DNA of 64,000 nucleotides from assembly GCF_001304615.2 (NCBI RefSeq), contig NZ_CP032683.1, positions 2,914,001-2,978,000 on the forward strand, in the 5' to 3' direction. The notes beneath the pieces are model-generated. The model was not told the origin of the DNA, did no database searches, and saw only the letters and a program-made list of their open reading frames with translations. Both the position numbers and the translations under genes were made by a program. This DNA comes from Methanosarcina flavescens. Lineage in GTDB: Archaea > Halobacteriota > Methanosarcinia > Methanosarcinales > Methanosarcinaceae. Shown here piece after piece: positions 1 to 64,000 of the stretch (the stretch's first letter is position 1; each line of letters opens with the position of its first letter).

Positions 1-372
1 AACGGGGTTCTTGTAGGGGAAGTATCATCAATTGAAGGTGGAGTCATCAAAAAAAGGAAACTTTATGCCTCAGCTGGAAATTACGCGATTGCCGAGCTAA
101 GGGACTCCGAATTAACCTTAACCTCACACGCAAAGGGAAGCACCTTAATAGTCCTCGGAAACGAATTCACAAAGCAGATAGCCAATAAATGCTTCAAGGA
201 CAACTGGACAAAGAAAAGCACTTTTCAAGATGCTGTAAAAATCCTCATGCTCTGTATGGAAACCGCAGCGAGGAAGACTGCATCTGTGAGCCAGCAGTTC
301 TATTTAATTCAGACAACTTCGAATGTTGATGTTTTGAAAGCTGTGGAAATGGATAAAACACAGAAAGCTTGA
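1..372 (+). CDS. C-terminal part of a DUF2121-like archaeal protein (5' end outside window)
   Basis: Frame 1 is open from the first base to a TGA at 370-372, giving the last 123 residues of a protein. It begins with NGVLVGEVSSIEGG, followed by basic KKRKLYASAG and a C-terminal helix containing METAARKTASVSQQF. From memory this resembles the archaeal DUF2121 family, which is conserved in methanogens and has no established function; this could not be checked by search. A degenerate copy of its distal coding region recurs at 1098-1190, downstream of the next gene. The open frame is certain; the family name is moderate. Confidence 0.7.
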   Translation, partial: NGVLVGEVSSIEGGVIKKRKLYASAGNYAIAELRDSELTLTSHAKGSTLIVLGNEFTKQIANKCFKDNWTKKSTFQDAVKILMLCMETAARKTASVSQQFYLIQTTSNVDVLKAVEMDKTQKA

Positions 373-499
373 AAGTTAGCCTGGCAGAATCGAAAATCTT
401 AGCCCGTGTTTCAAAGTGTACACAAAACGTGCGCCGTCTCTTTTGTTTTCTCTTTTTATCATAATAAGTAATCTGGAGATTTTTCTCAATTTTATAATT

Positions 500-512
500 A
501 GATTTATATAAA
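500..512 (+). promoter_or_regulatory. candidate TATA box upstream of the echC-like gene
   Basis: The sequence AGATTTATATAAA lies about 50-60 nt upstream of the start at 562/568 and matches an archaeal TATA element. Transcription would then begin about 25 nt downstream and leave a short leader. This is inference from the motif and spacing only. Confidence 0.4.
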
Positions 513-561
513 ATAAGATAATTATAAAGTAGTAATAACAACTAAAAATAAAATTAAAGAG

Positions 562-1059
562 ATGATTATGGGACTATCAAAATCTCCATGGATTATACAC
601 GTAAATTGTAATAGTTGTAATGGCTGCGATATTGAAGTATTAGCCTGTCTTACCCCTCTATATGACGCTGAAAGGTTTGGTATTTTAAACATAGGCACCC
701 CCAAGCAGGCGGACATAATGGTGGTTACAGGCGCGGTAAATTACAAAAATGTAAACGTACTTAAAAACATCTACAACCAGATCCCTGATCCAAAAGTTGT
801 TCTGGCAGTCGGAGCCTGTGCATCCACTGGTGGGATTTTCCACGGGTGCTATAACGTAATAGGCGGAGTGGATCAGGTAATACCAGTAGATGTATATGTT
901 CCAGGATGTACTCCAAGACCTGAAGCCATAATTGACGGAATAGTGGCATGCCTCCCAATACTTGAAGAAAAGAAGAAAAAGAATATCAAAGGACAAGAGG
1001 TAAAACTCAAAGGAAGCGAAGCGCTATCAACCGATAATTTGGCGAGCACGACAGCCTGA
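562..1059 (+). CDS. echC: EchC-like small subunit of membrane-bound [NiFe] hydrogenase (NuoB/20-kDa family), orphan
   Basis: The 165-aa protein has the layout of the EchC/NuoB small subunit that carries the proximal [4Fe-4S] cluster. Cysteines occur at about residues 16, 19 and 22 (NCNSCNGCD), in VGACAST and in PGCTPRPEA. The C-terminus is lysine-rich. Ech hydrogenase couples ferredoxin oxidation to H2 formation at the membrane and needs EchA, B, D, E and F. None of these is adjacent: a DUF2121-like gene lies upstream and a nuclease-like gene downstream. The start is 562 or the second ATG at 568, which better matches family N-termini. All visible cluster ligands are intact, so it is not obviously decayed. 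It could serve another complex or be a relic of a lost operon. Confidence 0.82.
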   Translation: MIMGLSKSPWIIHVNCNSCNGCDIEVLACLTPLYDAERFGILNIGTPKQADIMVVTGAVNYKNVNVLKNIYNQIPDPKVVLAVGACASTGGIFHGCYNVIGGVDQVIPVDVYVPGCTPRPEAIIDGIVACLPILEEKKKKNIKGQEVKLKGSEALSTDNLASTTA

Positions 1060-1097
1060 AGCAAACTTGAGTGAATTTAAATAGCTGTTTGGCGAGG

Positions 1098-1190
1098 CAG
1101 ATAGCTAGCTAGTAAATGCTTTAAGGACAACTGGGTTAGGAAAACTAGCCTGTCAGAAGTACAGGAAAAAATGAAAAAAATAGAAAATTA
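1098..1190 (+). pseudogene. decayed duplicate of the 3' part of the DUF2121-like gene
   Basis: GCAGATAGC followed by AGTAAATGCTTTAAGGACAA and CTGG closely repeats 174-207 of the first gene (GCAGATAGC, AATAAATGCTTCAAGGACAA, CTGG), with a 4-bp insertion. Weaker similarity continues to a TAG near 1190. The copy has in-frame stops and no start. The echC-like gene therefore sits between a gene end and a degenerate duplicate of that end. Confidence 0.65.
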
Positions 1191-1641
1191 GTTTTTCTAA
1201 ATTTTCTCGCTTTTATTATTTCTACCAAATAATTTTGTTTTCTAATTATTAAGTTTTTGAGTCGGTTTTCTAATTATAAAAATTATTTTAAAATCCTTAT
1301 TTATGAGTTGACTTTAAAACTCAAAATTAGATCCCTTGATTTCAAATTCTCAATAACCAATCGAGTCTCCGGTCATAAATTTATTCTAAAAATTCTTATT
1401 GATGTGAGATATATTTTTGGTTTTATGATGGGATCTATTAGATGAAGACTAATTTTTGGATGAGCTAGTATAGAGCTGAGAATTACTTATTTGTTTCAAC
1501 ATTTGAAAATATTCAAACATCAAAGAGCCAAGGATAATATACAAAATTATGACAAGACATACATAAAACAGTAAATATATCTGTAAAGATGTTATGATAC
1601 TTTTAGATCTTGTTATTCTTTTATAAAGGAGTAGAAATATA
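1191..1641. other. AT-rich intergenic region
   Basis: No gene can be supported here. The sequence is AT-rich with T tracts just after the decayed duplicate (1192-1260). The only regulatory-looking site is AAAGGAGTAGAAATATA ahead of the ATG at 1642, a Shine-Dalgarno for the next gene. Confidence 0.5.
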
Positions 1642-2745
1642 ATGGATTTCATAGACCAAATAAAAGTATTGTCCGCAAAGATTCCAAAGCTATCTGAAAG
1701 TATAAAAACTGAAGAAGCTACAAAAAATGCTCTTGTAATGCCTCTTTTAAATATATTGGGATACAATGTTTTTGATCCAACTGAAGTTGTTCCCGAATTT
1801 ACGACCGATTATGGAACAAAAAAAGGAGAGAAGGTTGATTATGCTATTATTCAGGATGGTAAACCAATAATACTGATAGAATGCAAAAATATTGATGCTG
1901 ACTTAGATAAAGAACATGCTTCTCAACTGTTCAGGTATTTTAGTGTAAGTGAAGCAAAAATTGGAATCCTAACAAATGGAGTCATATATCGTTTTTATAC
2001 AGATATCGATGCTCCAAATAAAATGGATGATAAACCATTTTTGGAGATTAACTTATTAGACATTAAAGAACCTTTAATAAATGAATTGAAGCGGTTCAAA
2101 AAAGAATCCTTTAATATTGATGATTTGGCAAATGTTGCCTGTGAATTGAGATATACAAAGGAAATCAAACAGATACTTGCTAACGAAATTAATTCTCCAT
2201 CTGAAGAGTTTGTTAAATATTTTACTAAGAAGGTAACCAGCTCTCCTTTTACTCAAAGTGTCCGTGAAAGATTTACTGTTCTTACTAAAAATGCTCTCAA
2301 TCAGTTTATCAATGACAAGATAAATGAAAGATTAAAATTTGCTATGACTGAGGATTCGCTTTCTCCTAATTCAACAGAACATGTGCAAACCTCAATTTTT
2401 AATGAAGGCAAAGAGCAACCATCATCCGATATTTTAGATGCTAAACCAGAGAGAATTGAAACAACTGAAGAAGAGTTAGAAGGGTATTATATAATAAAGG
2501 CAATTCTTCGTGAAAGCTTAGATCCAAAAAGAATTGCTCTTAGAGATAAGAAATCTTACTGTGGTGTGTTACTAGATGACAATAACAGAAAACCTATTTG
2601 TCGCATGTATTTCAATACTAAGCAAAAATATCTAGGCTTATTCACTGAAAACAAAGATGAAGAAAAAGTTCCCATAGATGATTTGAACTGCATATATGAC
2701 TATGCAGATACGTTGAAAAATACAGTTAGGAATTACGATAAATAA
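1642..2745 (+). CDS. type I restriction enzyme R (HSDR_N)-like nuclease-domain protein, solitary
   Basis: The 367-aa protein begins with a PD-(D/E)XK-type nuclease core: an upstream Glu in KTEEATKNALVMPLL, the catalytic Asp in KVDYAII, and ECK in LIECKN. This is the pattern of the HsdR_N / COG4748 family. The second half is helical, and a C-terminal module (about 280-360) may be a small beta domain. No HsdM, HsdS or helicase gene is nearby, and the protein lacks the helicase part of a full HsdR. It is likely a stand-alone restriction-like or defence-related DNase, cytoplasmic. Start is supported by AAAGGAG 10 nt upstream of the ATG. Codon use is AT-rich compared with the next gene. Confidence 0.75.
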   Translation: MDFIDQIKVLSAKIPKLSESIKTEEATKNALVMPLLNILGYNVFDPTEVVPEFTTDYGTKKGEKVDYAIIQDGKPIILIECKNIDADLDKEHASQLFRYFSVSEAKIGILTNGVIYRFYTDIDAPNKMDDKPFLEINLLDIKEPLINELKRFKKESFNIDDLANVACELRYTKEIKQILANEINSPSEEFVKYFTKKVTSSPFTQSVRERFTVLTKNALNQFINDKINERLKFAMTEDSLSPNSTEHVQTSIFNEGKEQPSSDILDAKPERIETTEEELEGYYIIKAILRESLDPKRIALRDKKSYCGVLLDDNNRKPICRMYFNTKQKYLGLFTENKDEEKVPIDDLNCIYDYADTLKNTVRNYDK

Positions 2746-3049
2746 AAAAAGCAGCAATATAAGGAAAGAATAAACTAATTTTTCAAATAATCTCCTCTTT
2801 TAATGTGAATTCTGGAGCAAGAAAGATAAGTTAAAGGAAGCTTCCACTGATTCTAGAAGATACTTATTTCTGAGACAGGATATGCCTGAATGCTTGTATG
2901 ATGAGAAACAGATATTGATACATGTACTGTCCCTAAATAGCCTTTAGTTATACTTTCATTTATCGAGAAAGTAGGAAACTTAATATAAAAATTAAAATTT
3001 TTGATTTCCCGATTAATAATTAATACAACTTATACAATTATTCCCTTTC
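2746..3049. other. intergenic region, no gene seen
   Basis: About 300 bp between the nuclease-like gene and the oxoprolinase gene. It is AT-rich and holds no supported ORF. An AT stretch at 2985-3035 may contain the promoter of the oxoprolinase gene, whose ATG has no clear Shine-Dalgarno and may be read from a very short leader. Confidence 0.4.
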
Positions 3050-6000
3050 ATGTCCCCCAAAGCCGGATGGCAGTTCTGGATTGATCGTGGAGGCACGTTT
3101 ACTGATATCGTTGCTCGCAGTCCTGATGGAAAAATAATCACTCACAAGCTTCTTTCAGACGATCCGTGCCACTATAAGGATGCAGCCATGAATGGGATTC
3201 GGCAGATTCTCGGGCTGCCAGGAGATGCACCGCTGCCCGCTGAAATTATAGAATCCGTTAAGATGGGAACAACGGTCGGCACAAATGCTCTGCTTGAACG
3301 GAAAGGGGAAAGGACTGTTCTTGTTATAAACCGGGGGTTCAGGGATGTCCTGAGAATCGGGTATCAAAACCGTCCGGATATTTTTGCTCAGAAGATCGAA
3401 CTTCCTGACCAGCTTTATGAGAGAGTTATCGAGGTGTCCGGCAGGGTCGGAGCCGGCGGGGAGGAGCTTGCAGCCCTGGATCTTGAAAATGCAAGAAAAG
3501 AGCTTGAAGCGGCTTTTGAAGCCGGAATTCGCTCGGCTGCAATTGTACTCATGCATGCGTACAGGTTTCCTGAGCATGAGCTTAAACTCGGCAGGCTTGC
3601 CAGGGAAATCGGGTTTACGCAGGTGTCACTCTCCCATCAGACAAGCCCGTTAATTAAACTCGTAAGTAGGGGGGAAACGACCGTGGTGGATGCTTATCTC
3701 TCTCCTGTGCTCCGCAGGTATGTTGATATGGTTCAGAAATCCCTTGAAGACGGCAGGGAAGAGAAAAAAAGTGAAGGTGGAATAGAAAAAAGAAGAGGGG
3801 AGACAAGAGATAGTGAAAATGAAGAGAGGAATGGAAAAGAGAAGGAATCTGAAAAAACTCCCAGGTTAATGTTCATGCAGTCCAGCGGAGGGCTTACGGA
3901 CGCCGACACTTTTCAGGGCAAGGACTGCATCCTATCTGGTCCGGCTGGGGGAATCGTTGGGGCTGTTGCTACCTCGGAAATGGCAGGGGCAAAGAAAATA
4001 ATTACTTTCGATATGGGAGGCACTTCCACGGATGTAGCCCAGTACAGCGGGGAGTACGAGCGCAGTCTTGAAACTGAGATTGCAGGGGTGCGCCTGCATA
4101 CTCCCATGATGCGCATCCATACGGTTGCAGCAGGCGGAGGCTCCATACTTCATTATGAGGGGGGCAGGTTCAGGGTAGGCCTGGATTCGGCAGGTTCGGA
4201 CCCTGGGCCGGCGTGTTACAGAAAAGGTGGACCACTTACGGTTACTGACTGCAATGTCATGCTTGGAAAACTGCAGCCTGCATTTTTTCCGGCTATTTTT
4301 GGACTCAATGCCGATCAGCCGCTTGACTCTGAGCTTGTGCGCAGGAAGTTCACAGAGCTTGCTGAAAGGGTTTCAGGAGAAGGCAAAAGTGAAGGCAGAA
4401 GCGAAAGCGAAAATGACGGTAATATCTGGACACCTGAGCAGGTAGCCGAGGGTTTCCTTTCGGTTGCGGTTGAGAATATGGCAAACGCCATCAAAAAAAT
4501 CTCGGTCCAGCGGGGCTACAATATAAAGGAATATACCCTCTGCTGTTTCGGAGGAGCTGCTGCCCAGCACGCCTGCAGGGTTGCAGATAGCCTCGGGATC
4601 AAGAGCATTTTCATTCATCCTTATGCAGGCGTGCTCTCGGCATACGGCATGGGACTTGCAGACCAGAGGCTGATAAAAGAGCACTATGTGGGCAGCGAAC
4701 TCTCAGATACGCTGGTAGAAGATTTGGAAACGGTGTTTTTTGGGCTTGAAAATGAGGGCTGTCGGCTCATGCGCGAACAGGGAGTGCAGGAAGATAAAAT
4801 TACGTCACTCTATAAAGCGCATATGCGTTATGCAGGCTCGGATACGCAGCTGGTTGTCGATTTTGGGGATAAGGATGCTCTAAGGAAAGGCTTCGAGGAA
4901 GCCCACAGGAAACACTTCGGATTTATAATGGAGGGAAAGCCCATAATTATTGAAGCTGTTTCCGTAGAAACTATCGGGATTAATGAGAGGGTTACTGACT
5001 CTGTGCTGGAAAAGGAAGAAAATCCGGTTATCTCTCCTGTTGCTAAAGTCAGGATGTATAGCAATGGAGAATTTCACGAGACACCAGTTCTCAATAGGGA
5101 CGAGCTTAAACCCGGAACCTGCATAAGCGGGCCCGCGATGCTTATAGAGAAAAACACGACAATTATTCTCGAACCCGGTTGGGAAGGGAGGGTTACTGAA
5201 CGCAACCATCTTCTCCTTAAAAGAAAAACTCCGCTTCCAGCTCAGATAGCTATAGGAACTGATGTCGATCCTGTAATGCTTGAGATATTTAATAACAGGT
5301 TCATGTCGGTTGCCGAGCAGATGGGGTTCACCCTGCAGAATACTGCCCACTCGGTAAACATAAAGGAAAGGCTGGATTTTTCCTGTGCCGTTTTCGATGG
5401 GCAGGGGAACCTCATAGCAAATGCTCCTCATATCCCTGTGCACCTGGGCTCAATGGGAGAATGCGTAAAGTCCCTTATCCGGAAGCAATTAAAGGGAATG
5501 CGACCAGGGGATGTGTATCTTATCAATTCCCCATACAACGGGGGAACCCATCTCCCTGATATCACGGTTGTTACCCCAATGTTTGGAGATTCCGGGAAAA
5601 TCCTGTTTTACCTGGCTTCGAGAGGTCATCATGCCGATGTAGGAGGAATCAGTCCCGGTTCCGTGCCTCCTGGCAGCAGGACAATCTCGGAAGAAGGAGT
5701 TTTGAGCGAGGGCATGAAAATTATTAAACAGGGTCGTTTCTGTGAAGAAAGACTGAAAGCCTGGCTAGGCTCAGGAAAATATCCTGCAAGAAATCCTGCT
5801 CAGAATATTGCTGATATTCGCGCACAGATTGCTGCAAACGAAAAAGGACTTTCCGAACTGCGCAGGATGATTGAGGAGTTTTCCCTTGAGACGGTTGAAG
5901 CGTATATGGGTCATGTGCAGGATAACGCCGAGGAAGCGGTCAGAAGAGTTATTGACAGGCTTGCTGATGGGGAATTCACATATAAACTCGATGACGGAAA

Positions 6001-6853
6001 TGCCATCCGGGTAAAAGTTACAATTGATCGCGAAAACCGGGGTGCAAGAATTGATTTTACAGGTACCTCCCCCCAGCTTCCGAATAACTTCAATGCTCCA
6101 GCTTCAGTTTGCATTGCTGCTATACTCTACGCTTTCAGGACGCTTGTAAAAAGTGACATTCCCCTTAATGCAGGCTGCCTGAGGCCGCTTGAGATTATTA
6201 TCCCTGAAGGCTCACTGCTGAGACCTGAGCCGCCTGCTGCTGTTGTTGCAGGCAATGTTGAAACATCGCAGTATATTGTTGATGCCCTTTTTGGAGCCCT
6301 GGGCAAGCTTGCAGCTTCCCAGGGTACGATGAACAATTTTACCTTCGGAGATGCAGATTTCCAGTATTATGAGACCATTTGTGGAGGTGCAGGGGCAGGT
6401 CCGGGTTTTTCAGGAGCGGATGCCGTCCACACTCATATGACCAACTCAAGGATTACCGACCCTGAAATCCTTGAGACAAGGTTTCCGGTTTTACTTGAGG
6501 AGTTTTCCATACGGGAAGGAAGCGGTGGAGAAGGCAAGTTCAGGGGTGGAAACGGGGTTATCCGAAAGTTCAGGTTCCTGAAAGATATGAACGTCGCCAT
6601 TCTCTCAAGCCACAGGAAATTCCCGCCTTTTGGGCTCAAAGGCGGAAGACCCGGAAAGTGCGGAAGGAACCTGCTTATCCGCACGGATGGCAGTGTTCTT
6701 GAAGTTGGAGGTCAGGCTGAGATTGCGCTGAAGACAGGCGAGCTTTTTGTAATTGAAACTCCGGGCGGTGGGGGTTATGGCGAACTGTCAGAACCTGAGA
6801 AAGTAAACAGGAAACAGAATAAAACAAAAGTCAAGCAGGAGTCAACCAGATAA
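3050..6853 (+). CDS. fused 5-oxoprolinase / N-methylhydantoinase A-B (HyuA-HyuB)
   Basis: The 1267-aa protein joins a HyuA/oxoprolinase ATPase half (about 1-720: N-terminal [49 protein letters not shown]) to a HyuB half (about 730-1250: [49 protein letters not shown]-terminal ETPGGGGYG). This is the arrangement of ATP-dependent 5-oxoprolinase, which opens 5-oxoproline to glutamate; hydantoins are the alternative substrate. Two charged low-complexity insertions, at about 238-275 and 447-463, are rich in Glu, Lys, Arg and Ser and look like expanded loops. GC is higher than in the flanks. It stands alone, with no transporter nearby. Substrate cannot be decided from sequence. Confidence 0.9.
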
Positions 6854-6942
6854 AGCTCACAAAAAAGGAGGAGTAAATCAAAATAGAGGTGTTAAAAAGG
6901 ATTATTTTGGAAGGTAGGGCCTTCTTAATTCATATTTCGATT

Positions 6943-7479
6943 CTATCTTATAATCCTGTAAGTGTATTCAAAGTCTCCACCAGGCTTTCCGTCTCCATCC
7001 CCATCAAGGGCAATACCACGCTCATCCATTATGAATCCAGACCCTGTTCCGCTTCCACGTAAAGTAACTGTTATTTCAGCGCCTGACTCATCCATAGGAT
7101 ATTCATCATAAGGACGGAACATTAGCATTCTGGAACCTATATCTAGCAGACCATCGACAGGCTTTTTTGATGCAGAACTTCTAATTATTACGGTTTCTTT
7201 CGTAATGGTTGCGTTATTCATAGGCATGTCGAATTCGATCCAGATAGGGGAATCATGCCTGAAAGCAAACGTCTGCCTGTCAGGATAGATGGACTTAACC
7301 CTCGGAGGAGACTGTCCAAGCTTGAAAGGATTGGAAAAAGATTTTAAAGCTTCTGGAAGGAACTTATCATAGCATATGCGTTTTTTAACGGTATATATGA
7401 TGGCAGCTCCTGCAAATGCCCCCAGCAGGAGTTTACGCCATTTATTCACTTTGTACAGGTTATACCCTCTCCAGCTCAT
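6943..7479 (-). CDS. membrane-anchored protein with SbsA/Big_5-type Ig-like domain
   Basis: The 178-aa protein has one N-terminal membrane segment (LLLGAFAGAAIIYTVKK, about 17-33) and then an Ig-like domain: VKSIYPDRQTFAFRHDSPIW, IEFDMPMNNATI, ITVTLRGSGTGSG. Next comes an Asp/Gly-rich stretch (ALDGDGDGKPGGDFEY) that could bind Ca2+. This pattern matches SbsA Ig-like (Big_5) domains of archaeal surface proteins. Its start overlaps the stop of the upstream gene by 4 bp (ATGA type), so the two are translationally coupled. The membrane segment closely copies one in that upstream protein. Likely anchored with the Ig domain outside. Confidence 0.7.
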   Translation of the reverse strand: MSWRGYNLYKVNKWRKLLLGAFAGAAIIYTVKKRICYDKFLPEALKSFSNPFKLGQSPPRVKSIYPDRQTFAFRHDSPIWIEFDMPMNNATITKETVIIRSSASKKPVDGLLDIGSRMLMFRPYDEYPMDESGAEITVTLRGSGTGSGFIMDERGIALDGDGDGKPGGDFEYTYRIIR

Positions 7480-7829
7480 TCCATTTCGATCCTGTACCCG
7501 CTCTTTTTAGCAGCCTGTTTCTTAAGAGCGTATATGATTGCAGCACCAGCAAGCACACCAAGAGTTATTTTACCGATTCTCATTAAAGACTTCCTACCTT
7601 TCTCAATCTCAATTGGTCCACTTGGCATGATCTCTTCTTCAGGTTCTATTTCAATTTCTATTTCTTTTTCAGGTTTCTCTGATTTCAGTTTATTAAGAAG
7701 ATATGCCCCCAGAGCCAGCTTAGCATACTTACGCAAGATACCCTTACTCCCTGGAGATCTCCCTGATTTCATTTTCTTCATTATATATGCACTCAGCGCT
7801 AGCTTACCGTACTTTCTCATGTTTAGCAA
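7476..7829 (-). CDS. small membrane protein with internal repeats
   Basis: The 117-aa protein has no recognised family. It contains two similar cationic helices (RKYGKLALSAYIMKKMKS near residue 5 and RKYAKLALGAYLLNKLKS near 33). An acidic stretch (EIEIEIEPEEE) follows, then a membrane helix, ITLGVLAGAAIIYALKK. That last motif recurs in the downstream Ig-like protein. The best start is TTG at 7829, five nt behind GGGGGTG; an ATG at codon 4 is the alternative. The pair forms a coupled two-gene operon, probably a small envelope complex. Function unknown. Confidence 0.62.
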   Translation of the reverse strand: MLNMRKYGKLALSAYIMKKMKSGRSPGSKGILRKYAKLALGAYLLNKLKSEKPEKEIEIEIEPEEEIMPSGPIEIEKGRKSLMRIGKITLGVLAGAAIIYALKKQAAKKSGYRIEME

Positions 7830-8073
7830 TCATGCACCCCCTCAGTTTTTCCCTTGTCGGACAGTTCCATTATTTTATAGTTCTCGCCCGGAAAGGGAAG
7901 TAATGAATTTAGTACTCCTGTATCTATCCTATAGCTCACATATTATATAACGACAACCATATAAGATATTAAATAACTTTAGACTATCTTCAAGCCTCTT
8001 GTATAGTTATAGTGACGCAGCAGATGGGAAGTGCACCCACAGGGAAAATTGAAAAAAGAAATTGATTCGAAAA
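7830..8073. other. intergenic region upstream of the membrane pair
   Basis: AT-rich spacer holding the promoter region for the minus-strand pair. No coding sequence recognised. Confidence 0.35.
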
Positions 8074-8313
8074 TTAACACTGAGTTAGAGAGTAAATTTT
8101 AACGCAAACAGGAGACAGTTCTTCTGGTTTAAGAGGTCTGTTCCCGTTATCAGACCACCAAGTATATGCTTCTTTGTCAGTTTTATACCTACAACAAGTC
8201 AGTTTTATACCTCTACAACATATTAAAGACCCAGTCTTAATTTTACAGGCATTAGAAGCATAGTTATGACTGTATATCCTGTTGGAGGATTGATACTCGT
8301 TGAATATAAACAC
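8074..8313 (-). CDS. possible 79-aa Cys-rich hypothetical, perhaps a gene remnant
   Basis: An open frame with no recognised family. The distal half (TDKEAYTWWSDNGNRPLKPE) looks more protein-like than the rest. The nucleotide sequence has a tandem near-duplication of about 22 bp around 8177-8219 (TCAGTTTTATACCT repeated), which creates the repeated Cys-Cys segments and may have disturbed an older reading frame. No clear Shine-Dalgarno was seen. It could be a decayed gene or chance. Confidence 0.25.
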   Translation of the reverse strand: MFIFNEYQSSNRIYSHNYASNACKIKTGSLICCRGIKLTCCRYKTDKEAYTWWSDNGNRPLKPEELSPVCVKIYSLTQC

Positions 8314-8317
8314 TAGC

Positions 8318-8340
8318 CAATCCTGAGCAGGAAAAGAAAT
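8318..8340. repeat. imperfect direct repeat, copy 1
   Basis: CAATCCTGAGCAGGAAAAGAAAT recurs with two changes at 8747-8769. The pair brackets a small membrane ORF on the minus strand. Confidence 0.5.
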
Positions 8341-8403
8341 TAAACGTTAGTTTTAATTTAACAGCACGTTTAACTCATCAAATTTTCTTTAAATTTATAT
8401 TTC

Positions 8404-8607
8404 TTATTGTAATATGATGCATTTATGTGGTTTAAGGAACCCCTTAGAAGCAGATATGACTTTTTTGTGTACTTCTCTCTCGTGAATAAATCTGTCGTAA
8501 ATAAACATCATAACAAGTCCACCAATCAGTCCCGCAGCAATCCCGGCGGCAGTTCCTGTTAACAGACCACCCAATACATGTATTTTCTTAATTTTTATTT
8601 CTCTTAT
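8404..8607 (-). CDS. small glycine-zipper membrane protein with a non-standard start
   Basis: An open minus-strand frame ends at TAA 8404-8406 and encodes a strongly hydrophobic glycine-rich segment (GGLLTGTAAGIAAGLIGG, then LVMMFIYDRF) followed by a basic tail. It is typical of single-pass glycine-zipper peptides. There is no ATG before the membrane segment. GGGGG at 8615-8619 lies 7 nt upstream of an in-frame ATA at 8605-8607. The only conventional alternative is TTG at 8572-8574, which has no Shine-Dalgarno. With the ATA start the protein is 67 aa, with TTG 56 aa. The frame is clear; expression is inference. Confidence 0.45.
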   Translation of the reverse strand: MREIKIKKIHVLGGLLTGTAAGIAAGLIGGLVMMFIYDRFIHEREVHKKVISASKGFLKPHKCIILQ

Positions 8608-8997
8608 TTCTATACCCCCTATATTCTGCTAACCCCTTACTTCAAATACAATTACAGCAACTTTAAGTTTTTATAACTGGTTTTTACGGCTCTCCGGGCT
8701 TCTCCTGGTTGAAGAACCAATGCTTGCCCGGATAATGGATATTCATTAATCCTGAACAGGAAAAGAAATCACCTGTTATTTTTAAATTAAAGGTGATGTT
8801 TTAACCGCGTACCTCTATTATATTAACCATAATATATATAATAGCCGCCAGATAAACCATCTAAACAAACAATTTATCACTTTGCCTGCTATCAGTTATA
8901 TAAAGTATCTGAAGAATGCCTGGAATACCAGCAGACAGGATACGTATAGTCTCGGCTCGAAAAAACCTTTTTGTATTATCGAAAAGAAACTAAAAGC
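8608..8997. other. intergenic region
   Basis: No gene seen. It holds the second copy of the 23-bp direct repeat (8747-8769) and an AT-rich stretch before the flavoredoxin gene, including TATATATAATAG near 8835, which may act as a promoter. Confidence 0.4.
8747..8769. repeat. imperfect direct repeat, copy 2
   Basis: TAATCCTGAACAGGAAAAGAAAT matches 8318-8340 at 21 of 23 positions. Confidence 0.5.
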
Positions 8998-9564
8998 ATG
9001 AAGCAATCAATAGGAGCAAAACCACTCGTGTTTCCGGCGCCGACCTGGGTAGTAGGCACTTACGATATGAACGGGATACCCAATGCCATGACTGTGGCCT
9101 GGGGAGGGATCTGCTGTTCTAACCCTCCATGTATCAGCGTATCCTTAAGAAAAGCAACTTACAGCTATGCCGGCATTATAGAAAATAAGGCATTTACTGT
9201 AAGTATCCCATCAGAAAAGTATGTAAAAGAAACCGATTACCTCGGCATTGCAAGCGGCCGGGATGAAAACAAGTTTGAGGGAGCCTGTCTCACCCCTGTT
9301 AGGAGTGAAGTTGTGCCTGCCCCATACGTCGAAGAATTTCCGGTTGTCCTTGAGTGTAAACTTCTGCATACCCTTGAAATCGGGCTTCACACCCTTTTTG
9401 TAGGAGAAATTATTGATATTAAAGCCGAAGAGTCCGTGCTTGACGAAAATAAGAACCCGGACATTGAGAAAATCCAGCCAATTATATACGGCACAGGAAA
9501 CCGGAGCTACTACAGCATCGGATGTAATATTGGAAAGGCTTTTTCGATAGGGAGAGAATGCTGA
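8998..9564 (+). CDS. flavoredoxin / flavin reductase-like domain protein
   Basis: The 188-aa protein has the features of the FMN-binding flavin reductase-like family: N-terminal [36 protein letters not shown], the FMN-contact segment [10 protein letters not shown], and [18 protein letters not shown] near the end. Such proteins bind FMN and shuttle electrons or reduce flavin in the cytoplasm. An upstream start at 8971 would add nine residues (MYYRKETKS) that do not fit the family, so the ATG at 8998 is preferred. Neither start has a clear Shine-Dalgarno. It is transcribed toward the minus-strand reductase genes and stands alone. Confidence 0.85.
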
Positions 9565-9706
9565 ACGAAAAGGCAATAAAAAGACAGGACAGTTACATTC
9601 AGGGTTAGTATATTAACAGGCTAAATAAAGGGCCAAAAGGAGCTGTGCTCCATAGTATAGCCCAGTTATTTTTTCCCTGCCGCATCTACACGTTTCCTGA
9701 CACGTT

Positions 9707-10906
9707 TTACTCTTTCCCGAAAGACTTTTTCGCGATCAGTCTCCATCCCCTGTGGTCTTTTCCCTCAAATTTTTCTACCACAGCTTCAAGCAGGGAGGGA
9801 ATGTCAAGATGCTGCGGGCATTTTTCAACACACTCCCCGCACTGTACACACTGGGAAGCATACCCGGGCACATCGCCTCTTATTATTCCGCCTGGCTTTG
9901 CCGCATACATCAACTTTGCTTCTTTCTCATTGCCTGAAAGGGAAAAATTATCATAAATCTCAAAACAGCCAGGAATGTCCACTCCAGAAGGGCAGGGTAA
10001 ACAATACCTACAGCCTGTGCAGCCTATTTTCATAAGTTCACGGTATTTTTGCTCAACTCGCTTTACAAGCTGCAGTTCAGCTTCAGTCAGGGAGTTTGGA
10101 TAAGCTTCGTCTGCAATCCTCAAGTTTTCTTCAATATGGGATTCCTCATTCATGCCTGAAAGCACAACCGTAACTTCGGGACGGTTCCACACCCAGCGAA
10201 GTCCCCATTCTGCAGGTGTACGTTTTATTTCAGCTTCGTTCCAGATCTCCTGTACCTCAGGAGGCACAGGTTTTGCCAGTTTGCCCCCACGCAGAGGCTC
10301 CATGACAATAATTCCCAGGCCCTTTGAGGCTGCATACTCAAGTCCTTCCGTTCCTGCCTGGCTCTTTTCATCCAGATAATTATACTGGATCTGGCAGAAA
10401 ATCCATGGATAGGCATCCACAATCCGCTTAAAATCCTCAATTGATCCGTGGAAAGAAAATCCCGCATTTATTATTCTGCCATCAGCCTTAGCCCTATCAA
10501 GGAAGTCTAGGACCTCAAGCTTTTCCATTTTATCCCATAAAGTCCCCACGAGCCCATGAATAAGATAATAATCAATATGATCTGTCATGAGTCTTTCAAG
10601 CTGGGAGTTCAGGATCCTGTCCATATCATCGGTATTTTTTATTGCCCAGGATGGTAGTTTTGTAGCAAGCTTAATCTTTTCCCGATATCCGCCTGCAAGC
10701 GCCCTGCCCAGGAAAGGCTCGCTTTCCCCCATGTGATACGGCCAGGCAGTGTCGATATAGTTTATTCCGTGGTCAATTGCATACCGCACCTGCCGGGTAG
10801 TCCTTTCCTCATCTATCTTTCCATCCTCTTTCACAGGAAGGCGCATGCATCCGAACCCAAGTATAGAGAGTTCATCTCCGTTCACTGGCACTTTTCTGTA
10901 CAGCAT
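9707..10906 (-). CDS. aldo/keto reductase with C-terminal 2[4Fe-4S] ferredoxin domain (paralog 1)
   Basis: The 399-aa protein has an aldo/keto reductase barrel (LGFGCMRLPV at the N-terminus, NYIDTAWPYHMGESE with catalytic Asp and Tyr, KLATKLP with Lys, YYLIHGL with His). The C-terminal ferredoxin region has two cysteine clusters, CTGCRYCLPCP and CVQCGECVEKCP. The family is common in methanogens and oxidises or reduces unknown aldehydes or ketones with electron transfer to Fe-S clusters. Start ATG 10906 is preceded by a GGGTAAT element. It is a tandem duplicate of 11288-12511, with the two barrels and Fe-S regions closely similar. Confidence 0.88.
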   Translation of the reverse strand: MLYRKVPVNGDELSILGFGCMRLPVKEDGKIDEERTTRQVRYAIDHGINYIDTAWPYHMGESEPFLGRALAGGYREKIKLATKLPSWAIKNTDDMDRILNSQLERLMTDHIDYYLIHGLVGTLWDKMEKLEVLDFLDRAKADGRIINAGFSFHGSIEDFKRIVDAYPWIFCQIQYNYLDEKSQAGTEGLEYAASKGLGIIVMEPLRGGKLAKPVPPEVQEIWNEAEIKRTPAEWGLRWVWNRPEVTVVLSGMNEESHIEENLRIADEAYPNSLTEAELQLVKRVEQKYRELMKIGCTGCRYCLPCPSGVDIPGCFEIYDNFSLSGNEKEAKLMYAAKPGGIIRGDVPGYASQCVQCGECVEKCPQHLDIPSLLEAVVEKFEGKDHRGWRLIAKKSFGKE

Positions 10907-11287
10907 TTCAATTACCCTTGCTTTTTAAGTTGTCTCCTTGACTTTTAATTTTTTCCACAAGCCTTTTGAAAAAAGGCTTGAGCGAAACCGTTGCGCCGGT
11001 TTCACGCCATCATGCCGGTTTTTGATCAAACTTTTTCCTAAAAAGTTTGCGGCGCAGCGTTTGCTCTTGGGACGGCTAATATGGGAATAAGTAAAACCGC
11101 TTTTTAATTTACTCTCTGGGTAAGTTTATAGGTAATGCTGTAATTGTTTTCCTGCTGAAAAATGTTGGGTAAAAATAAAGGACTATTTTTTCGTGCTTTC
11201 ATGATTATTAACTTTGAAATGGCTTTTTCCCGACTTTTTCCGGGGATTTTGATGTAATCAAAACAGAGTGGGATTTGTTTCCGTAGA
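10907..11287. other. spacer between paralogous reductases
   Basis: About 380 bp with no gene. It contains the palindromic repeat described at 10960-11075; the rest is AT-rich and unremarkable. Confidence 0.5.
10960..11075. repeat. dispersed palindromic intergenic repeat, copy 1
   Basis: The unit contains AGCCTTTTGAAAAAAGGCTT, GAAACC, GCGCCGGTTTCACGCC, CCGGTTTTTGATCAAACTTT and AAAAAGTTTGCGG. The same modules occur in reverse orientation at 23693-23815. Several segments can fold on themselves. It is likely a dispersed intergenic repeat of the host genome. Confidence 0.65.
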
Positions 11288-12511
11288 TTACAGATTTAAA
11301 TGGCTTTTAGCTTCCTGTTCCTTACTGAACTTTTCTCTTGCAGCATCTTTCCAGGTTTCCAGGTCGGCGCCTTCGAATTTTTGTGCAATGGTCTTCAGTA
11401 AAGCAGGTATATCCAGATGTTGAGGGCATTTTTCAAGGCATTGTTCGCACTGTACACACTGGGAGGCATAGCCAAGGACACCGTCTCTTATTATTCCACC
11501 TGGTTTTGCTGCGTACATAAGCTTGCCTTCATCTTCATCGCCCGAGAGGTATACGTTGTCATATATCTCAAAACAGCCAGGAATGTCCACGCCTGAAGGA
11601 CAGGGTAAACAGTACCTGCAACCTGTACAGCCTGTGTTCATAAGCTTGCGGTATTTTTGCTCAACTCGCTTTACAAGCTGCAGTTCAGCTTCAGTCAGGG
11701 AGTTCGGATAGGCTTCAGCTGCGATTCTCAGGTTTTCTTTAATATGGGATTCCTCATTCATGCCCGAAAGCACAACCGTAACTTCGGGATGGTTCCACAC
11801 CCAGCGAAGTCCCCATTCTGCAGGTGTACGTTTTATTTCAGCTTCGTTCCAGATTTCTTTGATCTCAGGCGGTATAAACCTTGTAAGTTTACCTCCGCGC
11901 AGGGGCTCCATGACAATAACACCCAAGTTTTTTGAGGCGGCATACTTAAGCCCTTCAATCCCTGCCTGATTCTTTCGGTCAAGGAAATTATACTGGATCT
12001 GGCAAAAACCCCAGGGATATGCATCCACAATTCGCTTGAAATCCCCAACTGACCCATGAAAAGAAAAACCAGCATTTTTAATTCGACCGTCAGCTTTCGC
12101 CCTGTCAAGGAAATCGGTTACTCCGAGGCTTTCCAGCCTGTCCCATAAAGTTCCGATAAGTGAGTGAACAAGATAATAATCGATATGGTCCGTCCTGAGT
12201 CTATCAAGCTGGGCATTCAGTATCCTGTCCATATCCTTCCTGCTCTTTATTATCCATGAGGGGAGTTTTGTAGCAAGCTTGACCTTCTCCCGATATCCGC
12301 CAGCCAGGATCCTGCCCAGGAAGGGCTCATTCTCTCCAAGATGATATGTCCACGCTGTATCGATGTAGTTCACTCCATGATCGATTGCATAATGTACCTG
12401 GCGCTTTGCCTTATCCCTGTCAATCTTCCCATCTTTAACAGAAAACCGCATGCATCCGAAACCCAGTATTGAAATCTTGTCTCCAGTCTTTGGTATCCTT
12501 CGGTAAAGTAT
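11288..12511 (-). CDS. aldo/keto reductase with C-terminal 2[4Fe-4S] ferredoxin domain (paralog 2), ATA at expected start
   Basis: This is a close paralog of 9707-10906 with the same catalytic Asp, Tyr, Lys and His (YIDTAWTYHLGENE, KLATKLP, YYLVHSL) and both cysteine clusters (CTGCRYCLPCP, CVQCEQCLEKCP). The frame continues upstream of the first ATG (12451) as LYRRIPKTGDKISILGFGC, matching the paralog's N-terminus exactly in register. The codon aligned with the paralog's ATG is ATA at 12509-12511. It lies 6 nt behind GGGGGG (12518-12523), a good Shine-Dalgarno position. Either ATA initiates weakly or the start is mutated and a shortened protein starts at 12451, losing the first beta strand. 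Confidence 0.8.
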   Translation of the reverse strand: MLYRRIPKTGDKISILGFGCMRFSVKDGKIDRDKAKRQVHYAIDHGVNYIDTAWTYHLGENEPFLGRILAGGYREKVKLATKLPSWIIKSRKDMDRILNAQLDRLRTDHIDYYLVHSLIGTLWDRLESLGVTDFLDRAKADGRIKNAGFSFHGSVGDFKRIVDAYPWGFCQIQYNFLDRKNQAGIEGLKYAASKNLGVIVMEPLRGGKLTRFIPPEIKEIWNEAEIKRTPAEWGLRWVWNHPEVTVVLSGMNEESHIKENLRIAAEAYPNSLTEAELQLVKRVEQKYRKLMNTGCTGCRYCLPCPSGVDIPGCFEIYDNVYLSGDEDEGKLMYAAKPGGIIRDGVLGYASQCVQCEQCLEKCPQHLDIPALLKTIAQKFEGADLETWKDAAREKFSKEQEAKSHLNL

Positions 12512-12820
12512 CCACTTCCCCCCTTGCTTCTCTTTCTCCCATTATTCTCTCTACCTTTAAGATGACGTCATTAACGTAATTATACGTTATCATATCTTTA
12601 TTAATGGAATAAAGTATCCAGACCGTATGAAAATAGAAAAAACTGATCTAAAATCTTTATTGGTCCTGGGCAAAAAACATCTTGACTTTATGTAAAAAAT
12701 AAATTTTTATCCGCGTGGATAAGGCTATTTCCGGACATATCAGCATTTTTTTCTCTGGGAATTTTCCTGCATTCATGATATCTGAAGAACAGGGAATAAT
12801 GTGATGCGTAGCATACTAAT
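12512..12820. other. spacer, no gene seen
   Basis: AT-rich around 12550-12720, with a short palindromic element ACGTAATTATACGT at 12574-12587. No coding sequence supported. Confidence 0.4.
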
Positions 12821-13210
12821 GGCAAGGCTCGTGAGAGCTGCAAGACAGCCTCAATAGCTGAGTTTAAGCGTCCCATCGCCAAAGATAACATTCCGATAGT
12901 GCGGCAAATTCGCGGCGTTCTACGCTCTCATAAGCGCGAGTAACGCTTCACCGAATGGCTTATTTTGCTGCAGGCTCTGGAAAAGTACTGTGTAGTCCCC
13001 GGGCGGGTTGGTGACATTATGAGTGAGTACTGCCAGCCCTCTGGCATGCGCTAGATAAGCTGTGCCGAGCATGTGCGCACCATACTGTCGGTTAAGTGGT
13101 GTCGCGTGGGAGGTTTGCTCACCGTCTCGGCCTACAAGGTACTGTGGTCTGGAGAGGATCTTCCCTACATCACAGCCCCCAAGAAGATAAAAGCGCGGGA
13201 GTGCATTTAA
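12821..13210 (+). pseudogene. decayed reading frame of unknown family, GC-rich
   Basis: One frame reads continuously for about 130 codons with only two internal stops (TAA 12941-12943 and TAG 13052-13054) before TAA 13208-13210. Its translation looks protein-like: RPIAKDNIPIVRQIRGVLRS, FTEWLILLQALEKYCVVPGR, AEHVRTILSVKWCRVGGLLT, LWSGEDLPYITAPKKIKARE. No family was recognised. Base composition is clearly GC-richer than the surrounding spacers. It may be part of a transferred segment that also holds the two genes that follow. Confidence 0.45.
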
Positions 13211-13314
13211 AATTCAGGTCCGTATGTGCCTGGAGAGCGCCCAACCATTATTTTCCCCTGTGTTCCCTTTGTCTCTCTATCTCCATGTTCTTCTAATAGC
13301 GACAGCTATGGTTA

Positions 13315-13590
13315 TTACTCGTCACGCAGCTCGTTGAACTCGAACTGCTGGTTGCCCAGGTCAAAAATATTGATGACCTTCTTGACCGTTGAGCCGTCCC
13401 GCATGCTGAATTCTACTATAAACTCACGCTGCGGGGGATTTGATTTCATCAGGTAATCTGTCAGTTGCACAGACTTTACGCCAGGCTGCGATCTAAGAAA
13501 TGTTTCAATCTCCTCAAGAGACTCGGCGCTGTCAATAGCTGAAGCTACCTTTTTTTCGAAGGCCTTAAAATCAACAGTTGAGAAAGACAT
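13315..13590 (-). CDS. 91-aa acidic hypothetical downstream of the serine protease
   Basis: Small acidic protein (MSFSTVDFKAFEKKV, then SLEEIETFLRSQPGVKSVQ, PPQREFIVEFSMRDG). No signal peptide, cysteines or membrane segment were seen and no family was recognised. The sequence alternates helix and strand and could be a compact alpha-beta fold. It lies about 200 bp downstream of the V8-like protease on the same strand, so an accessory, inhibitor or substrate role is possible but only guessed from position. Confidence 0.5.
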   Translation of the reverse strand: MSFSTVDFKAFEKKVASAIDSAESLEEIETFLRSQPGVKSVQLTDYLMKSNPPQREFIVEFSMRDGSTVKKVINIFDLGNQQFEFNELRDE

Positions 13591-13786
13591 AGTGCACGCT
13601 TCTGCTCATTTATTATTATAGCCAGCTACTGAATTCCTCAGGCTTATAGATCGACACCGCATCAGTGTAACCCCCATAGGAAAAGAAATACAGCGTCGAT
13701 CTGATTGAAGAATCAATAAAACGATAGGCTTTACCGTTTGCCTGACCTTAAGATACTCTTATTGACTTGCTATCAGAGTCGCTTTT

Positions 13787-14782
13787 TCAGCGAGGGATTG
13801 GCTGTTCCTGGAGGGACGACGGCTCAGGGACAAGGTGCTGAAACTCGGTAGTCCGGGTGCAATCCTCTCCTCTGCATCCTGAACTCGGGCAAATAAGAGA
13901 AACATTACAGGTACCCTGTCTGACAAAGTCGGTTTCACCCCGAACAAGAATACCTTCAACTTCATGAGTCTCACTGTTAAAGACTGGAGATCCCGAGTTA
14001 CCCCCGTAAGTATCAAGATTTGCTGTAAAAAATGCATTCTTCTGATTATCACGAATTGACGCTCCACCCGCGAATTTTGTGGGCAAACCGGCAGGATGCC
14101 CTATAACATGTAGCGTTTGGGTGTCACTTACTTTACCATCTCTTCTGATCCGGGCAATACGATGGTTGGTTACCGGACGGTCAATCCGTACAAGTGCCCA
14201 ATCCGGCCCATTTCCTACTTCTTCTCGCCCTAGAAGTTCTACGCCGCGGTAGATTTCCGTATTGTTAATGATAGTTTCTGCAGTGCTTGAATCACGCATA
14301 CGGAATCCGAATACAAAGCAAACATTTGTTACATTGCCGGCATTGACACAGTGTCCAGCCGTGGCGATGATATCAGGCGCAACTAGAAAACCAGAACAGA
14401 AGGCTCCTGTCGGCTGGTCTCTGAAGCGTTCCTCAGGGCACAGGTTTTGAGATGCGCCGAAGTTATTGATTTGCAACGTAGAGGTACTATCTCCATTATC
14501 AATTACTTTTGAGGCTCTGAAAAGAGCGACTACGCTGTCCACATCATCCCTGTTTGGCCCACTGGGAAGATCACACACATCTATACGGTCGTCAGTTTCG
14601 TAAATTACTTTCTGTCTCTCTTTAAGAACCCTGACAATTGTTGCATCGTTGAACTCCCTGAGACTTTCACTTGGCTCTGCAGGTACCGCCATAGCAGTTT
14701 CCCCGGTTTTTGCTTCACGGGCTCTTAATTCCTGCAACAGTTCATTAACAGGCATTCCTCTAAGTTTTTGAATATCCTCCAT
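13787..14782 (-). CDS. V8/trypsin-like serine endopeptidase (S1-type fold)
   Basis: The 331-aa protein carries the trypsin triad: His in IIATAGHCVN, Asp in DWALVRID, Ser in GNSGSPVFN, with the order and spacing of glutamyl endopeptidase-like proteases. CSGFLVAPDIIATAGH and IGHPAGLPTKFA support this. The N-terminal ~110 residues are helical and charged (MEDIQKLRGMPVNELLQELR), possibly a propeptide. An upstream start at 14947 is possible but would add a segment with no family match. The ATG at 14780-14782 sits 6 nt behind GGGAGGGGG and is chosen. No signal peptide is visible. Several cysteines sit near the C-terminus. Such proteases are rare in methanogens, so transfer is likely. Confidence 0.8.
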   Translation of the reverse strand: MEDIQKLRGMPVNELLQELRAREAKTGETAMAVPAEPSESLREFNDATIVRVLKERQKVIYETDDRIDVCDLPSGPNRDDVDSVVALFRASKVIDNGDSTSTLQINNFGASQNLCPEERFRDQPTGAFCSGFLVAPDIIATAGHCVNAGNVTNVCFVFGFRMRDSSTAETIINNTEIYRGVELLGREEVGNGPDWALVRIDRPVTNHRIARIRRDGKVSDTQTLHVIGHPAGLPTKFAGGASIRDNQKNAFFTANLDTYGGNSGSPVFNSETHEVEGILVRGETDFVRQGTCNVSLICPSSGCRGEDCTRTTEFQHLVPEPSSLQEQPIPR

Positions 14783-15147
14783 ATTAAACCCCCTCCCGGT
14801 TTCTAAGTGATCCATTCTAGCTTCAAATTCCTCGCCAAATAATTCAAAGTATATTTCGGCGATGATTACTGCACGACTGGCTTTTTGAATTCCTGAACAT
14901 ATTAATATCTTATTTCGGCAGGTACCATTCCTGTTCCTGGCAGACAATTTCCATTTTTAGTTTCTTTATTGAGTTTATCCCATCTATCTGCGAAATAAGA
15001 TATTAATATAAATGAAATAATATTATAAATTAACAAAGAAAATGTGTTCAGAATTTACGATCACAATTGTATTGCTTGTCTAAGGCAGGTACTCAATATG
15101 GTAGGGTTAAAATGTCGAACCTGTTAAAGCTGCTGGTTTTTCTTAAT
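14783..15147. other. spacer
   Basis: Contains the untranslated or alternative 5' extension of the protease frame (to 14947) and an AT-rich stretch (14990-15045, many ATATTA runs) likely holding its promoter. No other gene seen. Confidence 0.4.
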
Positions 15148-15447
15148 TTATAAAATATCCTTAAGTGCCTCTGAAGCTGTATAAACGGCTCCAGCCCCGA
15201 AAATGTACTGGATTATCCTTACTGCCTGCATTATTTCTTTTTTTGTCGCTCCGGCCTGCATTGCCTGGAGTGCGAGGGATTTTACTCCACCTGCCGAGCC
15301 ACCGGCTGCATCCAGAGCCATTGCGAGCAGGAACTTGTATTTGAGGGGAATCCCGCCTTCCGCAAATGCAAGTTCACGTGTATTTTCAAGCAGGTTAAAT
15401 AATTCAGGGTCCTGATCCACAATAACCTGTAATGGGTTTTCTGTCAA
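15148..15447 (-). CDS. carboxymuconolactone decarboxylase/AhpD-like protein lacking the CxxC
   Basis: The 99-aa all-helical protein fits the CMD/AhpD family in length and pattern: PLKYKFLLAMALDAAGGSAG, ALQAMQAGATKKEIMQAVRI, IFGAGAVYTASEAL. In peroxidase-active AhpD the second helix carries CxxC; here the equivalent segment reads GGSAGGVKSLALQAM with no cysteine at all. It is therefore unlikely to be a thiol peroxidase reductase and may bind a lactone or other ligand instead. It is a single gene with no operon partners. Confidence 0.8.
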   Translation of the reverse strand: MTENPLQVIVDQDPELFNLLENTRELAFAEGGIPLKYKFLLAMALDAAGGSAGGVKSLALQAMQAGATKKEIMQAVRIIQYIFGAGAVYTASEALKDIL

Positions 15448-15699
15448 TGCATCATCTCCATTTCTCTTTACGTGATTTTGTTTTATTCCCTAACATGTTT
15501 CTTACATTAATATGCCTATTAACCAATTTTAAAGTCTCCCCTGTAAAATTAAAAGACTCAAAAAATCAAGAGAAAATAGGAGAAAACAAGAGAAAATAGG
15601 AGAAAACAAAAGAGAGGAGGAAGCAAAAAAGCGGATTCGTTTATAATATTTCCATTTCCAGCAAAGGCTCTACAGGTTCCTGGGAAAAAATAAGTTTTT
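15448..15699. other. spacer with short direct repeat
   Basis: Contains two tandem copies of an 18-bp unit (AAGAGAAAATAGGAGAAAAC) around 15569-15606. No gene seen. Confidence 0.45.
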
Positions 15700-15783
15700 A
15701 GAAGAAAAAGGGCATCCGTTTTTATTAAGGAGGAACAGGGATAAAGAGGGGGGTGTTTAAAAGGAGAGTTCACAGATGCCCAG
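15700..15783 (-). ncRNA. candidate small RNA 1 with C-rich loop
   Basis: On the minus strand a TATA-like box (AATTTTATATATTTA, 15801-15815) is followed about 25 nt later by GGGCATC (15775-15781). This pairs with GATGCCC (15710-15716). The enclosed ~58 nt are pyrimidine-rich and include CACCCCCCTCTTTATCCC and TTCCTCCTTA, complementary to G-rich ribosome binding sites. A T-tract (CCCTTTTTCTTC) follows the stem like a terminator. The layout recurs at 16595-16693. This is a candidate sRNA that could mask Shine-Dalgarno sequences. Confidence 0.45.
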
Positions 15784-15894
15784 TAGTATAATAATACCCA
15801 TAAATATATAAAATTGATTTTATACTGCTATTTTATGGGAATTTTTCGAAGTACTCAAATTATTTTCTGTAAAAACTTTTTTTCCTGAAATTCC

Positions 15895-16213
15895 TCAGAA
15901 ACCGAGTACAGAACCTGCGCTCCTTTTTAAAAACTCATAGGCTATTGTTCCTTCTTCCGGACCTTTTCCTTTTAAATGGAAGCCTTTCTTTTCCAGAACC
16001 CGAATTGAGGCTTTCAGATGGGATATGTATAAGCAATAATGCTGCCCCTTTTGAGGCTGGAAGATGCCCACTGTACCATTGATCGAACGGCCTCGGTTGC
16101 GTATCCTCTGCCGTGATAACTGGCAGGCAAGGAATACCCGATCTCAAGAGTTCTGTTCTTATGGGCAAGGAATTCTCTGTTTCCTATCAAAATCGATTGT
16201 TCGGGATCTTTCT
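15895..16213 (-). pseudogene. GNAT acetyltransferase (RimJ/RimL type) pseudogene
   Basis: The minus strand encodes a clear GNAT acetyl-CoA-binding core, IGYSLPASYHGRGYATEAVR (about 16060-16150). It stops at TGA near 16018, then resumes in another frame as ASIRVLEKKGFHLKGKG, and ends at TGA 15895-15897. These are the central and last motifs of Acetyltransf_3 proteins. The N-terminal region upstream of 16213 is not open in any one frame. At least one frameshift and a missing start make this a broken gene. Confidence 0.75.
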
Positions 16214-16594
16214 GGCATAGAATTCATTAAAAGTTACAGATTTTTCGTTCCCTTGCCTGAATTCGCATGATAAAATCCTCAATTGTCCCATGTAATTCCA
16301 GAAAATACAGCTTCGTAGCGGCAGGAAAAAGGTATAAATGTTCGGTATTGGTGGAAAATAGAAGACATGTATTAGATTTGGGACTACTTTTAAATAATCT
16401 TTCTTATTAAATAATATTAAGATACCTTCAGGACTGTGAGTTATAAGGGAAATAAACGAGATGCAGTTGAAATTGGTGAGTCTCTAAGATATATAGGCTA
16501 AGATATATAGGCGACGAAAAGAAAACTAAAAACTATGAAAAAAGTTATAAAGATGGGAAGGCTAAAGAAATGAATATGTAAAAATTTCGAGAAA
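16214..16594. other. spacer
   Basis: No intact gene. It may hold the scrambled 5' end of the GNAT pseudogene (to about 16280). A short direct repeat AAGATATATAGGC occurs twice at 16486-16513. Confidence 0.4.
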
Positions 16595-16693
16595 TTGAAA
16601 ATTAAAGGGAGAAGGCATCTGATATTGGGGATGTTTGGGAGTTTGGGGGGTAAAAATGATTTGGGTATAAGAAAAGCGTTTATCAGATGCCTT
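16595..16693 (-). ncRNA. candidate small RNA 2, paralog of the 15.7-kb element
   Basis: Minus-strand AATTTTATATATTA (16713-16726) precedes by about 25 nt AAGGCATCTGATA (16681-16693). This pairs perfectly over 13 bp with TATCAGATGCCTT (16612-16624). The loop is C-rich (TTTACCCCCCAAACTCCC, then AAACATCCCC) and a T-rich tail follows (CTTCTCCCTTTAATTTTC). Box, spacing, stem core (GGCATCTG/CAGATGCC) and C-rich loop all match the element at 15700-15783. Confidence 0.5.
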
Positions 16694-16973
16694 ACACTAT
16701 AATATGTGTCACTAATATATAAAATTATTGTTATAATTTTACCTTGTCGATTTTATGAGATTCAAGCAAAGAAAAATCAGGAATGTTATAATTTCCCGAT
16801 TTTTCTCTTAAACCCTGGGCCAAACATCGAATTGCAGACTAAACCTTAAATTTACAAGCTTATGACAAATCCAAATGGCAGAAAAAATATATAAAGTTGA
16901 GTTCTTTCTGGATTTATTATGTTTTTATGTTTAGCTTTATAGATCTGGTTGTAACAGGAGATTTGAGGTTATC
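16694..16973. other. spacer with promoter regions
   Basis: Holds the minus-strand TATA-like box of the candidate RNA (16713-16726) and the upstream region of the cupin gene. No other gene seen. Confidence 0.4.
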
Positions 16974-17297
16974 ATGTTTTACAAAAATGAGGCAAATAGT
17001 TACAGGGAAATTCTTCCCGGAGTTAATATGAAAACAATGGTATATGGAGAAAAGACTTTGATGAGCGAATTTTTTCTGAAAGGTGGCAGTGTCCTTCCGA
17101 CCCATGACCATATTCATGAACAGACCGGTTACCTGATTTCAGGTAAAATTATTCTGACCATCGGGGAAGAGACTTTTGATGTGGAGCCTGGGGATTCCTG
17201 GACAATTCCGGGCGGTGTAACTCATGCCGTTGAAACTCTGGAGGATTCCATAGCTATCGAGGTATTTTCACCCCGAAGAGACGAGTACATAAGATAA
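16974..17297 (+). CDS. single-domain cupin protein
   Basis: The 107-aa protein is a cupin_2 barrel. Motif 1 is HDHIHEQTGYLISG, with metal-ligand His residues and Glu. Motif 2 is PGDSWTIPGGVTHAVE. Metal ligands appear complete. Small cupins of this type act as metal-dependent isomerases, dioxygenases or ligand sensors; the substrate is not predictable. GAGGTTATC precedes the ATG at a suitable distance. It stands alone between a candidate small RNA and a divergent nitroreductase-like gene. Confidence 0.85.
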   Translation: MFYKNEANSYREILPGVNMKTMVYGEKTLMSEFFLKGGSVLPTHDHIHEQTGYLISGKIILTIGEETFDVEPGDSWTIPGGVTHAVETLEDSIAIEVFSPRRDEYIR

Positions 17298-17464
17298 CTT
17301 TGCTTAAGTCAGACGGTAAGGTCCTGTTTAGCTGAATTTTCCGATTGGGCAAAGGCATTCGGTTAAATTTAGATAGGTGCCTTATATGTAGCCATCTTTG
17401 AAACAGTCACTGGGCAAAAGCCTTATAGATACTTTTATAGAATCTCTATAATGGGGAGTTTGGC

Positions 17465-18745
17465 ATGGATAGAGAAGACCTTTCACCTGGTTTTAAGGAT
17501 GTTCTTGACTTCAAGTTTGTAGACGCACTTTTTGGCAGAAGGGCACGCCGTTTCTTTATGGGGGCTTCAATTCCAGATGGCTATTTCAAGTACAAATCAA
17601 AGCATAATCTTCTGCCTCTGACCGAAGAGGAGCAGATGCTGGTGCTTTCGGCAGTAGCAGGCAATACCGGCTGGCACAATCTGATTATGTGCGGGGAGAG
17701 ATATGCACCTGACCTTTCCAACTATGCCTGCAGTGCAGGAGGACGTACTTTTCCATCGGCTGCCGGTTTCCACACAAGTGAACTTTTTTTCACAGACGAT
17801 ACCGGCGTTTATTTCTTCGAGACTCGTGATGCTCCCGAACTTGCCAGGCGCTCGGAAAACGGGACTTTCGAGACGGAAGAATTGCTCAGGGCACACAGAG
17901 CGAGAGTTAGAAAAATTGCAGACGGCAGGCTGAAGATTCCTCCTGAGACTCCATATGTCGAGGCCCACAATATCTGGGTCGTCAACCATCCGGGCACAAC
18001 ATTTATTATTCCAGTTGCCGACCTTGCCCAGCACGTGCTTGCTGGGCTCTGTTACTACACGCAGAACGGGGTGTGTTTTTTTGATGACGTGCATGGGCAA
18101 AGGATAGAAAGGCTTGAGGAATTTAGCAAGCTTGTTGACACCGAGAATCCCTTACCTTTAAGTTTTCTTGAGTTGTGGTCGTTCTCGGAAGCCACTGCAG
18201 AATTTTCAATTGCCTGTTACGCGGGAATGCTTATGCTGCAGGCAATGGGATTGGGCGGCTGGATGTTCAACGGCATGGACCCTTTTTCAGTTCTCGGAGC
18301 GAGTGGGAACCCCAACGTACCCGGACTTGGTTTCAGGCATGATACGGATGAGCGCTGGTCCCTTTCCAATCCTACCGGGCTTCCGGGTGTGTTTGAGGGT
18401 TATACGCCTCCTCACTACAAGAATATGAACCAGGTCGTAGATGCCCTGACTGCAAGAATATTCGGTTCCGGAGGCCCTTTCAATCCGGAAACCCCGGGTT
18501 ATTACAAAGATACAAAGGCAGTCCGAAGCAGGGCAAAGCGACACGATGAAGAGTTCAAGGCATGTGTTGCTTTACAGGCCCAGTACATTTACAACCGTTT
18601 CGGGAAATTTCCTGGCACGGTTCCGAGCATTCTTGTCATGCCCTATCTTCAGGCACAGCACCTTGATCTCGAATTCTATGACCATTTTTATGAGAAAGGA
18701 GCCTATCTTGAAACCCATTCCAGGCACATGAAACGCTGGCACTAA
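17465..18745 (+). CDS. 426-aa hypothetical, possibly nitroreductase-like
   Basis: No certain family. The N-terminal region (ALFGRRARRFFMGASIP, then LTEEEQMLVLSAVAGNTGWH) recalls the start of nitroreductase-fold proteins, where an Arg-rich motif binds FMN and a substrate helix follows. AMGLGGWMFNGMDPFSVLGA in the middle recalls their glycine-rich segment. The protein is about twice the usual nitroreductase length. Many Trp, His and Tyr residues and no membrane segment suggest a cytoplasmic enzyme. GGGGAGTTTGGC precedes the ATG. The product may be a flavoenzyme, but this is weak inference. Confidence 0.6.
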   Translation: MDREDLSPGFKDVLDFKFVDALFGRRARRFFMGASIPDGYFKYKSKHNLLPLTEEEQMLVLSAVAGNTGWHNLIMCGERYAPDLSNYACSAGGRTFPSAAGFHTSELFFTDDTGVYFFETRDAPELARRSENGTFETEELLRAHRARVRKIADGRLKIPPETPYVEAHNIWVVNHPGTTFIIPVADLAQHVLAGLCYYTQNGVCFFDDVHGQRIERLEEFSKLVDTENPLPLSFLELWSFSEATAEFSIACYAGMLMLQAMGLGGWMFNGMDPFSVLGASGNPNVPGLGFRHDTDERWSLSNPTGLPGVFEGYTPPHYKNMNQVVDALTARIFGSGGPFNPETPGYYKDTKAVRSRAKRHDEEFKACVALQAQYIYNRFGKFPGTVPSILVMPYLQAQHLDLEFYDHFYEKGAYLETHSRHMKRWH

Positions 18746-18932
18746 CTCGTGCCTTTGAGCTTTAGGACTGAACTATTTTTTCTAACAGTTTCTTAAGCAA
18801 CTCTTTATATATTTACTCTATTTATAATTCTGAATAATGTTTCCTATTTTATTAAGAACTTAATTTACAATTTAGATATATCTGTTAATTTTATTGCCAA
18901 TTGTTTCAGTTATCTATTTACAGGAGGATCAA

Positions 18933-19238
18933 ATGGGGCTTTTAAGTGAATTTAAAGATTTTCTCTACGAATATAAGGTAATCCCACTTGCAGTTGCCTT
19001 TATCATGGGTATCGCATCTACAGCTCTTGTAAAATCCCTTGTGGATAATATAATCATGCCGCTAATCACGCCTTTTATTCCTGGAGGTGCCTGGAGGGAG
19101 GCTACTCTTGAACTGGGGTCTGTAGTAATAAGCTGGGGGGCTTTTCTGGCAGAGTTGATAAACTTTATTATTATTGCATTTGCAGTTTTTCTCATTGCAA
19201 AAAAGGTTCTCAAAGAGGAAAAAGTGGAGAAAAAGTGA
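18933..19238 (+). CDS. mscL: large-conductance mechanosensitive channel MscL
   Basis: The 101-aa protein has MscL layout: N-terminal amphipathic helix (GLLSEFKDFLYEYKVIPL), TM1 with AVAFIMGIASTALVKSLVDN, IIMPLITPFIPGGAW at the periplasmic loop, TM2 LINFIIIAFAVFLIAKK and a charged C-terminal tail. It opens under membrane tension to release osmolytes. AGGAGGATCAA directly upstream sets the ATG at 18933; a longer frame from 18894 lacks this. Length is slightly shorter than the bacterial protein (about 136 aa), mainly in the loop, as in archaeal homologues. Confidence 0.93.
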   Translation: MGLLSEFKDFLYEYKVIPLAVAFIMGIASTALVKSLVDNIIMPLITPFIPGGAWREATLELGSVVISWGAFLAELINFIIIAFAVFLIAKKVLKEEKVEKK

Positions 19239-19430
19239 AAAATGGAATACTTATAACCGGCAAAGTCTGAGCTTTAAGTTAAGAATTCAATTTTTACTTT
19301 TTTTATTTAGGTTTCGAATTCAGAAGGTTTCTGGTTTGAGACTTCAATCTGACATTTTTCACTTTCATGCCAGAATCTTGATTTGTGTAGACAGATTTTT
19401 CCTACAGAAGCAGGGATCTTTAGTATACTT

Positions 19431-20261
19431 TTAGATTTCAGAGTAAACTTTTGTAAATACTGCGCCGATCGTAATCATAATCGAAGAGTAATAGATCAAA
19501 AGAAATAACCATATAATCGACCCTATAGCTCCATATACACTTGCAGGATTGGCGTACAGAAAATAAAGTCCCATAACATATTTACCTATCGTTATCATAA
19601 TTACCGTTATCAGGGATCCGACAAGAACAGATTTCAAATTAAAACTTTTATCCGGGAGAAGTTTATACACAAGGATAAAGAATAGTACAAGCATTAGGAA
19701 ACTGGCTATGGAACCTGCATAATCTGCAATGGAAGGTGAGAAAGGTAAATAATTCTGGAAGAATCTTGAGATCGTATAAACGAACCCTTCAACAAGTATG
19801 CTCAGTACGAGCAGCCCTCCAAAGAGAATAACAATAGCAAAAGATACAACAGCATCCTTTACAAAGTCCTTGATATTATTGGGTTCAGAGGGTTTTATAT
19901 TCCAAGCTCGTTCAAGGAAGTTCTTCAACTGCCTGAAAATATTGCTTGCACTCCAGAGTAGAATTGCAAACCCTATTAATGCGTTTATAGAGAGAGAATT
20001 AATGTCCGGAATACGCTCGAAAAGTAAGGTTATCATGCTGATTATGCTCTCATCAACTACCCCTTTTAGATAATCGAGTATGTTTTCCTGAATGCTTTTT
20101 GACATCAAAAAAATACTACCTATTGATACCGAAAATAATAGAAGTGCAGGAAGACTCAGTACAAAATAAAAAGCTAGTGCAGCACTGTATGTCATAGAAT
20201 CATCTTCCATCCATTCTCTCATTGTTCTGGTAACAAGATTTTTTACATATCCTTGGCTCAT
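19431..20261 (-). CDS. YihY/BrkB family membrane protein
   Basis: The 276-aa protein has about six membrane helices and the family signatures DDSMTYSAALAFYFVLSLPA at the N-terminus and VYGAIGSIIWLFLLIYYSS near the C-terminus. It matches the YihY/virulence factor BrkB family (once called RNase BN by mistake), of unknown role, possibly transport or envelope integrity. AGGGGGAAGC precedes the ATG. It is convergent with mscL. Confidence 0.88.
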   Translation of the reverse strand: MSQGYVKNLVTRTMREWMEDDSMTYSAALAFYFVLSLPALLLFSVSIGSIFLMSKSIQENILDYLKGVVDESIISMITLLFERIPDINSLSINALIGFAILLWSASNIFRQLKNFLERAWNIKPSEPNNIKDFVKDAVVSFAIVILFGGLLVLSILVEGFVYTISRFFQNYLPFSPSIADYAGSIASFLMLVLFFILVYKLLPDKSFNLKSVLVGSLITVIMITIGKYVMGLYFLYANPASVYGAIGSIIWLFLLIYYSSIMITIGAVFTKVYSEI

Positions 20262-20628
20262 GCTTCCCCCTGATAGTTATTAATGTACTAGACTCTATTA
20301 AATAGCTCTTATTAAATTTTTAGAAAACTTTATACTCTTCTGCGCAGATAGCAAATTTACTTATAATTGGGTGCCGTGATATAAAAAGCCCAGTCGAGAA
20401 TAAAAGGAAAACTGTTACAAGTAAAATAGAAGGTTATGCTAGGAAGGAAAAGTAAACCAGAGCCGAACAGGCAGGAGTAAGAATTGAATCAAAAATGGAT
20501 ATAAAAAGCAGATATAAAAGATGGGTATAAAAAACAGATATAAAGTATGAATGTACATAAACATAAATTAACTTGTTTAGATGGAGTAACTGATTAAAAG
20601 AGTTAAATTGGTTAAGAGGGAATACCCA
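20262..20628. other. spacer
   Basis: No gene seen. It contains loosely repeated AGATATAAAA-type units (20506-20545) and the AT-rich upstream region of the DUF488 gene. Confidence 0.4.
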
Positions 20629-20991
20629 TTGATCCGAGTTAAAAGAGTCTACGAGCAGCCGTCCGATCAAGATGGATTCAGGGTACTTGTGGATAGGCTC
20701 TGGCCAAGAGGTCTCAGGAAGAACGAAGCAAGATTTGATCTCTGGATAAAAGAAATAGCTCCTGAGAACAGGCTTAGAAAATGGTTTTCGCATGATCCCG
20801 AAAAATGGGAGGAATTCAGGAAATGCTACCTTAAAGAGCTTGAGCATAAGGAAGAGTATGTGCAGCAACTTCTCGTAAAAGCTAGAGAAACCGATCTGAC
20901 CCTGCTCTATGCTGCAAAAGATGAGAACTTAAACAACGCTGTAGTTCTGAAGGAATACCTGGAATCTCGACTAGAGATAGAGAACCAGTGA
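20629..20991 (+). CDS. DUF488 family protein
   Basis: The protein of about 120 residues matches DUF488: IRVKRVYEQP, RVLVDRLWPRGLRK, LWIKEIAPENRLRKWFSHDP, KWEEFRKCYLKEL, LTLLYAAKDENLNNA. The family fold is known but its reaction is not. A TTG at 20629, 8 nt behind AAGAGGGAA, gives the usual N-terminus (I/MIRVKRVY); a TTG at 20608 would add seven residues. It is convergent with the transposase frame, ending 5 bp from that frame's end. Confidence 0.88.
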   Translation: MIRVKRVYEQPSDQDGFRVLVDRLWPRGLRKNEARFDLWIKEIAPENRLRKWFSHDPEKWEEFRKCYLKELEHKEEYVQQLLVKARETDLTLLYAAKDENLNNAVVLKEYLESRLEIENQ

Positions 20992-20996
20992 CTTAC

Positions 20997-21207
20997 TCAT
21001 ATAGAGCCAAGAACAAAAATTCCAAACCAAAAATACTGGAAACCAGCATTATGACCAGGATCGAGAAGACCAGTTATATACAAAACTGCAGCATAACTGA
21101 AAACAAGAGAAGCAGTCACCCCGCACACATATAGTGCTGCTAAAATGTGTTTACCCGTTACTAGCCGATCTTTAAGGTCGTTGTCCTTAATAAATAACCG
21201 TTCTTTT
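20997..21207 (-). pseudogene. C-terminal fragment of a membrane protein joined to the transposase frame
   Basis: Beyond the IS end the transposase frame continues for about 70 codons. They encode a polar stretch and two hydrophobic helices ([34 protein letters not shown]), and the frame ends just before the DUF488 gene. No matching upstream half was found on the other side of the IS, so this looks like the 3' remnant of a host gene truncated by the insertion or an associated deletion. Confidence 0.55.
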
Positions 21208-22136
21208 GGCTCTGTAGAAATCCTTAATTTAATCCATAATAATTGTATTACTTTTTTGTTTATATTATAGACTATTAGTTTAACTTTTACTTCTTTTACT
21301 TGATTTCTAACCTTTCTTGCTCTTAATGTTTCTCCAAATTTTCTTTTTACAACAGATATTATTGTCTCTACTATATTCCTTCTATTGTATTTGATCTTAT
21401 CAAAGTCTTTGTTTAATTGTTTTCTATATTTTCCGTTTATTCTCTTTCTTTTTCTTTCTCTCAAAGGTACTATTGAATCTGCTTTTATCTCTTCTCTTAT
21501 TAGAGTATGAATTTCTTCGGAATCATATCCTTTATCCATCACATAACATTGAGACTTTCTTGACTTGTTTGATTGTCTTATCAGAGTCTTTGCATGCTTG
21601 ACATCATGATCTGTTTTTTGGCTAATTTTCCATCCTAATATTACTTTTTTAATAGTGTCTACTGATATTGAAGTTTTAAGGAAGCTCCTTCGGAGCTTCC
21701 CTGTTCTCTTAGAATAATAATGACTTGCATAAGAACTCGTAAATCCTGTTGCATCAATTGCCGTAATGAGAACTTTTTCTCCATGTGAGTAAAATAGTTT
21801 TAGAGTTTTTGACAAAATTAGGTTAAACAATGAAGAGGGAATTCTGGACACAAACTTTTGAAGAGTAGTGTAATGAGGAACCTTATCAAGGTCAAGTTTT
21901 TTCTTTATACTGTTCATGAGGTCAACAAGTTCTACAAAGTCACGGTAGTCTGTACTTATATACTCCTTCAATAAAACAAGAACAAGAAGCTGATGTTGAG
22001 TATAAACACGTTTGGAATATTTGCAGGAGTAAAGGTTCAGTCTGGAAGACTGAACCGTTTTAAGACTGAGATCAATAAATTTAATATACTTATTTGATGA
22101 CAATAGCAATTGCTCCTTTGTTTTTTGTGTGGACAA
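20997..22136 (-). CDS. IS4/IS5-type DDE transposase reading through its IS end
   Basis: The transposase part (about 310 aa of the 379-aa frame) carries a DDE core: Asp in ITAIDATGF, Asp in [11 protein letters not shown], Glu in [19 protein letters not shown]. It begins with a TTG near 22136 or a nearby internal TTG behind AAAGGAG. The frame has no stop inside the IS; it runs through the left terminal repeat into flanking DNA, adding about 70 foreign residues. The core is intact, so the element may be active. Confidence 0.85.
21208..21223. repeat. IS terminal inverted repeat, left
   Basis: GGCTCTGTAGAAATCC, perfectly inverted at 22200-22215. Confidence 0.85.
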
Positions 22137-22199
22137 AAAAATTAAGGAGCATTTTTACAATTTTATTTTTATAATTTTTGGGTAAAAACAGAATTTAGA

Positions 22200-22215
22200 G
22201 GATTTCTACAGAGCC
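22200..22215. repeat. IS terminal inverted repeat, right
   Basis: GGATTTCTACAGAGCC, the reverse complement of 21208-21223. Confidence 0.85.
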
Positions 22216-22301
22216 TAAATATATTTTATTTATATTGTTTGATTCTATTTTTTACGTTGTTTATTGTATTTTATATTGTATGCAGGGTTTAACCTATCTG
22301 G

Positions 22302-22828
22302 TTTTTTAAAAATGAGCAAATCAAAGACGAGGAATTACAGGCTGTTCTGAATGTCGGAATTTATGCACCAAGTCCGAATGACCAGGCCTGGCATTTTAAG
22401 GTAATACAGAACAGGGAACTGCTCGCCTGGCTGAACTGTGAAGCAAAGGAGATAGTGAAGCAATACAAGCCCCTCAAGGAGCTAGCAAATAACGAAGGCT
22501 TTAATATTTTCTATGAGGTTCCAACCGTGATTCTTGTTTCTGGTGAAGAAGCTATAGCAATTGAATCTGACTGTGCCGCTGCAACGCAGAACATGTTACT
22601 TGCTGCAGAACCCATAGGTCTCGGTTATGCTGGATTGGTTTTGTGCTGGTGGCTTTTAGTAGCTCGAGGGCTAAAGAATATTTAAAAGAATTAGGTATTC
22701 CGAAGGGTTATAAACCATATGCCTCTGTTGCCTTGGGCTATAAAAATATCAAATCGATTAAAGCATCCCCAAGAAAACCTAATGTCATAAATTATATAAA
22801 ATTGAAATTTAAATCCACTCTTAATTAA
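22302..22828 (+). pseudogene. nitroreductase family pseudogene
   Basis: The frame begins without a start as FFKNEQIKDEELQAVLNVGI and YAPSPNDQAWHFKVIQN, the segment that normally follows the N-terminal FMN-binding Arg motif. It continues with a helix containing DCAAATQNMLLAAEPIGLGY. At about 22650 a frameshift separates it from the distal part (SRAKEYLKELGIPKGYKPYA, SVALGYKN). The missing N-terminus lies toward the IS. It is non-functional as it stands: no start, one frameshift. Confidence 0.82.
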
Positions 22829-22921
22829 ATCCACTTTTAATTATATTTTTTATTTATCTAAAGCCTTGACCCGGTCAGTCTTCTGACCAAATGACTCAAC
22901 AATATATAGATTGGTAGTTCA

Positions 22922-23686
22922 ATGAATAACTCAGTTGATAATTCAATAAAAAATCCATCCACCGGCTTAACAATCAATTCCATAGGAATGGAGTTTGTCC
23001 TGATTTCTGCCGGAGAATTTTATATGGGTTCTCCAACACGCGAAAAACGTAGAAAACTCTGGGAAAGCCCTGTACATAGAGTAGCAATTAAAAAACCTTT
23101 CTACCTGAGCAGATATCCGGTGACGCAGGAGCAGTGGCAGGAGGTAATGGGAGACAATCCTTCGTATTTCAGGGGTGAAAAGCACCCGGTTGAAAATGTT
23201 TCCTGGAATGAGGTTCAGGTTTTTTTCAGTAAACTCAATGCTCTTGAAAATGCCCGGGAAAATAACCAGATTTTTCGCCTCCCAACAGAAGCCGAATGGG
23301 AATATGCAGTAAGGGCTGGAACTGAAACCGCTTATTTTTTCGGAAATGATGAATCAAAACTTAAGGAGTACGCCTGGTTTCTGAAAAACTCCGGGTTTGA
23401 AACCCATCCAGTGGGCTTGAAAAAGCCAAATCCCTGGGGGCTTTACGACATCTATGGGAATGTATGGGAATGGGTGCAGGACGAGTATCACATCAGCTAT
23501 AAAGGCGCCCCTGCAGACGGAAGAGCCTGGGAAAATCTTTTCCCGAGCATATCCATACCAGTACGGGTAAGAAGAGGCGGAGGCTGGAACGGAAACGCAG
23601 GAAGCTGCCGGTCGGCTGAAAGGCTTTTTGCGGCTCAGGATAAAAGGTTAAACAGTCTTGGGTTCGGGGCGGTCTGGGAAATCTGA
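22922..23686 (+). CDS. formylglycine-generating enzyme (SUMF1/FGE-sulfatase) family protein
   Basis: The 254-aa protein has the FGE-sulfatase fold signatures: GMEFVLISAGEFYMGSP, SRYPVTQEQWQEVMGDNPSY, HPVENVSWNEVQVFFSKLN, RLPTEAEWEYAVRAGTE, NPWGLYDIYGNVWEWVQDEY and RVRRGGGWNGNAGSCRSAER. Only one cysteine of the usual copper-binding pair is obvious (GSCRS), so true sulfatase-activating activity is uncertain; many relatives are non-FGE. The end reads LGFGAVWEI where the family usually has a GFR motif. No sulfatase gene is nearby. Cytoplasmic by sequence. Confidence 0.85.
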   Translation: MNNSVDNSIKNPSTGLTINSIGMEFVLISAGEFYMGSPTREKRRKLWESPVHRVAIKKPFYLSRYPVTQEQWQEVMGDNPSYFRGEKHPVENVSWNEVQVFFSKLNALENARENNQIFRLPTEAEWEYAVRAGTETAYFFGNDESKLKEYAWFLKNSGFETHPVGLKKPNPWGLYDIYGNVWEWVQDEYHISYKGAPADGRAWENLFPSISIPVRVRRGGGWNGNAGSCRSAERLFAAQDKRLNSLGFGAVWEI

Positions 23687-23692
23687 ACCGCA

Positions 23693-23815
23693 AGCCTTTT
23701 GAAAAAACTGCTTGACCGCAAACTTTTTAGAAAAAAAGTTTGATCAAAAACCGGCGTGACGGCGTGGTCGGCGTGATAAACCGGCGCATGGTTTCAGGAC
23801 AGCGATTGTGCTGCA
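23693..23815. repeat. dispersed palindromic intergenic repeat, copy 2
   Basis: Begins with AAGCCTTTTGAAAAAACTGC and includes CCGCAAACTTTTTAG, AAAGTTTGATCAAAAACCGG and ATAAACCGGCGCATGGTTTC. Its reverse complement lines up with 10960-11075. Confidence 0.65.
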
Positions 23816-24278
23816 CCTTGACCCCTGTCTGTTTTTCTTTGCAGGTGCAGGCAGGGGCTATGAAATTTCAGGTGCTTATGACGATTTAGGAGGCGACTGA
23901 CTTCTGTGCCTGTTTGGTAGAGACACTAAACTATATTCACTAATAATATTTAACAATTTTGTTAGCTTTTTTGTTACTTAATATTACATAATTTAGATAT
24001 TATCTTACATAACCTGGAAAGTAATCATTAAAGAGTTTCATATAAAATCTGGGCTGTACTCTTAAGTACATCCTGTAAAATTAAGCTCATTAATGGAGTG
24101 TCGAGGACAACTAGTAGAAAATTTATAAAAGAGAAGTGCTGAGGTAAGGTCTGACTCATTCTAATGAAACAGGGTATAGCGACCCAGATATTAACAGAAA
24201 ACTGGCAAATATGCATAAAGCAGGGTTGATTTTAATTTCGTAAGGCGGGAAAATCGCAGCATCAAGTAAACTTCGGCA
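23816..24278. other. spacer, no gene seen
   Basis: About 460 bp with no supported gene. The left part contains a repeated GGTGCAGGCAGGGG-like motif (23840-23860); the rest is AT-rich. Confidence 0.4.
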
Positions 24279-25574
24279 TCAAATCTTTTTTCTTCTTCCG
24301 TCGGTTATTCTTTTCATTCCTTTTTTAAAAGCACAATACTTCAGGTATTTAGAGAAGTTTTTATGGACATGATCCGGCATTTTTCTGAATAGTTCTTCTG
24401 ATACTCTTTCCCATTCTTTTGCTCTCTCAAAACTTTTCATGGCAAGTGCTTCAGCCGATTCTGGGTTTGTCAGATGGGTTGACTTTGCCCCGGCTGCATT
24501 AACTACATCAATAATTGCTTGCGGATTATCTATCAACGGGCAGGGTCTTAATGGGTTTTTCGAAAAGGGCTGGGCATTTCTAAAAGTCGTGAAGAATTTG
24601 GACCTGAGAGCTTCAACAAGCGACACTTCATATATATTTGAATCGGAATAGTGGCAAAATGCACAGGGTTCAATGTCGCCCTTAGCATTGATATGGGTAA
24701 AGCCAACACCTGCACCAATGCACCCGAAAGACAGATGTCCATTGTTCCAGAAATCTATAACCACATAATCGTGTTTTATAGAGTAATCCCTGATTCTTTC
24801 ATATACGTATGCTCTTTGCTCGGCAGTACATACTAAAGAAGTATCCGCACCGCTTCCTATCGGCATAAACTGAAATAACCAGCCGAACCAGGCACCTTTC
24901 AGGCGCATGAAATCAAGAAATTCATCGCTGGCTATGGTTTTATAGTTCTTTGAATGGTAGCATGATGAAAAGGCAAATGCAATGCCTCTGGACTTTAAGA
25001 TATTCATAGCCCTGATCGCTTTATCGTAAGTACCCGTCCCTCTTCTGAAATCGGTTTCTTCTTTTGTCCCTTCAATGCTTATAAAGACATTCAGATTACC
25101 CAGTTTAGCCATTTCATCTGCAAATTCTTCATCGATCAAAGTGGCATTTGTAAATGCCCCGAATGTCATTTTGTTATGTTTCTTGCATAATTTCAGAATG
25201 TCATCTTTCCGGAGTAAAGGTTCGCCGCCGGACATCAGACAATCCATAATTCCCAGTTCTTCAGCCTGATTTAATATATCATCAAGCTTTTCATACGAAA
25301 TATTGTGACCACTCTCATAATCCTGAGACCAGCATCCTTTACACTTCAAATTACAATTACTGGTCGGATCTACCAGAAGAGCCCTTGGAATGGAACATTT
25401 ATTTTTAAATCCCCTGTACTGCTCTTTCAAAGTAATGAAGTTGCCCATTGTTAAACGAGTTGACATTCCTTTAGCAAAAAAGAATTGCTTAGTCCTGTAG
25501 ATGAAAGCCTTATGATGCGGAAAAGGAGGGATCTCTTCTTTTTTTCCATTGATCATCAAATATTTCACTTGCAA
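24279..25574 (-). CDS. radical SAM / SPASM-type protein
   Basis: The 431-aa protein has the radical SAM cluster motif C74-NLK-C78-KG-C81 after VDPTS, then SGGEPLLRKDDI (GGE motif) and NVFISIEGTKEETDFRRG. The C-terminal part has further cysteines in FGCIGAGVGF, IEPCAFCHYSD and LRPCPLIDN, typical of an auxiliary SPASM-like cluster. Radical SAM proteins use SAM and a [4Fe-4S] cluster to make a 5'-deoxyadenosyl radical; SPASM members often modify peptides or other substrates. No precursor peptide gene was seen nearby. The start may be TTG at 25574 or the ATG six codons later, which has AAGTGA at good spacing. Confidence 0.88.
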   Translation of the reverse strand: MQVKYLMINGKKEEIPPFPHHKAFIYRTKQFFFAKGMSTRLTMGNFITLKEQYRGFKNKCSIPRALLVDPTSNCNLKCKGCWSQDYESGHNISYEKLDDILNQAEELGIMDCLMSGGEPLLRKDDILKLCKKHNKMTFGAFTNATLIDEEFADEMAKLGNLNVFISIEGTKEETDFRRGTGTYDKAIRAMNILKSRGIAFAFSSCYHSKNYKTIASDEFLDFMRLKGAWFGWLFQFMPIGSGADTSLVCTAEQRAYVYERIRDYSIKHDYVVIDFWNNGHLSFGCIGAGVGFTHINAKGDIEPCAFCHYSDSNIYEVSLVEALRSKFFTTFRNAQPFSKNPLRPCPLIDNPQAIIDVVNAAGAKSTHLTNPESAEALAMKSFERAKEWERVSEELFRKMPDHVHKNFSKYLKYCAFKKGMKRITDGRRKKI

Positions 25575-26044
25575 AACCTCAGACCTTATTTTTCAGTTCC
25601 TGATACTATCTGGGGATTTATTCAATCAAACTCTGAATTTGATGTCAAAAATTATCTCATTCCCAGGACAACTGTAATTATATGTGAAAATTATTCTTTC
25701 ATTACACTTACATTTTTCTTTTCGTATTTATCTGAAGGTGGGACGGATACAGGATTGAGTATTCCCAGATTTCCGTTAATTGATTATTTGTGATACTGAC
25801 CTGTCCTCTGCCATTTCTTAAGATATTTTGTATTTCTTAAGATATTTTGTAAGATTTGTGCTTGATCATCTGGTATCTTCGTTTATTATCTTTACTCAGC
25901 CCTGATTTTTCGGAATGCTTTCTTTTAATGAATGATCTTAGATTCTTTTGTGTTCATATATTCTGAATTTAAAATTAATGATTAAATATTGAATTCGTGA
26001 CTTGCAAATTAATGTTTTTAAGTGAATATAAGGGGAAGGGGATA
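25575..26044. other. spacer upstream of a surface-protein gene
   Basis: AT-rich, no gene supported. It includes a tandem TTCTTAAGATATTTTGTA repeat (25825-25855) and, near 26031-26040, an AAGGGG element that acts as Shine-Dalgarno for the GTG start at 26045. Confidence 0.45.
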
Positions 26045-28165
26045 GTGAAAATTAACAGAAAATTATTTTCTATTGGTTTAGCTTCAACAACCTTATTTTT
26101 TGTGTTTTCTATTTTAATTTCATCTATAGCATTAGGTGCTCAGGAGATCAGGCTCTCAGAGGATACTGGAGAGATCGGAGGACCTTCTATTTATGGTGAT
26201 AAAGTGGTGTGGACATATTGGGGTGAAATTCATCTTTATGACTTACAAACCGGAAATGATACCATTATTACTATTCCTGAATATTATCATGCATCAAATC
26301 CTGTCATTTATGATAATAAAATTGTATGGTATCAATCTAATTATAATGATGTTGAACATAGCAGCAAACTTTGCGTGCACGATATACTAACTTCTACAAG
26401 TTCACTAATTACAGAGAATGTATCTTACGCCAGACCTGACATCTATGGTGATATAATTGTATGGGAAGAAACGGGTCATATTTATATGTACAATATTTCT
26501 ACTCAGATTCAAACTCAGATTCCCACAAGCGGATTTGCATACAGTCCTGCCATTTATGATAACAAAATAGTGTGGGCAGGTTCTGGGAACGGAACTATTA
26601 TAGATAAAAATAAAAATTTAATCGGTGAATCAAACATTTACATGTATGATCTCTCCACATCCAGAGAAACTCGGATTACAACCAGCGGACTTGCATCAAA
26701 TCCAGCTATTTATGGCGACAGGATAGTGTGGCTGGATCAGCGCAATTTAGACATCCTTACTGGTGGAAGAGGTGATATCTACATGTACGATCTTTCCACT
26801 CAGAAGGAAAGCCGAATTTCATACAGTGAACAGTCTTCTCCATCACTGGCTATCTATGGTGATAGGATAGTATGGCAAGATGGTCGTAATTTAAAAGAAG
26901 ATATCTATATGTACAATCTCTCAACTCAGAAAGAGACCCGAATTACCACCAGTGGAAGTGCAATGGGACCTGATATCTACGGAGACAGGATAGTGTATTC
27001 GGATAATCGTCAAAGATTGCCACCTGGGGATGGTTATTTTTGTGATGTCTATATGTATGATCTCACTGCTAAACCCATAGAACCACAAGCCGGGTTTACA
27101 TCCAATGTGACTTCTGGAACAGCACCCCTTACAGTGTTATTTACTGATTCCAGTACTGGTGGAGTACCAACTTCCTGGCTATGGGATTTTGGAGACGGTA
27201 TTTACTCAAAACATGCCATGAATGCAACCCATACGTTTACAAGCCCAGGGGTGTATAACGTTACTTTAACAGTTGCAAATGAAGCAGGCAATAATACGAT
27301 AACAAAACCCAATTATATTATTGTAACTTCCCCAGAAACACTAGTTGCAGACTTCTCTGCTAGTGTAAATTTCGGACCTGCACCCTTAGATGTGGAATTC
27401 TATGATGTCGGTACTCGTGGAGTACCAACTTACTGGTATTGGGATTTTGGAGACGGTGCTTACTCGGAACGTGCCATGAATACAACCCATACATTTACAA
27501 ATCCAGGATTGTATGATATTACTTTAACAGTTACAAATGAAGCAGGCAATAGTACGGTAACAAAAAGGGGTTATATTAATGTAACTTCCCCAATTAATGT
27601 AACTTCCCCACAAAAACCAGTTGCAGACTTTTTTGCTGATGTAATCTCTGGAGCAGCACCTCTTACAGTGTTATTCACTGATACCAGCACTGGTGGAGTA
27701 CCAACTTACTGGTATTGGGATTTTGGAGACGGTACCAATTCAAAACGCGCCACGAATGCAACACACACGTTTACGAATCCAGGATTGTATGATATTACTT
27801 TAACAGTTGCAAATGAAGCAGGCAGTAGTACGATAACAAAAAAAGTTTACATTAAAGTAATTTCTCCAAAAATACCAGTTGCATACTTCTCTGCTAATGT
27901 AACTTCTGGAACAGCACCTTTTACGGTGTTATTCGCTGCTGCAAGTAAAGACGAAGCACCTGTTTCTTGGTACTGGGATTTTGGCGATGGTACCAGTTCA
28001 AAACATGCCATAAATGCGACCCACACGTTTACAAAACCAGGAAATTATACAGTCAGTCTGACTGTAGAAAATGCAGCGGGGAACAGTACAGCGACAAAAA
28101 CAGGTTACATAGCTGTTGCCGATCCAAACAGTCCGGTTGCAGATTTCAATAGTAAGATTAAATAA
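26045..28165 (+). CDS. secreted surface protein: TolB/WD40-like propeller plus four PKD domains, truncated fifth
   Basis: With the GTG start at 26045 (behind AAGGGGAT) the protein is 706 aa and begins with a signal peptide (KINRKLFSIGLASTTLFFVF ending at ALGAQE). Residues about 30-345 form repeated IYGDRIVWxD units of a TolB-like beta-propeller. Four PKD domains follow (about 346, 434, 525 and 611 onward), each with WDFGDG. A fifth begins as SPVADFNSKIK and stops abruptly. The N-terminus is homologous to that of 29174-32113. Likely an adhesin or exported surface protein. The frame from 25997 would add 16 residues without need. Confidence 0.85.
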   Translation: MKINRKLFSIGLASTTLFFVFSILISSIALGAQEIRLSEDTGEIGGPSIYGDKVVWTYWGEIHLYDLQTGNDTIITIPEYYHASNPVIYDNKIVWYQSNYNDVEHSSKLCVHDILTSTSSLITENVSYARPDIYGDIIVWEETGHIYMYNISTQIQTQIPTSGFAYSPAIYDNKIVWAGSGNGTIIDKNKNLIGESNIYMYDLSTSRETRITTSGLASNPAIYGDRIVWLDQRNLDILTGGRGDIYMYDLSTQKESRISYSEQSSPSLAIYGDRIVWQDGRNLKEDIYMYNLSTQKETRITTSGSAMGPDIYGDRIVYSDNRQRLPPGDGYFCDVYMYDLTAKPIEPQAGFTSNVTSGTAPLTVLFTDSSTGGVPTSWLWDFGDGIYSKHAMNATHTFTSPGVYNVTLTVANEAGNNTITKPNYIIVTSPETLVADFSASVNFGPAPLDVEFYDVGTRGVPTYWYWDFGDGAYSERAMNTTHTFTNPGLYDITLTVTNEAGNSTVTKRGYINVTSPINVTSPQKPVADFFADVISGAAPLTVLFTDTSTGGVPTYWYWDFGDGTNSKRATNATHTFTNPGLYDITLTVANEAGSSTITKKVYIKVISPKIPVAYFSANVTSGTAPFTVLFAAASKDEAPVSWYWDFGDGTSSKHAINATHTFTKPGNYTVSLTVENAAGNSTATKTGYIAVADPNSPVADFNSKIK

Positions 28166-28219
28166 GGTTAAATTCCGAACAGTACAGTTTTATGATAATT
28201 CCCGGAAAGCAACCTGTAT

Positions 28220-28715
28220 AGAATATATCCCTGCTAGCCGTCAAGGTTTCTACAGTTATTCATCCAGATTAGGGAAGCACTATCGGAAAAAGTGTTGCTG
28301 CTTGAGCACGCTGGTTCCACATCAGTCCCTTGATTATGTGCACAACCAGTAATCGACATGGTGCTCGCAGTATCTGATTCTGCCGATGAGCCATCCTATA
28401 TCCGCCGCTGGAAGAGAAAGGATTTGTGCTGAGTATTCGCTAACCGAAGTGGTTTGAGCATCGCATGTTGAAAACACCCAAATTTGAAGGTAATCTCCAT
28501 GTCTTTTCAGTAGGATGCGAAGAAATCGACCGAATTATTGCGTTCCGGAACTGGCTATGATCTCATGAAGAAGACCATCGATTATATGAAGATACCAAGC
28601 GTAAATTGGCTGCTCACACATGGAAACATGTTCAAATTACGCTGATGCAAAATCAGAGGTAATAAGGGAAATTTTCGATCGTGCACAGTCTATCATCAAT
28701 GATAACCTGCCGTAA
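28220..28715 (+). pseudogene. GrpB/UPF0157 family pseudogene
   Basis: Pieces of a GrpB-like protein are found in changing frames: LLLEHAGSTSVP near 28300, VIDMVLAVSDSADEPSY near 28350, WFEHRMLKTPKFEGNLHVFS near 28455, then GCEEIDRIIAFRNWL, a TGA, and SHEEDHRLYEDTKRKLAAHT, ending with DRAQSIINDNLP and TAA at 28713-28715. At least three frame breaks and a stop are present. GrpB belongs to the nucleotidyltransferase superfamily. The remnant lies between two homologous surface-protein genes. Confidence 0.75.
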
Positions 28716-29173
28716 TGGTTATAAAATTTAAAACAATTGTTTCGGAAACCCTTACTGATTACTGTATAGCTTCCTTAGATCTGACCACACTTTTGCTTAT
28801 TGGTCTTGCTATACGTATCAGCAGTTTTATCAGTCCATTGAAACTGATCACACTAAATGTGTGTACCAGTAAGTGTGCCAGTTTTAAGTTTGAGTGGTTG
28901 AGTCTTAAATACCACACTGCCAAACTGAATGATTAATATCTGTACTCCAAGCGTTACTATGATTATACACATCAATCTATTGTTATGATCTTGAAAAGTA
29001 TGTACAGGTGATTATTGATGCGACATTTAAATCCAGCCTCTCAAAGACCAAGTTTATGATTTAAACTACTTATCTAAAACAAATAATCAAATATAATGAA
29101 ATTAATATTAATTTTTATTATTTTAAACATAGATAGATATTATTTACTTAGCTTTGGGGATTGGGGAAAATAA
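28716..29173. other. spacer before the second surface-protein gene
   Basis: A 73-codon frame at 28715-28936 has no family and no ribosome binding site and is not called. The rest is AT-rich, ending with GGGGATTGGGGAAAATAA ahead of the ATG at 29174. Confidence 0.4.
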
Positions 29174-32113
29174 ATGAAAAGTAAGCTTTTTACTATCTCG
29201 TTAGCGTTTGCTTTTTTGATTCTGCTCACAACAATCGCATCAGCCGGACAGGAAATTCGAATTACACCAGATGGCGAGAGGGGGCTTAACCCTGTTATCC
29301 ATGACAATAAAATTATATGGCTGGATGATCTCTTCAATGGGAGTCTCCACGTGCTGGATTTGTCTACAGGCAAAGAGATACAGATCACTGAAGATCCGTG
29401 GTATTCATATCTTGCAATATATAATGATAAAATAATCTGGATTTCTGGAGAGAAAAATATCTTCTTGTATAATATATCTACAGACAATAAAACTCTACTT
29501 CCAATTTCCAATCTAGAAAACCAAGAGCTAAAGGACTCTTTGAATATATATGGTGACAATATCGTATGGAGAAGTCGGAGTGGTGGATATCAGGATCTCT
29601 ACATGTATGATCTCTCGACTTATAATAAAACTCGAATAACTGCTAATCAATTAACCAAAAACCCTGCTATCTATGGTGACAAAATAGTATGGCAGGACGA
29701 GCCTAGCCTTCCTAGCTTTGGCTTTGAAAGTTCATACTATGGCATCCACATGTATAATCTATCTACTTCCAACGAGACTCGGATTACAACCGATAGATCA
29801 GCATCAAATCCTAAAATCTACGATGATAGGATTGTATACATGGGAAATAACAATATCTACTTGTATAATATCTCAACTTCTGTAGAGACTCAGCTCACCT
29901 TCAATGGATCACGAAAGGATAGGCTTGCTATTTACGGCGACAAGATAGTTTGGCAGGATGACCGTAACGGGAACTGGGATATATACATGTACAACCTCTC
30001 TGAACAAGAAGAAACTCAAATTACCAATGATGAATCGGATCAAATCAACCCTGCTATTTATGGTGATAGAATAGTGTGGGAAGATTATCGAAATGATAAA
30101 GAAAACAAGTATTATTGCAGTATATACATGTACGATTTTTCAGCTAGACCTACAATGCCCTTTGCTTCTTTTTCTACCAATATAACATCTAAATCCGGGA
30201 ACGTGCCGTTAACTGCATTATTTACTTATAATAGCACGGGAGGAACTCCCACATCCTGGTACTGGGATTTTGGAGATGGTATAAGCTCAAAACATGCTCA
30301 AACAGCCACACACACATTTACAAAACCTGGGACATATGATGTTAGCCTTACAATAACAAACTCGGTAGGTAGTAGTACGCTGAAGAGATCAAATTATATT
30401 ATTGTCACTCCTCCACAAGCCCCTGTCGCAGATTTCTTTTCTCCAGAAGTATATCATGCTAACACTTATGGAGGGTCAGTTCCCACAAAAACCGTATCAT
30501 TTGTCGACAATAGCACAGGTTCCCCTACTTCCTGGCTCTGGGACTTTGGGGACGGTAATACTTCAACAGAGCAAAATCCAACTCATGTGTATGATTTAGG
30601 AGGAGGATATACCGTTAATCTAACTGTTAAGAATGCTGTGGGCAGTAATACAACAAGTAAGTATGGATATGTACTTGTTGGGTTGGGTGATGGATCTGTT
30701 GCTCCAGCATTTTTTTCCTCAAATGCAACATCCGGAAATGCACCGTTTACAGTAACGTTCCATGGAGGAAATGGATATGCAAATAATTGGGATTTTGGAG
30801 ACGGTTCTCAACTAGGTGTAGGTGAGAACCAAACAGTAGAGCATACATACCTTGAGCCTGGACAGTATACCGTGAGCTTAGATGAGTACAATGTCGGTGG
30901 CAGAGCTGCAATAACAAAATATCATTATATTACTGTAACCGGACTTACTAGACCATTTGCTTCTTTTACTTCAGAAAAGGTGTCTGTTCCAGAGTCATTG
31001 ACAATATCATTCACGGACACAAGTATTGGAAAGCCTACATCATGGTGTTGGGATTTTGGAGATGGAGCTTCTTCAACTGAACAGAATCCAACTCACACAT
31101 ATTCTGCAGCAGGAAACTATACGGTTTTCCTTACAGCAAGTAATGAGAACAGTACTAATTCAACGTTTAGAGTAATCGATGTATTCAAAACTACGGGACC
31201 ATTTGCATATGTTATCAGTGGCAACAATATCTCTGTAATTGATACAGCAACAGACAAAGTGGTAGACACAATGGAGATAGAAAGTGGTTTGGGGGTTGCA
31301 GTCAGCCCGGATGGAACAAAGGTATACGTGACAAACAATCGCGATAACACTGTTTCCGTAATTGATACAAGTATTAGCAAGGTTATAGCCACCATTAATG
31401 GATTAAGTTCACCTTATGCAATTGCGTTTACTCCTGATGGGAAAAAGATATATATTACGAATAACGACGGCGCTGTCTTTAGAAATGTCACTGTCTCTGT
31501 TATTGACACAGGCACTAATACTGTTATGGATACAATTAAGGTAGGCAGCGTCCCTCATAGAGTTGCAGTCACACCTGATGGATCAAAGGTATATGTGGCT
31601 AATTATTACAATATTTCTGTAATTGATGCAACAACAAATAAGGTTACATCTACTATCAATGTAGGACTGTATCCTGATGGAATTGCATTTAGTCCTGATG
31701 GAAAAAAAGTATATGTGACTAGTGGTGGCAGCGACAACGTCTCTATAATCGATACAAAAACAAATAATGTTATAGCTACGGTACCTGTAGGAGATGATCC
31801 TGTTGGAGTTGCGATCACTCCAGATGGAACAAAGTTATATGTGACGAATTATGAGGGAAACACCATATCTGTAATTAATACAACAACAAATACCGTAACA
31901 GCCACGGTACCAGGGGATGGTCCTTATGGAGTTTCAATCACCCCAGATGGGAAAAAAGTGTATGTCACAAACCTGGGTAGCGATCTCTCCGGCGAAACTG
32001 TTTCTGTAATTGACACAGCAACAAATGCTGTTACAGCTACAGTTAAAATAGGAAGCTATCCTAGAGAAATTGCAATTGCCTCAAATTGGAAAAATGCACT
32101 ATCTGCCTCATAA
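29174..32113 (+). CDS. secreted surface protein: TolB-like propeller, four PKD domains, YVTN propeller
   Basis: The 979-aa protein begins with a signal peptide (MKSKLFTISLAFAFLILLTT, cleaved after TIASA). Residues about 25-325 form a TolB-like beta-propeller (IYGDKIVWQD-type repeats, about 7). Four PKD domains follow (about 330-675: SWYWDFGDG, SWLWDFGDG, NWDFGDG, SWCWDFGDG). The C-terminus (about 680-975) is a YVTN beta-propeller of seven repeats (VAVSPDGTKVYVTNN, VSVIDTATN). Many Asn-x-Ser/Thr sites suggest glycosylation. No C-terminal membrane anchor was seen, so attachment may be through domains. It is a longer relative of 26045-28165. Confidence 0.9.
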   Translation: MKSKLFTISLAFAFLILLTTIASAGQEIRITPDGERGLNPVIHDNKIIWLDDLFNGSLHVLDLSTGKEIQITEDPWYSYLAIYNDKIIWISGEKNIFLYNISTDNKTLLPISNLENQELKDSLNIYGDNIVWRSRSGGYQDLYMYDLSTYNKTRITANQLTKNPAIYGDKIVWQDEPSLPSFGFESSYYGIHMYNLSTSNETRITTDRSASNPKIYDDRIVYMGNNNIYLYNISTSVETQLTFNGSRKDRLAIYGDKIVWQDDRNGNWDIYMYNLSEQEETQITNDESDQINPAIYGDRIVWEDYRNDKENKYYCSIYMYDFSARPTMPFASFSTNITSKSGNVPLTALFTYNSTGGTPTSWYWDFGDGISSKHAQTATHTFTKPGTYDVSLTITNSVGSSTLKRSNYIIVTPPQAPVADFFSPEVYHANTYGGSVPTKTVSFVDNSTGSPTSWLWDFGDGNTSTEQNPTHVYDLGGGYTVNLTVKNAVGSNTTSKYGYVLVGLGDGSVAPAFFSSNATSGNAPFTVTFHGGNGYANNWDFGDGSQLGVGENQTVEHTYLEPGQYTVSLDEYNVGGRAAITKYHYITVTGLTRPFASFTSEKVSVPESLTISFTDTSIGKPTSWCWDFGDGASSTEQNPTHTYSAAGNYTVFLTASNENSTNSTFRVIDVFKTTGPFAYVISGNNISVIDTATDKVVDTMEIESGLGVAVSPDGTKVYVTNNRDNTVSVIDTSISKVIATINGLSSPYAIAFTPDGKKIYITNNDGAVFRNVTVSVIDTGTNTVMDTIKVGSVPHRVAVTPDGSKVYVANYYNISVIDATTNKVTSTINVGLYPDGIAFSPDGKKVYVTSGGSDNVSIIDTKTNNVIATVPVGDDPVGVAITPDGTKLYVTNYEGNTISVINTTTNTVTATVPGDGPYGVSITPDGKKVYVTNLGSDLSGETVSVIDTATNAVTATVKIGSYPREIAIASNWKNALSAS

Positions 32114-32252
32114 AGCTGAAGTTCTAACTTAACCAGTTACAATTCTTCTCTTTTAGAAATGAAAAAGTTAAGTTGTGAAGATTGAAAATTTACATGTTTC
32201 CATATAATAGAAGCAAAGAACAGTAGGTTTTAGATGAAAAAATTGAATCTAG

Positions 32253-32337
32253 TGCGAGGGGTGGGATTCGAACCCACGAAATCCTTCGATACCAGATCTT
32301 AAGTCTGGCGCCTTTGACCTGGCTGGGCAACCCTCGC
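32253..32337 (-). tRNA. tRNA-Leu (anticodon TAA)
   Basis: Read on the minus strand, the 85-nt gene begins GCGAGGGTTGCCCAGCC, has a long variable arm, T-loop GGGTTCGAATCCCACCC, and ends CCCTCGC plus discriminator A. The acceptor stem pairs perfectly. The anticodon loop CTTAAGA gives anticodon TAA, reading UUA leucine codons. No intron is seen. Confidence 0.93.
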
Positions 32338-32432
32338 GCTTTGAGAAAAAAGCAGGGTTTTTAACCACAAAAATCCGTTATGCGGACATGCTCTAAATAA
32401 AGTTAAATTATTTAAAGTTTATTCTTTAACCC

Positions 32433-33188
32433 ATGGAAATTACATTTCTTGGCACTGGAGTTGCGATCCCTCAAAGGAATCGGGTACAGTCAGGAGTGCT
32501 TTTGAGGCTTGAGGAAAAGCCGCTGCTGATCGACTGCGGAAGCGGCGTATTGAGCAGGTTCCCTGAGGCTGGGGTTTCCCATACCGAGGTAGATACGGTA
32601 TTGCTTTCGCACCTTCATCTTGACCACGTGGCTGACCTGCATCCTCTTATCAAGGCAAACTGGCTCCGCGGAAGCACCAGTATGAAGGTTTACGGACCTG
32701 AAGGAACCGAAGAATGGTTTTCGAAAGTGCTCGACGCTTATGAGTATCTTCAGGAAGAAGTGGATGTGGATGTTATCGAGCTCTTCCCGGGAAAAGAGTT
32801 CACTCCTGACGGTTTCGACTGTGAGATCAGCTGCACGGCAGCCTCGCACAGCGTTCCGACTCTGGCTTACCGCGTGACAGGAGAGGATGGAGAGTTTGTC
32901 TATTCCGGAGACACCGGGCCCTCAAGGGAGATAATAGAGCTCTCAGCCGATGCTGATCTCCTGATCCACGAATGCTCGTTTCCCCAGGGAATGAAAGTCA
33001 CAAACCACACCACTCCTAGCACACTTGCTGACCTTCTGGAAGAATCCGATCTAGAAATCGGAACTATTTGCCTCACACACTTCTACCCCGACATGCAGGG
33101 GCATGAGAAGGAAACTATAAACCGCCTGAAAGGGTACTTTGAAGGAGATGTGATTCTTGCTGAAGACCTTATGAAACTTGAATTATAA
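32433..33188 (+). CDS. metallo-beta-lactamase fold hydrolase, RNase Z-like
   Basis: The 251-aa protein has the MBL core with HLHLDH (SHLHLDHVADLH), a downstream Asp (YSGDTG), and His residues in TAASHSVP and LTHFYP, as in RNase Z/ElaC-like enzymes. The N-terminus MEITFLGTGVAIPQRNR also fits. RNase Z trims tRNA 3' ends, but the flexible exosite arm was not clearly seen, so another phosphodiesterase role is possible. It lies 95 bp downstream of and divergent from tRNA-Leu, an interesting but non-decisive neighbour. Confidence 0.82.
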   Translation: MEITFLGTGVAIPQRNRVQSGVLLRLEEKPLLIDCGSGVLSRFPEAGVSHTEVDTVLLSHLHLDHVADLHPLIKANWLRGSTSMKVYGPEGTEEWFSKVLDAYEYLQEEVDVDVIELFPGKEFTPDGFDCEISCTAASHSVPTLAYRVTGEDGEFVYSGDTGPSREIIELSADADLLIHECSFPQGMKVTNHTTPSTLADLLEESDLEIGTICLTHFYPDMQGHEKETINRLKGYFEGDVILAEDLMKLEL

Positions 33189-33310
33189 TGCACAAGCCAG
33201 GCCGCATCCTTCAGGTAGTGAAGCCTTATCGTTAAATAGCAGAAAAGCAGAATTATTTTCATACAGGATAAGCCTAAGACCTACTTTCTGTATGCGTTTA
33301 ATCCATGTAT

Positions 33311-33362
33311 TTAATCTGTACTTAATCTGTACTTAATCTGTACTTAATCTGTACTTAATCTG
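33311..33362. repeat. 11-bp tandem repeat, four full units
   Basis: TTAATCTGTAC occurs four times head to tail (33311-33354) followed by a partial unit TTAATCTG. Perfect units suggest recent slippage. Confidence 0.9.
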
Positions 33363-33485
33363 GATATGTTTATCTGTGTACCTTAACTTGCATACATTTA
33401 TTATTTCTGAAATACAGTGCCTATAACTACTATCTTGAAAGATTTAGAAAGTACAAGCTCTATACCTTTATCACTGGTGATTAAC

Positions 33486-33830
33486 ATGGCAAGAATACTC
33501 TCAGAAACAGATATCGGTATTCTGAAAACCGTTGCCCCGGAATGTGAAGGGTATCTCTGTTCGGGCTCGGGAATGGCTTATCGTTCCATACTCCCTCCCT
33601 TGGCAAATCACTATGCGAAAGATGCCCAGGACTTCTTGAGGAGAATAAAGCTACTATCCAGATATGACCTGGAATACCTTGTCAGGCTCATCCTATCAGG
33701 AGAAGAAAGCCTTGGCTGCGTACCATTCGAGTATATCGAACTTTTCATCCAGAATGTCTCTGAAAGGCTGGGTGAGGAAATAGCAGCACAGGTCAGAAGC
33801 TCCTACAATAATTCAGAATGCCCTGATTAA
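33486..33830 (+). CDS. hypothetical Methanosarcina-type helical protein
   Basis: The 114-aa protein (MARILSETDIGILKTVAP, then CEGYLCSGSGMAYRSILPPL, IKLLSRYDLEYLVRLILSGE) is helical and soluble and has no recognised family. The ATG at 33486, behind GGTGATTAAC, is preferred over the GTG at 33417 that would add 23 residues. It is a stand-alone gene after the RNase Z-like gene. Function not predictable. Confidence 0.6.
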   Translation: MARILSETDIGILKTVAPECEGYLCSGSGMAYRSILPPLANHYAKDAQDFLRRIKLLSRYDLEYLVRLILSGEESLGCVPFEYIELFIQNVSERLGEEIAAQVRSSYNNSECPD

Positions 33831-34036
33831 ATAATTAAAGGATAATTTAAAAATTTAAAAATGCAGTAAAGAAAAGATTAGAGAGCAATAAAGAAGCAGT
33901 ATGGGAAAGATAAAGCAGTAAAAGAAGCAGCAAAGAAAAGATTAGATAAAGAGCGATAAAAAAGCAGTAAAGGGAAAGATAAAGAGAAGAGTCCGTACAC
34001 GATTTTGTACGCAGATTTTGAATCCATGAAACCTGT
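33831..34036. other. purine-rich spacer with repeated motifs
   Basis: Contains several near-copies of AAGCAGTAAAGAAAAGAT and AAAGATAAAGCAGTAA between 33865 and 33990. No gene supported. Confidence 0.5.
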
Positions 34037-35389
34037 TCACGTCCTCCCATATTTATCTTCTAGCCTTTCAATATCGTCCTCACCAAGGTAGTCTCCACGT
34101 GAGATCTCAATGAAAATAAGGTTTTGACCACCGATGTTTGTAACTCGATGAATCTCATTCACCGGAATATCGACCGAATCTCCGGGAAGAACCCTTACTC
34201 TACTCTCGTTTTTAGTTACAAGCCCCTCTCCGCTGACTATGTACCAGTGCTCGTTCCTATGAGCATGACGCTGGAGTGAAATTTCACCCTGAGGAAAAAC
34301 AGTAAGGCTTTTGACTTTATATCCGGGCTTCTCCATAAGCACTTCATAAAAGCCCCAGGGTCTCTTCTCTTCCCGTTTGCGCTTCTCTAGGATGGTTTCA
34401 TATACTTTTATGTAATCATCCACCATCCTGTCAACAGAAAAGTGCTTTTCTACACTTTCCCTGCAGGCTTTGCGGGATATCGAATCAAGATTTTGCACAG
34501 CCTCTGCAGCTTCGTCAACGCTGCTGACCAGGAAACCGGTTTCTCCATTTCGGATGAGCTCAGGCATTGAGCCCCTGTTCATTGCAATCACCGGCGTCCC
34601 GCTTGCCATAGCCTCAACAACGCCAATCCCGAAAGCTTCATCATAATTTATCATGTGCAGCAAAGCATATGCATTCGACAGAAGTTCCTTTTTATATTCA
34701 GGGTCAACATGCCCTTCAAAAATGATCTGTTCATTGTCTATGTAGGGCTGAACCTCTTTCTCAAAATAAGCCTGATCAGCAATGAAACCGGCTATTCTGA
34801 GTTTTCTACCGGTCTTTTTTGCAACTTCTATTGCTTCCCTTACGCCCTTGTCCCTATGCAGGCGTGATAAAAAAAGAAGATAATCCTGCGGTTTTTCGTT
34901 GAAATGGAAGCTCTCTATATCGATCCCATGCCGAACCGTTGCTATATAGTCCAGATCACGACACCTGTAGGCATCACTTATTGACACATAGAAAGTACTG
35001 TTATTGTACTTTTTATAGACAGGCAGAATTTTCCGTGAAGAAATGCCGTGGATGGTTGTTACGACAGGTGTATCAACAAGTGCACTGTAGGTCAATGGAA
35101 GATAATCAAAATGGTTGTGGATTATATCGAATTCTTTTGCTCTTTCGAAAACTTCTGATATGTGCAGGCATTCATACACTTTCACGAGCATATCCTTATC
35201 TTCTTCATAGGGTCTCGGAGCTACAGCATGAAGTTTTGCTTTGGTGTGAGAATCTGCTGTTGCAAATAATGTAACATCAATCCCCCGTTTTACCAGGCCT
35301 TCAGTTAATAAAGATACTATATACTCCCAGGGGCCATACTTTTTTGGTGGCGTGCTCCAGGCAATCGGAGATAACATCGCAATTCTTAT
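34037..35389 (-). CDS. GT4 glycosyltransferase fused to type II phosphomannose isomerase cupin
   Basis: Residues about 1-340 form a GT-B glycosyltransferase family 4 domain (MLSPIAWSTPPKKYGPWEY, GHVDPEYKKELLSNAYALLH, GIGVVEAMASGTPVIAMNRG). Residues about 340-450 are a cupin of the class II phosphomannose isomerase type (RPWGFYEVL, HRNEHWYIVSGEG, PGDSVDIPVNEIHRV). The likely activities are glycosyl transfer and supply of mannose-phosphate. Family N-termini (MRIAMLSPIAW) start where this gene has ATA (35387-35389), 5 nt behind GGGGGGTG. Upstream GTG 35410 would put the Shine-Dalgarno inside the gene, and the ATG at 35377 is too far from it. Operon with 35484-38926. Confidence 0.88.
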   Translation of the reverse strand: MRIAMLSPIAWSTPPKKYGPWEYIVSLLTEGLVKRGIDVTLFATADSHTKAKLHAVAPRPYEEDKDMLVKVYECLHISEVFERAKEFDIIHNHFDYLPLTYSALVDTPVVTTIHGISSRKILPVYKKYNNSTFYVSISDAYRCRDLDYIATVRHGIDIESFHFNEKPQDYLLFLSRLHRDKGVREAIEVAKKTGRKLRIAGFIADQAYFEKEVQPYIDNEQIIFEGHVDPEYKKELLSNAYALLHMINYDEAFGIGVVEAMASGTPVIAMNRGSMPELIRNGETGFLVSSVDEAAEAVQNLDSISRKACRESVEKHFSVDRMVDDYIKVYETILEKRKREEKRPWGFYEVLMEKPGYKVKSLTVFPQGEISLQRHAHRNEHWYIVSGEGLVTKNESRVRVLPGDSVDIPVNEIHRVTNIGGQNLIFIEISRGDYLGEDDIERLEDKYGRT

Positions 35390-35483
35390 ACTAACACCCC
35401 CCAAATTCACTGATATCCCAGACTTAATTTTTATCTTTTGAATTTCAACTTTTGATTTTTATTTACCTTTTTAGTCTTCAACT

Positions 35484-36530
35484 TTATTTCAATTTCAAGT
35501 ATCCTCTTTTCGGATCGGTAGAGACCTCTACATCCTCTTCAAACCACCTGCAATACTCGTCAGGACACTGTTTCTCAGGGCACTGATGTATATATCTCAG
35601 GACATCGTTGATATTTGCAGTAGCTAGGGATACGGATGTATCGGCACTTCCGTAATAAATGCGGAGCTCATCATCTACAAGAACCCATCCACAGGGAAAA
35701 ACAACGTCGTTGACATCCCCGCTGCGTTCATACATTTCACGCGGTCCGAAAATCCAGCCGTCTGATCTGTGGAGCACTTTTCTGGGATCATCGGGATCAA
35801 GGAGGGCGAGTCCAAGCCGGTAACTTGCTTTAGCCGTTGTCTGGCGCACTCCATGATACATAATTAGCCATCCGTCAGATACACGGATAGGTTGCGGAGA
35901 TAATCCTATCTTATTGGCGTCCCACCATCCGCCTTCTCGAGCATATAGCAGAACTTCGTGTTCTCCCCAGTATTTCATATCTGGAGAAAAGGATATCCAG
36001 ATATTTGCCTTTGCACCGCTTATTAAAGATACGGGCCTGTGCAGCATTGCCCACTTGCCATTAATTCTTGTAGGAAAAAGAGCAGAATCCTTATTTTCAG
36101 GCGGCAGGGTAGCTCCTATTCGTTCAAAATTACGGAAGTCCTCGGTAAGGGCAAGCGAAGTTAATGGACCGGAATCAGAAAAAGCCGTATATGCCACAGC
36201 CCACTTTCCCAGCTCATCAATGTAAGTTATGCGCGGGTCTTCGATACCGTATATTTCTTCAGGATAGTTTACAGGGTCCGGAAAAAAAGTTGGTTCTGGG
36301 TCAATTTCCCAGTCATCAATCCCGTTCTCACTTCTTGCGATTGTAAAGTGAGAAAATCCCCTGTGGTCCTCAACACGCACCAGTAACAGGGTTATACCAT
36401 CAACTATCGCAGCTGCAGGGTTGAATACTGAGTGCGCCCTGTAAGGCCAATCATCAACAGTCAATATAGGATTTCTGTTGTATCTTACAAATAGCTCCCC
36501 ATGGTCTTTCCAGATCATATTCCTTCTCAC
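35484..36530 (-). CDS. GH130 family glycoside phosphorylase
   Basis: The 348-aa five-bladed propeller has GH130-type motifs: YNRNPILTVDDWPYRAHSVF, NPAAAIVDGITLLLVRVEDH, GIEDPRITYIDE, WWDANKIGLSPQPI, DGWLIMYHGVRQ and VVFPCGWVLVDDELRIYYGSAD. The family phosphorolyses beta-mannosides (or related linkages) to sugar-1-phosphate. The Asp in EDPRIT corresponds to the catalytic acid position. It starts with GTG overlapping the upstream stop (4-bp overlap), so it is coupled to the GT4 gene. With the GT4-isomerase downstream it points to mannose-containing polymer metabolism. Confidence 0.9.
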   Translation of the reverse strand: MRRNMIWKDHGELFVRYNRNPILTVDDWPYRAHSVFNPAAAIVDGITLLLVRVEDHRGFSHFTIARSENGIDDWEIDPEPTFFPDPVNYPEEIYGIEDPRITYIDELGKWAVAYTAFSDSGPLTSLALTEDFRNFERIGATLPPENKDSALFPTRINGKWAMLHRPVSLISGAKANIWISFSPDMKYWGEHEVLLYAREGGWWDANKIGLSPQPIRVSDGWLIMYHGVRQTTAKASYRLGLALLDPDDPRKVLHRSDGWIFGPREMYERSGDVNDVVFPCGWVLVDDELRIYYGSADTSVSLATANINDVLRYIHQCPEKQCPDEYCRWFEEDVEVSTDPKRGYLKLK

Positions 36531-38926
36531 TCCGCCTGATTTGCTGACAAAAGGCTCTTTCTTTTCTGCAGAGCTCCATCATCCAATTCGCCACTTGCTC
36601 TGGATTGCAGTAATGTTGTACTGAAAGCTTTTTTCATGCGTTTGTTTAAAGAACTTAAAGCCATAAGGAAGCAAATTACGGATTCTGCGCCCTGGTTACA
36701 GTTCATACCATCGCGGTTGAGCCCGTCACAGACCGCGCCTGTGGAATAATCATACATGACAGCTCGCAAACGATTTCTTCCGAGGAAATATTCAAAAGAG
36801 TATTTTGCAAGCTCAAGATATTTCCTTTCACGCACAATTTCATAAGCCGAAACATAAGCCTGAGTTAGATAACCTGCTTCGATGGGCTGCTGGTCAAAGA
36901 TCGGTTTTTCTCCGTTATAGTAGTACCAGCCATCGTTTCCAACCATATCAAAAAAATCGCCTTTCCACTGGATCTCAGTAAGAAAATCCAGGGTAGCGAG
37001 CCCAACCTTCCTGTAAGTCCTGTCTTTTGTGTAATTATAAGCCAGTAAAAGGGCTTCACTTAATTTTGCATTGCTATAAGTTACTATAGGTTCAAACCAG
37101 TTCCAATCTTCTTTATGGTTAGCCTCGTACAACTCGACGAGAGAATCAGCGTGGCTGATAAAAATTGATTCAAAGGCATCTTTACTTACAAGGGAGTCTA
37201 TGGGCTTCACGGCATCCCTGAGCGAATTAAATACCGGTTCGAATTCATCGGCATCTACACCTGTTCTGAGCATTTCATATAAACCGCATATAGTATACGC
37301 TTTTGCTCTGGGATAGTTAAGTTTCTCCATCTCAGGCATGGCCCTGCTTATAAGGGTATGAGCAAGGGTGCGCATATTTCTCGAGAGGTAAGGACAGCTT
37401 ATCACATGCCCAAGCCCATAAATGGCACGTCCGAGAGTATCTTCGCTGCCCTTTTCATCCAGAAATTCCCTTTTATAACTCATGAAATTATGGAAATGAC
37501 CTGTATCTGTCTGGGCATGTTCAAGGAAGCTCATGTATGTGGTAATCAACTTCCATAGTTCCTCGGCTTTCTTTTGATTGTCTATCAATTGTGTCAGTGC
37601 AACAAGAGCCCGGCCTACGTCATCAGTACTGTACCCGTGATGGCGAGCCGGTACACCAAGATTGGAATGCTGTATAATGCCCACGTCATCAGTCAACAGC
37701 TTAAGGTAATCAAGTTTTACTTCAGGCAACTGGTTTGGAAGGAAATTAAATCTGTTTGAGGTGCTGGAATAGGCACTGTAGCTCTTTAAGGCTTTGGTGA
37801 AAACTGTATTATATTGCTTACCTACGTTTTTCCATGTCATCTTTCTGCCAAAATCATATGCTTTTTTGCGCATACTATCACACTCTTCTGGGCTTTCTAT
37901 CAAGTGCAAAAGAGAATCTCTAAAGCCATTCGTATCCCCAAAATCTACAAGCAAACCTCGATTATCGGAAAGCATTTCCTGGGCATACCAGTAAGGAGTG
38001 GAAATGATTGCTTTTCCCATGCCAATTGCGTAGGTCAGAGCTCCGCTTACTATTTGTTCTCTGGAGAGGTAAGGAGATACGTAAATATCACTGGCAAGGA
38101 TATATTTACAGAGTTCTTCTTTTTCGACAAATTTGTCATGGAACACTACATTCTTCTCAAGCCCGAGTTCTGAGACCTTGTTCTTGAGGTATTGCCTGTA
38201 TGCTTCTCCAAAGTTCTTTTTAATCATCGGATGCGTGGCACCCAGTATTAGGTAAACAAGGTCAGGATACTGGCTTACGACTTCGGGAAGAGAGTCAAGC
38301 ATACTCTCGATGCCTTTATTCTGGCTTAGCAGGCCGAAAGTAAGGACAAGCGGAGCTCCTTTCAGGTTCAACATTTTTTTATATTTATCGCAGTTGTTGA
38401 ACGGATAGTCAGGCACTCCATGGAAGATCAATTCGATCTTGTCAGCAGGAGCCTTGTAAACGTCTTTTAACATATCGACTGCAGTCTGGCTCATTACAAT
38501 TAGTTTTTCGGAATACCTTATGAGCTTTTCAGTGGATACCCTATACTCAGGTTCAGGTTCCCGGATTACAGTATGCATCGTGCTTATTACAGGTTTGTTG
38601 ATTCCTGAAAGCAGAGCAAAAATGTAGTCTCCCGCGTCTCCCCAGAAAAGCCCGAATTCGTGCTGAAGACATACAATATCAATATCGGACTGATTTATGT
38701 AATCTGCAGCCCGGTAATAATCCTCGATTCTGTCCCTCTGGATTTGAAAAACGACTTCTTCAGGATAATTATAGGTTTCAGAGGGATCGTTCAAAGCGAT
38801 TACCTCACAATGAACATCATTGTATCCCATGGATACTGAATTTAAAAGATCGGCTGTGAATGTGGCAATCCCACATTCTTTTGGAACATAGGTTCCTATA
38901 AATAATACTTTCAGTTGTTTATTCAA
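36527..38926 (-). CDS. two-domain GT4 glycosyltransferase with C-terminal toroid domain
   Basis: The 799-aa protein has an N-terminal GT4 (GT-B) domain, residues about 1-390 (LFIGTYVPKECGIATFTADL, LQHEFGLFWGDAGDYIFALL, HGVPDYPFNN, SREQIVSGALTYAIGMGKAI). A long helical domain with alpha/alpha toroid character follows (about 400-780: VPARHHGYSTDDVGRALVAL, DQQPIEAGYLTQAYVSAYE). This second part resembles toroid glycosidases, perhaps a processing or binding unit. It is first in an operon with the GH130 and GT4-isomerase genes. Likely acts at the cytoplasmic side on a sugar nucleotide. Substrate, probably mannose, is inferred from neighbours. Confidence 0.85.
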   Translation of the reverse strand: MNKQLKVLFIGTYVPKECGIATFTADLLNSVSMGYNDVHCEVIALNDPSETYNYPEEVVFQIQRDRIEDYYRAADYINQSDIDIVCLQHEFGLFWGDAGDYIFALLSGINKPVISTMHTVIREPEPEYRVSTEKLIRYSEKLIVMSQTAVDMLKDVYKAPADKIELIFHGVPDYPFNNCDKYKKMLNLKGAPLVLTFGLLSQNKGIESMLDSLPEVVSQYPDLVYLILGATHPMIKKNFGEAYRQYLKNKVSELGLEKNVVFHDKFVEKEELCKYILASDIYVSPYLSREQIVSGALTYAIGMGKAIISTPYWYAQEMLSDNRGLLVDFGDTNGFRDSLLHLIESPEECDSMRKKAYDFGRKMTWKNVGKQYNTVFTKALKSYSAYSSTSNRFNFLPNQLPEVKLDYLKLLTDDVGIIQHSNLGVPARHHGYSTDDVGRALVALTQLIDNQKKAEELWKLITTYMSFLEHAQTDTGHFHNFMSYKREFLDEKGSEDTLGRAIYGLGHVISCPYLSRNMRTLAHTLISRAMPEMEKLNYPRAKAYTICGLYEMLRTGVDADEFEPVFNSLRDAVKPIDSLVSKDAFESIFISHADSLVELYEANHKEDWNWFEPIVTYSNAKLSEALLLAYNYTKDRTYRKVGLATLDFLTEIQWKGDFFDMVGNDGWYYYNGEKPIFDQQPIEAGYLTQAYVSAYEIVRERKYLELAKYSFEYFLGRNRLRAVMYDYSTGAVCDGLNRDGMNCNQGAESVICFLMALSSLNKRMKKAFSTTLLQSRASGELDDGALQKRKSLLSANQAE

Positions 38927-39854
38927 TTAATACCCCCAAAATCAAAGTAACTAAGTCTAATTAATTCTGTATTTTATTTCCAGTGTATATTTCCTGTATA
39001 TTTCCACAATTACATGCTATTATTCCCCATAACAATATATTAGTGAAATACTTATAGAATATATAGATAAATTTTATCAGGGCTTTAAATTAAAGCTATA
39101 TATATTTACCCAAAAAAGCGGGTATTGTGGAAAGTATATAGCTAAGAATTTGTAAAATATGGTTTACTGGTCAGCTCCTGCTAATTACTGACAATCAGCT
39201 GATTACTAAATAGCTATAAGTTTATGTTACTCACCCAATTATTCACTTTGCTAAGCTTCAACAAAGTGTGTAATAAAATACTGATTAGATCTAATGTATT
39301 CAATGCTATTTAAAATTATTTATAAATATAATTGTATGAGTTATCGAAAAAAACTGGGAAAAAATTAAGGAAAGTTGGTGCCAAAAAGCTATTGTAGGGT
39401 TTCAATCGTTGCCAGTTTGTTTCCGAATCATGTACCAGCATCAACCTTTAATTGTACCCTTTATTTACCCAGATCGGGATATATTTTACTATTAATAGTA
39501 AAATATAAATAAAAAGCTATGGTACAGGCTCAATTTTCAATAAGAAAAATTAAGATTCTTAGGTTGTAAGCTCTGATAGCTAAGTTGCTAAGACCTTCCA
39601 GTCACTTAACCTGTGTGCATAACAAGCTCAAAAATGTTTTTGTAATAAATAAAATACTTAATTCATTCGTAAAAATATACTAAGAAGATTAAAATGTTTT
39701 TAAAGCTCGGAATTATAAGATTTATAAGATATATTTCAGTGTAGCGTAATATAAGGAACAAAGAGTACAAATAGCCCAAAAAATAATTTGTGGATAGAGT
39801 AAGTGTTTGAAAGCTGTAAAAAACTTGCTCTAGCAGATAGAAGGGATTCTACGA
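38927..39854. other. long AT-rich spacer (928 bp)
   Basis: No gene seen in any frame. It contains an imperfect hairpin TTTTACTATTAATAGTAAAA at 39484-39503, many A/T runs, and the divergent promoter regions of the glycan operon and the HELTHVAQ protein gene. Confidence 0.5.
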
Positions 39855-40433
39855 TTGATACAACGGGGATTGTTATTCTTTGCTATATATGTCGGCCGTA
39901 TTATTGCAAAAATTCTTGATTTTTATGCCTTTCCTGAGATTATGGACCGCTTATGGCAAATTGTCAAGCTTAATACCCGGAACCTAACAGCAATAGAGGA
40001 GCAGGAAGCTCGAAGCATATTTGGAAACAAAATCGATTACCAGAGGGTGCGTATTGACGAAGCTTCATTCATTGCGTGGATGAGAGCGAAGTTAAAAAGA
40101 TGTTCGGGTATGGGGGTCTCAACCTTCCACACAATTAACTTCTCTAGAAAGCTTAATACTGCTCCAGGCAACGCAGATATGAAATGGCTTATACATGAAT
40201 TAACCCATGTCGCACAGATGGAACATACAGGTTCGCAATACCTTGTTGAAGCATTTCTTGCTCAGATAGGCGAGGGGTACACATACAGGCTTGGTGCAAA
40301 AAAACATTTCCGTGAGTATAACCGCGAGCAGCAAGCCAGTATTGTTGCAGACTATTACATTGCACGCTTTTCAGGCGGCTCAACTGCAGTATATGATCAA
40401 TATATCGCAGAATTGAGAGGTGGAGAATTATAA
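39855..40433 (+). CDS. putative zinc metallopeptidase-like protein with HExxH motif
   Basis: The 192-aa protein has an HExxH motif in LIHELTHVAQMEH followed by a conserved Glu-rich helix, as in the eCIS-core / DUF4157-like proteins. An N-terminal hydrophobic segment (LLFFAIYVGRIIAKIL) may anchor it. Such motif proteins bind zinc; activity is unproven. TTG is the start, 8 nt behind AAGGGATT. Stand-alone gene after a long spacer. Confidence 0.72.
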   Translation: MIQRGLLFFAIYVGRIIAKILDFYAFPEIMDRLWQIVKLNTRNLTAIEEQEARSIFGNKIDYQRVRIDEASFIAWMRAKLKRCSGMGVSTFHTINFSRKLNTAPGNADMKWLIHELTHVAQMEHTGSQYLVEAFLAQIGEGYTYRLGAKKHFREYNREQQASIVADYYIARFSGGSTAVYDQYIAELRGGEL

Positions 40434-40869
40434 GCCATAGAGAGGATGCCAATTCTTGAAGAAAACCCCCTCTCCTGAAGAAAAGACCTCACAGCTCTTA
40501 AAGAAAAGCAATTATTGTATTAATTTTACTGATCGAATTCTCTCAAACTAATACGTAATTATATATGCAATCGTCAATGAGAATAGTTTAAACAAAATAA
40601 AAGATTAATTATTATCAAGTCTTAACTTTATACTAATTACTAGAATATACGAATTACCGTAATATCAGATATCATTCCCAACAGCTCGACAGTTCCAGAA
40701 TTAAAACTGAAAAAACTGTAGATTTAATTGTACGATTATACCCGGATGAAATTCAGGTTAGATTCGGGTTAAACTCAATAAATCTGGGCTATATTCTGGT
40801 TTGAATCATACTCGGGTTAAATTTGAATAATGCTTTGGTAAACTTAAAATTTAAATTTAGGGGATAATA
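40434..40869. other. spacer
   Basis: No gene seen. It holds repeated GGGTTAAA-type motifs near 40760-40860 (GGTTAGATTCGGGTTAAACTC, imperfectly repeated) just upstream of the LiaF-like gene. Confidence 0.4.
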
Positions 40870-41556
40870 GTGGCTAAAATCTCATACCAGACGATATTTG
40901 GGGCTATCGTACTGATTATCGGGGTTCTACTTCTGTTCAGAACTACCGGGATATATGATACAGTCCAACTGCTCAAATACATTCCTTCTTTATTTATCTT
41001 ACTCGGGCTATATGCACTCTGGAAAAGCAAACTTTCCAGTTTATCTGGCCCTATCATTCTAATAGTAGTCTTCACGACCCTTCAGCTACTTGTGCTTAAC
41101 TTGATTTCTTGGAATATCATTGCCAGTTGGTGGCCGTTATCGATTATCTTTATGGGAATCGGGATTCTTGCCGATAGGAGGGGGCGCTCGTTCGTTTCCA
41201 GAAAGAGTACCGAAACTATAGATTTATTTGTAGTCTTTGGAGGTGTGGAAAGTACTAATGTTTCCAAAAATTTCCAGGGCGGGGATATAACTGCGATTTT
41301 CGGAGGAGTAGATCTTGACCTTCGGGACTCCATTATTGAGAGTCCACCTGCAAGAATGAATGTGATCTCCATGTTTGGCGGCGTCGATATAAAGATCCCT
41401 GAAAAATGGCTGGTCGAAATGGATTTGCTGCCTATACTGGGCGGTGCCGAGGATGAAAGACCAAGGAGTTCAGCACGCAGGGAAAGCAACACTGAGAAAC
41501 CTGACCTTATAGTCACTGGATTCGTTGCTTTTGGCGGTTTTTCCATTAAAGATTAA
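40870..41556 (+). CDS. LiaF/cell-wall-response-like membrane protein
   Basis: The 228-aa protein has about four hydrophobic segments in residues 7-105 (IFGAIVLIIGVLLL, LFILLGLYALW, IILIVVFTTLQLLVL, WPLSIIFMGIGIL). A soluble beta-rich domain with three similar repeats follows (VVFGGVESTNVS, AIFGGVDLDLRD, SMFGGVDIKIPE), the layout of LiaF / DUF5668 envelope-stress proteins. In archaea its partners are unknown. The start is GTG behind GGGGATAATA. Confidence 0.8.
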   Translation: MAKISYQTIFGAIVLIIGVLLLFRTTGIYDTVQLLKYIPSLFILLGLYALWKSKLSSLSGPIILIVVFTTLQLLVLNLISWNIIASWWPLSIIFMGIGILADRRGRSFVSRKSTETIDLFVVFGGVESTNVSKNFQGGDITAIFGGVDLDLRDSIIESPPARMNVISMFGGVDIKIPEKWLVEMDLLPILGGAEDERPRSSARRESNTEKPDLIVTGFVAFGGFSIKD

Positions 41557-41721
41557 CAGAAATATCTATGCATTAGCTCGTCCCAACCCGTTGAAAGCAA
41601 TCCAGCTCAAAGTTTTGATGAACCTGATAATGTTTGCATGGAGTAATTGAGATAAGAGGTAGGCAGGGGGAATTTTGTCTACTTATTTTTACTTTATAGT
41701 ACGCTCTCGTACTGTCCTGAG

Positions 41722-42660
41722 TTGATACCTGAGCTCAAGAATAAACTGTTTACACTTAGGAGGCGTATTTTGGAAGAGAATTCGGGGATATTAGATAGGG
41801 GGGAAATTACAGATAACCCAACAAAAGATCAATCACCTAAACCAGTTACACGGCGAAATTCCTGGCTAAATGTTTTAACATCCGCAACAGTTTTTTACAT
41901 TCTCTTACTGGTGGCGTTGTTGCTGACAGGCAACCCCAACCTGTTCCCCAGCCTGGTGATGGTCGGCAGCTTTACAGTCCCGGTTGCCTATGTCGCATTT
42001 TTATACGAACGCAGGCAATTTAGCCGCCTTAAGATGCCGACCGTCTCCCTGGCTTTCCTGTACGGTGGGCTGGTGGCTATTATCGCCACTTCTTTTTTAG
42101 GTCCATTATTTATTATCCGGTATAATCCTGGAGAGACTCTGGCAGTAGGGCTCGTTGAGGAATTTGCTAAAATCCTTGGGGTAGTGATGATTGCACGCCA
42201 CAAGCGACATGACCAAGAAATGGATGGGTTGATCCTGGGGGCGGCAGTAGGGATGGGGTTTGCAGCCCTTGAAAGTACAGGTTATGCCTTTACGAGCTTC
42301 CTGATGAGTTCGGGGAGCATTTCGGCAACAGTGGAAGTGACTTTATTCCGCGGTCTGCTTTCCCCACTGGGACACGGGACATGGACAGCAATTTTAGCCA
42401 GTGTACTCTTCCGTGAGAGCAAAGACTGTTGCTTCCGGGTTAACCTGCAGGTGATTGGGGCATACCTGTTTGTCTCCGTTCTGCACGCAATGTGGAATGG
42501 GTTGTCCCTGGTTCTCACTCCAGTTATGGGTCTTGGGCTAGGTGCGATCACCACCTGGGTTGTAGTAGGCTTTATTGGATTGTATGTGCTAGGGGCGCGC
42601 TGGCGAGAAGCGATCAGGTCACAAATAACTGCTTTACCAACAGAAACCGAGGCCAGATAA
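41722..42660 (+). CDS. PrsW-like intramembrane protease family protein
   Basis: The 312-aa protein has about seven membrane helices and the PrsW signatures: LVEEFAKILGV, then HGTWTAILASVLF, and HAMWNGLSLV. The EE and His residues lie in membrane helices where PrsW proteases have their active site. Bacterial PrsW cleaves anti-sigma factors; the archaeal substrate is unknown. An N-terminal soluble stretch (about 1-45) is variable. The start is TTG; no strong Shine-Dalgarno is seen. Confidence 0.8.
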   Translation: MIPELKNKLFTLRRRILEENSGILDRGEITDNPTKDQSPKPVTRRNSWLNVLTSATVFYILLLVALLLTGNPNLFPSLVMVGSFTVPVAYVAFLYERRQFSRLKMPTVSLAFLYGGLVAIIATSFLGPLFIIRYNPGETLAVGLVEEFAKILGVVMIARHKRHDQEMDGLILGAAVGMGFAALESTGYAFTSFLMSSGSISATVEVTLFRGLLSPLGHGTWTAILASVLFRESKDCCFRVNLQVIGAYLFVSVLHAMWNGLSLVLTPVMGLGLGAITTWVVVGFIGLYVLGARWREAIRSQITALPTETEAR

Positions 42661-42853
42661 GTCTGAAAGAGGGAATTTAATTACCCGGACAGACCTCGTT
42701 TGGCAAGCGTTATATTACTGGTCCGTGCTGTGCAGAAACGATGGCAGGTAATGAGACATTAGAGAAAAATGCTTGATATAAAAGTAAAGTATAAAAATAG
42801 GAGAAAGATTTTTCTACCTTAGAATAGAAAAAAGTTTACTTAGATAATGTGTA

Positions 42854-42926
42854 TAGCCCGGCACGGATTCGAACCGAGGTTGCAGGATCCAGAGTCCCGC
42901 ATGATTGACCACTACACTACCGGGCT
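42854..42926 (-). tRNA. tRNA-Gln (anticodon CTG)
   Basis: On the minus strand the 73-nt gene begins AGCCCGGTAGTGTAGTGGTC and ends with CCGGGCT plus discriminator A. The acceptor stem pairs fully. The anticodon loop CTCTGGA gives anticodon CTG (CAG, glutamine). The T-arm GGTTCGAATCC is intact and no intron is present. Confidence 0.92.
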
Positions 42927-43058
42927 TCGATTATTTTTCGCTGTGGAGCGCATTTCTTTTGCCCTCAAGCGTATCTTCTAAAGGAAGATTTCGTATATAT
43001 ATCTTTCGGCTGAAGGGGCTAAACTTTTAAAATTTAATAATAAGAGGGGAATCCCTTC

Positions 43059-43460
43059 TTACAGGTTTTCTTCGGGCTGATTTAGAACTGCAGTCCACCA
43101 CCAGCGAGCCATATCTATAAGATCTTTTGAAAATTGACCTGAGAGCCTGTACTCCTTATTCTTTATAGAGATAAGCCCGGCTCCAAGCAGTTTATTGCGC
43201 ATCGCATAAAATGAGGCACGCCCTATCTGGAGTTCTTCCAGAAGGAGCTTCCATTCGTCAGTCCGGACGGCTTTTCCTGCAGCCTGACGTTCTTCAATTA
43301 TTGTTAGAAACTTTTGACCTCTGATAGCCGTAGCATCTTCTTGAAAAATACGCCGCATAAGGGTATAATAAGGGTCTCTTGAATTACTTATGCGGGTGTT
43401 GGCATCCGATCTTACCACAATAGTCGTCGCTGTTCTGGGTGCGTTTTTAACGATTGACAT
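43059..43460 (-). CDS. winged-helix-like DNA-binding protein
   Basis: The 133-aa basic protein has a helix-turn-helix-like region (WKLLLEELQIGRASFYAMRN, then LLGAGLISIKNKEYRL). It looks like a winged-helix transcription regulator preceded by a disordered N-terminus. It lies 37 bp from the DUF2551 gene on the same strand and is probably co-transcribed with it. Regulatory role inferred from fold only. Confidence 0.6.
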   Translation of the reverse strand: MSIVKNAPRTATTIVVRSDANTRISNSRDPYYTLMRRIFQEDATAIRGQKFLTIIEERQAAGKAVRTDEWKLLLEELQIGRASFYAMRNKLLGAGLISIKNKEYRLSGQFSKDLIDMARWWWTAVLNQPEENL

Positions 43461-43497
43461 TGTCCATCAAGCAGTTGGGGGTAAAATAGTAAACTTC

Positions 43498-43827
43498 TCA
43501 AGCCGTAGATTCGGCTGACGTCTTAGATGAGGTTACAATCTTCATGAGCAGATCTATATACTCCTCTCTCAGAAGGTAAACCATTGGGGTTTTATAGGAT
43601 TCTTTATGCGCCCTTAGAATTCCAAGTTTCGAATGGATATACCCTACCATGGATGCGACCGTATTCCTTGTTACATTATACTTACTCGTAAGCATTTCAT
43701 GCAGCTCGTCAATAGTCGCTTTTTTTACCTTGATGAAGATGCACAGGATTGCCCTTCGATATCCATTGGAATCAACTTCAAGAAATTTCTCTAACCTGGA
43801 TTTAATTTTAGCTCGGATGGATACCAT
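43498..43827 (-). CDS. DUF2551 family protein (winged-helix, methanogen)
   Basis: The 109-aa protein matches DUF2551, found mainly in methanogens: RLEKFLEVDSNGYRRAILCI, TIDELHEMLTSKYNVTRNTV and ASMVGYIHSKLGILRAHKES. The pattern is helix-turn-helix-like and it probably binds DNA. GTGGCAATC precedes the ATG. It is the first gene of a two-gene unit. Confidence 0.75.
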   Translation of the reverse strand: MVSIRAKIKSRLEKFLEVDSNGYRRAILCIFIKVKKATIDELHEMLTSKYNVTRNTVASMVGYIHSKLGILRAHKESYKTPMVYLLREEYIDLLMKIVTSSKTSAESTA

Positions 43828-44611
43828 TGATTGCCACCTCTACTGATGTAGTAAACTATGTAAGTTATAGCTCTATATATAGATTTGTAAATTTATTCGT
43901 CCTGACGGAGATGGATATAAAAAATTGATATCCAATGAACAATTTTACTTTACTTCAAACCCAGTTTTTGTATATCTATATATTCTTTCTCTAATATATC
44001 GTTTTTTATGTCCCTTCTGCATAGGATTTAATCCCAAATCTTTTTAAGAGCTATTCATTATTAAGTACTGCACTTTTATATTTTTGTTTTTAACTTTATT
44101 TATTAATAAAAATTTTATATCTATAATAAAGAAGAAGCTTCTAGTTTCCGGGAAGGAAATTTAAAAACTTGCGTGATATATTTACCTAAACACACTATTC
44201 ACACTATTATTTTTACTATGAAAATAGATTAAGTTTGCGTTTAACCTGTTAAAACCGTCCGTTTTTTACTTATTATAATGTAAAAACTACAGATTCTCTG
44301 ATTTTCTGGGATTTGGAAAGTTAAAATATTAGCTTGAACATAAAACTCTTTAATAGATTTATTCTGCCTGAGATTTCTTCTCATTCTTAAATTTTTCAGT
44401 TAAGTGTTTGTGCAATCTTGCTCTTAAAGTCATACTCCTCATGATCCTGCGACATTTTTTGCACATCCTGAATTTTAATGATGGAATAATAAAATTTCAT
44501 GATCAGGAAGGCAAAACAGGGGCGTCTCAGATCAAAATGGAAAAGTGAAAGGAAGATAAAAGGGATATAAACTAAGGTATCCTTAAAGCCAGGTGCTTTC
44601 TATAAAAAGGG
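43828..44611. other. long AT-rich spacer left of the casposon
   Basis: No reliable gene. A 34-codon minus-strand frame at 44396-44500 (MKFYYSIIKIQDVQKMSQDH) is possible but lacks a Shine-Dalgarno. The spacer continues into an imperfect hairpin-like sequence in which the casposon was inserted. Confidence 0.45.
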
Positions 44612-44625
44612 GATTAGTATTAATA
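44612..44625. repeat. casposon target-site duplication, left
   Basis: GATTAGTATTAATA, identical to 54846-54859. Confidence 0.9.
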
Positions 44626-44856
44626 GGGTATAGATACTCTTCGTTTTTGGGGGGTTTTATAAGATTCAATTGAATAAAAACATACTTTTCTTTTACTTCG
44701 TAATATTCTATCGTTTTTAACACAAATTTTCAAACGAGTAATACTAAAATAATGAAAACCACAATCTGGAAATAGGTAATCAAAAAGAGTTACATAAGTT
44801 TTTAAGGTAACTAGCTTTTTAATCAATCTAAATTCTACCTTTTTATTAGATTGTTT
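44626..44856. repeat. casposon left terminal inverted repeat (231 bp)
   Basis: Starts GGGTATAGATACTCTTC and aligns over its full length with the reverse complement of 54614-54845 with point changes and small indels. Shared blocks include TAACACAAATTTTCAA, GAAAACCACAATCT, ACTAGCTTTTTAATCAATCT and TTTTTATTAGATTGTTT. Confidence 0.92.
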
Positions 44857-45206
44857 GGTTGTTTGGTGATATTCAAATAAATATCTTTTTAATACTAGTA
44901 TCTTTTCTAAAATAGTTAGGCATTACCTAACTATTATAATTAATCCACTTTTTGTCAACTTGCGCTTAAATTATTTTCAAGTTAACAAATTTAAGTATGT
45001 AGGCATATGTAGTTTTCGCAAATTTTCTTAATAATTTATAATATATTCTCACATCAAAAAATCTGAATTTATATGAAATGTTTAAAATTTGCATTAATGA
45101 TTAGAAATCTAACTAATAATCGAATACTTTCACCCCGCTTCTAAGAGCTTTATATTCTCTGCGGGAATAGTAGGAGTAATGAAAGAAAGTATAGGAGATT
45201 GATAGA
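44857..45206. other. non-coding left interior of the casposon
   Basis: About 350 bp of AT-rich DNA inside the left repeat. It includes a perfect 10-bp palindrome at 44911-44935. AGGAGATTGATAGA ahead of 45207 is the ribosome binding site of the first gene. Confidence 0.55.
44911..44935. repeat. perfect palindrome inside the casposon left end
   Basis: AATAGTTAGG, loop CATTA, CCTAACTATT. A 10-bp stem could be an operator, a transcription stop or a replication signal. Confidence 0.7.
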
Positions 45207-45377
45207 ATGGTATTAAAAATATGTTTTACAGTGAAACCAAAAAGCTGTAAATTTTGTGGATCAAGCGATCTTGTGAAGAGAGGGTATGATATTACAATAC
45301 ATGGGAAGAAACAAAAGTTTGCATGTAAGGAATGTGGAAAAATTTTCTATGGTTTAAACCCTCAGGGAGTGGAATAA
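45207..45377 (+). CDS. 56-aa transposase-like zinc-ribbon protein of the casposon
   Basis: The small protein has two CxxC pairs (CKFCGSSD and CKECGKIFYG) separated by GYDITIHGKKQKFA, the pattern of small zinc ribbons found at the N-termini of transposases and in archaeal elements. Its ATG follows AGGAGATTGATAGA. It is the first gene of the casposon, overlapping or abutting the next mini-gene, and could bind DNA at the element ends. Confidence 0.75.
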   Translation: MVLKICFTVKPKSCKFCGSSDLVKRGYDITIHGKKQKFACKECGKIFYGLNPQGVE

Positions 45378-45378
45378 A

Positions 45379-45456
45379 ATGGATAAAGTTCTTATCAGAG
45401 TATTTGTAGCATGGATTCTTTTTGTTGTGTTATTTTTTGTGACAAATATAATTTGA
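45379..45456 (+). CDS. 25-aa single-pass membrane peptide of the casposon
   Basis: Starts one base after the stop of the zinc ribbon gene. The sequence has a short charged start (MDKVLIRV) and a hydrophobic core (FVAWILFVVLFFVTNII) and fits a membrane peptide. Expression is unproven. Confidence 0.45.
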   Translation: MDKVLIRVFVAWILFVVLFFVTNII

Positions 45457-45541
45457 AAAAAGTAGTCTGACTTAATTTTTCGTTGATTGAAAAATTGGCT
45501 AGCGGAAGCTTTGGTTAAATTTCAGAAAGGAGGAAAAGAAA

Positions 45542-45610
45542 ATGGAAGAAACAAAAGTTAAAATCAGATATTATAAACAAATATCCCCAGTTATCGGTAG
45601 GGGCTGTTAA
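45542..45610 (+). CDS. 22-aa mini-ORF upstream of the basic protein gene
   Basis: MEETKVKIRYYKQISPVIGR then GC and a stop, with a good Shine-Dalgarno (AAAGGAGGAAAAG) and only 2 nt before the ATG at 45613. Possibly a coupled leader for the next gene rather than a product in itself. Confidence 0.4.
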   Translation: MEETKVKIRYYKQISPVIGRGC

Positions 45611-45612
45611 TA

Positions 45613-46278
45613 ATGCCCAGACCAATTTTTTCAGCCCAATTTAGAACATATGGGGAATGGCTAAAAGCAGGCGATAGGACTTCAAAGTATGCTCAGGAAA
45701 TTATCAGAAAACACAAAGTTTTTCCAGATAGGAATTTAAAATTTTTAAATTCCTTAAAAATTTCTGATATTGATTTAAGTCTTAAACCAGTTTCAGCACT
45801 AACAGAAAAGGAATTTACAGAAAGAGGTGAAAGCCTTAAGGTGTTAAAAATAATGAGAAACGAGGGCTTAACCCTTTCAAAAAGTATTGAAAAGGCTAAA
45901 GAGTATGGCTATAACCCCTCGGAAAAGAGTGTAAGAAAAAGTTTAGGAAATGTTCTCTATAAAACCGGAAAAGGATGGAAAGCCAGAAAAACAGATCGAA
46001 TTGAGGTTAGAATGAACATTTATTCTAACGGTACAGAAGAAACAATAACATTAACAAACAGTAAAGATAGGACTTTAATTGGAAAATATTTTAATGACGT
46101 TAAGAAACTTTTGCATGGTCAACTAGACGAAAAAGCGTTTAAAAAACTCTATAGAAGGAAAGTAATCGTTGACGCAAAAGGAAATAAATGGAGTCTGGAA
46201 ACAAGTAGAAAAGACATAGAGATAATTGAAACAGCTAATCCAAACGATGTCTACAGGGTTATATATGGCACAAGATAA
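45613..46278 (+). CDS. 221-aa basic protein of the casposon, putative DNA-binding
   Basis: No recognised family. It is Lys/Arg-rich, with a possible helix-turn-helix region (LTLSKSIEKAKEYGYNPSEK, then SVRKSLGNVLYKTGKGWKAR) in the middle. The C-terminal half is beta-rich (EVRMNIYSNGTEETITLTNS). Its stop overlaps the start of the HNH gene by 14 nt. Candidate accessory replication or regulatory protein. Confidence 0.65.
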   Translation: MPRPIFSAQFRTYGEWLKAGDRTSKYAQEIIRKHKVFPDRNLKFLNSLKISDIDLSLKPVSALTEKEFTERGESLKVLKIMRNEGLTLSKSIEKAKEYGYNPSEKSVRKSLGNVLYKTGKGWKARKTDRIEVRMNIYSNGTEETITLTNSKDRTLIGKYFNDVKKLLHGQLDEKAFKKLYRRKVIVDAKGNKWSLETSRKDIEIIETANPNDVYRVIYGTR

Positions 46279-46915
46279 AAAATGTGAACTCTGCGGAGAA
46301 ACCGATAGCAGAATAATAGAATTGTATCGTATCTTTAGTAAAAACTCTCCACCTGCAATAAGGTTACTCTGCAAAAATTGTCTTTATATAACTAATCATG
46401 GACAGGACAACATTCCACGTAAAACAATAGTTGAAATCTCTGCCCCTAACAGCTTGGAAAAACTCATATTATTTATGATGGGTGGGTTTTCTCAGGTCAT
46501 TGGAGAAATTGCAGAGGCATTTGGTAACATATTGCTTGAAATGACTAAGCAACAGGAGCTAAACATAGTTCCCGAAGGGATAAACCTTGCTAAGGAACCT
46601 TATAATGTATCTCAATATACTGAAGAAGATAAAAAATGCGTCCTCTGCGGAGTAAATGACAATAGATTATTAGAAAAGCATCACACTGATGGTAAAAATT
46701 TTTCACCTAATACAGTATTACTTTGCAAAAACTGTCACTATAAAATTACTTATGAACAAAACAAAATTACACCTAAAAGAAGATCGAAAAATGCAACGAT
46801 TAACGATTTAGTAAATTTTATGTTAATAAGTGAAGGAGTTCTATTTAACGAGATGGGAAGAGTACTAAAGGATACTGGAGAAGAATTTAACAAAATTAGT
46901 AAACAAGGGGAATGA
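46265..46915 (+). CDS. double HNH-like zinc protein of the casposon
   Basis: About 216 aa with two similar CxxC...CxxC modules. The second (KCVLCGVNDN, LLEKHHTDGKNF, SPNTVLLCKNCHYKI) has the full HNH layout with His-His, Asn and His. The first (KCELCGETDS, LLCKNCLYI) keeps the zinc cysteines but lacks the His-His pair and final His, so it is probably structural. HNH proteins are common in casposons and may nick DNA. The ATG at 46265 is preferred over 46226, which overlaps the previous gene more. The polymerase gene starts 7 bp downstream. Confidence 0.82.
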   Translation: MAQDKKCELCGETDSRIIELYRIFSKNSPPAIRLLCKNCLYITNHGQDNIPRKTIVEISAPNSLEKLILFMMGGFSQVIGEIAEAFGNILLEMTKQQELNIVPEGINLAKEPYNVSQYTEEDKKCVLCGVNDNRLLEKHHTDGKNFSPNTVLLCKNCHYKITYEQNKITPKRRSKNATINDLVNFMLISEGVLFNEMGRVLKDTGEEFNKISKQGE

Positions 46916-46921
46916 TGAGGC

Positions 46922-49900
46922 ATGGAAGACAAAACAGCTTACTGTAGGGGATATATAGAAACTAAAAGAAAAAATGAGGGTAATAAAGGAAAACCATTTA
47001 TCCCAAATAAGAAAACTAAACCCCGTCATTCCAGAGTTTTAACTTTTGATACTGAAACAACTAGCGACACTTTCCAGAATTTAAAAGTAGGATATTTCGA
47101 AATTCACGAAAAAGGCATTTTGCAGGAAAGCGGATTCTTTTATAATCCTATGCCTGAGAACAATTTGGATGTAAATACCCGCTTTACCATTCCGCAAAAT
47201 ACCCTTTCACAAAATCCATTATCTTATGAAGAAGTTCAGATACTTAAAGAGTATGCAAAAAAGGAAAATATTCCCTTATACACCACAAAACAGTTTATAG
47301 AAAATATATTCTTTTATGAAGTATATGAAAAAGAAACCCTATGCAATGGGTTTAATCTTCCTTTTGACGTTTCCCGAATAGCCAGAAAAGCGGGAAATAC
47401 TGTAAAGGGAAACCCCACAAAAGGAGATATTTTATTATTATTCCCCCATATCCCAAACTCTCTAAATATAAAAATTGGTAGAATGGGTTTAGCGGAGACT
47501 ATTTCCTTTGTAAATCCTGAAACCGAAAAAGGAGAAGAAGCCCCTAGACTGAAAACTAAAGGTTACTTTTTAGACTCATCTCATTTATATAGCGTGCTCT
47601 TTGGGTCTGGCACTCAGCACTTTTCACTAAAGCAGGTATGTAAGAACCTAAAAACAGAACATCAAAAAGAAGAAGTCGAAGAACATGGAACGATAACTAA
47701 TGAATATCTCCATTATCTTCAGTGGGATGTAAAAGCAACATATGATGTTTATTGCATACTGGAAGAAACATTCAATAAATATGGTTTAACTAAAAAGGAA
47801 ATTACTAAAATTTATAGTGCAGCTTCAATAGGAAAAGCAGCTTTAAAACACTTAGGAATAAAGCCCTTTTTAGATTTAAATCCTGAATACCCTTCCATTA
47901 ACTTAGGTAGAATAATGGAAACTTATTTCGGTGGAAGGGTAGAATGTAAACTAAGGCATGAAATTAAACCAGTGGAAGTCTTAGATTTTACATCTATGTA
48001 TCCCTCTACTATCGTTTTACTTGGATTATGGGAATACATGATATCAGAAGGATATAAAGAAATAAAAGCAACAGAAGAAATTAAAAAATTTGTAGATTCA
48101 ATAACTTTAGAAGATATGGTTAATCCTGAGACATGGAAGCAATTAGTAGGTATTGTTAAGGTAAGACCAGATAAGGATATTTTACCCCTTAGAGCGGGTT
48201 ATAATGAAAATGGGGAAAAAACAGTAGGTCTTCAATACTTGACCTCAAACCATGAAATGTGGTTTGCATTGCCTGATATTGTTTCTAGTAAACTCCTTAC
48301 TGGCAAAACTCCCGAAATAATAGAGGCTTATAAATACGAAGCAGGAAGACCACAAAAAACCCTGAAATCTCAGAAAATTCTAGGGTATCAGATAAACCCG
48401 AAAAAAGATAACCTGATTAAATTCTTCGTTGAGGAAAGACAGAAAATTAAAAACGAAATGGAGAAGCTGGAAAACGAAGGAAAGCAGACTTCTCCAGAGT
48501 ATTCAGAAAAAGATGGTCTACAGTTAGCGTTAAAAATCTTATCTAATGCTCTCGGTTATGGAATATTCATAGAATTAATAACTCAAAAGACAGAAAAAAC
48601 TTTAGTAGTATGTAGGGGGGATAAAAAATTTTCTTCTATTGGCAGATCAGAGGAAGAAGGAGTATATTTTAACCCCCTGATAGGAAGCACAATAACAGCA
48701 GCTTCAAGACTTATGCTAGCAATAGCGGAGACCAAAGTGAAAGAATTGGGGAATTCTCACTATTACATGGATACGGATAGCATTTTTGTCCCGCCGGAAA
48801 TAGTGGAAGAGGTTTCAGATTTCTTTAATCCATTAAATCCTTATGAGAACGTTTCTCAACTTCTAAAAGTTGAGGATAAATTCAAAAGGGTAAAAGATGA
48901 AAAAACCGGAGAGAAAACACCTGTTCAGTATTTCTTTGGTATTTCATCTAAAAGGTATGTAGTGTTTGCACTTGATGAAAAAAACATCCCTGATATATCA
49001 AGAATGGAAGGGAAACTTCACGGAATGGGACATATAACAAACATATTCAAAGAAGAGATTACGGAAGAGGATAAGCATTGGCATCCCCTGTTATGGAAAG
49101 ATCTTATTCTTTATCATATGGGGAAACTTGACCATGAGGATATTGTCTTAAAATATGGTAACAAATTTGAAATTGCTAAAGTAGCCATCAGAACACCTAC
49201 TACACATAACAGATTTAAAACATTTAATGAAGGAAAAGAATGGGAAAAACAAATAAAGCCGTTTAATTTCTTCAATCAAGGAAACAGGAAGGATAAAGAT
49301 GTTTTTCCTATTGCACCAATGAGGAAAAACCCTCAAGAGATGGTAAAGTATCCGTTTATTGATTACATAAGCGGAGAAATAAAAGAAGGTAAAGAATACT
49401 TTAAACCAATGGATAAAACCTTCTTTGATTATTACAGGCACCCTGAAATAAAATTCGAAGGAAAAAGAGGGTTGCTTAAGCGTAGAGATATCTTTATAAC
49501 AGATATTAAAACGATAGGAAAAGAGATACCTTCAGTAGATGAGACAGGAATAGAAGCAGAGGAAGAAGAAGATATACAGGTATTTGAAGAGAAAGAGAAT
49601 CTGTTATATATTATAGAAAAAGAGTGCGAGAAAGCAGATAGAGAGGGAAAAACAAGAAAAGGGGATATTGCAAGGATTAAGAACCAAATAGAGATTTATA
49701 AAGAATATAATCCCAACGAGGAAGAATTGGCGGAATATACAGTAAGATGCTTAAGAACTTTGAAAAGGACAGGCAAAGACGTAAAAAGAAAACCTATCTT
49801 ACTAACTGACGAAAAGAGAGAAAAAGTATTGAATATGCCGGAAAAAGAGGGAAAAGAAAAAGGAATTCCTGAAAAAACTTTGCAGAAAATAAAAGCAAAA

Positions 49901-49996
49901 ATCAGAGAAGGAAAAGCCCTTAATGGTAATCTAGAAAGTACAAAGAAAATAATGGAATACATAGACAGCCAGAAAGGGGAGATAAAAATATGTTGA
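46922..49996 (+). CDS. family B DNA polymerase of the casposon
   Basis: The 1024-aa protein has the three 3'-5' exonuclease motifs (FDTETTS with D43 and E45; NGFNLPFD with D149; YLQWD with Y265 and D269). The polymerase motifs are also present: motif A VLDFTSMYPS with D355, motif B LALKILSNALGYG with K538 and Y546, and motif C YYMDTDS with D617 and D619. KRY at 677-679 is present. All catalytic residues look intact. Whether it is protein-primed cannot be told from the sequence. The C-terminal ~180 residues are Lys/Glu-rich. The 82-aa gene overlaps its end by 7 nt. It presumably copies the element. Confidence 0.93.
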   Translation: MEDKTAYCRGYIETKRKNEGNKGKPFIPNKKTKPRHSRVLTFDTETTSDTFQNLKVGYFEIHEKGILQESGFFYNPMPENNLDVNTRFTIPQNTLSQNPLSYEEVQILKEYAKKENIPLYTTKQFIENIFFYEVYEKETLCNGFNLPFDVSRIARKAGNTVKGNPTKGDILLLFPHIPNSLNIKIGRMGLAETISFVNPETEKGEEAPRLKTKGYFLDSSHLYSVLFGSGTQHFSLKQVCKNLKTEHQKEEVEEHGTITNEYLHYLQWDVKATYDVYCILEETFNKYGLTKKEITKIYSAASIGKAALKHLGIKPFLDLNPEYPSINLGRIMETYFGGRVECKLRHEIKPVEVLDFTSMYPSTIVLLGLWEYMISEGYKEIKATEEIKKFVDSITLEDMVNPETWKQLVGIVKVRPDKDILPLRAGYNENGEKTVGLQYLTSNHEMWFALPDIVSSKLLTGKTPEIIEAYKYEAGRPQKTLKSQKILGYQINPKKDNLIKFFVEERQKIKNEMEKLENEGKQTSPEYSEKDGLQLALKILSNALGYGIFIELITQKTEKTLVVCRGDKKFSSIGRSEEEGVYFNPLIGSTITAASRLMLAIAETKVKELGNSHYYMDTDSIFVPPEIVEEVSDFFNPLNPYENVSQLLKVEDKFKRVKDEKTGEKTPVQYFFGISSKRYVVFALDEKNIPDISRMEGKLHGMGHITNIFKEEITEEDKHWHPLLWKDLILYHMGKLDHEDIVLKYGNKFEIAKVAIRTPTTHNRFKTFNEGKEWEKQIKPFNFFNQGNRKDKDVFPIAPMRKNPQEMVKYPFIDYISGEIKEGKEYFKPMDKTFFDYYRHPEIKFEGKRGLLKRRDIFITDIKTIGKEIPSVDETGIEAEEEEDIQVFEEKENLLYIIEKECEKADREGKTRKGDIARIKNQIEIYKEYNPNEEELAEYTVRCLRTLKRTGKDVKRKPILLTDEKREKVLNMPEKEGKEKGIPEKTLQKIKAKIREGKALNGNLESTKKIMEYIDSQKGEIKIC

Positions 49997-50238
49997 ACAT
50001 GAATAAAAAGCCTGAACAGGAAGAAATAATCTTAATTCCCTTCTTTTTATTTCAAAGATGGTTTTATGAATTAACTTCTGAAGATTTAAAAAGATTTGAT
50101 GTTAGTTTAGTTGAATATTTAAAAGTAAGAAAACTAATTTCTACTGGGAGAATTACAAGAGTAAACGACAAAACAGTTTTCAAGTTTTTAAAAATATGTG
50201 AAAACGATCTTAAAGAAAGGGAAATTCTTAAAATATAA
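49990..50238 (+). CDS. 82-aa small protein between polymerase and Cas1
   Basis: A small protein with no recognised family (LIPFFLFQRWFYELTSEDLK, SLVEYLKVRKLISTGRITRV). It is mostly helical and has a basic middle. It overlaps the polymerase end by 7 nt behind GGGGAGATAAAAAT, so coupling is likely. Could be a polymerase or Cas1 partner; this is position-based only. Confidence 0.6.
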   Translation: MLNMNKKPEQEEIILIPFFLFQRWFYELTSEDLKRFDVSLVEYLKVRKLISTGRITRVNDKTVFKFLKICENDLKEREILKI

Positions 50239-50300
50239 ATCTCTGTTTCCTTTTATTTTTCCTGATACCTTTTTTATTTCTATACTTCCTTTTATTATGT

Positions 50301-51299
50301 ATGGGGAATCCGCTTATTTTGAATGGTTACGGCATTAAAATTACTGTTGATAATGGAAGACTTGTTATTAAAAATGGAAACAGAAGTTCAGAAGAGAAAC
50401 CAGAAAGTTATTATTTACAGCCCAATCAGAAGAAGATAACATCTATCTTAATTTATGGTCAAACTGGTTATATTTCCCTTGAAGCTTTTAAATGGATAAG
50501 TTTACAGAATATCCAGCTTAATATTTTTAATTGGGATGGAAGTTTATTATCTTCAGTCAATCAGGAAAAAGAGAATAATGGAAAAAGGAAAATTGCACAA
50601 TACGAAACCTATCTTGATGAAGATAAAAGATTAGGTATTGCAAAAAATTTGATTAAAGCAAAAATAACTAATTCTATTAAGATTTTAGATTCTTTACCGT
50701 TTCCAGTTATTGAAACTCATCTTATCGTTCCATATCTTAACGAAGTAGATAACGCAAAAGATATACCGGAATTGATGGGGTATGAAGCTACCGCCGCAAA
50801 AATCTATTGGAAGGAATTTATGAAAGCTATTCCTGAAAAATGGGGGTTTGTAGAAAGATCAGGAAGAGAATCTTCTGATTATACAAATACGATGTTAAAT
50901 TATGGGTATGCCTTACTGGAAGCTGAATGTTTAAGAATCATTAATACTGTAGGGCTTGATCCATGTATCGGCTTTTTGCATGAAATGAGAAACGAAAAGC
51001 GGAGCTTAGCATATGACCTACAGGAGATTTTTAGAGGAGAAATAGACGTAGTAGTCTATAAACTACTTTCGAAGGGCTATAGAGTTCCTAAAACAGACTT
51101 TTTGAGAATGAATAATTATTCCCTTAGATTAAGAGAGGGAGGGACAGATAAGCTAAGTAAGGCTTATGAAACCCGAATGAGTGAGAGAATAGAGTATGAA
51201 GGGAAACTCATTCCGAGAAGGAAAGTAATAGAAAGGAAAGGGTTTGAGTTAGCGGAATATGTAGAGGGAAGAAGAGAGAATATTAATTTTTTGTATTAA
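50301..51299 (+). CDS. cas1: Cas1 integrase (casposase)
   Basis: The 332-aa protein has the Cas1 fold order: an N-terminal beta domain (ILNGYGIKITVDNGRLVIKN, then ISLEAFKWISLQNIQLNIFN) and a C-terminal helical catalytic domain. Catalytic residues are E162 (MGYEATAAKIYW), H227 (GFLHEMRN) and D239/E242 (LAYDLQEIF), the Glu-His-Asp metal site of Cas1. A C-terminal tail (SERIEYEGKLIPRRKVIERK, then GFELAEY) is longer than in CRISPR Cas1 and may bind DNA. No Cas2 is present. The start at 50301 has no Shine-Dalgarno and may be read from a very short leader. Confidence 0.93.
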   Translation: MGNPLILNGYGIKITVDNGRLVIKNGNRSSEEKPESYYLQPNQKKITSILIYGQTGYISLEAFKWISLQNIQLNIFNWDGSLLSSVNQEKENNGKRKIAQYETYLDEDKRLGIAKNLIKAKITNSIKILDSLPFPVIETHLIVPYLNEVDNAKDIPELMGYEATAAKIYWKEFMKAIPEKWGFVERSGRESSDYTNTMLNYGYALLEAECLRIINTVGLDPCIGFLHEMRNEKRSLAYDLQEIFRGEIDVVVYKLLSKGYRVPKTDFLRMNNYSLRLREGGTDKLSKAYETRMSERIEYEGKLIPRRKVIERKGFELAEYVEGRRENINFLY

Positions 51300-51621
51300 A
51301 AAAGTGTAAAATATGTATGTTTTTACATTTAAATTGTAAATTTAGTAAATTTACAGTAAATTGTGTAAACCGTTATTGGACGAACGTGTAAATATTTACA
51401 ATAAAAAAGTAAAACAGTATCGGTTGAATTTTACAGGTAATGACACAAGGGAAAATGTAAAAAGTATTTAAGAATATTATTCCATGTTTTTATCTCTTTA
51501 TATGTCTGTATTTGAAGAGAGCTTAAGCTTAGGAAAAATTGGCTTTGAGAATTTAAGTTTACTAGGCATTTATTGATTCAATTAGAAATGAATTAATATT
51601 CCCTAGTGAATTACTATTTAA
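51300..51621. other. casposon spacer with clustered TGTAAA/TTTACA motifs
   Basis: About 320 bp with at least ten close copies, in both orientations, of TGTAAA or TTTACA between 51301 and 51480, including GTGTAAATATTTACA. They look like iterons or a dense regulator array. Otherwise AT-rich, with the promoter of the membrane protein gene at the right. Confidence 0.6.
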
Positions 51622-53385
51622 ATGAGTTCAAAGAGACACATTAGTAAGTTCTTAGAATTTAATAGGATATTTTTACCAAAAAATTACGAATCAATTACTA
51701 AGAACACACTTAATATACTATTATATATTTTTTTCATTATATGTTTTACGATTTTAGCTCAAATATATAAAATAGGACTTCTTATAAATGAAGAATTCTA
51801 TATTTTGTCCATTATAATAAAGATATCTGTTTATATATTTGAATTTATAATATTCATAAAAATTTTATCTTTAAGAACTAATTGGGATGCATATTTTTTA
51901 AAATGCTTACAGGTTTTATCTTGGAAACAAACGTTAGAACAACGCTGGTATTTTGCGATATCAGTCACTTATTATAGCATCTTCGGTGTAAATACAATAA
52001 TTTCTGATATTTTACAAATATTCAGTAGCCGCTATGATGTCCAGCTTTTGTTTACTCCTCAATATGGATACTTCATATCGGCTTATATAATGTTTATGCT
52101 TCTATTCTTTTTTGAAATGTTTTTTTTGTTTATAATTTTGTTTGAGGGAACTATTTCTTTATTATTTAAAAGAATAAAAAGAGCTAACAGTAGTCTTGAG
52201 AAATCAACGAAGAGTCAATTGAAATCTACAAATCTAATCTCATTTGATTACACAGATTCAAAATTATTCTTATTCGAATTTTTAATTATTTCTATTGTCT
52301 TTGCAATGATTGTGTCAGATCAAGTGAATTATTATTTTTTAGACCCATCTTTGTTTAACTATAAGCTTTTTTTAATAAGTTATTCGATTGTTTTACTCTT
52401 GTTTAGTTACATTACAATTTCTATAAACAAAATCGTATTTAATCGTTTGAATGTAAAATATTGCATGGATTTTAAAAACAATAAACAAGATATCCTTTGT
52501 TTATTTATTGGTAATTTTATTTTTGTTAATGCAATTTATTTTGCAAAGTATCTTAAAATAGCCTTAGTATATTATCCAATAGATACCAATAATTTCAATA
52601 TAATCAATATGATGTCGGAATTAATGATGCAAGCTGGAGGAATTCCATATCAAGATCCAATTAATTTGAAATTGTTAGCTCTTATAGATTATTTCATAAT
52701 TTCTATTATTTCTGCGATAGTATCATATCTTTTATATATATACCTAAATTCAACGCCCTGCTTTTTAGAACTTAAGCAAGCTGTACTAAACCGCTTTAAA
52801 AAAAGATATAGTTCTAAAGTTTCTGAAAACCCCCAATCGAAAATAATTAAAAAATCATTCTTAAAGCAGCTAAGACATCAGTTTAGAAATCCGAAAAAAG
52901 TAAAGAGCTTCAACTATTTCTTTTATATTTGTGCGTTTGGAGTTCCTTCTGTTGTCTCTGTGATCGATCTGTACTTATTAATAAATGACTCTACTTTTGG
53001 TACTAATTTTTATAGTGACCATGTGTTTAGATATCAATATGTCTTTGCTGCTTATACTGCTTTTGTCCTTTTCTTGGGTTATATTTTTACAGAAATTCGA
53101 AAAATATATAATAGTTCTTTAAGTTCTGCTTTAGACAAGAGCATGCTCAATGAATATCTAAAATTTTTTTCGATAACATTCTCTATAGCTATTTCATGTA
53201 GAATTACAATTTTTTTAAGTTGGGTTTACAGTTTATCTGAAAAATATGATGGCATTGTTGCCCCTGAAAAAATTCAAACATTTCAACTTCTTTTTTTATT
53301 TTTGGGAACAGAATATGTCTTATCAGATATATGGCCAAAGGTTGAAGATATGTTAAACAAAGTAATAGAACGAGAGAAAACATAA
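51622..53385 (+). CDS. 587-aa multi-pass membrane protein, probable casposon cargo
   Basis: No recognised family. About ten to twelve hydrophobic segments (for example ILLYIFFIICFTILAQIY, FLIISIVFAMIVSDQ, VSVIDLYLLINDS) with a charged loop region (KRIKRANSSLEKSTK) and Lys-rich cytoplasmic stretches. AT content is very high and codon use differs from the chromosomal genes. It has no casposon-core homologue known to me. It could be a transporter-like or defence-type membrane protein; not decided. Confidence 0.65.
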   Translation: MSSKRHISKFLEFNRIFLPKNYESITKNTLNILLYIFFIICFTILAQIYKIGLLINEEFYILSIIIKISVYIFEFIIFIKILSLRTNWDAYFLKCLQVLSWKQTLEQRWYFAISVTYYSIFGVNTIISDILQIFSSRYDVQLLFTPQYGYFISAYIMFMLLFFFEMFFLFIILFEGTISLLFKRIKRANSSLEKSTKSQLKSTNLISFDYTDSKLFLFEFLIISIVFAMIVSDQVNYYFLDPSLFNYKLFLISYSIVLLLFSYITISINKIVFNRLNVKYCMDFKNNKQDILCLFIGNFIFVNAIYFAKYLKIALVYYPIDTNNFNIINMMSELMMQAGGIPYQDPINLKLLALIDYFIISIISAIVSYLLYIYLNSTPCFLELKQAVLNRFKKRYSSKVSENPQSKIIKKSFLKQLRHQFRNPKKVKSFNYFFYICAFGVPSVVSVIDLYLLINDSTFGTNFYSDHVFRYQYVFAAYTAFVLFLGYIFTEIRKIYNSSLSSALDKSMLNEYLKFFSITFSIAISCRITIFLSWVYSLSEKYDGIVAPEKIQTFQLLFLFLGTEYVLSDIWPKVEDMLNKVIEREKT

Positions 53386-53517
53386 TATTCCAGCTGTGTG
53401 AGGAATCATTCTCTATAAAGTTAACGAAAGTTATTATAAATTTCTGAGATGAGTAATAACGCAACAAAATCAAAAAGAATATTTACATTATTTTCTTAAT
53501 TAACCGCGTGAGAAAAA

Positions 53518-54513
53518 TTGGAAATTGTCACTAAAGAACCATTACAGATTCTATCGCAGCTTTTGATTCCTATTATTGTTGTTATTGTAACAGGTTTTAT
53601 ACAAGTAATTTTCAAAACTTATTTAAGTCTACGTGAAAAAAACAAGTACATCAAATTATTGAAAGTTAATTTTCCTTCTGTAGAAAAATATCTAGACACA
53701 GTAAAAATTTACAAAATTATTACTGTATATTGCTCATCATACGTGTACTTTATTGTTGGCATTTTAGCAGGCTTTTTGATTGAGCTAATTTTAGTACAAG
53801 TAATTGCAAAAATATTTGACTATATTCTTGATATAAACTATATTGGAAATTTGTTAGATTTAAGTTCAGACGTGGTCATATTAAATGTTGTTGCGTTTTT
53901 TCACTCATGTTCTAACATGGGAATACTTATCGTTTTATTAATTTTTATTTCGTGGTGTAGATATCTTGGATCAAAGAAACTTTTTATTCCTAAAATTGGT
54001 GAAGATGGCGAAGTAAAATCGTCTTTTGTATATGTATCGTTTTGGGTCTTTATTGGTGTTGTTCTTGGATTGTATATAGCTATGTTTCTTTATTTTACCG
54101 CGACTCTCTATAATCTCTCAATAATTGACAATAATCTTTCATTTAATAGAGAACGATTTGATCTTGTATATAAGCATTTAATGTATTTAGGAGTTCACGT
54201 AATTGCATATATAATGGGGTTTTCTATAAGCCTTGCTTTAATAGTCGTATCATATTTTTTTGCTAAATGGTTTAATGAGAGCGTCATTAGGTCAATAACA
54301 AATTTTTATAAGCATGACCTCCCTTATGTTAAAATAAAAACCGAAACTGGAGAAATTAAAGGTCAATTTAGAGGCATTTTAGATAAATATTTAGTCACTT
54401 TAAGTGAAAATAATATATTAAAAATAGTACAATGGGATAAAATAGAAACGATGGAAATCAGCCCTAAAAATAAAAAAGAAAATTATATTTTTAATGAGGG
54501 TTTTAAAAAATAA
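53518..54513 (+). CDS. 331-aa membrane protein with C-terminal soluble domain, probable casposon cargo
   Basis: About five membrane helices (residues about 10-30, 73-100, 120-145, 175-205, 230-260) and a C-terminal beta-rich domain of about 50 residues (VKIKTETGEIKGQF, ILDKYLVTLSENNILKIVQW, DKIETMEI) that looks like a small SH3/Sm-type barrel. No recognised family. It is 132 bp downstream of the 587-aa protein, on the same strand, and may be its partner. The start is TTG behind GTGAG. Confidence 0.6.
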   Translation: MEIVTKEPLQILSQLLIPIIVVIVTGFIQVIFKTYLSLREKNKYIKLLKVNFPSVEKYLDTVKIYKIITVYCSSYVYFIVGILAGFLIELILVQVIAKIFDYILDINYIGNLLDLSSDVVILNVVAFFHSCSNMGILIVLLIFISWCRYLGSKKLFIPKIGEDGEVKSSFVYVSFWVFIGVVLGLYIAMFLYFTATLYNLSIIDNNLSFNRERFDLVYKHLMYLGVHVIAYIMGFSISLALIVVSYFFAKWFNESVIRSITNFYKHDLPYVKIKTETGEIKGQFRGILDKYLVTLSENNILKIVQWDKIETMEISPKNKKENYIFNEGFKK

Positions 54514-54613
54514 TAGATTTTATTTATTATTTTTAAGAAAGCATTATAATTGTATAAATCTAAATTAAGAAATATAAAAGTATTGAAGATATTGCTCGAG
54601 AATATCTTCATCG

Positions 54614-54845
54614 AAACAATCTAATAAAAAGACAGGATTTAGATTGATTAAAAAGCTAGTTACTTTAAAAAACTTATGTAACTCTTTTTGATTACATAGC
54701 TCTAGATTGTGGTTTTCGCTATTTTGGTGTTATCCACTTGAAAATTTGTGTTAGGGCAGGTAAAGTGTTACTAATAAAATAAAAAGTATGTTTTTATTTA
54801 TTTTAATCTTATATTACCCCTCAAAAATGAAGAGTATCTATACCC
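54614..54845. repeat. casposon right terminal inverted repeat (232 bp)
   Basis: Reverse complement of the left repeat (44626-44856) with about one-fifth of positions changed by eye; outer end ACTCTTCATTTTTGAGGGG on the other strand. Confidence 0.92.
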
Positions 54846-54859
54846 GATTAGTATTAATA
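54846..54859. repeat. casposon target-site duplication, right
   Basis: GATTAGTATTAATA, identical to 44612-44625. Confidence 0.9.
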
Positions 54860-54955
54860 GGTTTATAACCCTTATAAAGAAAGAGAGTAAAAATAAGAAA
54901 AAAGCCTGAAAACTGATAGCTTCAATCCTCTTAATCTCATCCAGGAGCGCATAAA

Positions 54956-55420
54956 ATGGAGTACAGCTATGACCTTACAGGAAACTATCTATGCATTGGA
55001 GAAAACCGAATACCTGCTTACAGCCTGGAAGAAAATGAGATCGGTAATTGCACCAGTTGCGATTCCATACTTATGAGCCTCAGCTACCACGCAGCAGGTG
55101 AAAAAACCGTAATTGTAACAAAATGCACTTCTTGTGGGACTTTTTATGCAAATGTCTATGATTCCGCATGGAACTGGATAGATGAGGTGCAAGTATCCCT
55201 GCTTCCAATCCCTATTCCTATAAGTAACCAGATCGTTGACGACTGGGAAGGGCTTGAGGCAATTTCTATGAAAAAGCTTGAAGCCGTCTTTTCCAGAGGA
55301 GAAATCGAAGCCCTTTTTGCCAGGGCAAATGAAGAAACCCCTGTCCGTCAATACCTGTACAGAGCCCGCAAAAAATATAAACTTTTCGAAGAAATCTTTG
55401 ATATTGAACTCGCATTTTAA
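54956..55420 (+). CDS. 154-aa zinc-ribbon hypothetical
   Basis: The protein has two CxxC pairs (IGNCTSCDSI and VTKCTSCGTF) about 30 residues apart, forming a zinc ribbon. A helical C-terminal half follows, ending in RQYLYRARKKYKLFEEIFDI. No family recognised. It starts 97 bp beyond the casposon's right target duplication. Function unknown. Confidence 0.65.
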   Translation: MEYSYDLTGNYLCIGENRIPAYSLEENEIGNCTSCDSILMSLSYHAAGEKTVIVTKCTSCGTFYANVYDSAWNWIDEVQVSLLPIPIPISNQIVDDWEGLEAISMKKLEAVFSRGEIEALFARANEETPVRQYLYRARKKYKLFEEIFDIELAF

Positions 55421-57889
<2,469 letters not shown>

Positions 57890-59401
57890 ATGCTTGAGAA
57901 AATCGATCTTTCAAAGGCAATAACAAATGCTGAGTACAAAAAAAGCAAAAAATTGCTTAAACCCAAGCTCGGAGAACTGCAGCGGAAAGCCTGGGACTTA
58001 AAAATACCGGTTATTCTCGTTTTCGAAGGCTGGCATGTTCCCGGTATGGGAGAGGATGTCAACCGTTTTATTCTTTCACTGGATCCCAGAGGGTACAGCT
58101 TCAATACCATGACCAGGCCCTGCTATGAAGAGCTTCTCAAACCCTTCATTGTACGTTTCTGGTCCAGGATTCCTGCAAAAGGAAAAATTGCAATTTTTGA
58201 CAGAAGTTGGTACAGCAGGGCAGTGATAGAATGCCTGGGAAAAGAAAAAACCGGACAGGAAATGAAAAAATACTTGGAAAAAATAAATTATTTTGAGCGG
58301 CAGCTTGCCGATGATGGGTATCTTATCATAAAACTTTTCCTTCATATAAGTGAAAAAGAGCATAAAGAGCGTTTTAAAGAACTTAAAAAAGTTAATATTC
58401 CACTCATATTTGAGGAATATGAAAAAGAACTTAGCCAGGATCTTGATCTTATCCATAATTATAATGAGTACCTCCCTTTTGTAGAGAATATGCTGGAGAA
58501 GACCGATATGCCTTATGCTCCGTGGACAGTCGTGGAAGCTAATGATAGGAACTTCGCAACTCTTAAAATTATGATGACTGTTATTCATGCGATGGAAGCT
58601 TCCATTAAACAGGCAACCCGAACTCCAGCCGTACAGACCCTTAAATACCTGGATCTGGAGACCAGGAGAGTTCCTCAACTTAACGATTTAATACTTGAGA
58701 AAGTTGACCTTTCCAGAAGAATGGATGCAGATGAGTACAGGACATCAAAAAAGTTTTACCAGCAAAAGCTTGCAACTCTCCAGTACGAACTATTCAGGAA
58801 AAAGCGTCCAGTGGTTGTGGTCTTTGAAGGTTGGGATGCAGCAGGCAAAGGAGGAGATATCCACCGCCTTGTAGAAAATCTCAATCCCAGGCTTTACAGA
58901 GTAGTCCCAGTGGGCTCGCCCAATGACATCGAAAAAGCTCATCATTACCTATGGCGTTTCTGTGAAGCTATCCCTAGAGCTGGACATATAACAATTTTCG
59001 ACCGGAGCTGGTACGGCCGCGTCCTGGTAGAAAGAGTCGAAGGCTTCTGCAGAGAGGAAGAATGGAAAAGAGCTTACAGAGAGATTAACGAATTTGAGGA
59101 AATTCTGACACAGGCTGGAACGATTGTGCTCAAGTTCTGGCTTCACATTGATAAGGAAACCCAGCTTGAACGTTTCAACAGCCGGCAGGTTGATCCAAAA
59201 AAAAAGTGGAAAATCACAGCCGAGGATTGGCGAAACCGGGGCAGATGGGACGATTATAAGATTGCAGCCAACGAGATGCTCCAGAAAACAAGCACAACAA
59301 ATTCCCGGTGGATTATTGTAGAATCAAACGATAAACGATATTCCAGAATCAAAGTTCTGAAAACCGCTGTTGAAATCATAGAAAAAGAGCTGAAAAGGTA
59401 A
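57890..59401 (+). CDS. two-domain polyphosphate kinase 2 / polyphosphate:AMP phosphotransferase
   Basis: The 503-aa protein has two tandem PPK2 domains. The C-terminal one has intact Walker A (FEGWDAAGKGGDIHR) and Walker B-like (FDRSWYGRVLVERV) motifs. In the N-terminal one the P-loop is degenerate (FEGWHVPGMGEDVNR, where GK is replaced by GM), though FDRSWYSRAV remains. This is the pattern of polyphosphate:AMP phosphotransferases, in which only the C-terminal domain is catalytic. It uses polyphosphate to phosphorylate AMP or other nucleotides. AAGGGGGGCTCCAT fixes the ATG at 57890. A response regulator lies convergent. Confidence 0.9.
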   Translation: MLEKIDLSKAITNAEYKKSKKLLKPKLGELQRKAWDLKIPVILVFEGWHVPGMGEDVNRFILSLDPRGYSFNTMTRPCYEELLKPFIVRFWSRIPAKGKIAIFDRSWYSRAVIECLGKEKTGQEMKKYLEKINYFERQLADDGYLIIKLFLHISEKEHKERFKELKKVNIPLIFEEYEKELSQDLDLIHNYNEYLPFVENMLEKTDMPYAPWTVVEANDRNFATLKIMMTVIHAMEASIKQATRTPAVQTLKYLDLETRRVPQLNDLILEKVDLSRRMDADEYRTSKKFYQQKLATLQYELFRKKRPVVVVFEGWDAAGKGGDIHRLVENLNPRLYRVVPVGSPNDIEKAHHYLWRFCEAIPRAGHITIFDRSWYGRVLVERVEGFCREEEWKRAYREINEFEEILTQAGTIVLKFWLHIDKETQLERFNSRQVDPKKKWKITAEDWRNRGRWDDYKIAANEMLQKTSTTNSRWIIVESNDKRYSRIKVLKTAVEIIEKELKR

Positions 59402-59418
59402 CACCGAATTCTTAAAGT

Positions 59419-59892
59419 TTACTTTGGCCCTTTATAGCTGGAAAGGAAACTTGAGGGAGTACTGAGCTCTCCTGAATCTTCCAGAAACTTCTCCGGACTT
59501 CTTTTAACATTCTTCTTCTCCAGTCTATACTGCATAAGAACAGAATCAATACCATTTTTCAGATCCTTTTCGTCAAATGGCTTCATAATATACCCGGATC
59601 CGGTATTCCAGATTTTTTCGAGAATTTTACGGTCGGAACAGGCTGTAAGGTAAACGACCGGAATGCCAGAGCGTTTTTTTATTTCCTTCGAAGCTTCTAT
59701 ACCGTCAAGGTCACCTTTAAGCATAATATCCATAAGCACAAGGTCAGGTCTGGTGCTTTCAGCTTTACTAATGGCTTCCTCTCCTGAAGAAGCCACACCT
59801 GTAACCGTATATCCCAGGTTTCTCAGCATTGCCCTTAGTCCCATTGCAACAATGTGTTCATCCTCAACAACCAGAATTTTTCCTTCTACCAT
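59419..59892 (-). CDS. orphan CheY-like response regulator
   Basis: The 157-aa protein is a single receiver domain with phosphoacceptor Asp in VLMDIML, acidic pair in VVEDEHIV, Thr/Ser switch in LTACSD, and Lys in KPFDEKD. A disordered C-terminal tail follows. It is highly similar to the regulator at 61731-62150, including VVEDEHIVAMG and GYTVTGVASSG. No kinase is adjacent; the kinase at 62164 may serve both. Convergent with the PPK2 gene. Confidence 0.9.
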   Translation of the reverse strand: MVEGKILVVEDEHIVAMGLRAMLRNLGYTVTGVASSGEEAISKAESTRPDLVLMDIMLKGDLDGIEASKEIKKRSGIPVVYLTACSDRKILEKIWNTGSGYIMKPFDEKDLKNGIDSVLMQYRLEKKNVKRSPEKFLEDSGELSTPSSFLSSYKGPK

Positions 59893-60196
59893 TACTCTTA
59901 CACCTTATCTCAACTTCCGAGAGCCGGTTTTATCAGGTTTCCTGACCATCTCAGGCTTAAACCATGTTACTGTCAATCTTTTTCTATACCTGCAGACGCC
60001 CCTATATAAATCAAGGTATATAACCCGCACCATATGGCATATACCGAAGGAAAGGAAATCTATGCTGCCTCTATCCCAGACAAAAGTGAAGGGGTTTTTC
60101 AAGGGCTAAAAGATATTTTTATCCATTTAAAAATTTTAATCGCACTGTCGGGAAAAAATGAATTCAATAAATGGCTCAAAATATTCTGAAAACCCG
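59893..60196. other. spacer left of the solo casposon end
   Basis: No gene supported. It ends in GATTAAATCAATAG at 60197, a near-copy of the casposon target. Confidence 0.45.
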
Positions 60197-60210
60197 GATT
60201 AAATCAATAG

Positions 60211-60440
60211 TTATGAGTGCTCTTCATTTTTGAGGGGTTTTCTACAGTTATAAGAATAAAATATACTTTCTTTATGACTCATGCTACCTAGTTGATTTTA
60301 ATATAAATATCTAAACGGTAACGTAGAAGATAGGAAATCACAATCAGATAGATGTAATAAAAATATATTATAACTTTTCAGTGTAATCGGCTTTTTAATC
60401 CGTCTAAAATCTTTTCATTAATGTTTAACGAAGATATTCA
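60211..60440 (+). repeat. solo, diverged casposon-type terminal repeat
   Basis: The sequence from about 60211 contains TCTTCATTTTTGAGGGG, TAAAATATACTTTCTT, GAAATCACAATCAG, GGCTTTTTAATCCGTCTAAA and ACGAAGATATTC in the order and spacing of the casposon right repeat read inward. It is preceded by GATTAAATCAATAG (60197-60210), one deletion and a few changes away from the casposon target. No second end or casposon gene was found up to 64 kb. Confidence 0.7.
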
Positions 60441-60642
60441 GACCAACACTTTTGATATGGCATTTTTAGCATTAAGCATACTTCTTTTACAATTTGAAAT
60501 ACTATTTATGAATATATAATATTATTTAACTATATAAGTTTCGGAATAATAAATATTTTTTAACAAAAAGATTATCTTATTCTGAGATGTATTTAGATTA
60601 ATTTGAGAAAAAGAGTTAATAATTGGGAACTGGCATGATACT

Positions 60643-61368
60643 TTGGAAAAAGATTTCACATATATAAAATTTCCAGAAGGCACAAACAAAGTATATCTTG
60701 ATGATTTTTGTTATGAACTGGATAGAAATACTGATAGTTTGACAATAAGTTTTGAAGGTTATTTTTCCAGCTTTCCTGAAAGACTAGCTCCTTGTACGAT
60801 CTACATATTTGGCTTAGGAGGGGTTAGCATTTTAAAAATGGTAGCAATGCTTAAATCCATTTTACTGCTCTTCCTATTAATTTTAGAAATTATATTAGGA
60901 AGAAATAGCTCGCTTTCGTCAACCCTACTATTCTTTATGAGCTTGGCATTCGGTATCATCTCTTCATACATCTCTGAAATCAAGAATTACTACAACATTT
61001 CAAAGTGTGATAAGTGTGGCAGAGATTTTGCTTTCAAAGAAATTAAAGAGCCTCTTATCAAAATGGTAAGTACTTATGATAAATTCGAAAAAACAATAAC
61101 AAGATACATGAAGTGTATATATTGCAATAATGAAGAAATCAAGACAGAAATCGAATACGAGCTTTCCAAATCCAAATCAAAAAAGATTAGCAAAAATAGA
61201 AGAAATTGTAAAGAATGTGGAAAAAAGCTTGCTTTAGCAGAATACAGGCACCCTGATGTGAATATGGAATATAGGACTGTTAGAACTATCAAACACTATA
61301 AATGTATAAGTTGTGGATACATGGAAATTAGCATAAAGTACAATTACATCCCTAATTCAGCTGATTAA
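60643..61368 (+). CDS. membrane-anchored double zinc-ribbon protein
   Basis: The 241-aa protein has an N-terminal region (about 1-58), two hydrophobic segments (about 67-110), then two zinc ribbons. The first is CDKCGRDFAFKE paired with MKCIYCNNEE, the second CKECGKKLALAE paired with YKCISCGYMEI. The two ribbons look like a duplication. No family recognised. It starts at TTG with a weak Shine-Dalgarno. It lies just inside the solo casposon end and could be a relic of that element or an ordinary host gene. Confidence 0.65.
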   Translation: MEKDFTYIKFPEGTNKVYLDDFCYELDRNTDSLTISFEGYFSSFPERLAPCTIYIFGLGGVSILKMVAMLKSILLLFLLILEIILGRNSSLSSTLLFFMSLAFGIISSYISEIKNYYNISKCDKCGRDFAFKEIKEPLIKMVSTYDKFEKTITRYMKCIYCNNEEIKTEIEYELSKSKSKKISKNRRNCKECGKKLALAEYRHPDVNMEYRTVRTIKHYKCISCGYMEISIKYNYIPNSAD

Positions 61369-61730
61369 AAATCAGTGCATAAATTATTTAGTACGCATAC
61401 TAGAATAATATTCCTCGATTTTCATTTCTTTCTCACACAAAGAAGCCCCTAAACGAAGTCTGAAAAAAGATCAAAAGAGAAATTTATAAAAAGGCACAGG
61501 AATAAAAGGCGCCGGAATAACAGAAAAAGTTCCCGCGCCTCTAAAGAAGAAGTAGACCTGGCTACGGAGAATATCAGGATTTCTTAAAAATCTCACAGGA
61601 ATAAATATTCTATCGAATCTCTCCCTGGATTATTCTATTTTTCCTCCTGCTTAGATATTCCAAGCTTTCTTCTTGCTGGTTTATTCTGATTTTCTTTTTA
61701 TCTGAATTGTTCGGGTTATTTTTCCCTGAT
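61369..61730. other. spacer, no gene seen
   Basis: About 360 bp AT/purine-rich sequence between the zinc-ribbon gene and the response regulator. No coding sequence supported. Confidence 0.45.
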
Positions 61731-62150
61731 TCATTCAGATTTTTCTTTTTCTTTCCTGTACCTGTGCAGAGCTACTTCGAGGCTGCTGTGCAGGTCTTTC
61801 TCGTCAAAGGGTTTTATGATATAACCAAAAGGCTCGGTTTTCTTAGCCCGCTCAAGAATATTATTATCGGAATAAGCAGTCAGGTAGACAACAGGAACAT
61901 TAAACCTTTCCCTGATTTCCTTTGCAGCATCCACGCCGTCCATGTCGCCTTTTAACATGATATCCATAAGTACGACATCAGGGAAAGTGCTCTCTGCCTT
62001 GCTTATGGCATCCTTTCCAGACGAAGCTACGCCTGTAACCGTATATCCCAGGCTCTTTAACATTTTCTTTATACCCATTGCGACGATATGCTCGTCCTCA
62101 ACAACGAGAATTCTACCTTCTGCCATTTTTCTTCCTTCTGCCATTTTCAT
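61731..62150 (-). CDS. CheY-like response regulator paired with the histidine kinase
   Basis: The 139-aa receiver has Asp in VLMDIML, acidic pair VVEDEHIV, LTAYSD and KPFDEKD, with all phosphotransfer residues. It begins 13 bp after the histidine kinase stop, same strand, so the two are one operon. The start at 62150 or the ATG at 62126 (behind AGAAGGAAG) is possible; the second has the better Shine-Dalgarno and removes a duplicated KMAEGR. No output domain: likely acts by protein interaction. It is a close paralog of 59419-59892. Confidence 0.9.
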   Translation of the reverse strand: MKMAEGRKMAEGRILVVEDEHIVAMGIKKMLKSLGYTVTGVASSGKDAISKAESTFPDVVLMDIMLKGDMDGVDAAKEIRERFNVPVVYLTAYSDNNILERAKKTEPFGYIIKPFDEKDLHSSLEVALHRYRKEKEKSE

Positions 62151-62163
62151 TTATTTCAGGGCT

Positions 62164-64000
62164 TCATCTTCTGGAAAAACTAATTTTGAACCCGGTTCCC
62201 ATGCTTCTGTCAAGTTCGATTTCCCCATCAATCTGATCCACGAGTGTTGTTACCAGTTGAAGTCCCAGGGAAGTCGTGTCCCTAAAGTCAAGTTCCTCAG
62301 GAAAGCCCCTACCATTATCTCTTACTATAAGAGTTAACCTTTCTTCTTTGCTCCCTTTTGTACCTTTAAGATCATTAATCTCGTTATTAGGGCAACTGGA
62401 TTCTCTATCTCCTGAGTTCCCAGGGTCTTCTTTCTGCCAGGAGAGACATTCTTCTTTACTTTTGCGTAGCTCAATATAAATCTCTCCTTCTTTTTTCCCA
62501 GCAAAAGCATGTTTGAGGGAGTTTGAGACCAGCTCATTGACAATTATCCCGAGAGGAACCGCCGTATCCATGCCCAGAAAAACCTTTTCAATATCCAGTT
62601 TCAAGCTTACTTTCCCGCTGTCAAGGGAATAGGACTGGAAAAGATAATCTGCAAGATTCTTAATATAATCTGCAAGGTCTACGCTTACCATATCTTCGGA
62701 TTGGTAAAGTTTTTCGTGAACAAGCGCCATTGACTTGACCCTGTGCTGGCTGTCTCTGAAGGCTTCAATTACATCTTTATCCGTAAAGTTTCCGGATTCA
62801 AGGTACAGGAGCGTTGAGATAACCTGTAAATTATTCTTGATGCGGTGATGGATTTCTTTTTTACGGATCTCCTCCATCTTGAGAAGGGCATCCTCAGCTT
62901 TCTTATGCTCGGTTATATCAAGGATAACACCCTGAAGATGGATTTCTCCGTCCTCGCTGCGCTGGACAAACGTCCTTTCGTCAACCCAGCGGACCTCACC
63001 TGATTTTGTGAGAACCCGGTATTCCGAGGTGTAGTCCGTACAGCCGGTCTCAACACGCATTTTAACCTCGGCACTCATTTTCTCAATATCCTCGGGATGC
63101 ACAATATCACCATAACGAAGCCTTTTCGAGGTGAAGTCCTCCACGTCATAACCCAGCCTGGTAATGTTTTCCGAGACAAATTCCGCAGGCCACATGGGTT
63201 CATACTTCCACAGAAACACAATTACAGGACTTGTATTTATTACTTTTTCCATTTCTTCCTTAAGCTGGTTAGAACGCTCAAGTTCTTTTGCATAATCCAG
63301 AAGAGCTTTTTCTGCCTCTATACGCTGAGTAGTAGCCAGATCAAGAGCCTGACGCGTCTTTTCGATTCCATCCGTAAGTAGCTTGAAATCGCCCTGCCCA
63401 TGCACAAGAATCTGCCGCTTAAAATCATTCTGCTGAAAGGCTGTAAAGACTGCATTTGAGTCGTCAATTATCTGGTTCAAGGTTTCGGAGAATTTATCAA
63501 GTGTGTTTCCGAGTTCTCTGAACTCTCCCTGTACATCGGCGTTTACCCTCTCTTTTAACTCTCCTCTTGCGAGCGCATTGGTCACCCGTATAGTCTCCCT
63601 GACAGGAACAATTACAGCCTTAAGGATCTCGTTAAGGCCTGTAGGGATTTCCCTAAAATCAATTTCCACATCTGTATCCGCCCTGACATCAAGCCTTCCT
63701 TTAACGGCATCCTGGGCAATACTCTTGAAATCCTGAACGATTTTATCTATCGGCCTTGTGATGGAGAGGGCGATCATATATGCAAGGCCTGCCATAAACA
63801 AGATAGAGATTGCAGAAATGACAAGTAGCCTGTTCCGAAGATCAACAATGCCTGCAAGCATTTCCTCTTTCGGAATTACAAGCACGAAGGCGAGATTCCC
63901 GGTTTTCACAGGTTCATAAAACATTACAACATTTTTACCTGTGGTAGGGTCTATAATCTCGATATATCCCCCTGTTCCGTTTTTTATTTCACCTGCGGCT
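62164..64000 (-). CDS. sensor histidine kinase (Cache-like, HAMP, PAS, HisKA_2/HATPase), 5' end outside window
   Basis: The frame is open beyond the window's end (64000), so the protein is incomplete at its N-terminus. It shows the end of an extracellular Cache-type sensor (GGYIEIIDPTTGKN, then VLVIPKEE), a membrane helix (ISAISILFMAGLAYMIALSI), a HAMP region, a linker helix, and a PAS domain (SPVIVFLWKYEP to VILDITEHKKAED). The HisKA_2 kinase core follows: KEIHHRIKNNLQVISTLL with phosphoacceptor His, then HATPase VNELVSNSLKHAF and DNGRGFPE. The receiver at 61731 is its likely partner. Confidence 0.92.
   Translation of the reverse strand, partial: AAGEIKNGTGGYIEIIDPTTGKNVVMFYEPVKTGNLAFVLVIPKEEMLAGIVDLRNRLLVISAISILFMAGLAYMIALSITRPIDKIVQDFKSIAQDAVKGRLDVRADTDVEIDFREIPTGLNEILKAVIVPVRETIRVTNALARGELKERVNADVQGEFRELGNTLDKFSETLNQIIDDSNAVFTAFQQNDFKRQILVHGQGDFKLLTDGIEKTRQALDLATTQRIEAEKALLDYAKELERSNQLKEEMEKVINTSPVIVFLWKYEPMWPAEFVSENITRLGYDVEDFTSKRLRYGDIVHPEDIEKMSAEVKMRVETGCTDYTSEYRVLTKSGEVRWVDERTFVQRSEDGEIHLQGVILDITEHKKAEDALLKMEEIRKKEIHHRIKNNLQVISTLLYLESGNFTDKDVIEAFRDSQHRVKSMALVHEKLYQSEDMVSVDLADYIKNLADYLFQSYSLDSGKVSLKLDIEKVFLGMDTAVPLGIIVNELVSNSLKHAFAGKKEGEIYIELRKSKEECLSWQKEDPGNSGDRESSCPNNEINDLKGTKGSKEERLTLIVRDNGRGFPEELDFRDTTSLGLQLVTTLVDQIDGEIELDRSMGTGFKISFSRR

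Follow-up and report, generated by a model that had tools for sequence, protein, structure and literature searches.

A multi-copy family of predicted small RNAs with a closing stem and a C-rich loop in Methanosarcina

Two related elements on the minus strand

Within the window, i.e. the whole stretch of 64,000 nucleotides that was analysed, two minus-strand elements, here called A and B, lie 0.9 kb apart among a cupin gene, a CMD-family gene, genes for aldo/keto reductases and a trypsin-like gene. Across the two, a stem of 9–12 bp closes a C-rich loop from which G is nearly absent, and in both a TATA box precedes the element by about 29 nt. Their common strand and spacing, as well as the succession of TATA box, stem and C-rich loop, had been described by a sequence-only reading of this DNA and are confirmed here. 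The features of the two elements are the following:

16612..16693, minus strand: element A, predicted small RNA from stem to stem, with predicted ends
16713..16726, minus strand: TATA box of A, AATTTTATATATTA
16682..16693, minus strand: 5' stem arm of A, AAGGCATCTGAT, from folding and stem covariation
16612..16623, minus strand: 3' stem arm of A, ATCAGATGCCTT, from folding and stem covariation
16672..16676, minus strand: conserved U-run CTTTT in the loop of A, from k-mer enrichment
16644..16651, minus strand: conserved C-run ACCCCCCA in the loop of A, from k-mer enrichment
15710..15781, minus strand: element B, predicted small RNA from stem to stem, with predicted ends
15802..15815, minus strand: TATA box of B, AATTTTATATATTT
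15772..15781, minus strand: 5' stem arm of B, GGGCATCTGT, from folding and stem covariation
15710..15719, minus strand: 3' stem arm of B, ACGGATGCCC, from folding and stem covariation
15759..15764, minus strand: U-run CCTTTT of B, from k-mer enrichment and sequence
15746..15756, minus strand: C-run ACACCCCCCTC of B, from k-mer enrichment and sequence
15729..15736, minus strand: GTTCCTCC of B, the sole anti-Shine-Dalgarno-like core of the pair, from sequence

We infer from their sequences that both A and B are transcribed, the transcript of A probably ending just past the 3' arm, in a T-rich stretch. When the fold was compared with dinucleotide shuffles, z-scores of −5.8 (A) and −4.6 (B) were obtained and none of the 200 shuffles equalled it. 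Likewise, A and B are the only places in the window with the pattern GGCATCTG-N40-70-CRGATGCC, which did not occur in 100 shuffles of the window; A matches the stem and spacing pattern on both strands, its arms being palindromic. The stem had been read as identical in the two elements, and it is indeed paired in both, except that the one of B comprises 9–10 bp with one G·U pair and is not a perfect GGCATCTG/CAGATGCC. The loop of B contains CACCCCCC in addition to GTTCCTCC.

Two further observations concern the surroundings of the elements. Between A and B lies the remnant of an acetyltransferase-like gene, with stops and frame changes (window 15880–16320, minus strand), and a similar sequence is also found between the copies in related genomes. 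A 426-aa protein without a Pfam match, encoded on the plus strand (window 17465–18745), is kept beside the small RNA cluster in most genomes examined.

Range of the family and covariation of the closing stem

The host genome is a single contig of 3.28 Mb and belongs to a group of 30 genomes of one genus. A nucleotide search carried out before any model was built retrieved A in 11 of these 30 genomes and B in 16, the homologs often forming tandem pairs with a spacing of about 0.5–1.1 kb. The first covariance model, made from 32 copies out of this search and with a seed chosen by the core motif GGCATCTG/CAGATGCC, detected copies in all 30 Methanosarcina genomes, mostly 2–8 strong ones in each, and such a multi-copy family supports the earlier proposal that A and B are paralogous small RNA genes. 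The covariance search for more copies that had been recommended was extended with a second model (R2), built from 55 diverse copies, which places the family in 58 of the 237 genomes of the class: all Methanosarcina, two more genera of its taxonomic family (g4 and g5) with several copies each, and g11 with one, the hits being weaker in other families of the order. A and B score 86.8 and 71.7 bits, respectively; as both sit in the seed of the covariance model, these values are no independent support, which comes instead from the homologs of the nucleotide search, because they were found before any model existed. In a control of 800 kb of Methanosarcinaceae DNA from elsewhere the top score was 19.4 bits, compared with 37–83 bits for the copies that were accepted as members.

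No match at the gathering threshold was found for A and B in Rfam 15, and with E-values up to 10 the only matches were far below the gathering scores; nine further loci, distant ones included, had no match in Rfam 15 either. A limited search of the open literature retrieved no earlier report of a family with the structure and range described here, and some of its members may well be contained in the 2009 list of M. mazei small RNAs. A scan of named genomes returned 13 stretches, 12 of them from Methanosarcina records. The match in a Chloroflexi MAG (L086) was rejected as a GC-rich chance match in which the promoter arrangement is absent. Clusters of 3–5 members were noted near CMD and aldo/keto reductase genes (L073:3334-5504, L066:5569-8979 and L082:2382-18335).

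The sequence-only reading had staked its proposal on conservation of the stem in relatives. The stem is kept: in an alignment of 55 sequences 93% of the stem cells are paired and compensatory changes on both sides occur in 9 of the 11 pairs, with 52 double-change cells versus 13 in column shuffles, while in controls with slid arms pairing falls to 30–45%. The core GGCATCTG/CAGATGCC is almost constant within the genus, in part because the seed was chosen by that motif, so that this constancy carries little weight; what supports the stem are the pairs next to the core and the distant members. Indeed, copies within one genome differ at the pairs flanking the core and yet stay paired (G-C, A-U or U-A), the flanking pair being A-T in A and G-C in B. 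Other genera retain the same plan with different stems, namely GGCATGTGG/CCACATGCC, GGTGTGTG/CACACACC, GGGCAGGT/ACCTGCCC, ATGCGAGCGGG/CCCGCTCGCAT, TGAGTGAGCGG/CCGCTCACTCA and TTGTGAGCGGG/CCCGCTCACAA. As far as sequence comparison goes, these data establish the closing stem as a real RNA structure. A variant stem, AAGACATCTGA/TCAGATGTCTT, with a compensatory change from G-C to A-U, was observed in two Methanosarcina genomes, G003 and G005, G020 having a close relative of it, and the members that carry it (L205, L206 and L207) have a loop poorer in C.

The two elements thus display the features that define the family, i.e. a TATA box about 29 nt upstream, a compensatory stem, and a loop with CUUUU followed by C5 and with little G. 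That A and B are genes of a multi-copy small RNA family, extended to an order-wide one, is strongly supported, and we have very little doubt that the small RNA family is real.

Promoters, neighbouring genes and loop motifs

A TATA-like box is located at the expected upstream distance on the sense side of 83 of the 85 copies, compared with a single one of the 85 on the antisense side. In six copies of A the promoter block (−45 to −20) is 91% identical, whereas the flanks reach 34–52%, and in eight copies of B the block identity is 93%. Over the four subfamilies, identities amount to 77–93% in the promoter block, 79–83% in the RNA and mostly 10–66% in the flanks, the best conserved flank being the upstream one of B (62–78%). 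A T-run of at least four residues occurs within 60 nt downstream of 72 of the 85 copies.

The CMD gene also adjoins copies in genus g5 (L165). Copies of subfamily C are found between ATP-pyrophosphatase-like and PurE-like genes in several species, and those of subfamily D elsewhere, the gene names at the loci of these two subfamilies being our own reading of the sequences. The family loci are syntenic between species, and conserved loci with unrelated neighbours point to stand-alone RNAs; on these genomic grounds action in trans is the most likely mode for the members. The host genome has two DDE transposase genes that are nearly identical (L063:2184-3287 and window 20997–22136), and one copy lies directly before the subfamily C small RNA gene, whose TATA box is still intact.

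The 85 loops, which range from 34 to 100 nt across the family, consist of 38% C, 30% A, 29% U and 3.6% G, and in the predicted ensemble the C-runs are 97% unpaired. There are on average 2.9 C-runs per loop, and up to 6. In 42 of 46 non-redundant loops the U-run falls within the first 22 nt, and the first CCCC of these loops is situated on average at mid-loop. Compared with composition-shuffled loops, the same 46 are enriched in CTTTT (36 vs 5.9), ACCCCC (32 vs 5.5) and CCCAAA (20 vs 3.7), and GTTCCTCC is common to the loops of subfamily B. Judged by eye, an additional small hairpin seems to separate the C-rich half from the 5' arm in subfamilies C and D.

Proposed masking of G-rich leaders and other readings of the family

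We propose that each RNA of the family, about 75–110 nt long and non-coding, would be transcribed from a TATA promoter of its own, with its start at or beside the stem. The two ends would pair into a stem of 9–13 bp and leave the interior as a single open loop nearly free of G, with a short U-run (CUUUU) followed by a C-rich half containing runs of C5–6. This unpaired half could base-pair in trans with G-rich stretches of mRNA leaders, the best targets being G-run ribosome-binding sites (GGGGG), and such pairing would hinder the initiation of translation. The stem would shield the RNA ends and hold the loop in its open state, and the U-run is a possible binding site for a protein, Sm-like or other. 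Taken as a whole, a trans-acting, stem-closed family whose C-rich loops mask G-rich leaders is our best explanation, to which we give a nearly even chance. As to the main mechanism, masking of ribosome-binding sites and leaders is the leading but unproven candidate, and we hold it tentatively, at somewhat below an even chance.

The target statistics draw on stretches totalling about 0.48 Mb of the host genome; pairing was analyzed over about 0.46 Mb, comprising 329 predicted genes, with the loops of the four G000 copies. Pairing with start regions is about 3 kcal/mol better than pairing with coding sequence, for the real loops and for shuffled ones alike. The target prediction suggested by the sequence-only reading therefore yielded no preference greater than that of composition-matched loops: since shuffles behave alike, the preference for ribosome-binding sites is compositional and reflects C-richness. 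There is no sign that the loops are tuned to ribosome-binding sites in general, and the complementarity beyond composition that marks an RBS-masking small RNA was not observed in this comparison of real with shuffled loops. Words mimicking the 16S tail are not enriched in the 46 loops either (observed/expected: CCTCC 9/12.1, ACCTCC 1/4.4, CACCT 5/10.9). The idea of an anti-Shine-Dalgarno loop thus holds in part: ribosome-binding sites are preferred over coding sequence and the C5 run would pair best with G-run Shine-Dalgarno sequences, but CCUCC and ACCUCC are not overrepresented and shuffles perform equally.

The energetics of G-run sites present a more specific scenario. Like GGAGG, GGGGG is concentrated in the host genome between −15 and −5 relative to the longest-ATG starts. 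The computed pairing of UGGGGGU is stronger with the small RNA C-run (−15.5 kcal/mol) than with the 16S tail (−9.8 kcal/mol), and the reverse applies to GGAGG (−7.7 vs −11.4 kcal/mol). From these computed energies, the small RNA could outcompete the ribosome at G-run sites and spare canonical ones. If the C-run sorts mRNAs by type of Shine-Dalgarno sequence in this manner, cells would have a novel means of prioritising translation. G-run Shine-Dalgarno sequences do not track the family: they also occur in a related genome without it (G124), one of two such genomes has more of them, and they are no commoner where the family is present. A search for a target shared by several species yielded none.

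For masking there are precedents among the characterised small RNAs of M. mazei: sRNA41 occludes ribosome-binding sites (PMC6560208), and sRNA162 masks one via an unstructured linker; the latter RNA is 191 nt long, constitutive and processed, and comprises three stem-loops (SL1–SL3) and a 39-nt single-stranded linker (PMC3510493). Like sRNA162 and sRNA171 (PMC3510493), the members of the family are intergenic, have an unstructured stretch and occur as paralogous copies, masking being established for sRNA162 and proposed here. Unlike them, the family RNA has a single end-to-end stem and one open loop of 34–100 nt; for A and B an RNA of about 80 nt closed by one stem is predicted, which lacks the architecture of three stem-loops and linker. 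An ArsR-type regulator gene (MM2441) adjoins sRNA162/171; the neighbours of A and B are the cupin, CMD, aldo/keto reductase and trypsin-like genes. Genome G008, probably M. mazei, has its copies in the corresponding A/B gene cluster. The archaeal small RNAs cited here for comparison are single genes of one species. The present RNAs form a family: nearly every Methanosarcina searched has several copies of it, the design is simple and conserved, and the hosts are amenable to genetics. To our knowledge, very few archaeal small RNAs have known targets, and the model gives concrete loci to compare with existing dRNA-seq data.

The main rival is a protein-binding sponge, in which the U-run and the C-runs, displayed on an open loop by several copies, would titrate or recruit an RNA-binding protein and the stem would only close the loop. 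In bacteria, CsrB and RsmZ RNAs titrate CsrA by displaying repeated GGA hairpins, and the family would resemble them in putting repeated short motifs on show for a protein; it differs from them in that the motifs are C-runs and a U-run within one open loop and that no protein is known. CTTTT and ACCCCC are kept over deep divergence while the remaining loop and the stem sequence change. This is further than expected for changing mRNA targets and was counted against masking, and a protein ligand explains it equally. The number of C-runs per loop is also in line with a sponge, and a sister element with AAAAACGG repeats (see below) looks like a multi-site protein lure. However, G-rich leaders are good pairing partners of the loop as well, there is no known candidate for the protein, and the characterised Methanosarcina small RNAs work by base pairing (PMC3510493, PMC6560208). 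We thus regard the sponge as possible, though rather unlikely; if it were correct, it would point to an archaeal RNA-binding regulator not yet known.

A different proposal is that the members are homologs of M. mazei sRNA41, the family being then partly known. sRNA41 occludes the ribosome-binding sites of several genes (PMC6560208, PMC5867862), among its reported targets being the ACDS operon, so that function and genus fit. In three genomes the A-type loop ranks in the top 2–7% at one late gene of that operon, but its other sites are mostly unremarkable: no special complementarity of the remaining ACDS ribosome-binding sites to any family member was seen, and multi-site complementarity of the operon to family loops was not found. 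Homology to sRNA41 is, in our view, quite improbable.

It is very improbable that the arms, although inverted repeats with an 8-bp core near-invariant within Methanosarcina, are the two halves of a DNA site for a transcription factor or the termini of a very small mobile element. The pairs flanking the core co-vary between copies within a genome (element A has A-T where B has G-C, and A-U, U-A or G-C occur inside), which a single DNA-binding protein would not demand, the spacing varies from 34 to 100 nt, TATA is on one side only and the loci are syntenic; the MITE or operator reading was rejected on the copy-specific covariation and variable spacing.

We give equally little credence to the reading that the family codes for a small protein, whether as a short mRNA or as a dual-function RNA; such coding has been proposed for sRNA154 (PMC11456600). 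That RNA of 130 nt has a leaderless 20-aa frame at nt 4–66 (PMC3177094, PMC11456600) and an NrpR operator in its promoter (PMC3177094); it is likewise a Methanosarcina small RNA and one of its loops masks a ribosome-binding site. A closed frame of at least 8 aa occurs in 15 of the 85 copies, as by chance, and a GTG frame overlaps B (15558–15773). Against coding stand the 3.6% G of the loops, the presence of ATG in just 16 of the 85 copies, the lack of any conserved open frame in the family alignment and arm changes that compensate for pairing. The family RNA starts with the stem, leaving no sRNA154-type frame at nt 4–66, and the NrpR operator GGTA-N6-TACC is found in none of the 85 family promoters. 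A search for the sRNA154 locus with a published primer, its restriction site masked, gave no convincing place.

Returning to the masking of leaders by a stem-closed family, a broader version of it concerns the sister element, in which a stem, AGGCATCTGT/ACAGATGCCT, and TATA spacing as in the family are combined with a loop of about 6–16 AAAAACGG repeats. The stem may accordingly be a general scaffold displaying a single-stranded loop. One may conceive a modular, order-wide small RNA system, in which one end-to-end stem, common to the paralogs of a lineage and swapped between lineages, would hold open interchangeable loops, those with C5 runs occluding G-run (wobble) Shine-Dalgarno sequences and sparing GGAGG, and those with AAAAACGG repeats serving another ligand; we consider this version improbable. 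The sister element is present in the host genome (L065:2606-2744, i.e. contig 1893105–1893243, plus strand) and in at least five others (L192, L193, L194, L228 and L229), and its repeat number varies by species, being 7 in the host, 9 in G002 and 16 in G003. Triplets of AAAAACGG (at least three, with short spacing) occur in 38 of 111 Methanosarcinaceae genomes, a control with the reversed pattern giving few matches. Many AAAAACGG arrays lie outside such stems, in several contexts (L212-L229), and some of these may be coding.

Follow-up and report, generated by a model that had tools for sequence, protein, structure and literature searches.

The locus at positions 44612-54859 of the window (the whole 64,000-nucleotide stretch of DNA that was analysed) raises the question of how a Cas1-type casposase without a C-terminal HTH domain finds its integration site, and whether the element that encodes it could move. 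The CRISPR adaptation module is proposed to descend from casposons. In the transition from casposase to Cas1-Cas2, the way in which a Cas1 without an HTH locates its site is the step left open (PMC6977970). The element, of ~10 kb and carried by a Methanosarcina chromosome, is a complete casposon and, as such, of a known kind; the reading favoured here, with a probability of roughly 0.87, is that it is complete and probably mobile, and that its casposase targets one conserved chromosomal site.

The features of the casposon superfamily that are present comprise a Cas1 with intact catalytic residues, adjoining PolB and outside a CRISPR-cas operon, the gene of this family B DNA polymerase, terminal inverted repeats (TIRs) with a target-site duplication (TSD), and an empty site in relatives. 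The TSD, GATTAGTATTAATA, lies at 44612..44625 on the left and at 54846..54859 on the right (both plus strand); the two copies match each other exactly over 14 bp and are the only exact copies in the 3.28-Mb genome. Within the window, they are also the only sites at most one mismatch from the genus consensus GATTAATATTAATA (chance expectation 0.10), and the right copy with the following GGTTTATAACC forms part of a target conserved throughout the genus. Inside the duplications lie the left TIR (44626..44857, plus strand), which begins GGGTATAGATACTCTTC, and the right TIR (54614..54845, minus strand). An earlier note on this DNA had claimed a complete casposon between these limits, with identical 14-bp flanks and TIRs of 231/232 bp. 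Its coordinates are exact, as is the match of the flanks; TSD, TIRs, Cas1 and PolB were all found again, and its casposon reading agrees with the single target copy at empty sites and with the casposon grouping of Cas1 and PolB. The TIR length also holds, but the note was silent on the imperfection of the arms: 44626-44857 and the reverse complement of 54614-54845 are 84% identical over 231-232 bp, with a perfect match in the outer 17 bp (GGGTATAGATACTCTTC) only and weaker similarity further in.

All genes of the element are on the plus strand of the host genome (3,283,688 bases, a single contig). A 56-aa zinc-ribbon protein (45207..45377) carries an IS1/IS1595-type Zn-binding domain (NCBIfam NF050000, E=2.5e-7, above the cut-off). 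It is followed by a 221-aa casposon core protein (45613..46278) with phmmer matches up to 1e-44 in related casposon loci, where its homologue sits before HNH-PolB; Pfam and NCBIfam searches gave no match for it, and it probably corresponds to a published HTH core protein. The HNH endonuclease (46226..46915; PHROG HNH 4e-7, casposon HNH 6e-22) is tandem-duplicated through a 167-nt direct repeat, 70% identical, in which the C-terminal copy retains the HNH motif (EKHH...NTVLLCKNCH) and the N-terminal copy is degenerate. This block of 221-aa protein, HNH and PolB is common to casposons of Methanosarcinaceae and beyond. In PolB (46922..49996), the exonuclease motifs (ExoI FDTETT, ExoII NGFNLPFD, ExoIII YLQWDVKATYD) and the polymerase motifs (Pol A DFTSMYPS, Pol B KILSNALGYG, Pol C YYMDTDSIF) align with those of other casposon PolBs, which upholds the claim that all of them are present; the protein as a whole also matches casposon PolBs. 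Its Pfam match is weak (4.6e-6) because the window PolB is divergent. An extra stretch of about 60-70 aa is inserted ahead of a C-terminal HTH-like tail, the latter seen by alignment only and with a weak profile score.

Downstream of cas1 lies the cargo, a 587-aa multi-pass membrane protein (51622..53385) with homologues in two other genomes (G026 and G002) and a 331-aa multi-pass membrane protein with a TTG start (53518..54513), whose model (pLDDT 53) was too poor for a structure search. The genome also holds a paralogue of the 587-aa protein that is at most 50% identical and split into two frames (L139 7193-8937, G000:C1:222192-223903); no other casposon gene was found around it in the 16 kb fetched. 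In the relic of Methanosarcina sp. DH2 (G020, NZ_WJBI01000001.1; locus L022), a repeat-rich, TPR-like gene was noticed by eye at 10640-12500, where the window has its membrane-protein cargo, and the cargo seems to differ between copies.

The Cas1 casposase (332 aa, 50301..51299; Pfam PF01867, E=7e-62) groups in the Cas1 trees with casposon Cas1, apart from CRISPR Cas1 (support 99/99 and 99/98), as a check of the earlier reading had called for. Its closest comparison is family 2 of Methanosarcinaceae, which includes M. mazei MetMaz-C1 with its crystallised casposase (6OPM). The likeness extends to Cas1 (about 42-47% identical), a 14-bp TSD, the shared genes for the 221-aa protein, HNH and PolB, TIR tips that end in CCC-3', and the C-terminal HTH-like tail of PolB. 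The window element differs in that its Cas1 lacks the HTH, its TSD contains no CGCA and lies elsewhere than at tRNA-Leu, its HNH is duplicated, its PolB is about 100 aa longer and its cargo is another. The gene order differs as well: in the ten related loci fetched, cas1 is upstream of the 221-aa/HNH/PolB block, on the opposite strand in nine of them and in the direction of the block in the tenth (L115), whereas in the window it follows PolB on the same strand. Without a Cas1 HTH, the element lacks a defining feature of family 2. Family 4, as described in PMC6614799 and PMC9939771, has a casposase without the C-terminal HTH and an intergenic target, and is reported from Methanosarcina mazei. 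The window element shares both traits and, by these published traits, fits this family best, a placement that carries modest confidence. It is possible, if somewhat doubtful, that the element is instead a family-2 casposon that lost its HTH and changed its target; the common 221-aa/HNH/PolB block and the PolB tail would suit such an origin, but the window Cas1 falls outside all HTH-bearing Cas1 in both trees, although its separation from L109, the deepest-branching of these, lacks strong support (93/92).

The target is an intergenic site and not a tRNA gene, and is without the CGCA motif seen with M. mazei casposons; a tRNA-gene target was considered and rejected, as the two tRNA genes of the window (32252 and 42854) are not at the element ends. 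When both flanks were joined through one TSD and searched in the genus, matches running through the junction were found in G029 (93%), G018, G012, G003, G005, G011 and others. The nearest relative, G029, has a single copy of GATTAGTATTAATA at the empty site, and since empty-site relatives carry one target copy, the flanks are indeed duplicated in the window. An alignment at the junction shows the target as AAAAAGGG|GATTAATATTAATA|GGTTTATAACC or near it in most genomes. Eleven of the 14 positions are invariant across 21 relatives, and a perfect 12-bp palindrome in the consensus GATTAATATTAATA is centred exactly on the middle of the TSD. Just to the right of the TSD is TTTATAA, about 90 bp ahead of the ATG of a 154-aa zinc-ribbon-like host gene (54956..55420, plus strand), which marks the site in relatives. 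The motif looks like a TATA box, in which case the core promoter would stay where it is after insertion. Six further occurrences of GATTARTATTAATA with one mismatch exist in the genome, none with a TIR in the left-TIR search, so flanking sequence must matter too. The derived base (G) of GATTAGTATTAATA is found only in both TSD copies of the window and in G029. Because both copies carry the base shared with G029, the insertion is later than this base change; on these sequences the window insertion is judged young, and the sister species G029 either never had it or lost it precisely.

The element is apparently intact, and from its sequence its own mobility is plausible. The catalytic residues E162, H227, D239 and E242 of Cas1, which the earlier note had given as intact, are identical in 20/20 aligned relatives. 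The protein ends, however, 62-72 residues short of all 20 intact casposon Cas1 from related genomes, every one of which carries a conserved C-terminal HTH domain there (about 400-420 aa vs 332 aa). The idea of an HTH concealed beyond the Cas1 stop codon or in another part of the element was rejected: an HTH profile run against the whole element in six frames gave nothing significant, the best, insignificant match being the PolB tail. Directly upstream of cas1, an 82-aa helical protein (49990..50238, plus strand; also in the DH2 relic, 58%) is a weak lead as possibly a small DNA-binding protein. As an HTH acting in trans, it was set aside: Foldseek/VIA matches of its single-sequence AlphaFold model (pLDDT 80) to AcrIIA15 and Aca11, with Z about 4, are not significant and lie within noise.

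The absence of the HTH allows for a defective casposon that lost an essential part of its Cas1 and is immobile, or mobile only via another casposase. The domain is present in 20/20 intact relatives; in M. mazei it is essential for integration, and the casposase cut after residue 341 does not integrate (PMC6977970), so that a relative without the HTH might have no activity, or might depend on a partner. Against this, the Cas1 relics of two other genomes, DH2 (L022) and G002 (L124), stop at the same residue as the window Cas1 (FLY* and FQY*), which makes the end point a feature of the lineage and not a fresh truncation. According to the literature, casposons of families 1, 3 and 4 also lack the Cas1 HTH, and a family-1 casposase, that of Ca. 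N. koreensis, integrates in vitro (PMC6614799). The insertion is young by the derived base, and the host genome has no other casposon Cas1 and only one CRISPR-like Cas1. A defect of this kind is considered unlikely. Some Cas1 fragments in G010, G022, G024, G049 and G056 have higher identity but were rejected as members of the same lineage, being closer to family 2. Viral contigs searched with PolB, Cas1 and the TIR tips yielded nothing, and plasmids yielded only distant Cas1 matches (<60% identity), the annotated ones among the matches listed being CRISPR cas1.

The site has been occupied in other Methanosarcina. When the left TIR was searched against the genus, eight genomes besides the window's own gave a match; in seven of these (G002, G006, G008, G016, G020, G026 and G028) it abuts the target site, while the 31-nt match in G005 lies elsewhere. 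The same TIR end is at the target site in G004, as seen in alignment. A related TIR end therefore abuts the target in eight other genomes, as relics, one mini-element and one Cas1 relic, and 9/25 genomes with the locus are occupied, the window included. In DH2, the relic retains its two ends together with Cas1 remains (88% identical) and a portion of the 82-aa gene. It is oriented like the window element; orientation is readable for these two elements only. The mini-element, in G026, measures about 0.85 kb and has a TIR at each end and a TSD that matches at 13/14 positions. In G002, the insert is 4.4 kb long and likewise has both TIRs; it holds two transposase-like genes but neither Cas1 nor PolB. 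The transposase-like genes were noticed by eye (L078 6868-9762), and the insert looks like a gutted casposon into which IS elements have moved. A 2016 study by Krupovic reportedly described isolated casposon TIRs (solo TIRs) in the genomes of M. mazei; the short TIR-bearing remnants at the window's site in G004, G006, G008 and G026 resemble them.

On a host tree built from three flanking genes, occupancy is scattered about as random labels would be (7 parsimony changes vs a shuffled mean of 7.6; the alternative is one gain and 10 losses). A single ancient insertion in the genus ancestor, followed by vertical descent with decay or precise excision and leaving the window copy as the last intact survivor, would agree with the same site, the same orientation where readable and a Cas1 divergence from DH2 similar to that of the hosts, but it is quite improbable, as it needs at least 10 precise losses vs 7 gains, and the derived base in both window TSD copies and the G029 empty site would require the same change in both copies. 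Fourfold sites were compared to judge a possible recent transfer between DH2 and the window lineage: the DH2 and window Cas1 are 62% identical at these sites and host genes 44-73%; with a divergence about that of host genes, some relics could be old shared insertions and not separate hits.

A complete, probably mobile casposon with one conserved target would operate as follows, the integration chemistry and excision being carried over from published work on the M. mazei and A. boonei casposons. In that work, the casposase acts as a tetramer through 3'-OH attack by CCC-ending tips (M. mazei), with a 14-bp stagger, and excision of MetMaz-C1 to a single target copy was shown (PMC10359463). The Cas1-type casposase would bind the TIR tips (ending ...CTATACCC-3') and join them, 14 bp apart, to the palindrome-centred GATTAATATTAATA just upstream of the putative core promoter; gap repair would yield the 14-bp TSD, the element's own PolB would copy the element, and precise excision could restore the empty site. 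Without a casposase HTH, the site might be recognised through the near symmetry of the target and through its flanks, possibly with the aid of the PolB tail, of the 221-aa protein, of the 82-aa protein or of a host factor. More tentatively, the HTH-less lineage may home repeatedly, in one orientation, to a single non-tRNA site found genus-wide and spawn non-autonomous mini-casposons, with the target chosen by symmetry and flanks or by a partner DNA-binding protein. CRISPR Cas1-Cas2 also has no HTH of its own, and the targeting proposed for the HTH-less casposon lineage would be closer to it.

Beyond the known kind of element, two things are of interest: an attachment site that is conserved and repeatedly used, and a naturally occurring enzyme that lacks the HTH and has a defined target. 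The genus-wide site, which may be new, preserves in nature a history of how elements inserted, decayed and gave rise to mini-elements. For this natural casposase, the native target and the ends are defined and an empty site has been sequenced, so that HTH-less site finding is directly testable.

Two minor observations concern remnants. In G002, the Cas1 tail named above (L124 6658-6720) is the third of the window lineage, ends at the same residue without the HTH and lies about 15 kb from the target site. In the window itself, a degenerate TIR-like sequence at 60206-60680 (69% to the left TIR) stands beside the target-like GATTAAATCAATA, 5.4 kb from the intact casposon; its interior is similar to the G026 mini-element, G029 has it too at the syntenic position, and it is probably an old mini-casposon relic.

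Follow-up and report, generated by a model that had tools for sequence, protein, structure and literature searches.

Casposons are transposons that insert by means of the CRISPR Cas1 enzyme. They are discussed as the source of CRISPR adaptation, and casposon ends without a partner have been interpreted as insertions that may be spacer-like. The window analyzed here (the whole 64,000-nucleotide stretch of Methanosarcina flavescens DNA) contains an intact casposon and, elsewhere, one further casposon-type end, hereafter S, that stands without a partner. How did this end come to be alone: was it inserted as a short piece, was it copied from the casposon nearby, or is it what is left of a larger element?

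The intact casposon and its target site

The following features define the intact element (44612–54859).

44612–44625, forward strand: left target-site duplication GATTAGTATTAATA (present once at the G029 empty site)
44626–44870, forward strand: left terminal inverted repeat (alignment to the right repeat)
46922–49996, forward strand: family B DNA polymerase (Pfam DNA_pol_B, E = 4.6e-6, above the cut-off)
50301–51299, forward strand: cas1, predicted casposase (Pfam Cas_Cas1, E = 7e-62)
54600–54845, reverse strand: right terminal inverted repeat (alignment to the left repeat)
54846–54859, forward strand: right target-site duplication GATTAGTATTAATA (sequence; empty site in G029)

The element is 10.2 kb long and was classed as a casposon on its Cas1, its family B polymerase (PolB), its inverted repeats, its 14-bp duplication and the presence of an empty site in a relative. 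The repeats are ~245 bp each and differ from one another at about one-sixth of the positions (206 identities, 37 mismatches and 3 gaps in an alignment that included the target). In G029, the closest relative, GATTAGTATTAATA occurred once and the flanks were joined as ...CTATAAAAAGGG GATTAGTATTAATA GGTTTATAACC... at G029:C1 ~596069, and this stretch reads as a clean, precise empty site of the intact casposon. The 14-bp target is nearly palindromic and takes the form GATTAATATTAATA in most relatives. A genome-wide search for cas1 gave one match at threshold, inside this casposon, and the encoded Cas1 is 42–44% identical to its relatives in four other genomes. No relatives were found among plasmids in a search for near matches with the whole element as query, nor among viral contigs with cas1 as query. 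Three more genes lie near the ends of the element: one for a 56-aa zinc-ribbon protein (45207–45377), and two longer ORFs, of 587 aa (51622–53385) and 331 aa (53518–54513), neither with a Pfam match.

With MetMaz-C1, of the Family 2 casposons of Methanosarcina, the intact element has in common Cas1, PolB, inverted repeats and a target duplication of 14 bp. MetMaz-C1 itself, an element of ~10 kb that moves in vivo, carries a 31-bp repeat and a 14-bp duplication (PMC10359463). The two differ in the length of the repeat (~245 bp as against 31 bp) and in the target, which is GATTAGTATTAATA upstream of a protein gene here and of the CGCA-led tRNA-Leu type in MetMaz-C1.

The motif GATTAATATTAATAGG[T/G]TTATAACCTT was found upstream of the same gene (54956–55420 in the window) in many Methanosarcina genomes. 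A right casposon-type end lay beside the motif in G002, G004, G006, G008, G016, G020, G026 and G028, and none lay beside it in G029, G018, G003, G005, G011, G012 or G013. The site of the intact casposon is, by these comparisons, a casposon hotspot conserved in Methanosarcina and adjoining a protein gene, not a tRNA gene. The elements in the eight other genomes are at stages from 7.8 kb down to a single end. The largest, in G020 (Methanosarcina sp. DH2; L090, 596–8408), is a decayed 7.8-kb casposon with unrelated genes inside and a cas1 fragment 88% identical to the cas1 of the window. The relic in G026 (Methanosarcina sp. UBA11020) measures 0.88 kb, with both repeats and both target copies, and that in G004 is a right half only. 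A ~160-bp piece that separates the left and right parts of the G026 relic and is bounded by TAACTAT copies (L009, ~1270–1440) recurs partly in G004 and is absent from S; it may be an insertion in the relic or a deletion in S. In G028 (M. spelaei), an apparent IS66-like insertion breaks the relic, and ATAATTTG may be its 8-bp duplication.

A third casposon-type end in the genome

The S locus is laid out as follows.

60197–60210, forward strand: candidate target GATTAAATCAATAG of S (single copy found)
60211–60450, forward strand: S, a casposon-type left terminal repeat with degraded outermost bases (alignments, profiles, tree)
60451–60533, forward strand: spacer of the left interior, which merges into sequence upstream of the putative cargo gene (80% identity to the interior of the G026 relic)
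60524–60680, forward strand: upstream region and 5' part of p241, with frame breaks before 60643 (matches to the G026 relic and to G010)
60643–61368, forward strand: p241, an ORF of 241 aa that starts at TTG; putative cargo gene, its product predicted to be a membrane protein with CxxC zinc-ribbon motifs
61369–61480, no strand: expected place of a right terminal repeat, none found

An earlier, sequence-only reading had likened 60211–60440 to the terminal repeats of the casposon, and the likeness was confirmed. The local alignment of S with the left repeat scored 97 (1000 dinucleotide shuffles: mean 22, maximum 37) and that with the right repeat 75 (1000 dinucleotide shuffles: maximum 38). The refuting outcome that it had named, a score no better than that of shuffled AT-rich sequence, did not occur; S lies far above the shuffles. 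A profile made from the two intact casposon repeats alone recovered S at E = 1.5e-14, and a profile of 11 repeat ends, built without S, matched 60218–60444 at E = 4e-23; the top match among 20 shuffled windows had E = 0.11. The genome search for further copies that had been suggested was run with a sequence-only covariance model from 12 ends, S left out. Across the 3.28-Mb genome it returned exactly three places, both ends of the intact casposon and S (1.1e-9). The AT-richness of the region and the frequency of the target motif, which by itself is common at three edits, might suggest a chance resemblance, but the shuffle and genome-wide controls refute it and leave it a negligible probability.

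The coordinates first proposed for S were correct to within a few bases, and its homology with related elements runs beyond 60440, to ~60670. The outermost GGGTATAG of the repeat has become TTATGAG in S. Matches to the repeat were present in 11 of 112 genomes of the family, all 11 of them Methanosarcina. Matches in G002, G026:C125 and G007 were weak (E from 1e-3 to 7e-3), looked chance-like when read and were set aside. An Rfam search of the window returned two tRNAs and no other non-coding RNA.

In a maximum-likelihood tree of 16 ends (~240 AT-rich columns), S and its G029 ortholog clustered with the G026 and G028 left ends at 97% support, and the two ends of the intact casposon fell apart from them. 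S is therefore unlikely to be a copy of the neighboring casposon.

The 14-mer in front of S, GATTAAATCAATAG, lies exactly at the edge of the repeat, a notable position that hints at a target of S. Without gaps, 6 of its 14 positions agree with GATTAGTATTAATA, the target of the intact casposon (a count made directly on the sequence); when gaps are allowed, it is at most three edits from the 15-mer of the intact element. Besides the two true copies, 14 more places in the 64 kb are equally within three edits, and for this reason the description of the S target as near-identical was too strong. The corresponding sequence is kept as GGATTAAATCAAT in G029 and as CTGATTAAATTAA in G018; in G013, a genome without the insert, the intergenic stretch contains CTGATTAAAATCAAGTAG. 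A second copy with fewer than three mismatches was not found in a search up to 62000. Repeated use of one target within 6 kb had been offered as another explanation of the locus. It finds no support: the two targets are only loosely alike, the tree puts S on another branch of terminal repeats than the intact casposon, and within the genus the site seen in repeated use is that of the intact casposon rather than that of S.

Age of the insertion

S lies in the intergenic stretch between two response-regulator genes. Its ortholog in G029 occupies the same locus, between the same two genes; there, a 37-bp deletion between two GTTAT copies removed the outermost part of the repeat, and a deletion of ~790 bp runs through p241, of which the last codons remain. 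The S locus of G018 has a shorter, more degraded left end (9.4e-7, the only repeat match in that genome), followed by a gene other than p241. In the outgroups G005, G012, G013, G015 and G030, the upstream region of RR157 joins sequence homologous to ~61440–61490 onward, and the insert is absent. Because the orthologous end is present in G029 and G018 and absent from the outgroups, the insertion, as judged by this comparison, predates the split of G000, G029 and G018, with a gain of ~1.2–1.3 kb at the S locus. The sequence-only reading had spoken of an older insertion that lost its interior. The age is borne out; the loss needs correction, as the left interior is still there along with a probable cargo gene, and the clear loss is that of the right end.

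The interior and the putative cargo gene

Behind S, ~60452–60533 aligns at 80% identity with the interior of the G026 relic (E = 3e-12), and 60507–60560 matches the upstream region of a p241 homolog in G012. The next segment, ~60530–60680, matched the right halves of the G026 (E = 1e-19), G004 and G028 relics, and the upstream and 5' part of two genes of the p241 family in G010 (E = 1e-19). The fragment in the G026 relic, when translated, resembles the start of a p241-family gene with broken frames (VNDWKLINDILSK, compared with LDNWKLVTDILSI in the G010 gene). Residues 6–239 of p241 are 71% identical to G010:C7, its C-terminus coincides with the end of its homologs, and its Pfam match to DZR (double zinc ribbon) is weak, below the curated cut-off. 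The frames upstream of the TTG at 60643 are broken, and therefore the product, if any, would be shortened at its start.

The hotspot relics resemble S in having the left repeat (G026 and G028), the spacer and the 5' part of p241 in this order; they differ from S in that they lie at another locus, keep the right repeat and have lost most of p241. As the left repeat, spacer and 5' part share their order at two unrelated loci, p241 is probably the cargo gene of the S element. The p241 family is present in 26 of the 31 Methanosarcina genomes, and its members are widespread without a repeat nearby, so a rearrangement may have brought p241 and the repeat together at S. A rival account would make p241 an old neighbor, leave the repeat alone as element-derived and require that the G026 relic captured its p241 fragment independently. 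It draws on the fact that p241-family genes are common chromosomal genes, some of them in tandem. We consider it unlikely, given the same order and spacing at the two unrelated loci, the agreement of the S and G026 fragments at 103 of 114 aligned, ungapped base pairs, and the lack of p241 at the S locus of the outgroups.

What S lacks

A profile search 3' of S gave no match to a right repeat. The best single match, at 61403–61431, was tried as a candidate: it matched the inner right repeat of G026 with p = 0.002 in 1 of 12 tests, was not seen in G029, and was rejected. Across 60197–61480, the left end of the expected inverted repeats is present and the right was not found, and the target of 14–15 bp exists in one copy. 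No ORF for a Cas1 integrase occurs at 60211–61480 and none for a family B DNA polymerase, p241 being the sole ORF of relevant size. S thus has the repeat of the intact element, but not the cas1 and polymerase of the Family 2 casposons. With an end homologous to a casposon repeat, at a locus that is empty in the outgroups, S qualifies as a casposon-derived relic; the remnant should be immobile.

The absence of these genes raises the question of whether they were ever there. S and the G026, G028 and G004 relics may descend from a cas1-free derivative that carried p241 and was moved in trans, a special case of the remnant reading. Both loci keep the repeat, the spacer and the 5' part of p241, with no trace of cas1 or polymerase. 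The same absence could equally result from independent deletions of a full casposon, and the 31 genomes yielded no intact short element that has both ends as well as a complete p241. This descent is doubtful, if conceivable.

Solo ends are already known from M. mazei. As far as PMC6977970 describes them, these are solo-TIRs, 19 or 31 bp in length (credited there to Krupovic et al. 2016), and they are proposed to be possible spacer-like insertions. By analogy, Cas1 could have inserted a short casposon end alone at the S locus, in the manner of a CRISPR spacer; the M. mazei precedent favors this, as does the uninterrupted casposase gene of the intact element nearby. Like the M. mazei solo-TIRs as described in that source, S is one casposon end whose partner is absent. 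It differs from them in its length (~240 bp versus 19 or 31 bp), in the interior and gene behind it, and in its inheritance across species. The homology of S continues into an interior and cargo common to a two-ended relic, that of G026, so that S is not an isolated end; a second target copy does not flank it, and its lineage is other than that of the resident casposon. An insertion of the end alone is, on these grounds, very unlikely, and S, set beside the solo-TIRs of that account, is a longer and older relic. At G030:C2:1505318–1505368, ~50 bp match only the outer repeat (E = 7e-5) and may belong with the short solo ends described in M. mazei.

A probable one-ended remnant

We conclude, with a probability of roughly 0.78, that the segment from 60197 to ~61480 is an old, immobile, one-ended remnant of a casposon-type element. 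The observations under this reading are the repeat, its orthologs, its absence from the outgroups and an interior common to a second locus. A casposon-type element, composed of the left repeat, a short spacer, the p241 cargo and a right repeat, and perhaps of further genes, would have entered between the two response-regulator genes before G000, G029 and G018 split, presumably by the action of a Cas1 casposase. A later deletion would have taken away the right end together with one of the target copies. Since then the repeat has drifted, with damage to its outermost bases, and frame breaks have arisen in the 5' part of p241. Against this reading stand the lack of a right repeat, second target, cas1 or polymerase at the locus, and the arrangement in G018, where a truncated repeat is followed by a gene that is not p241.

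If the cas1-free descent were true, S and its relatives would represent a non-autonomous class of casposons, in which casposon ends enclose a single membrane/zinc-ribbon cargo gene and resident casposases act in trans. As it stands, S is an orphan end that can be followed across species and looks like the ordinary decay of a larger element, which calls for caution when other solo casposon ends are interpreted. The occupied, half-decayed and empty sites also place casposon insertions within one genus on a relative time scale, and S matters mainly as a datable fossil of the decay of a casposon-type element.
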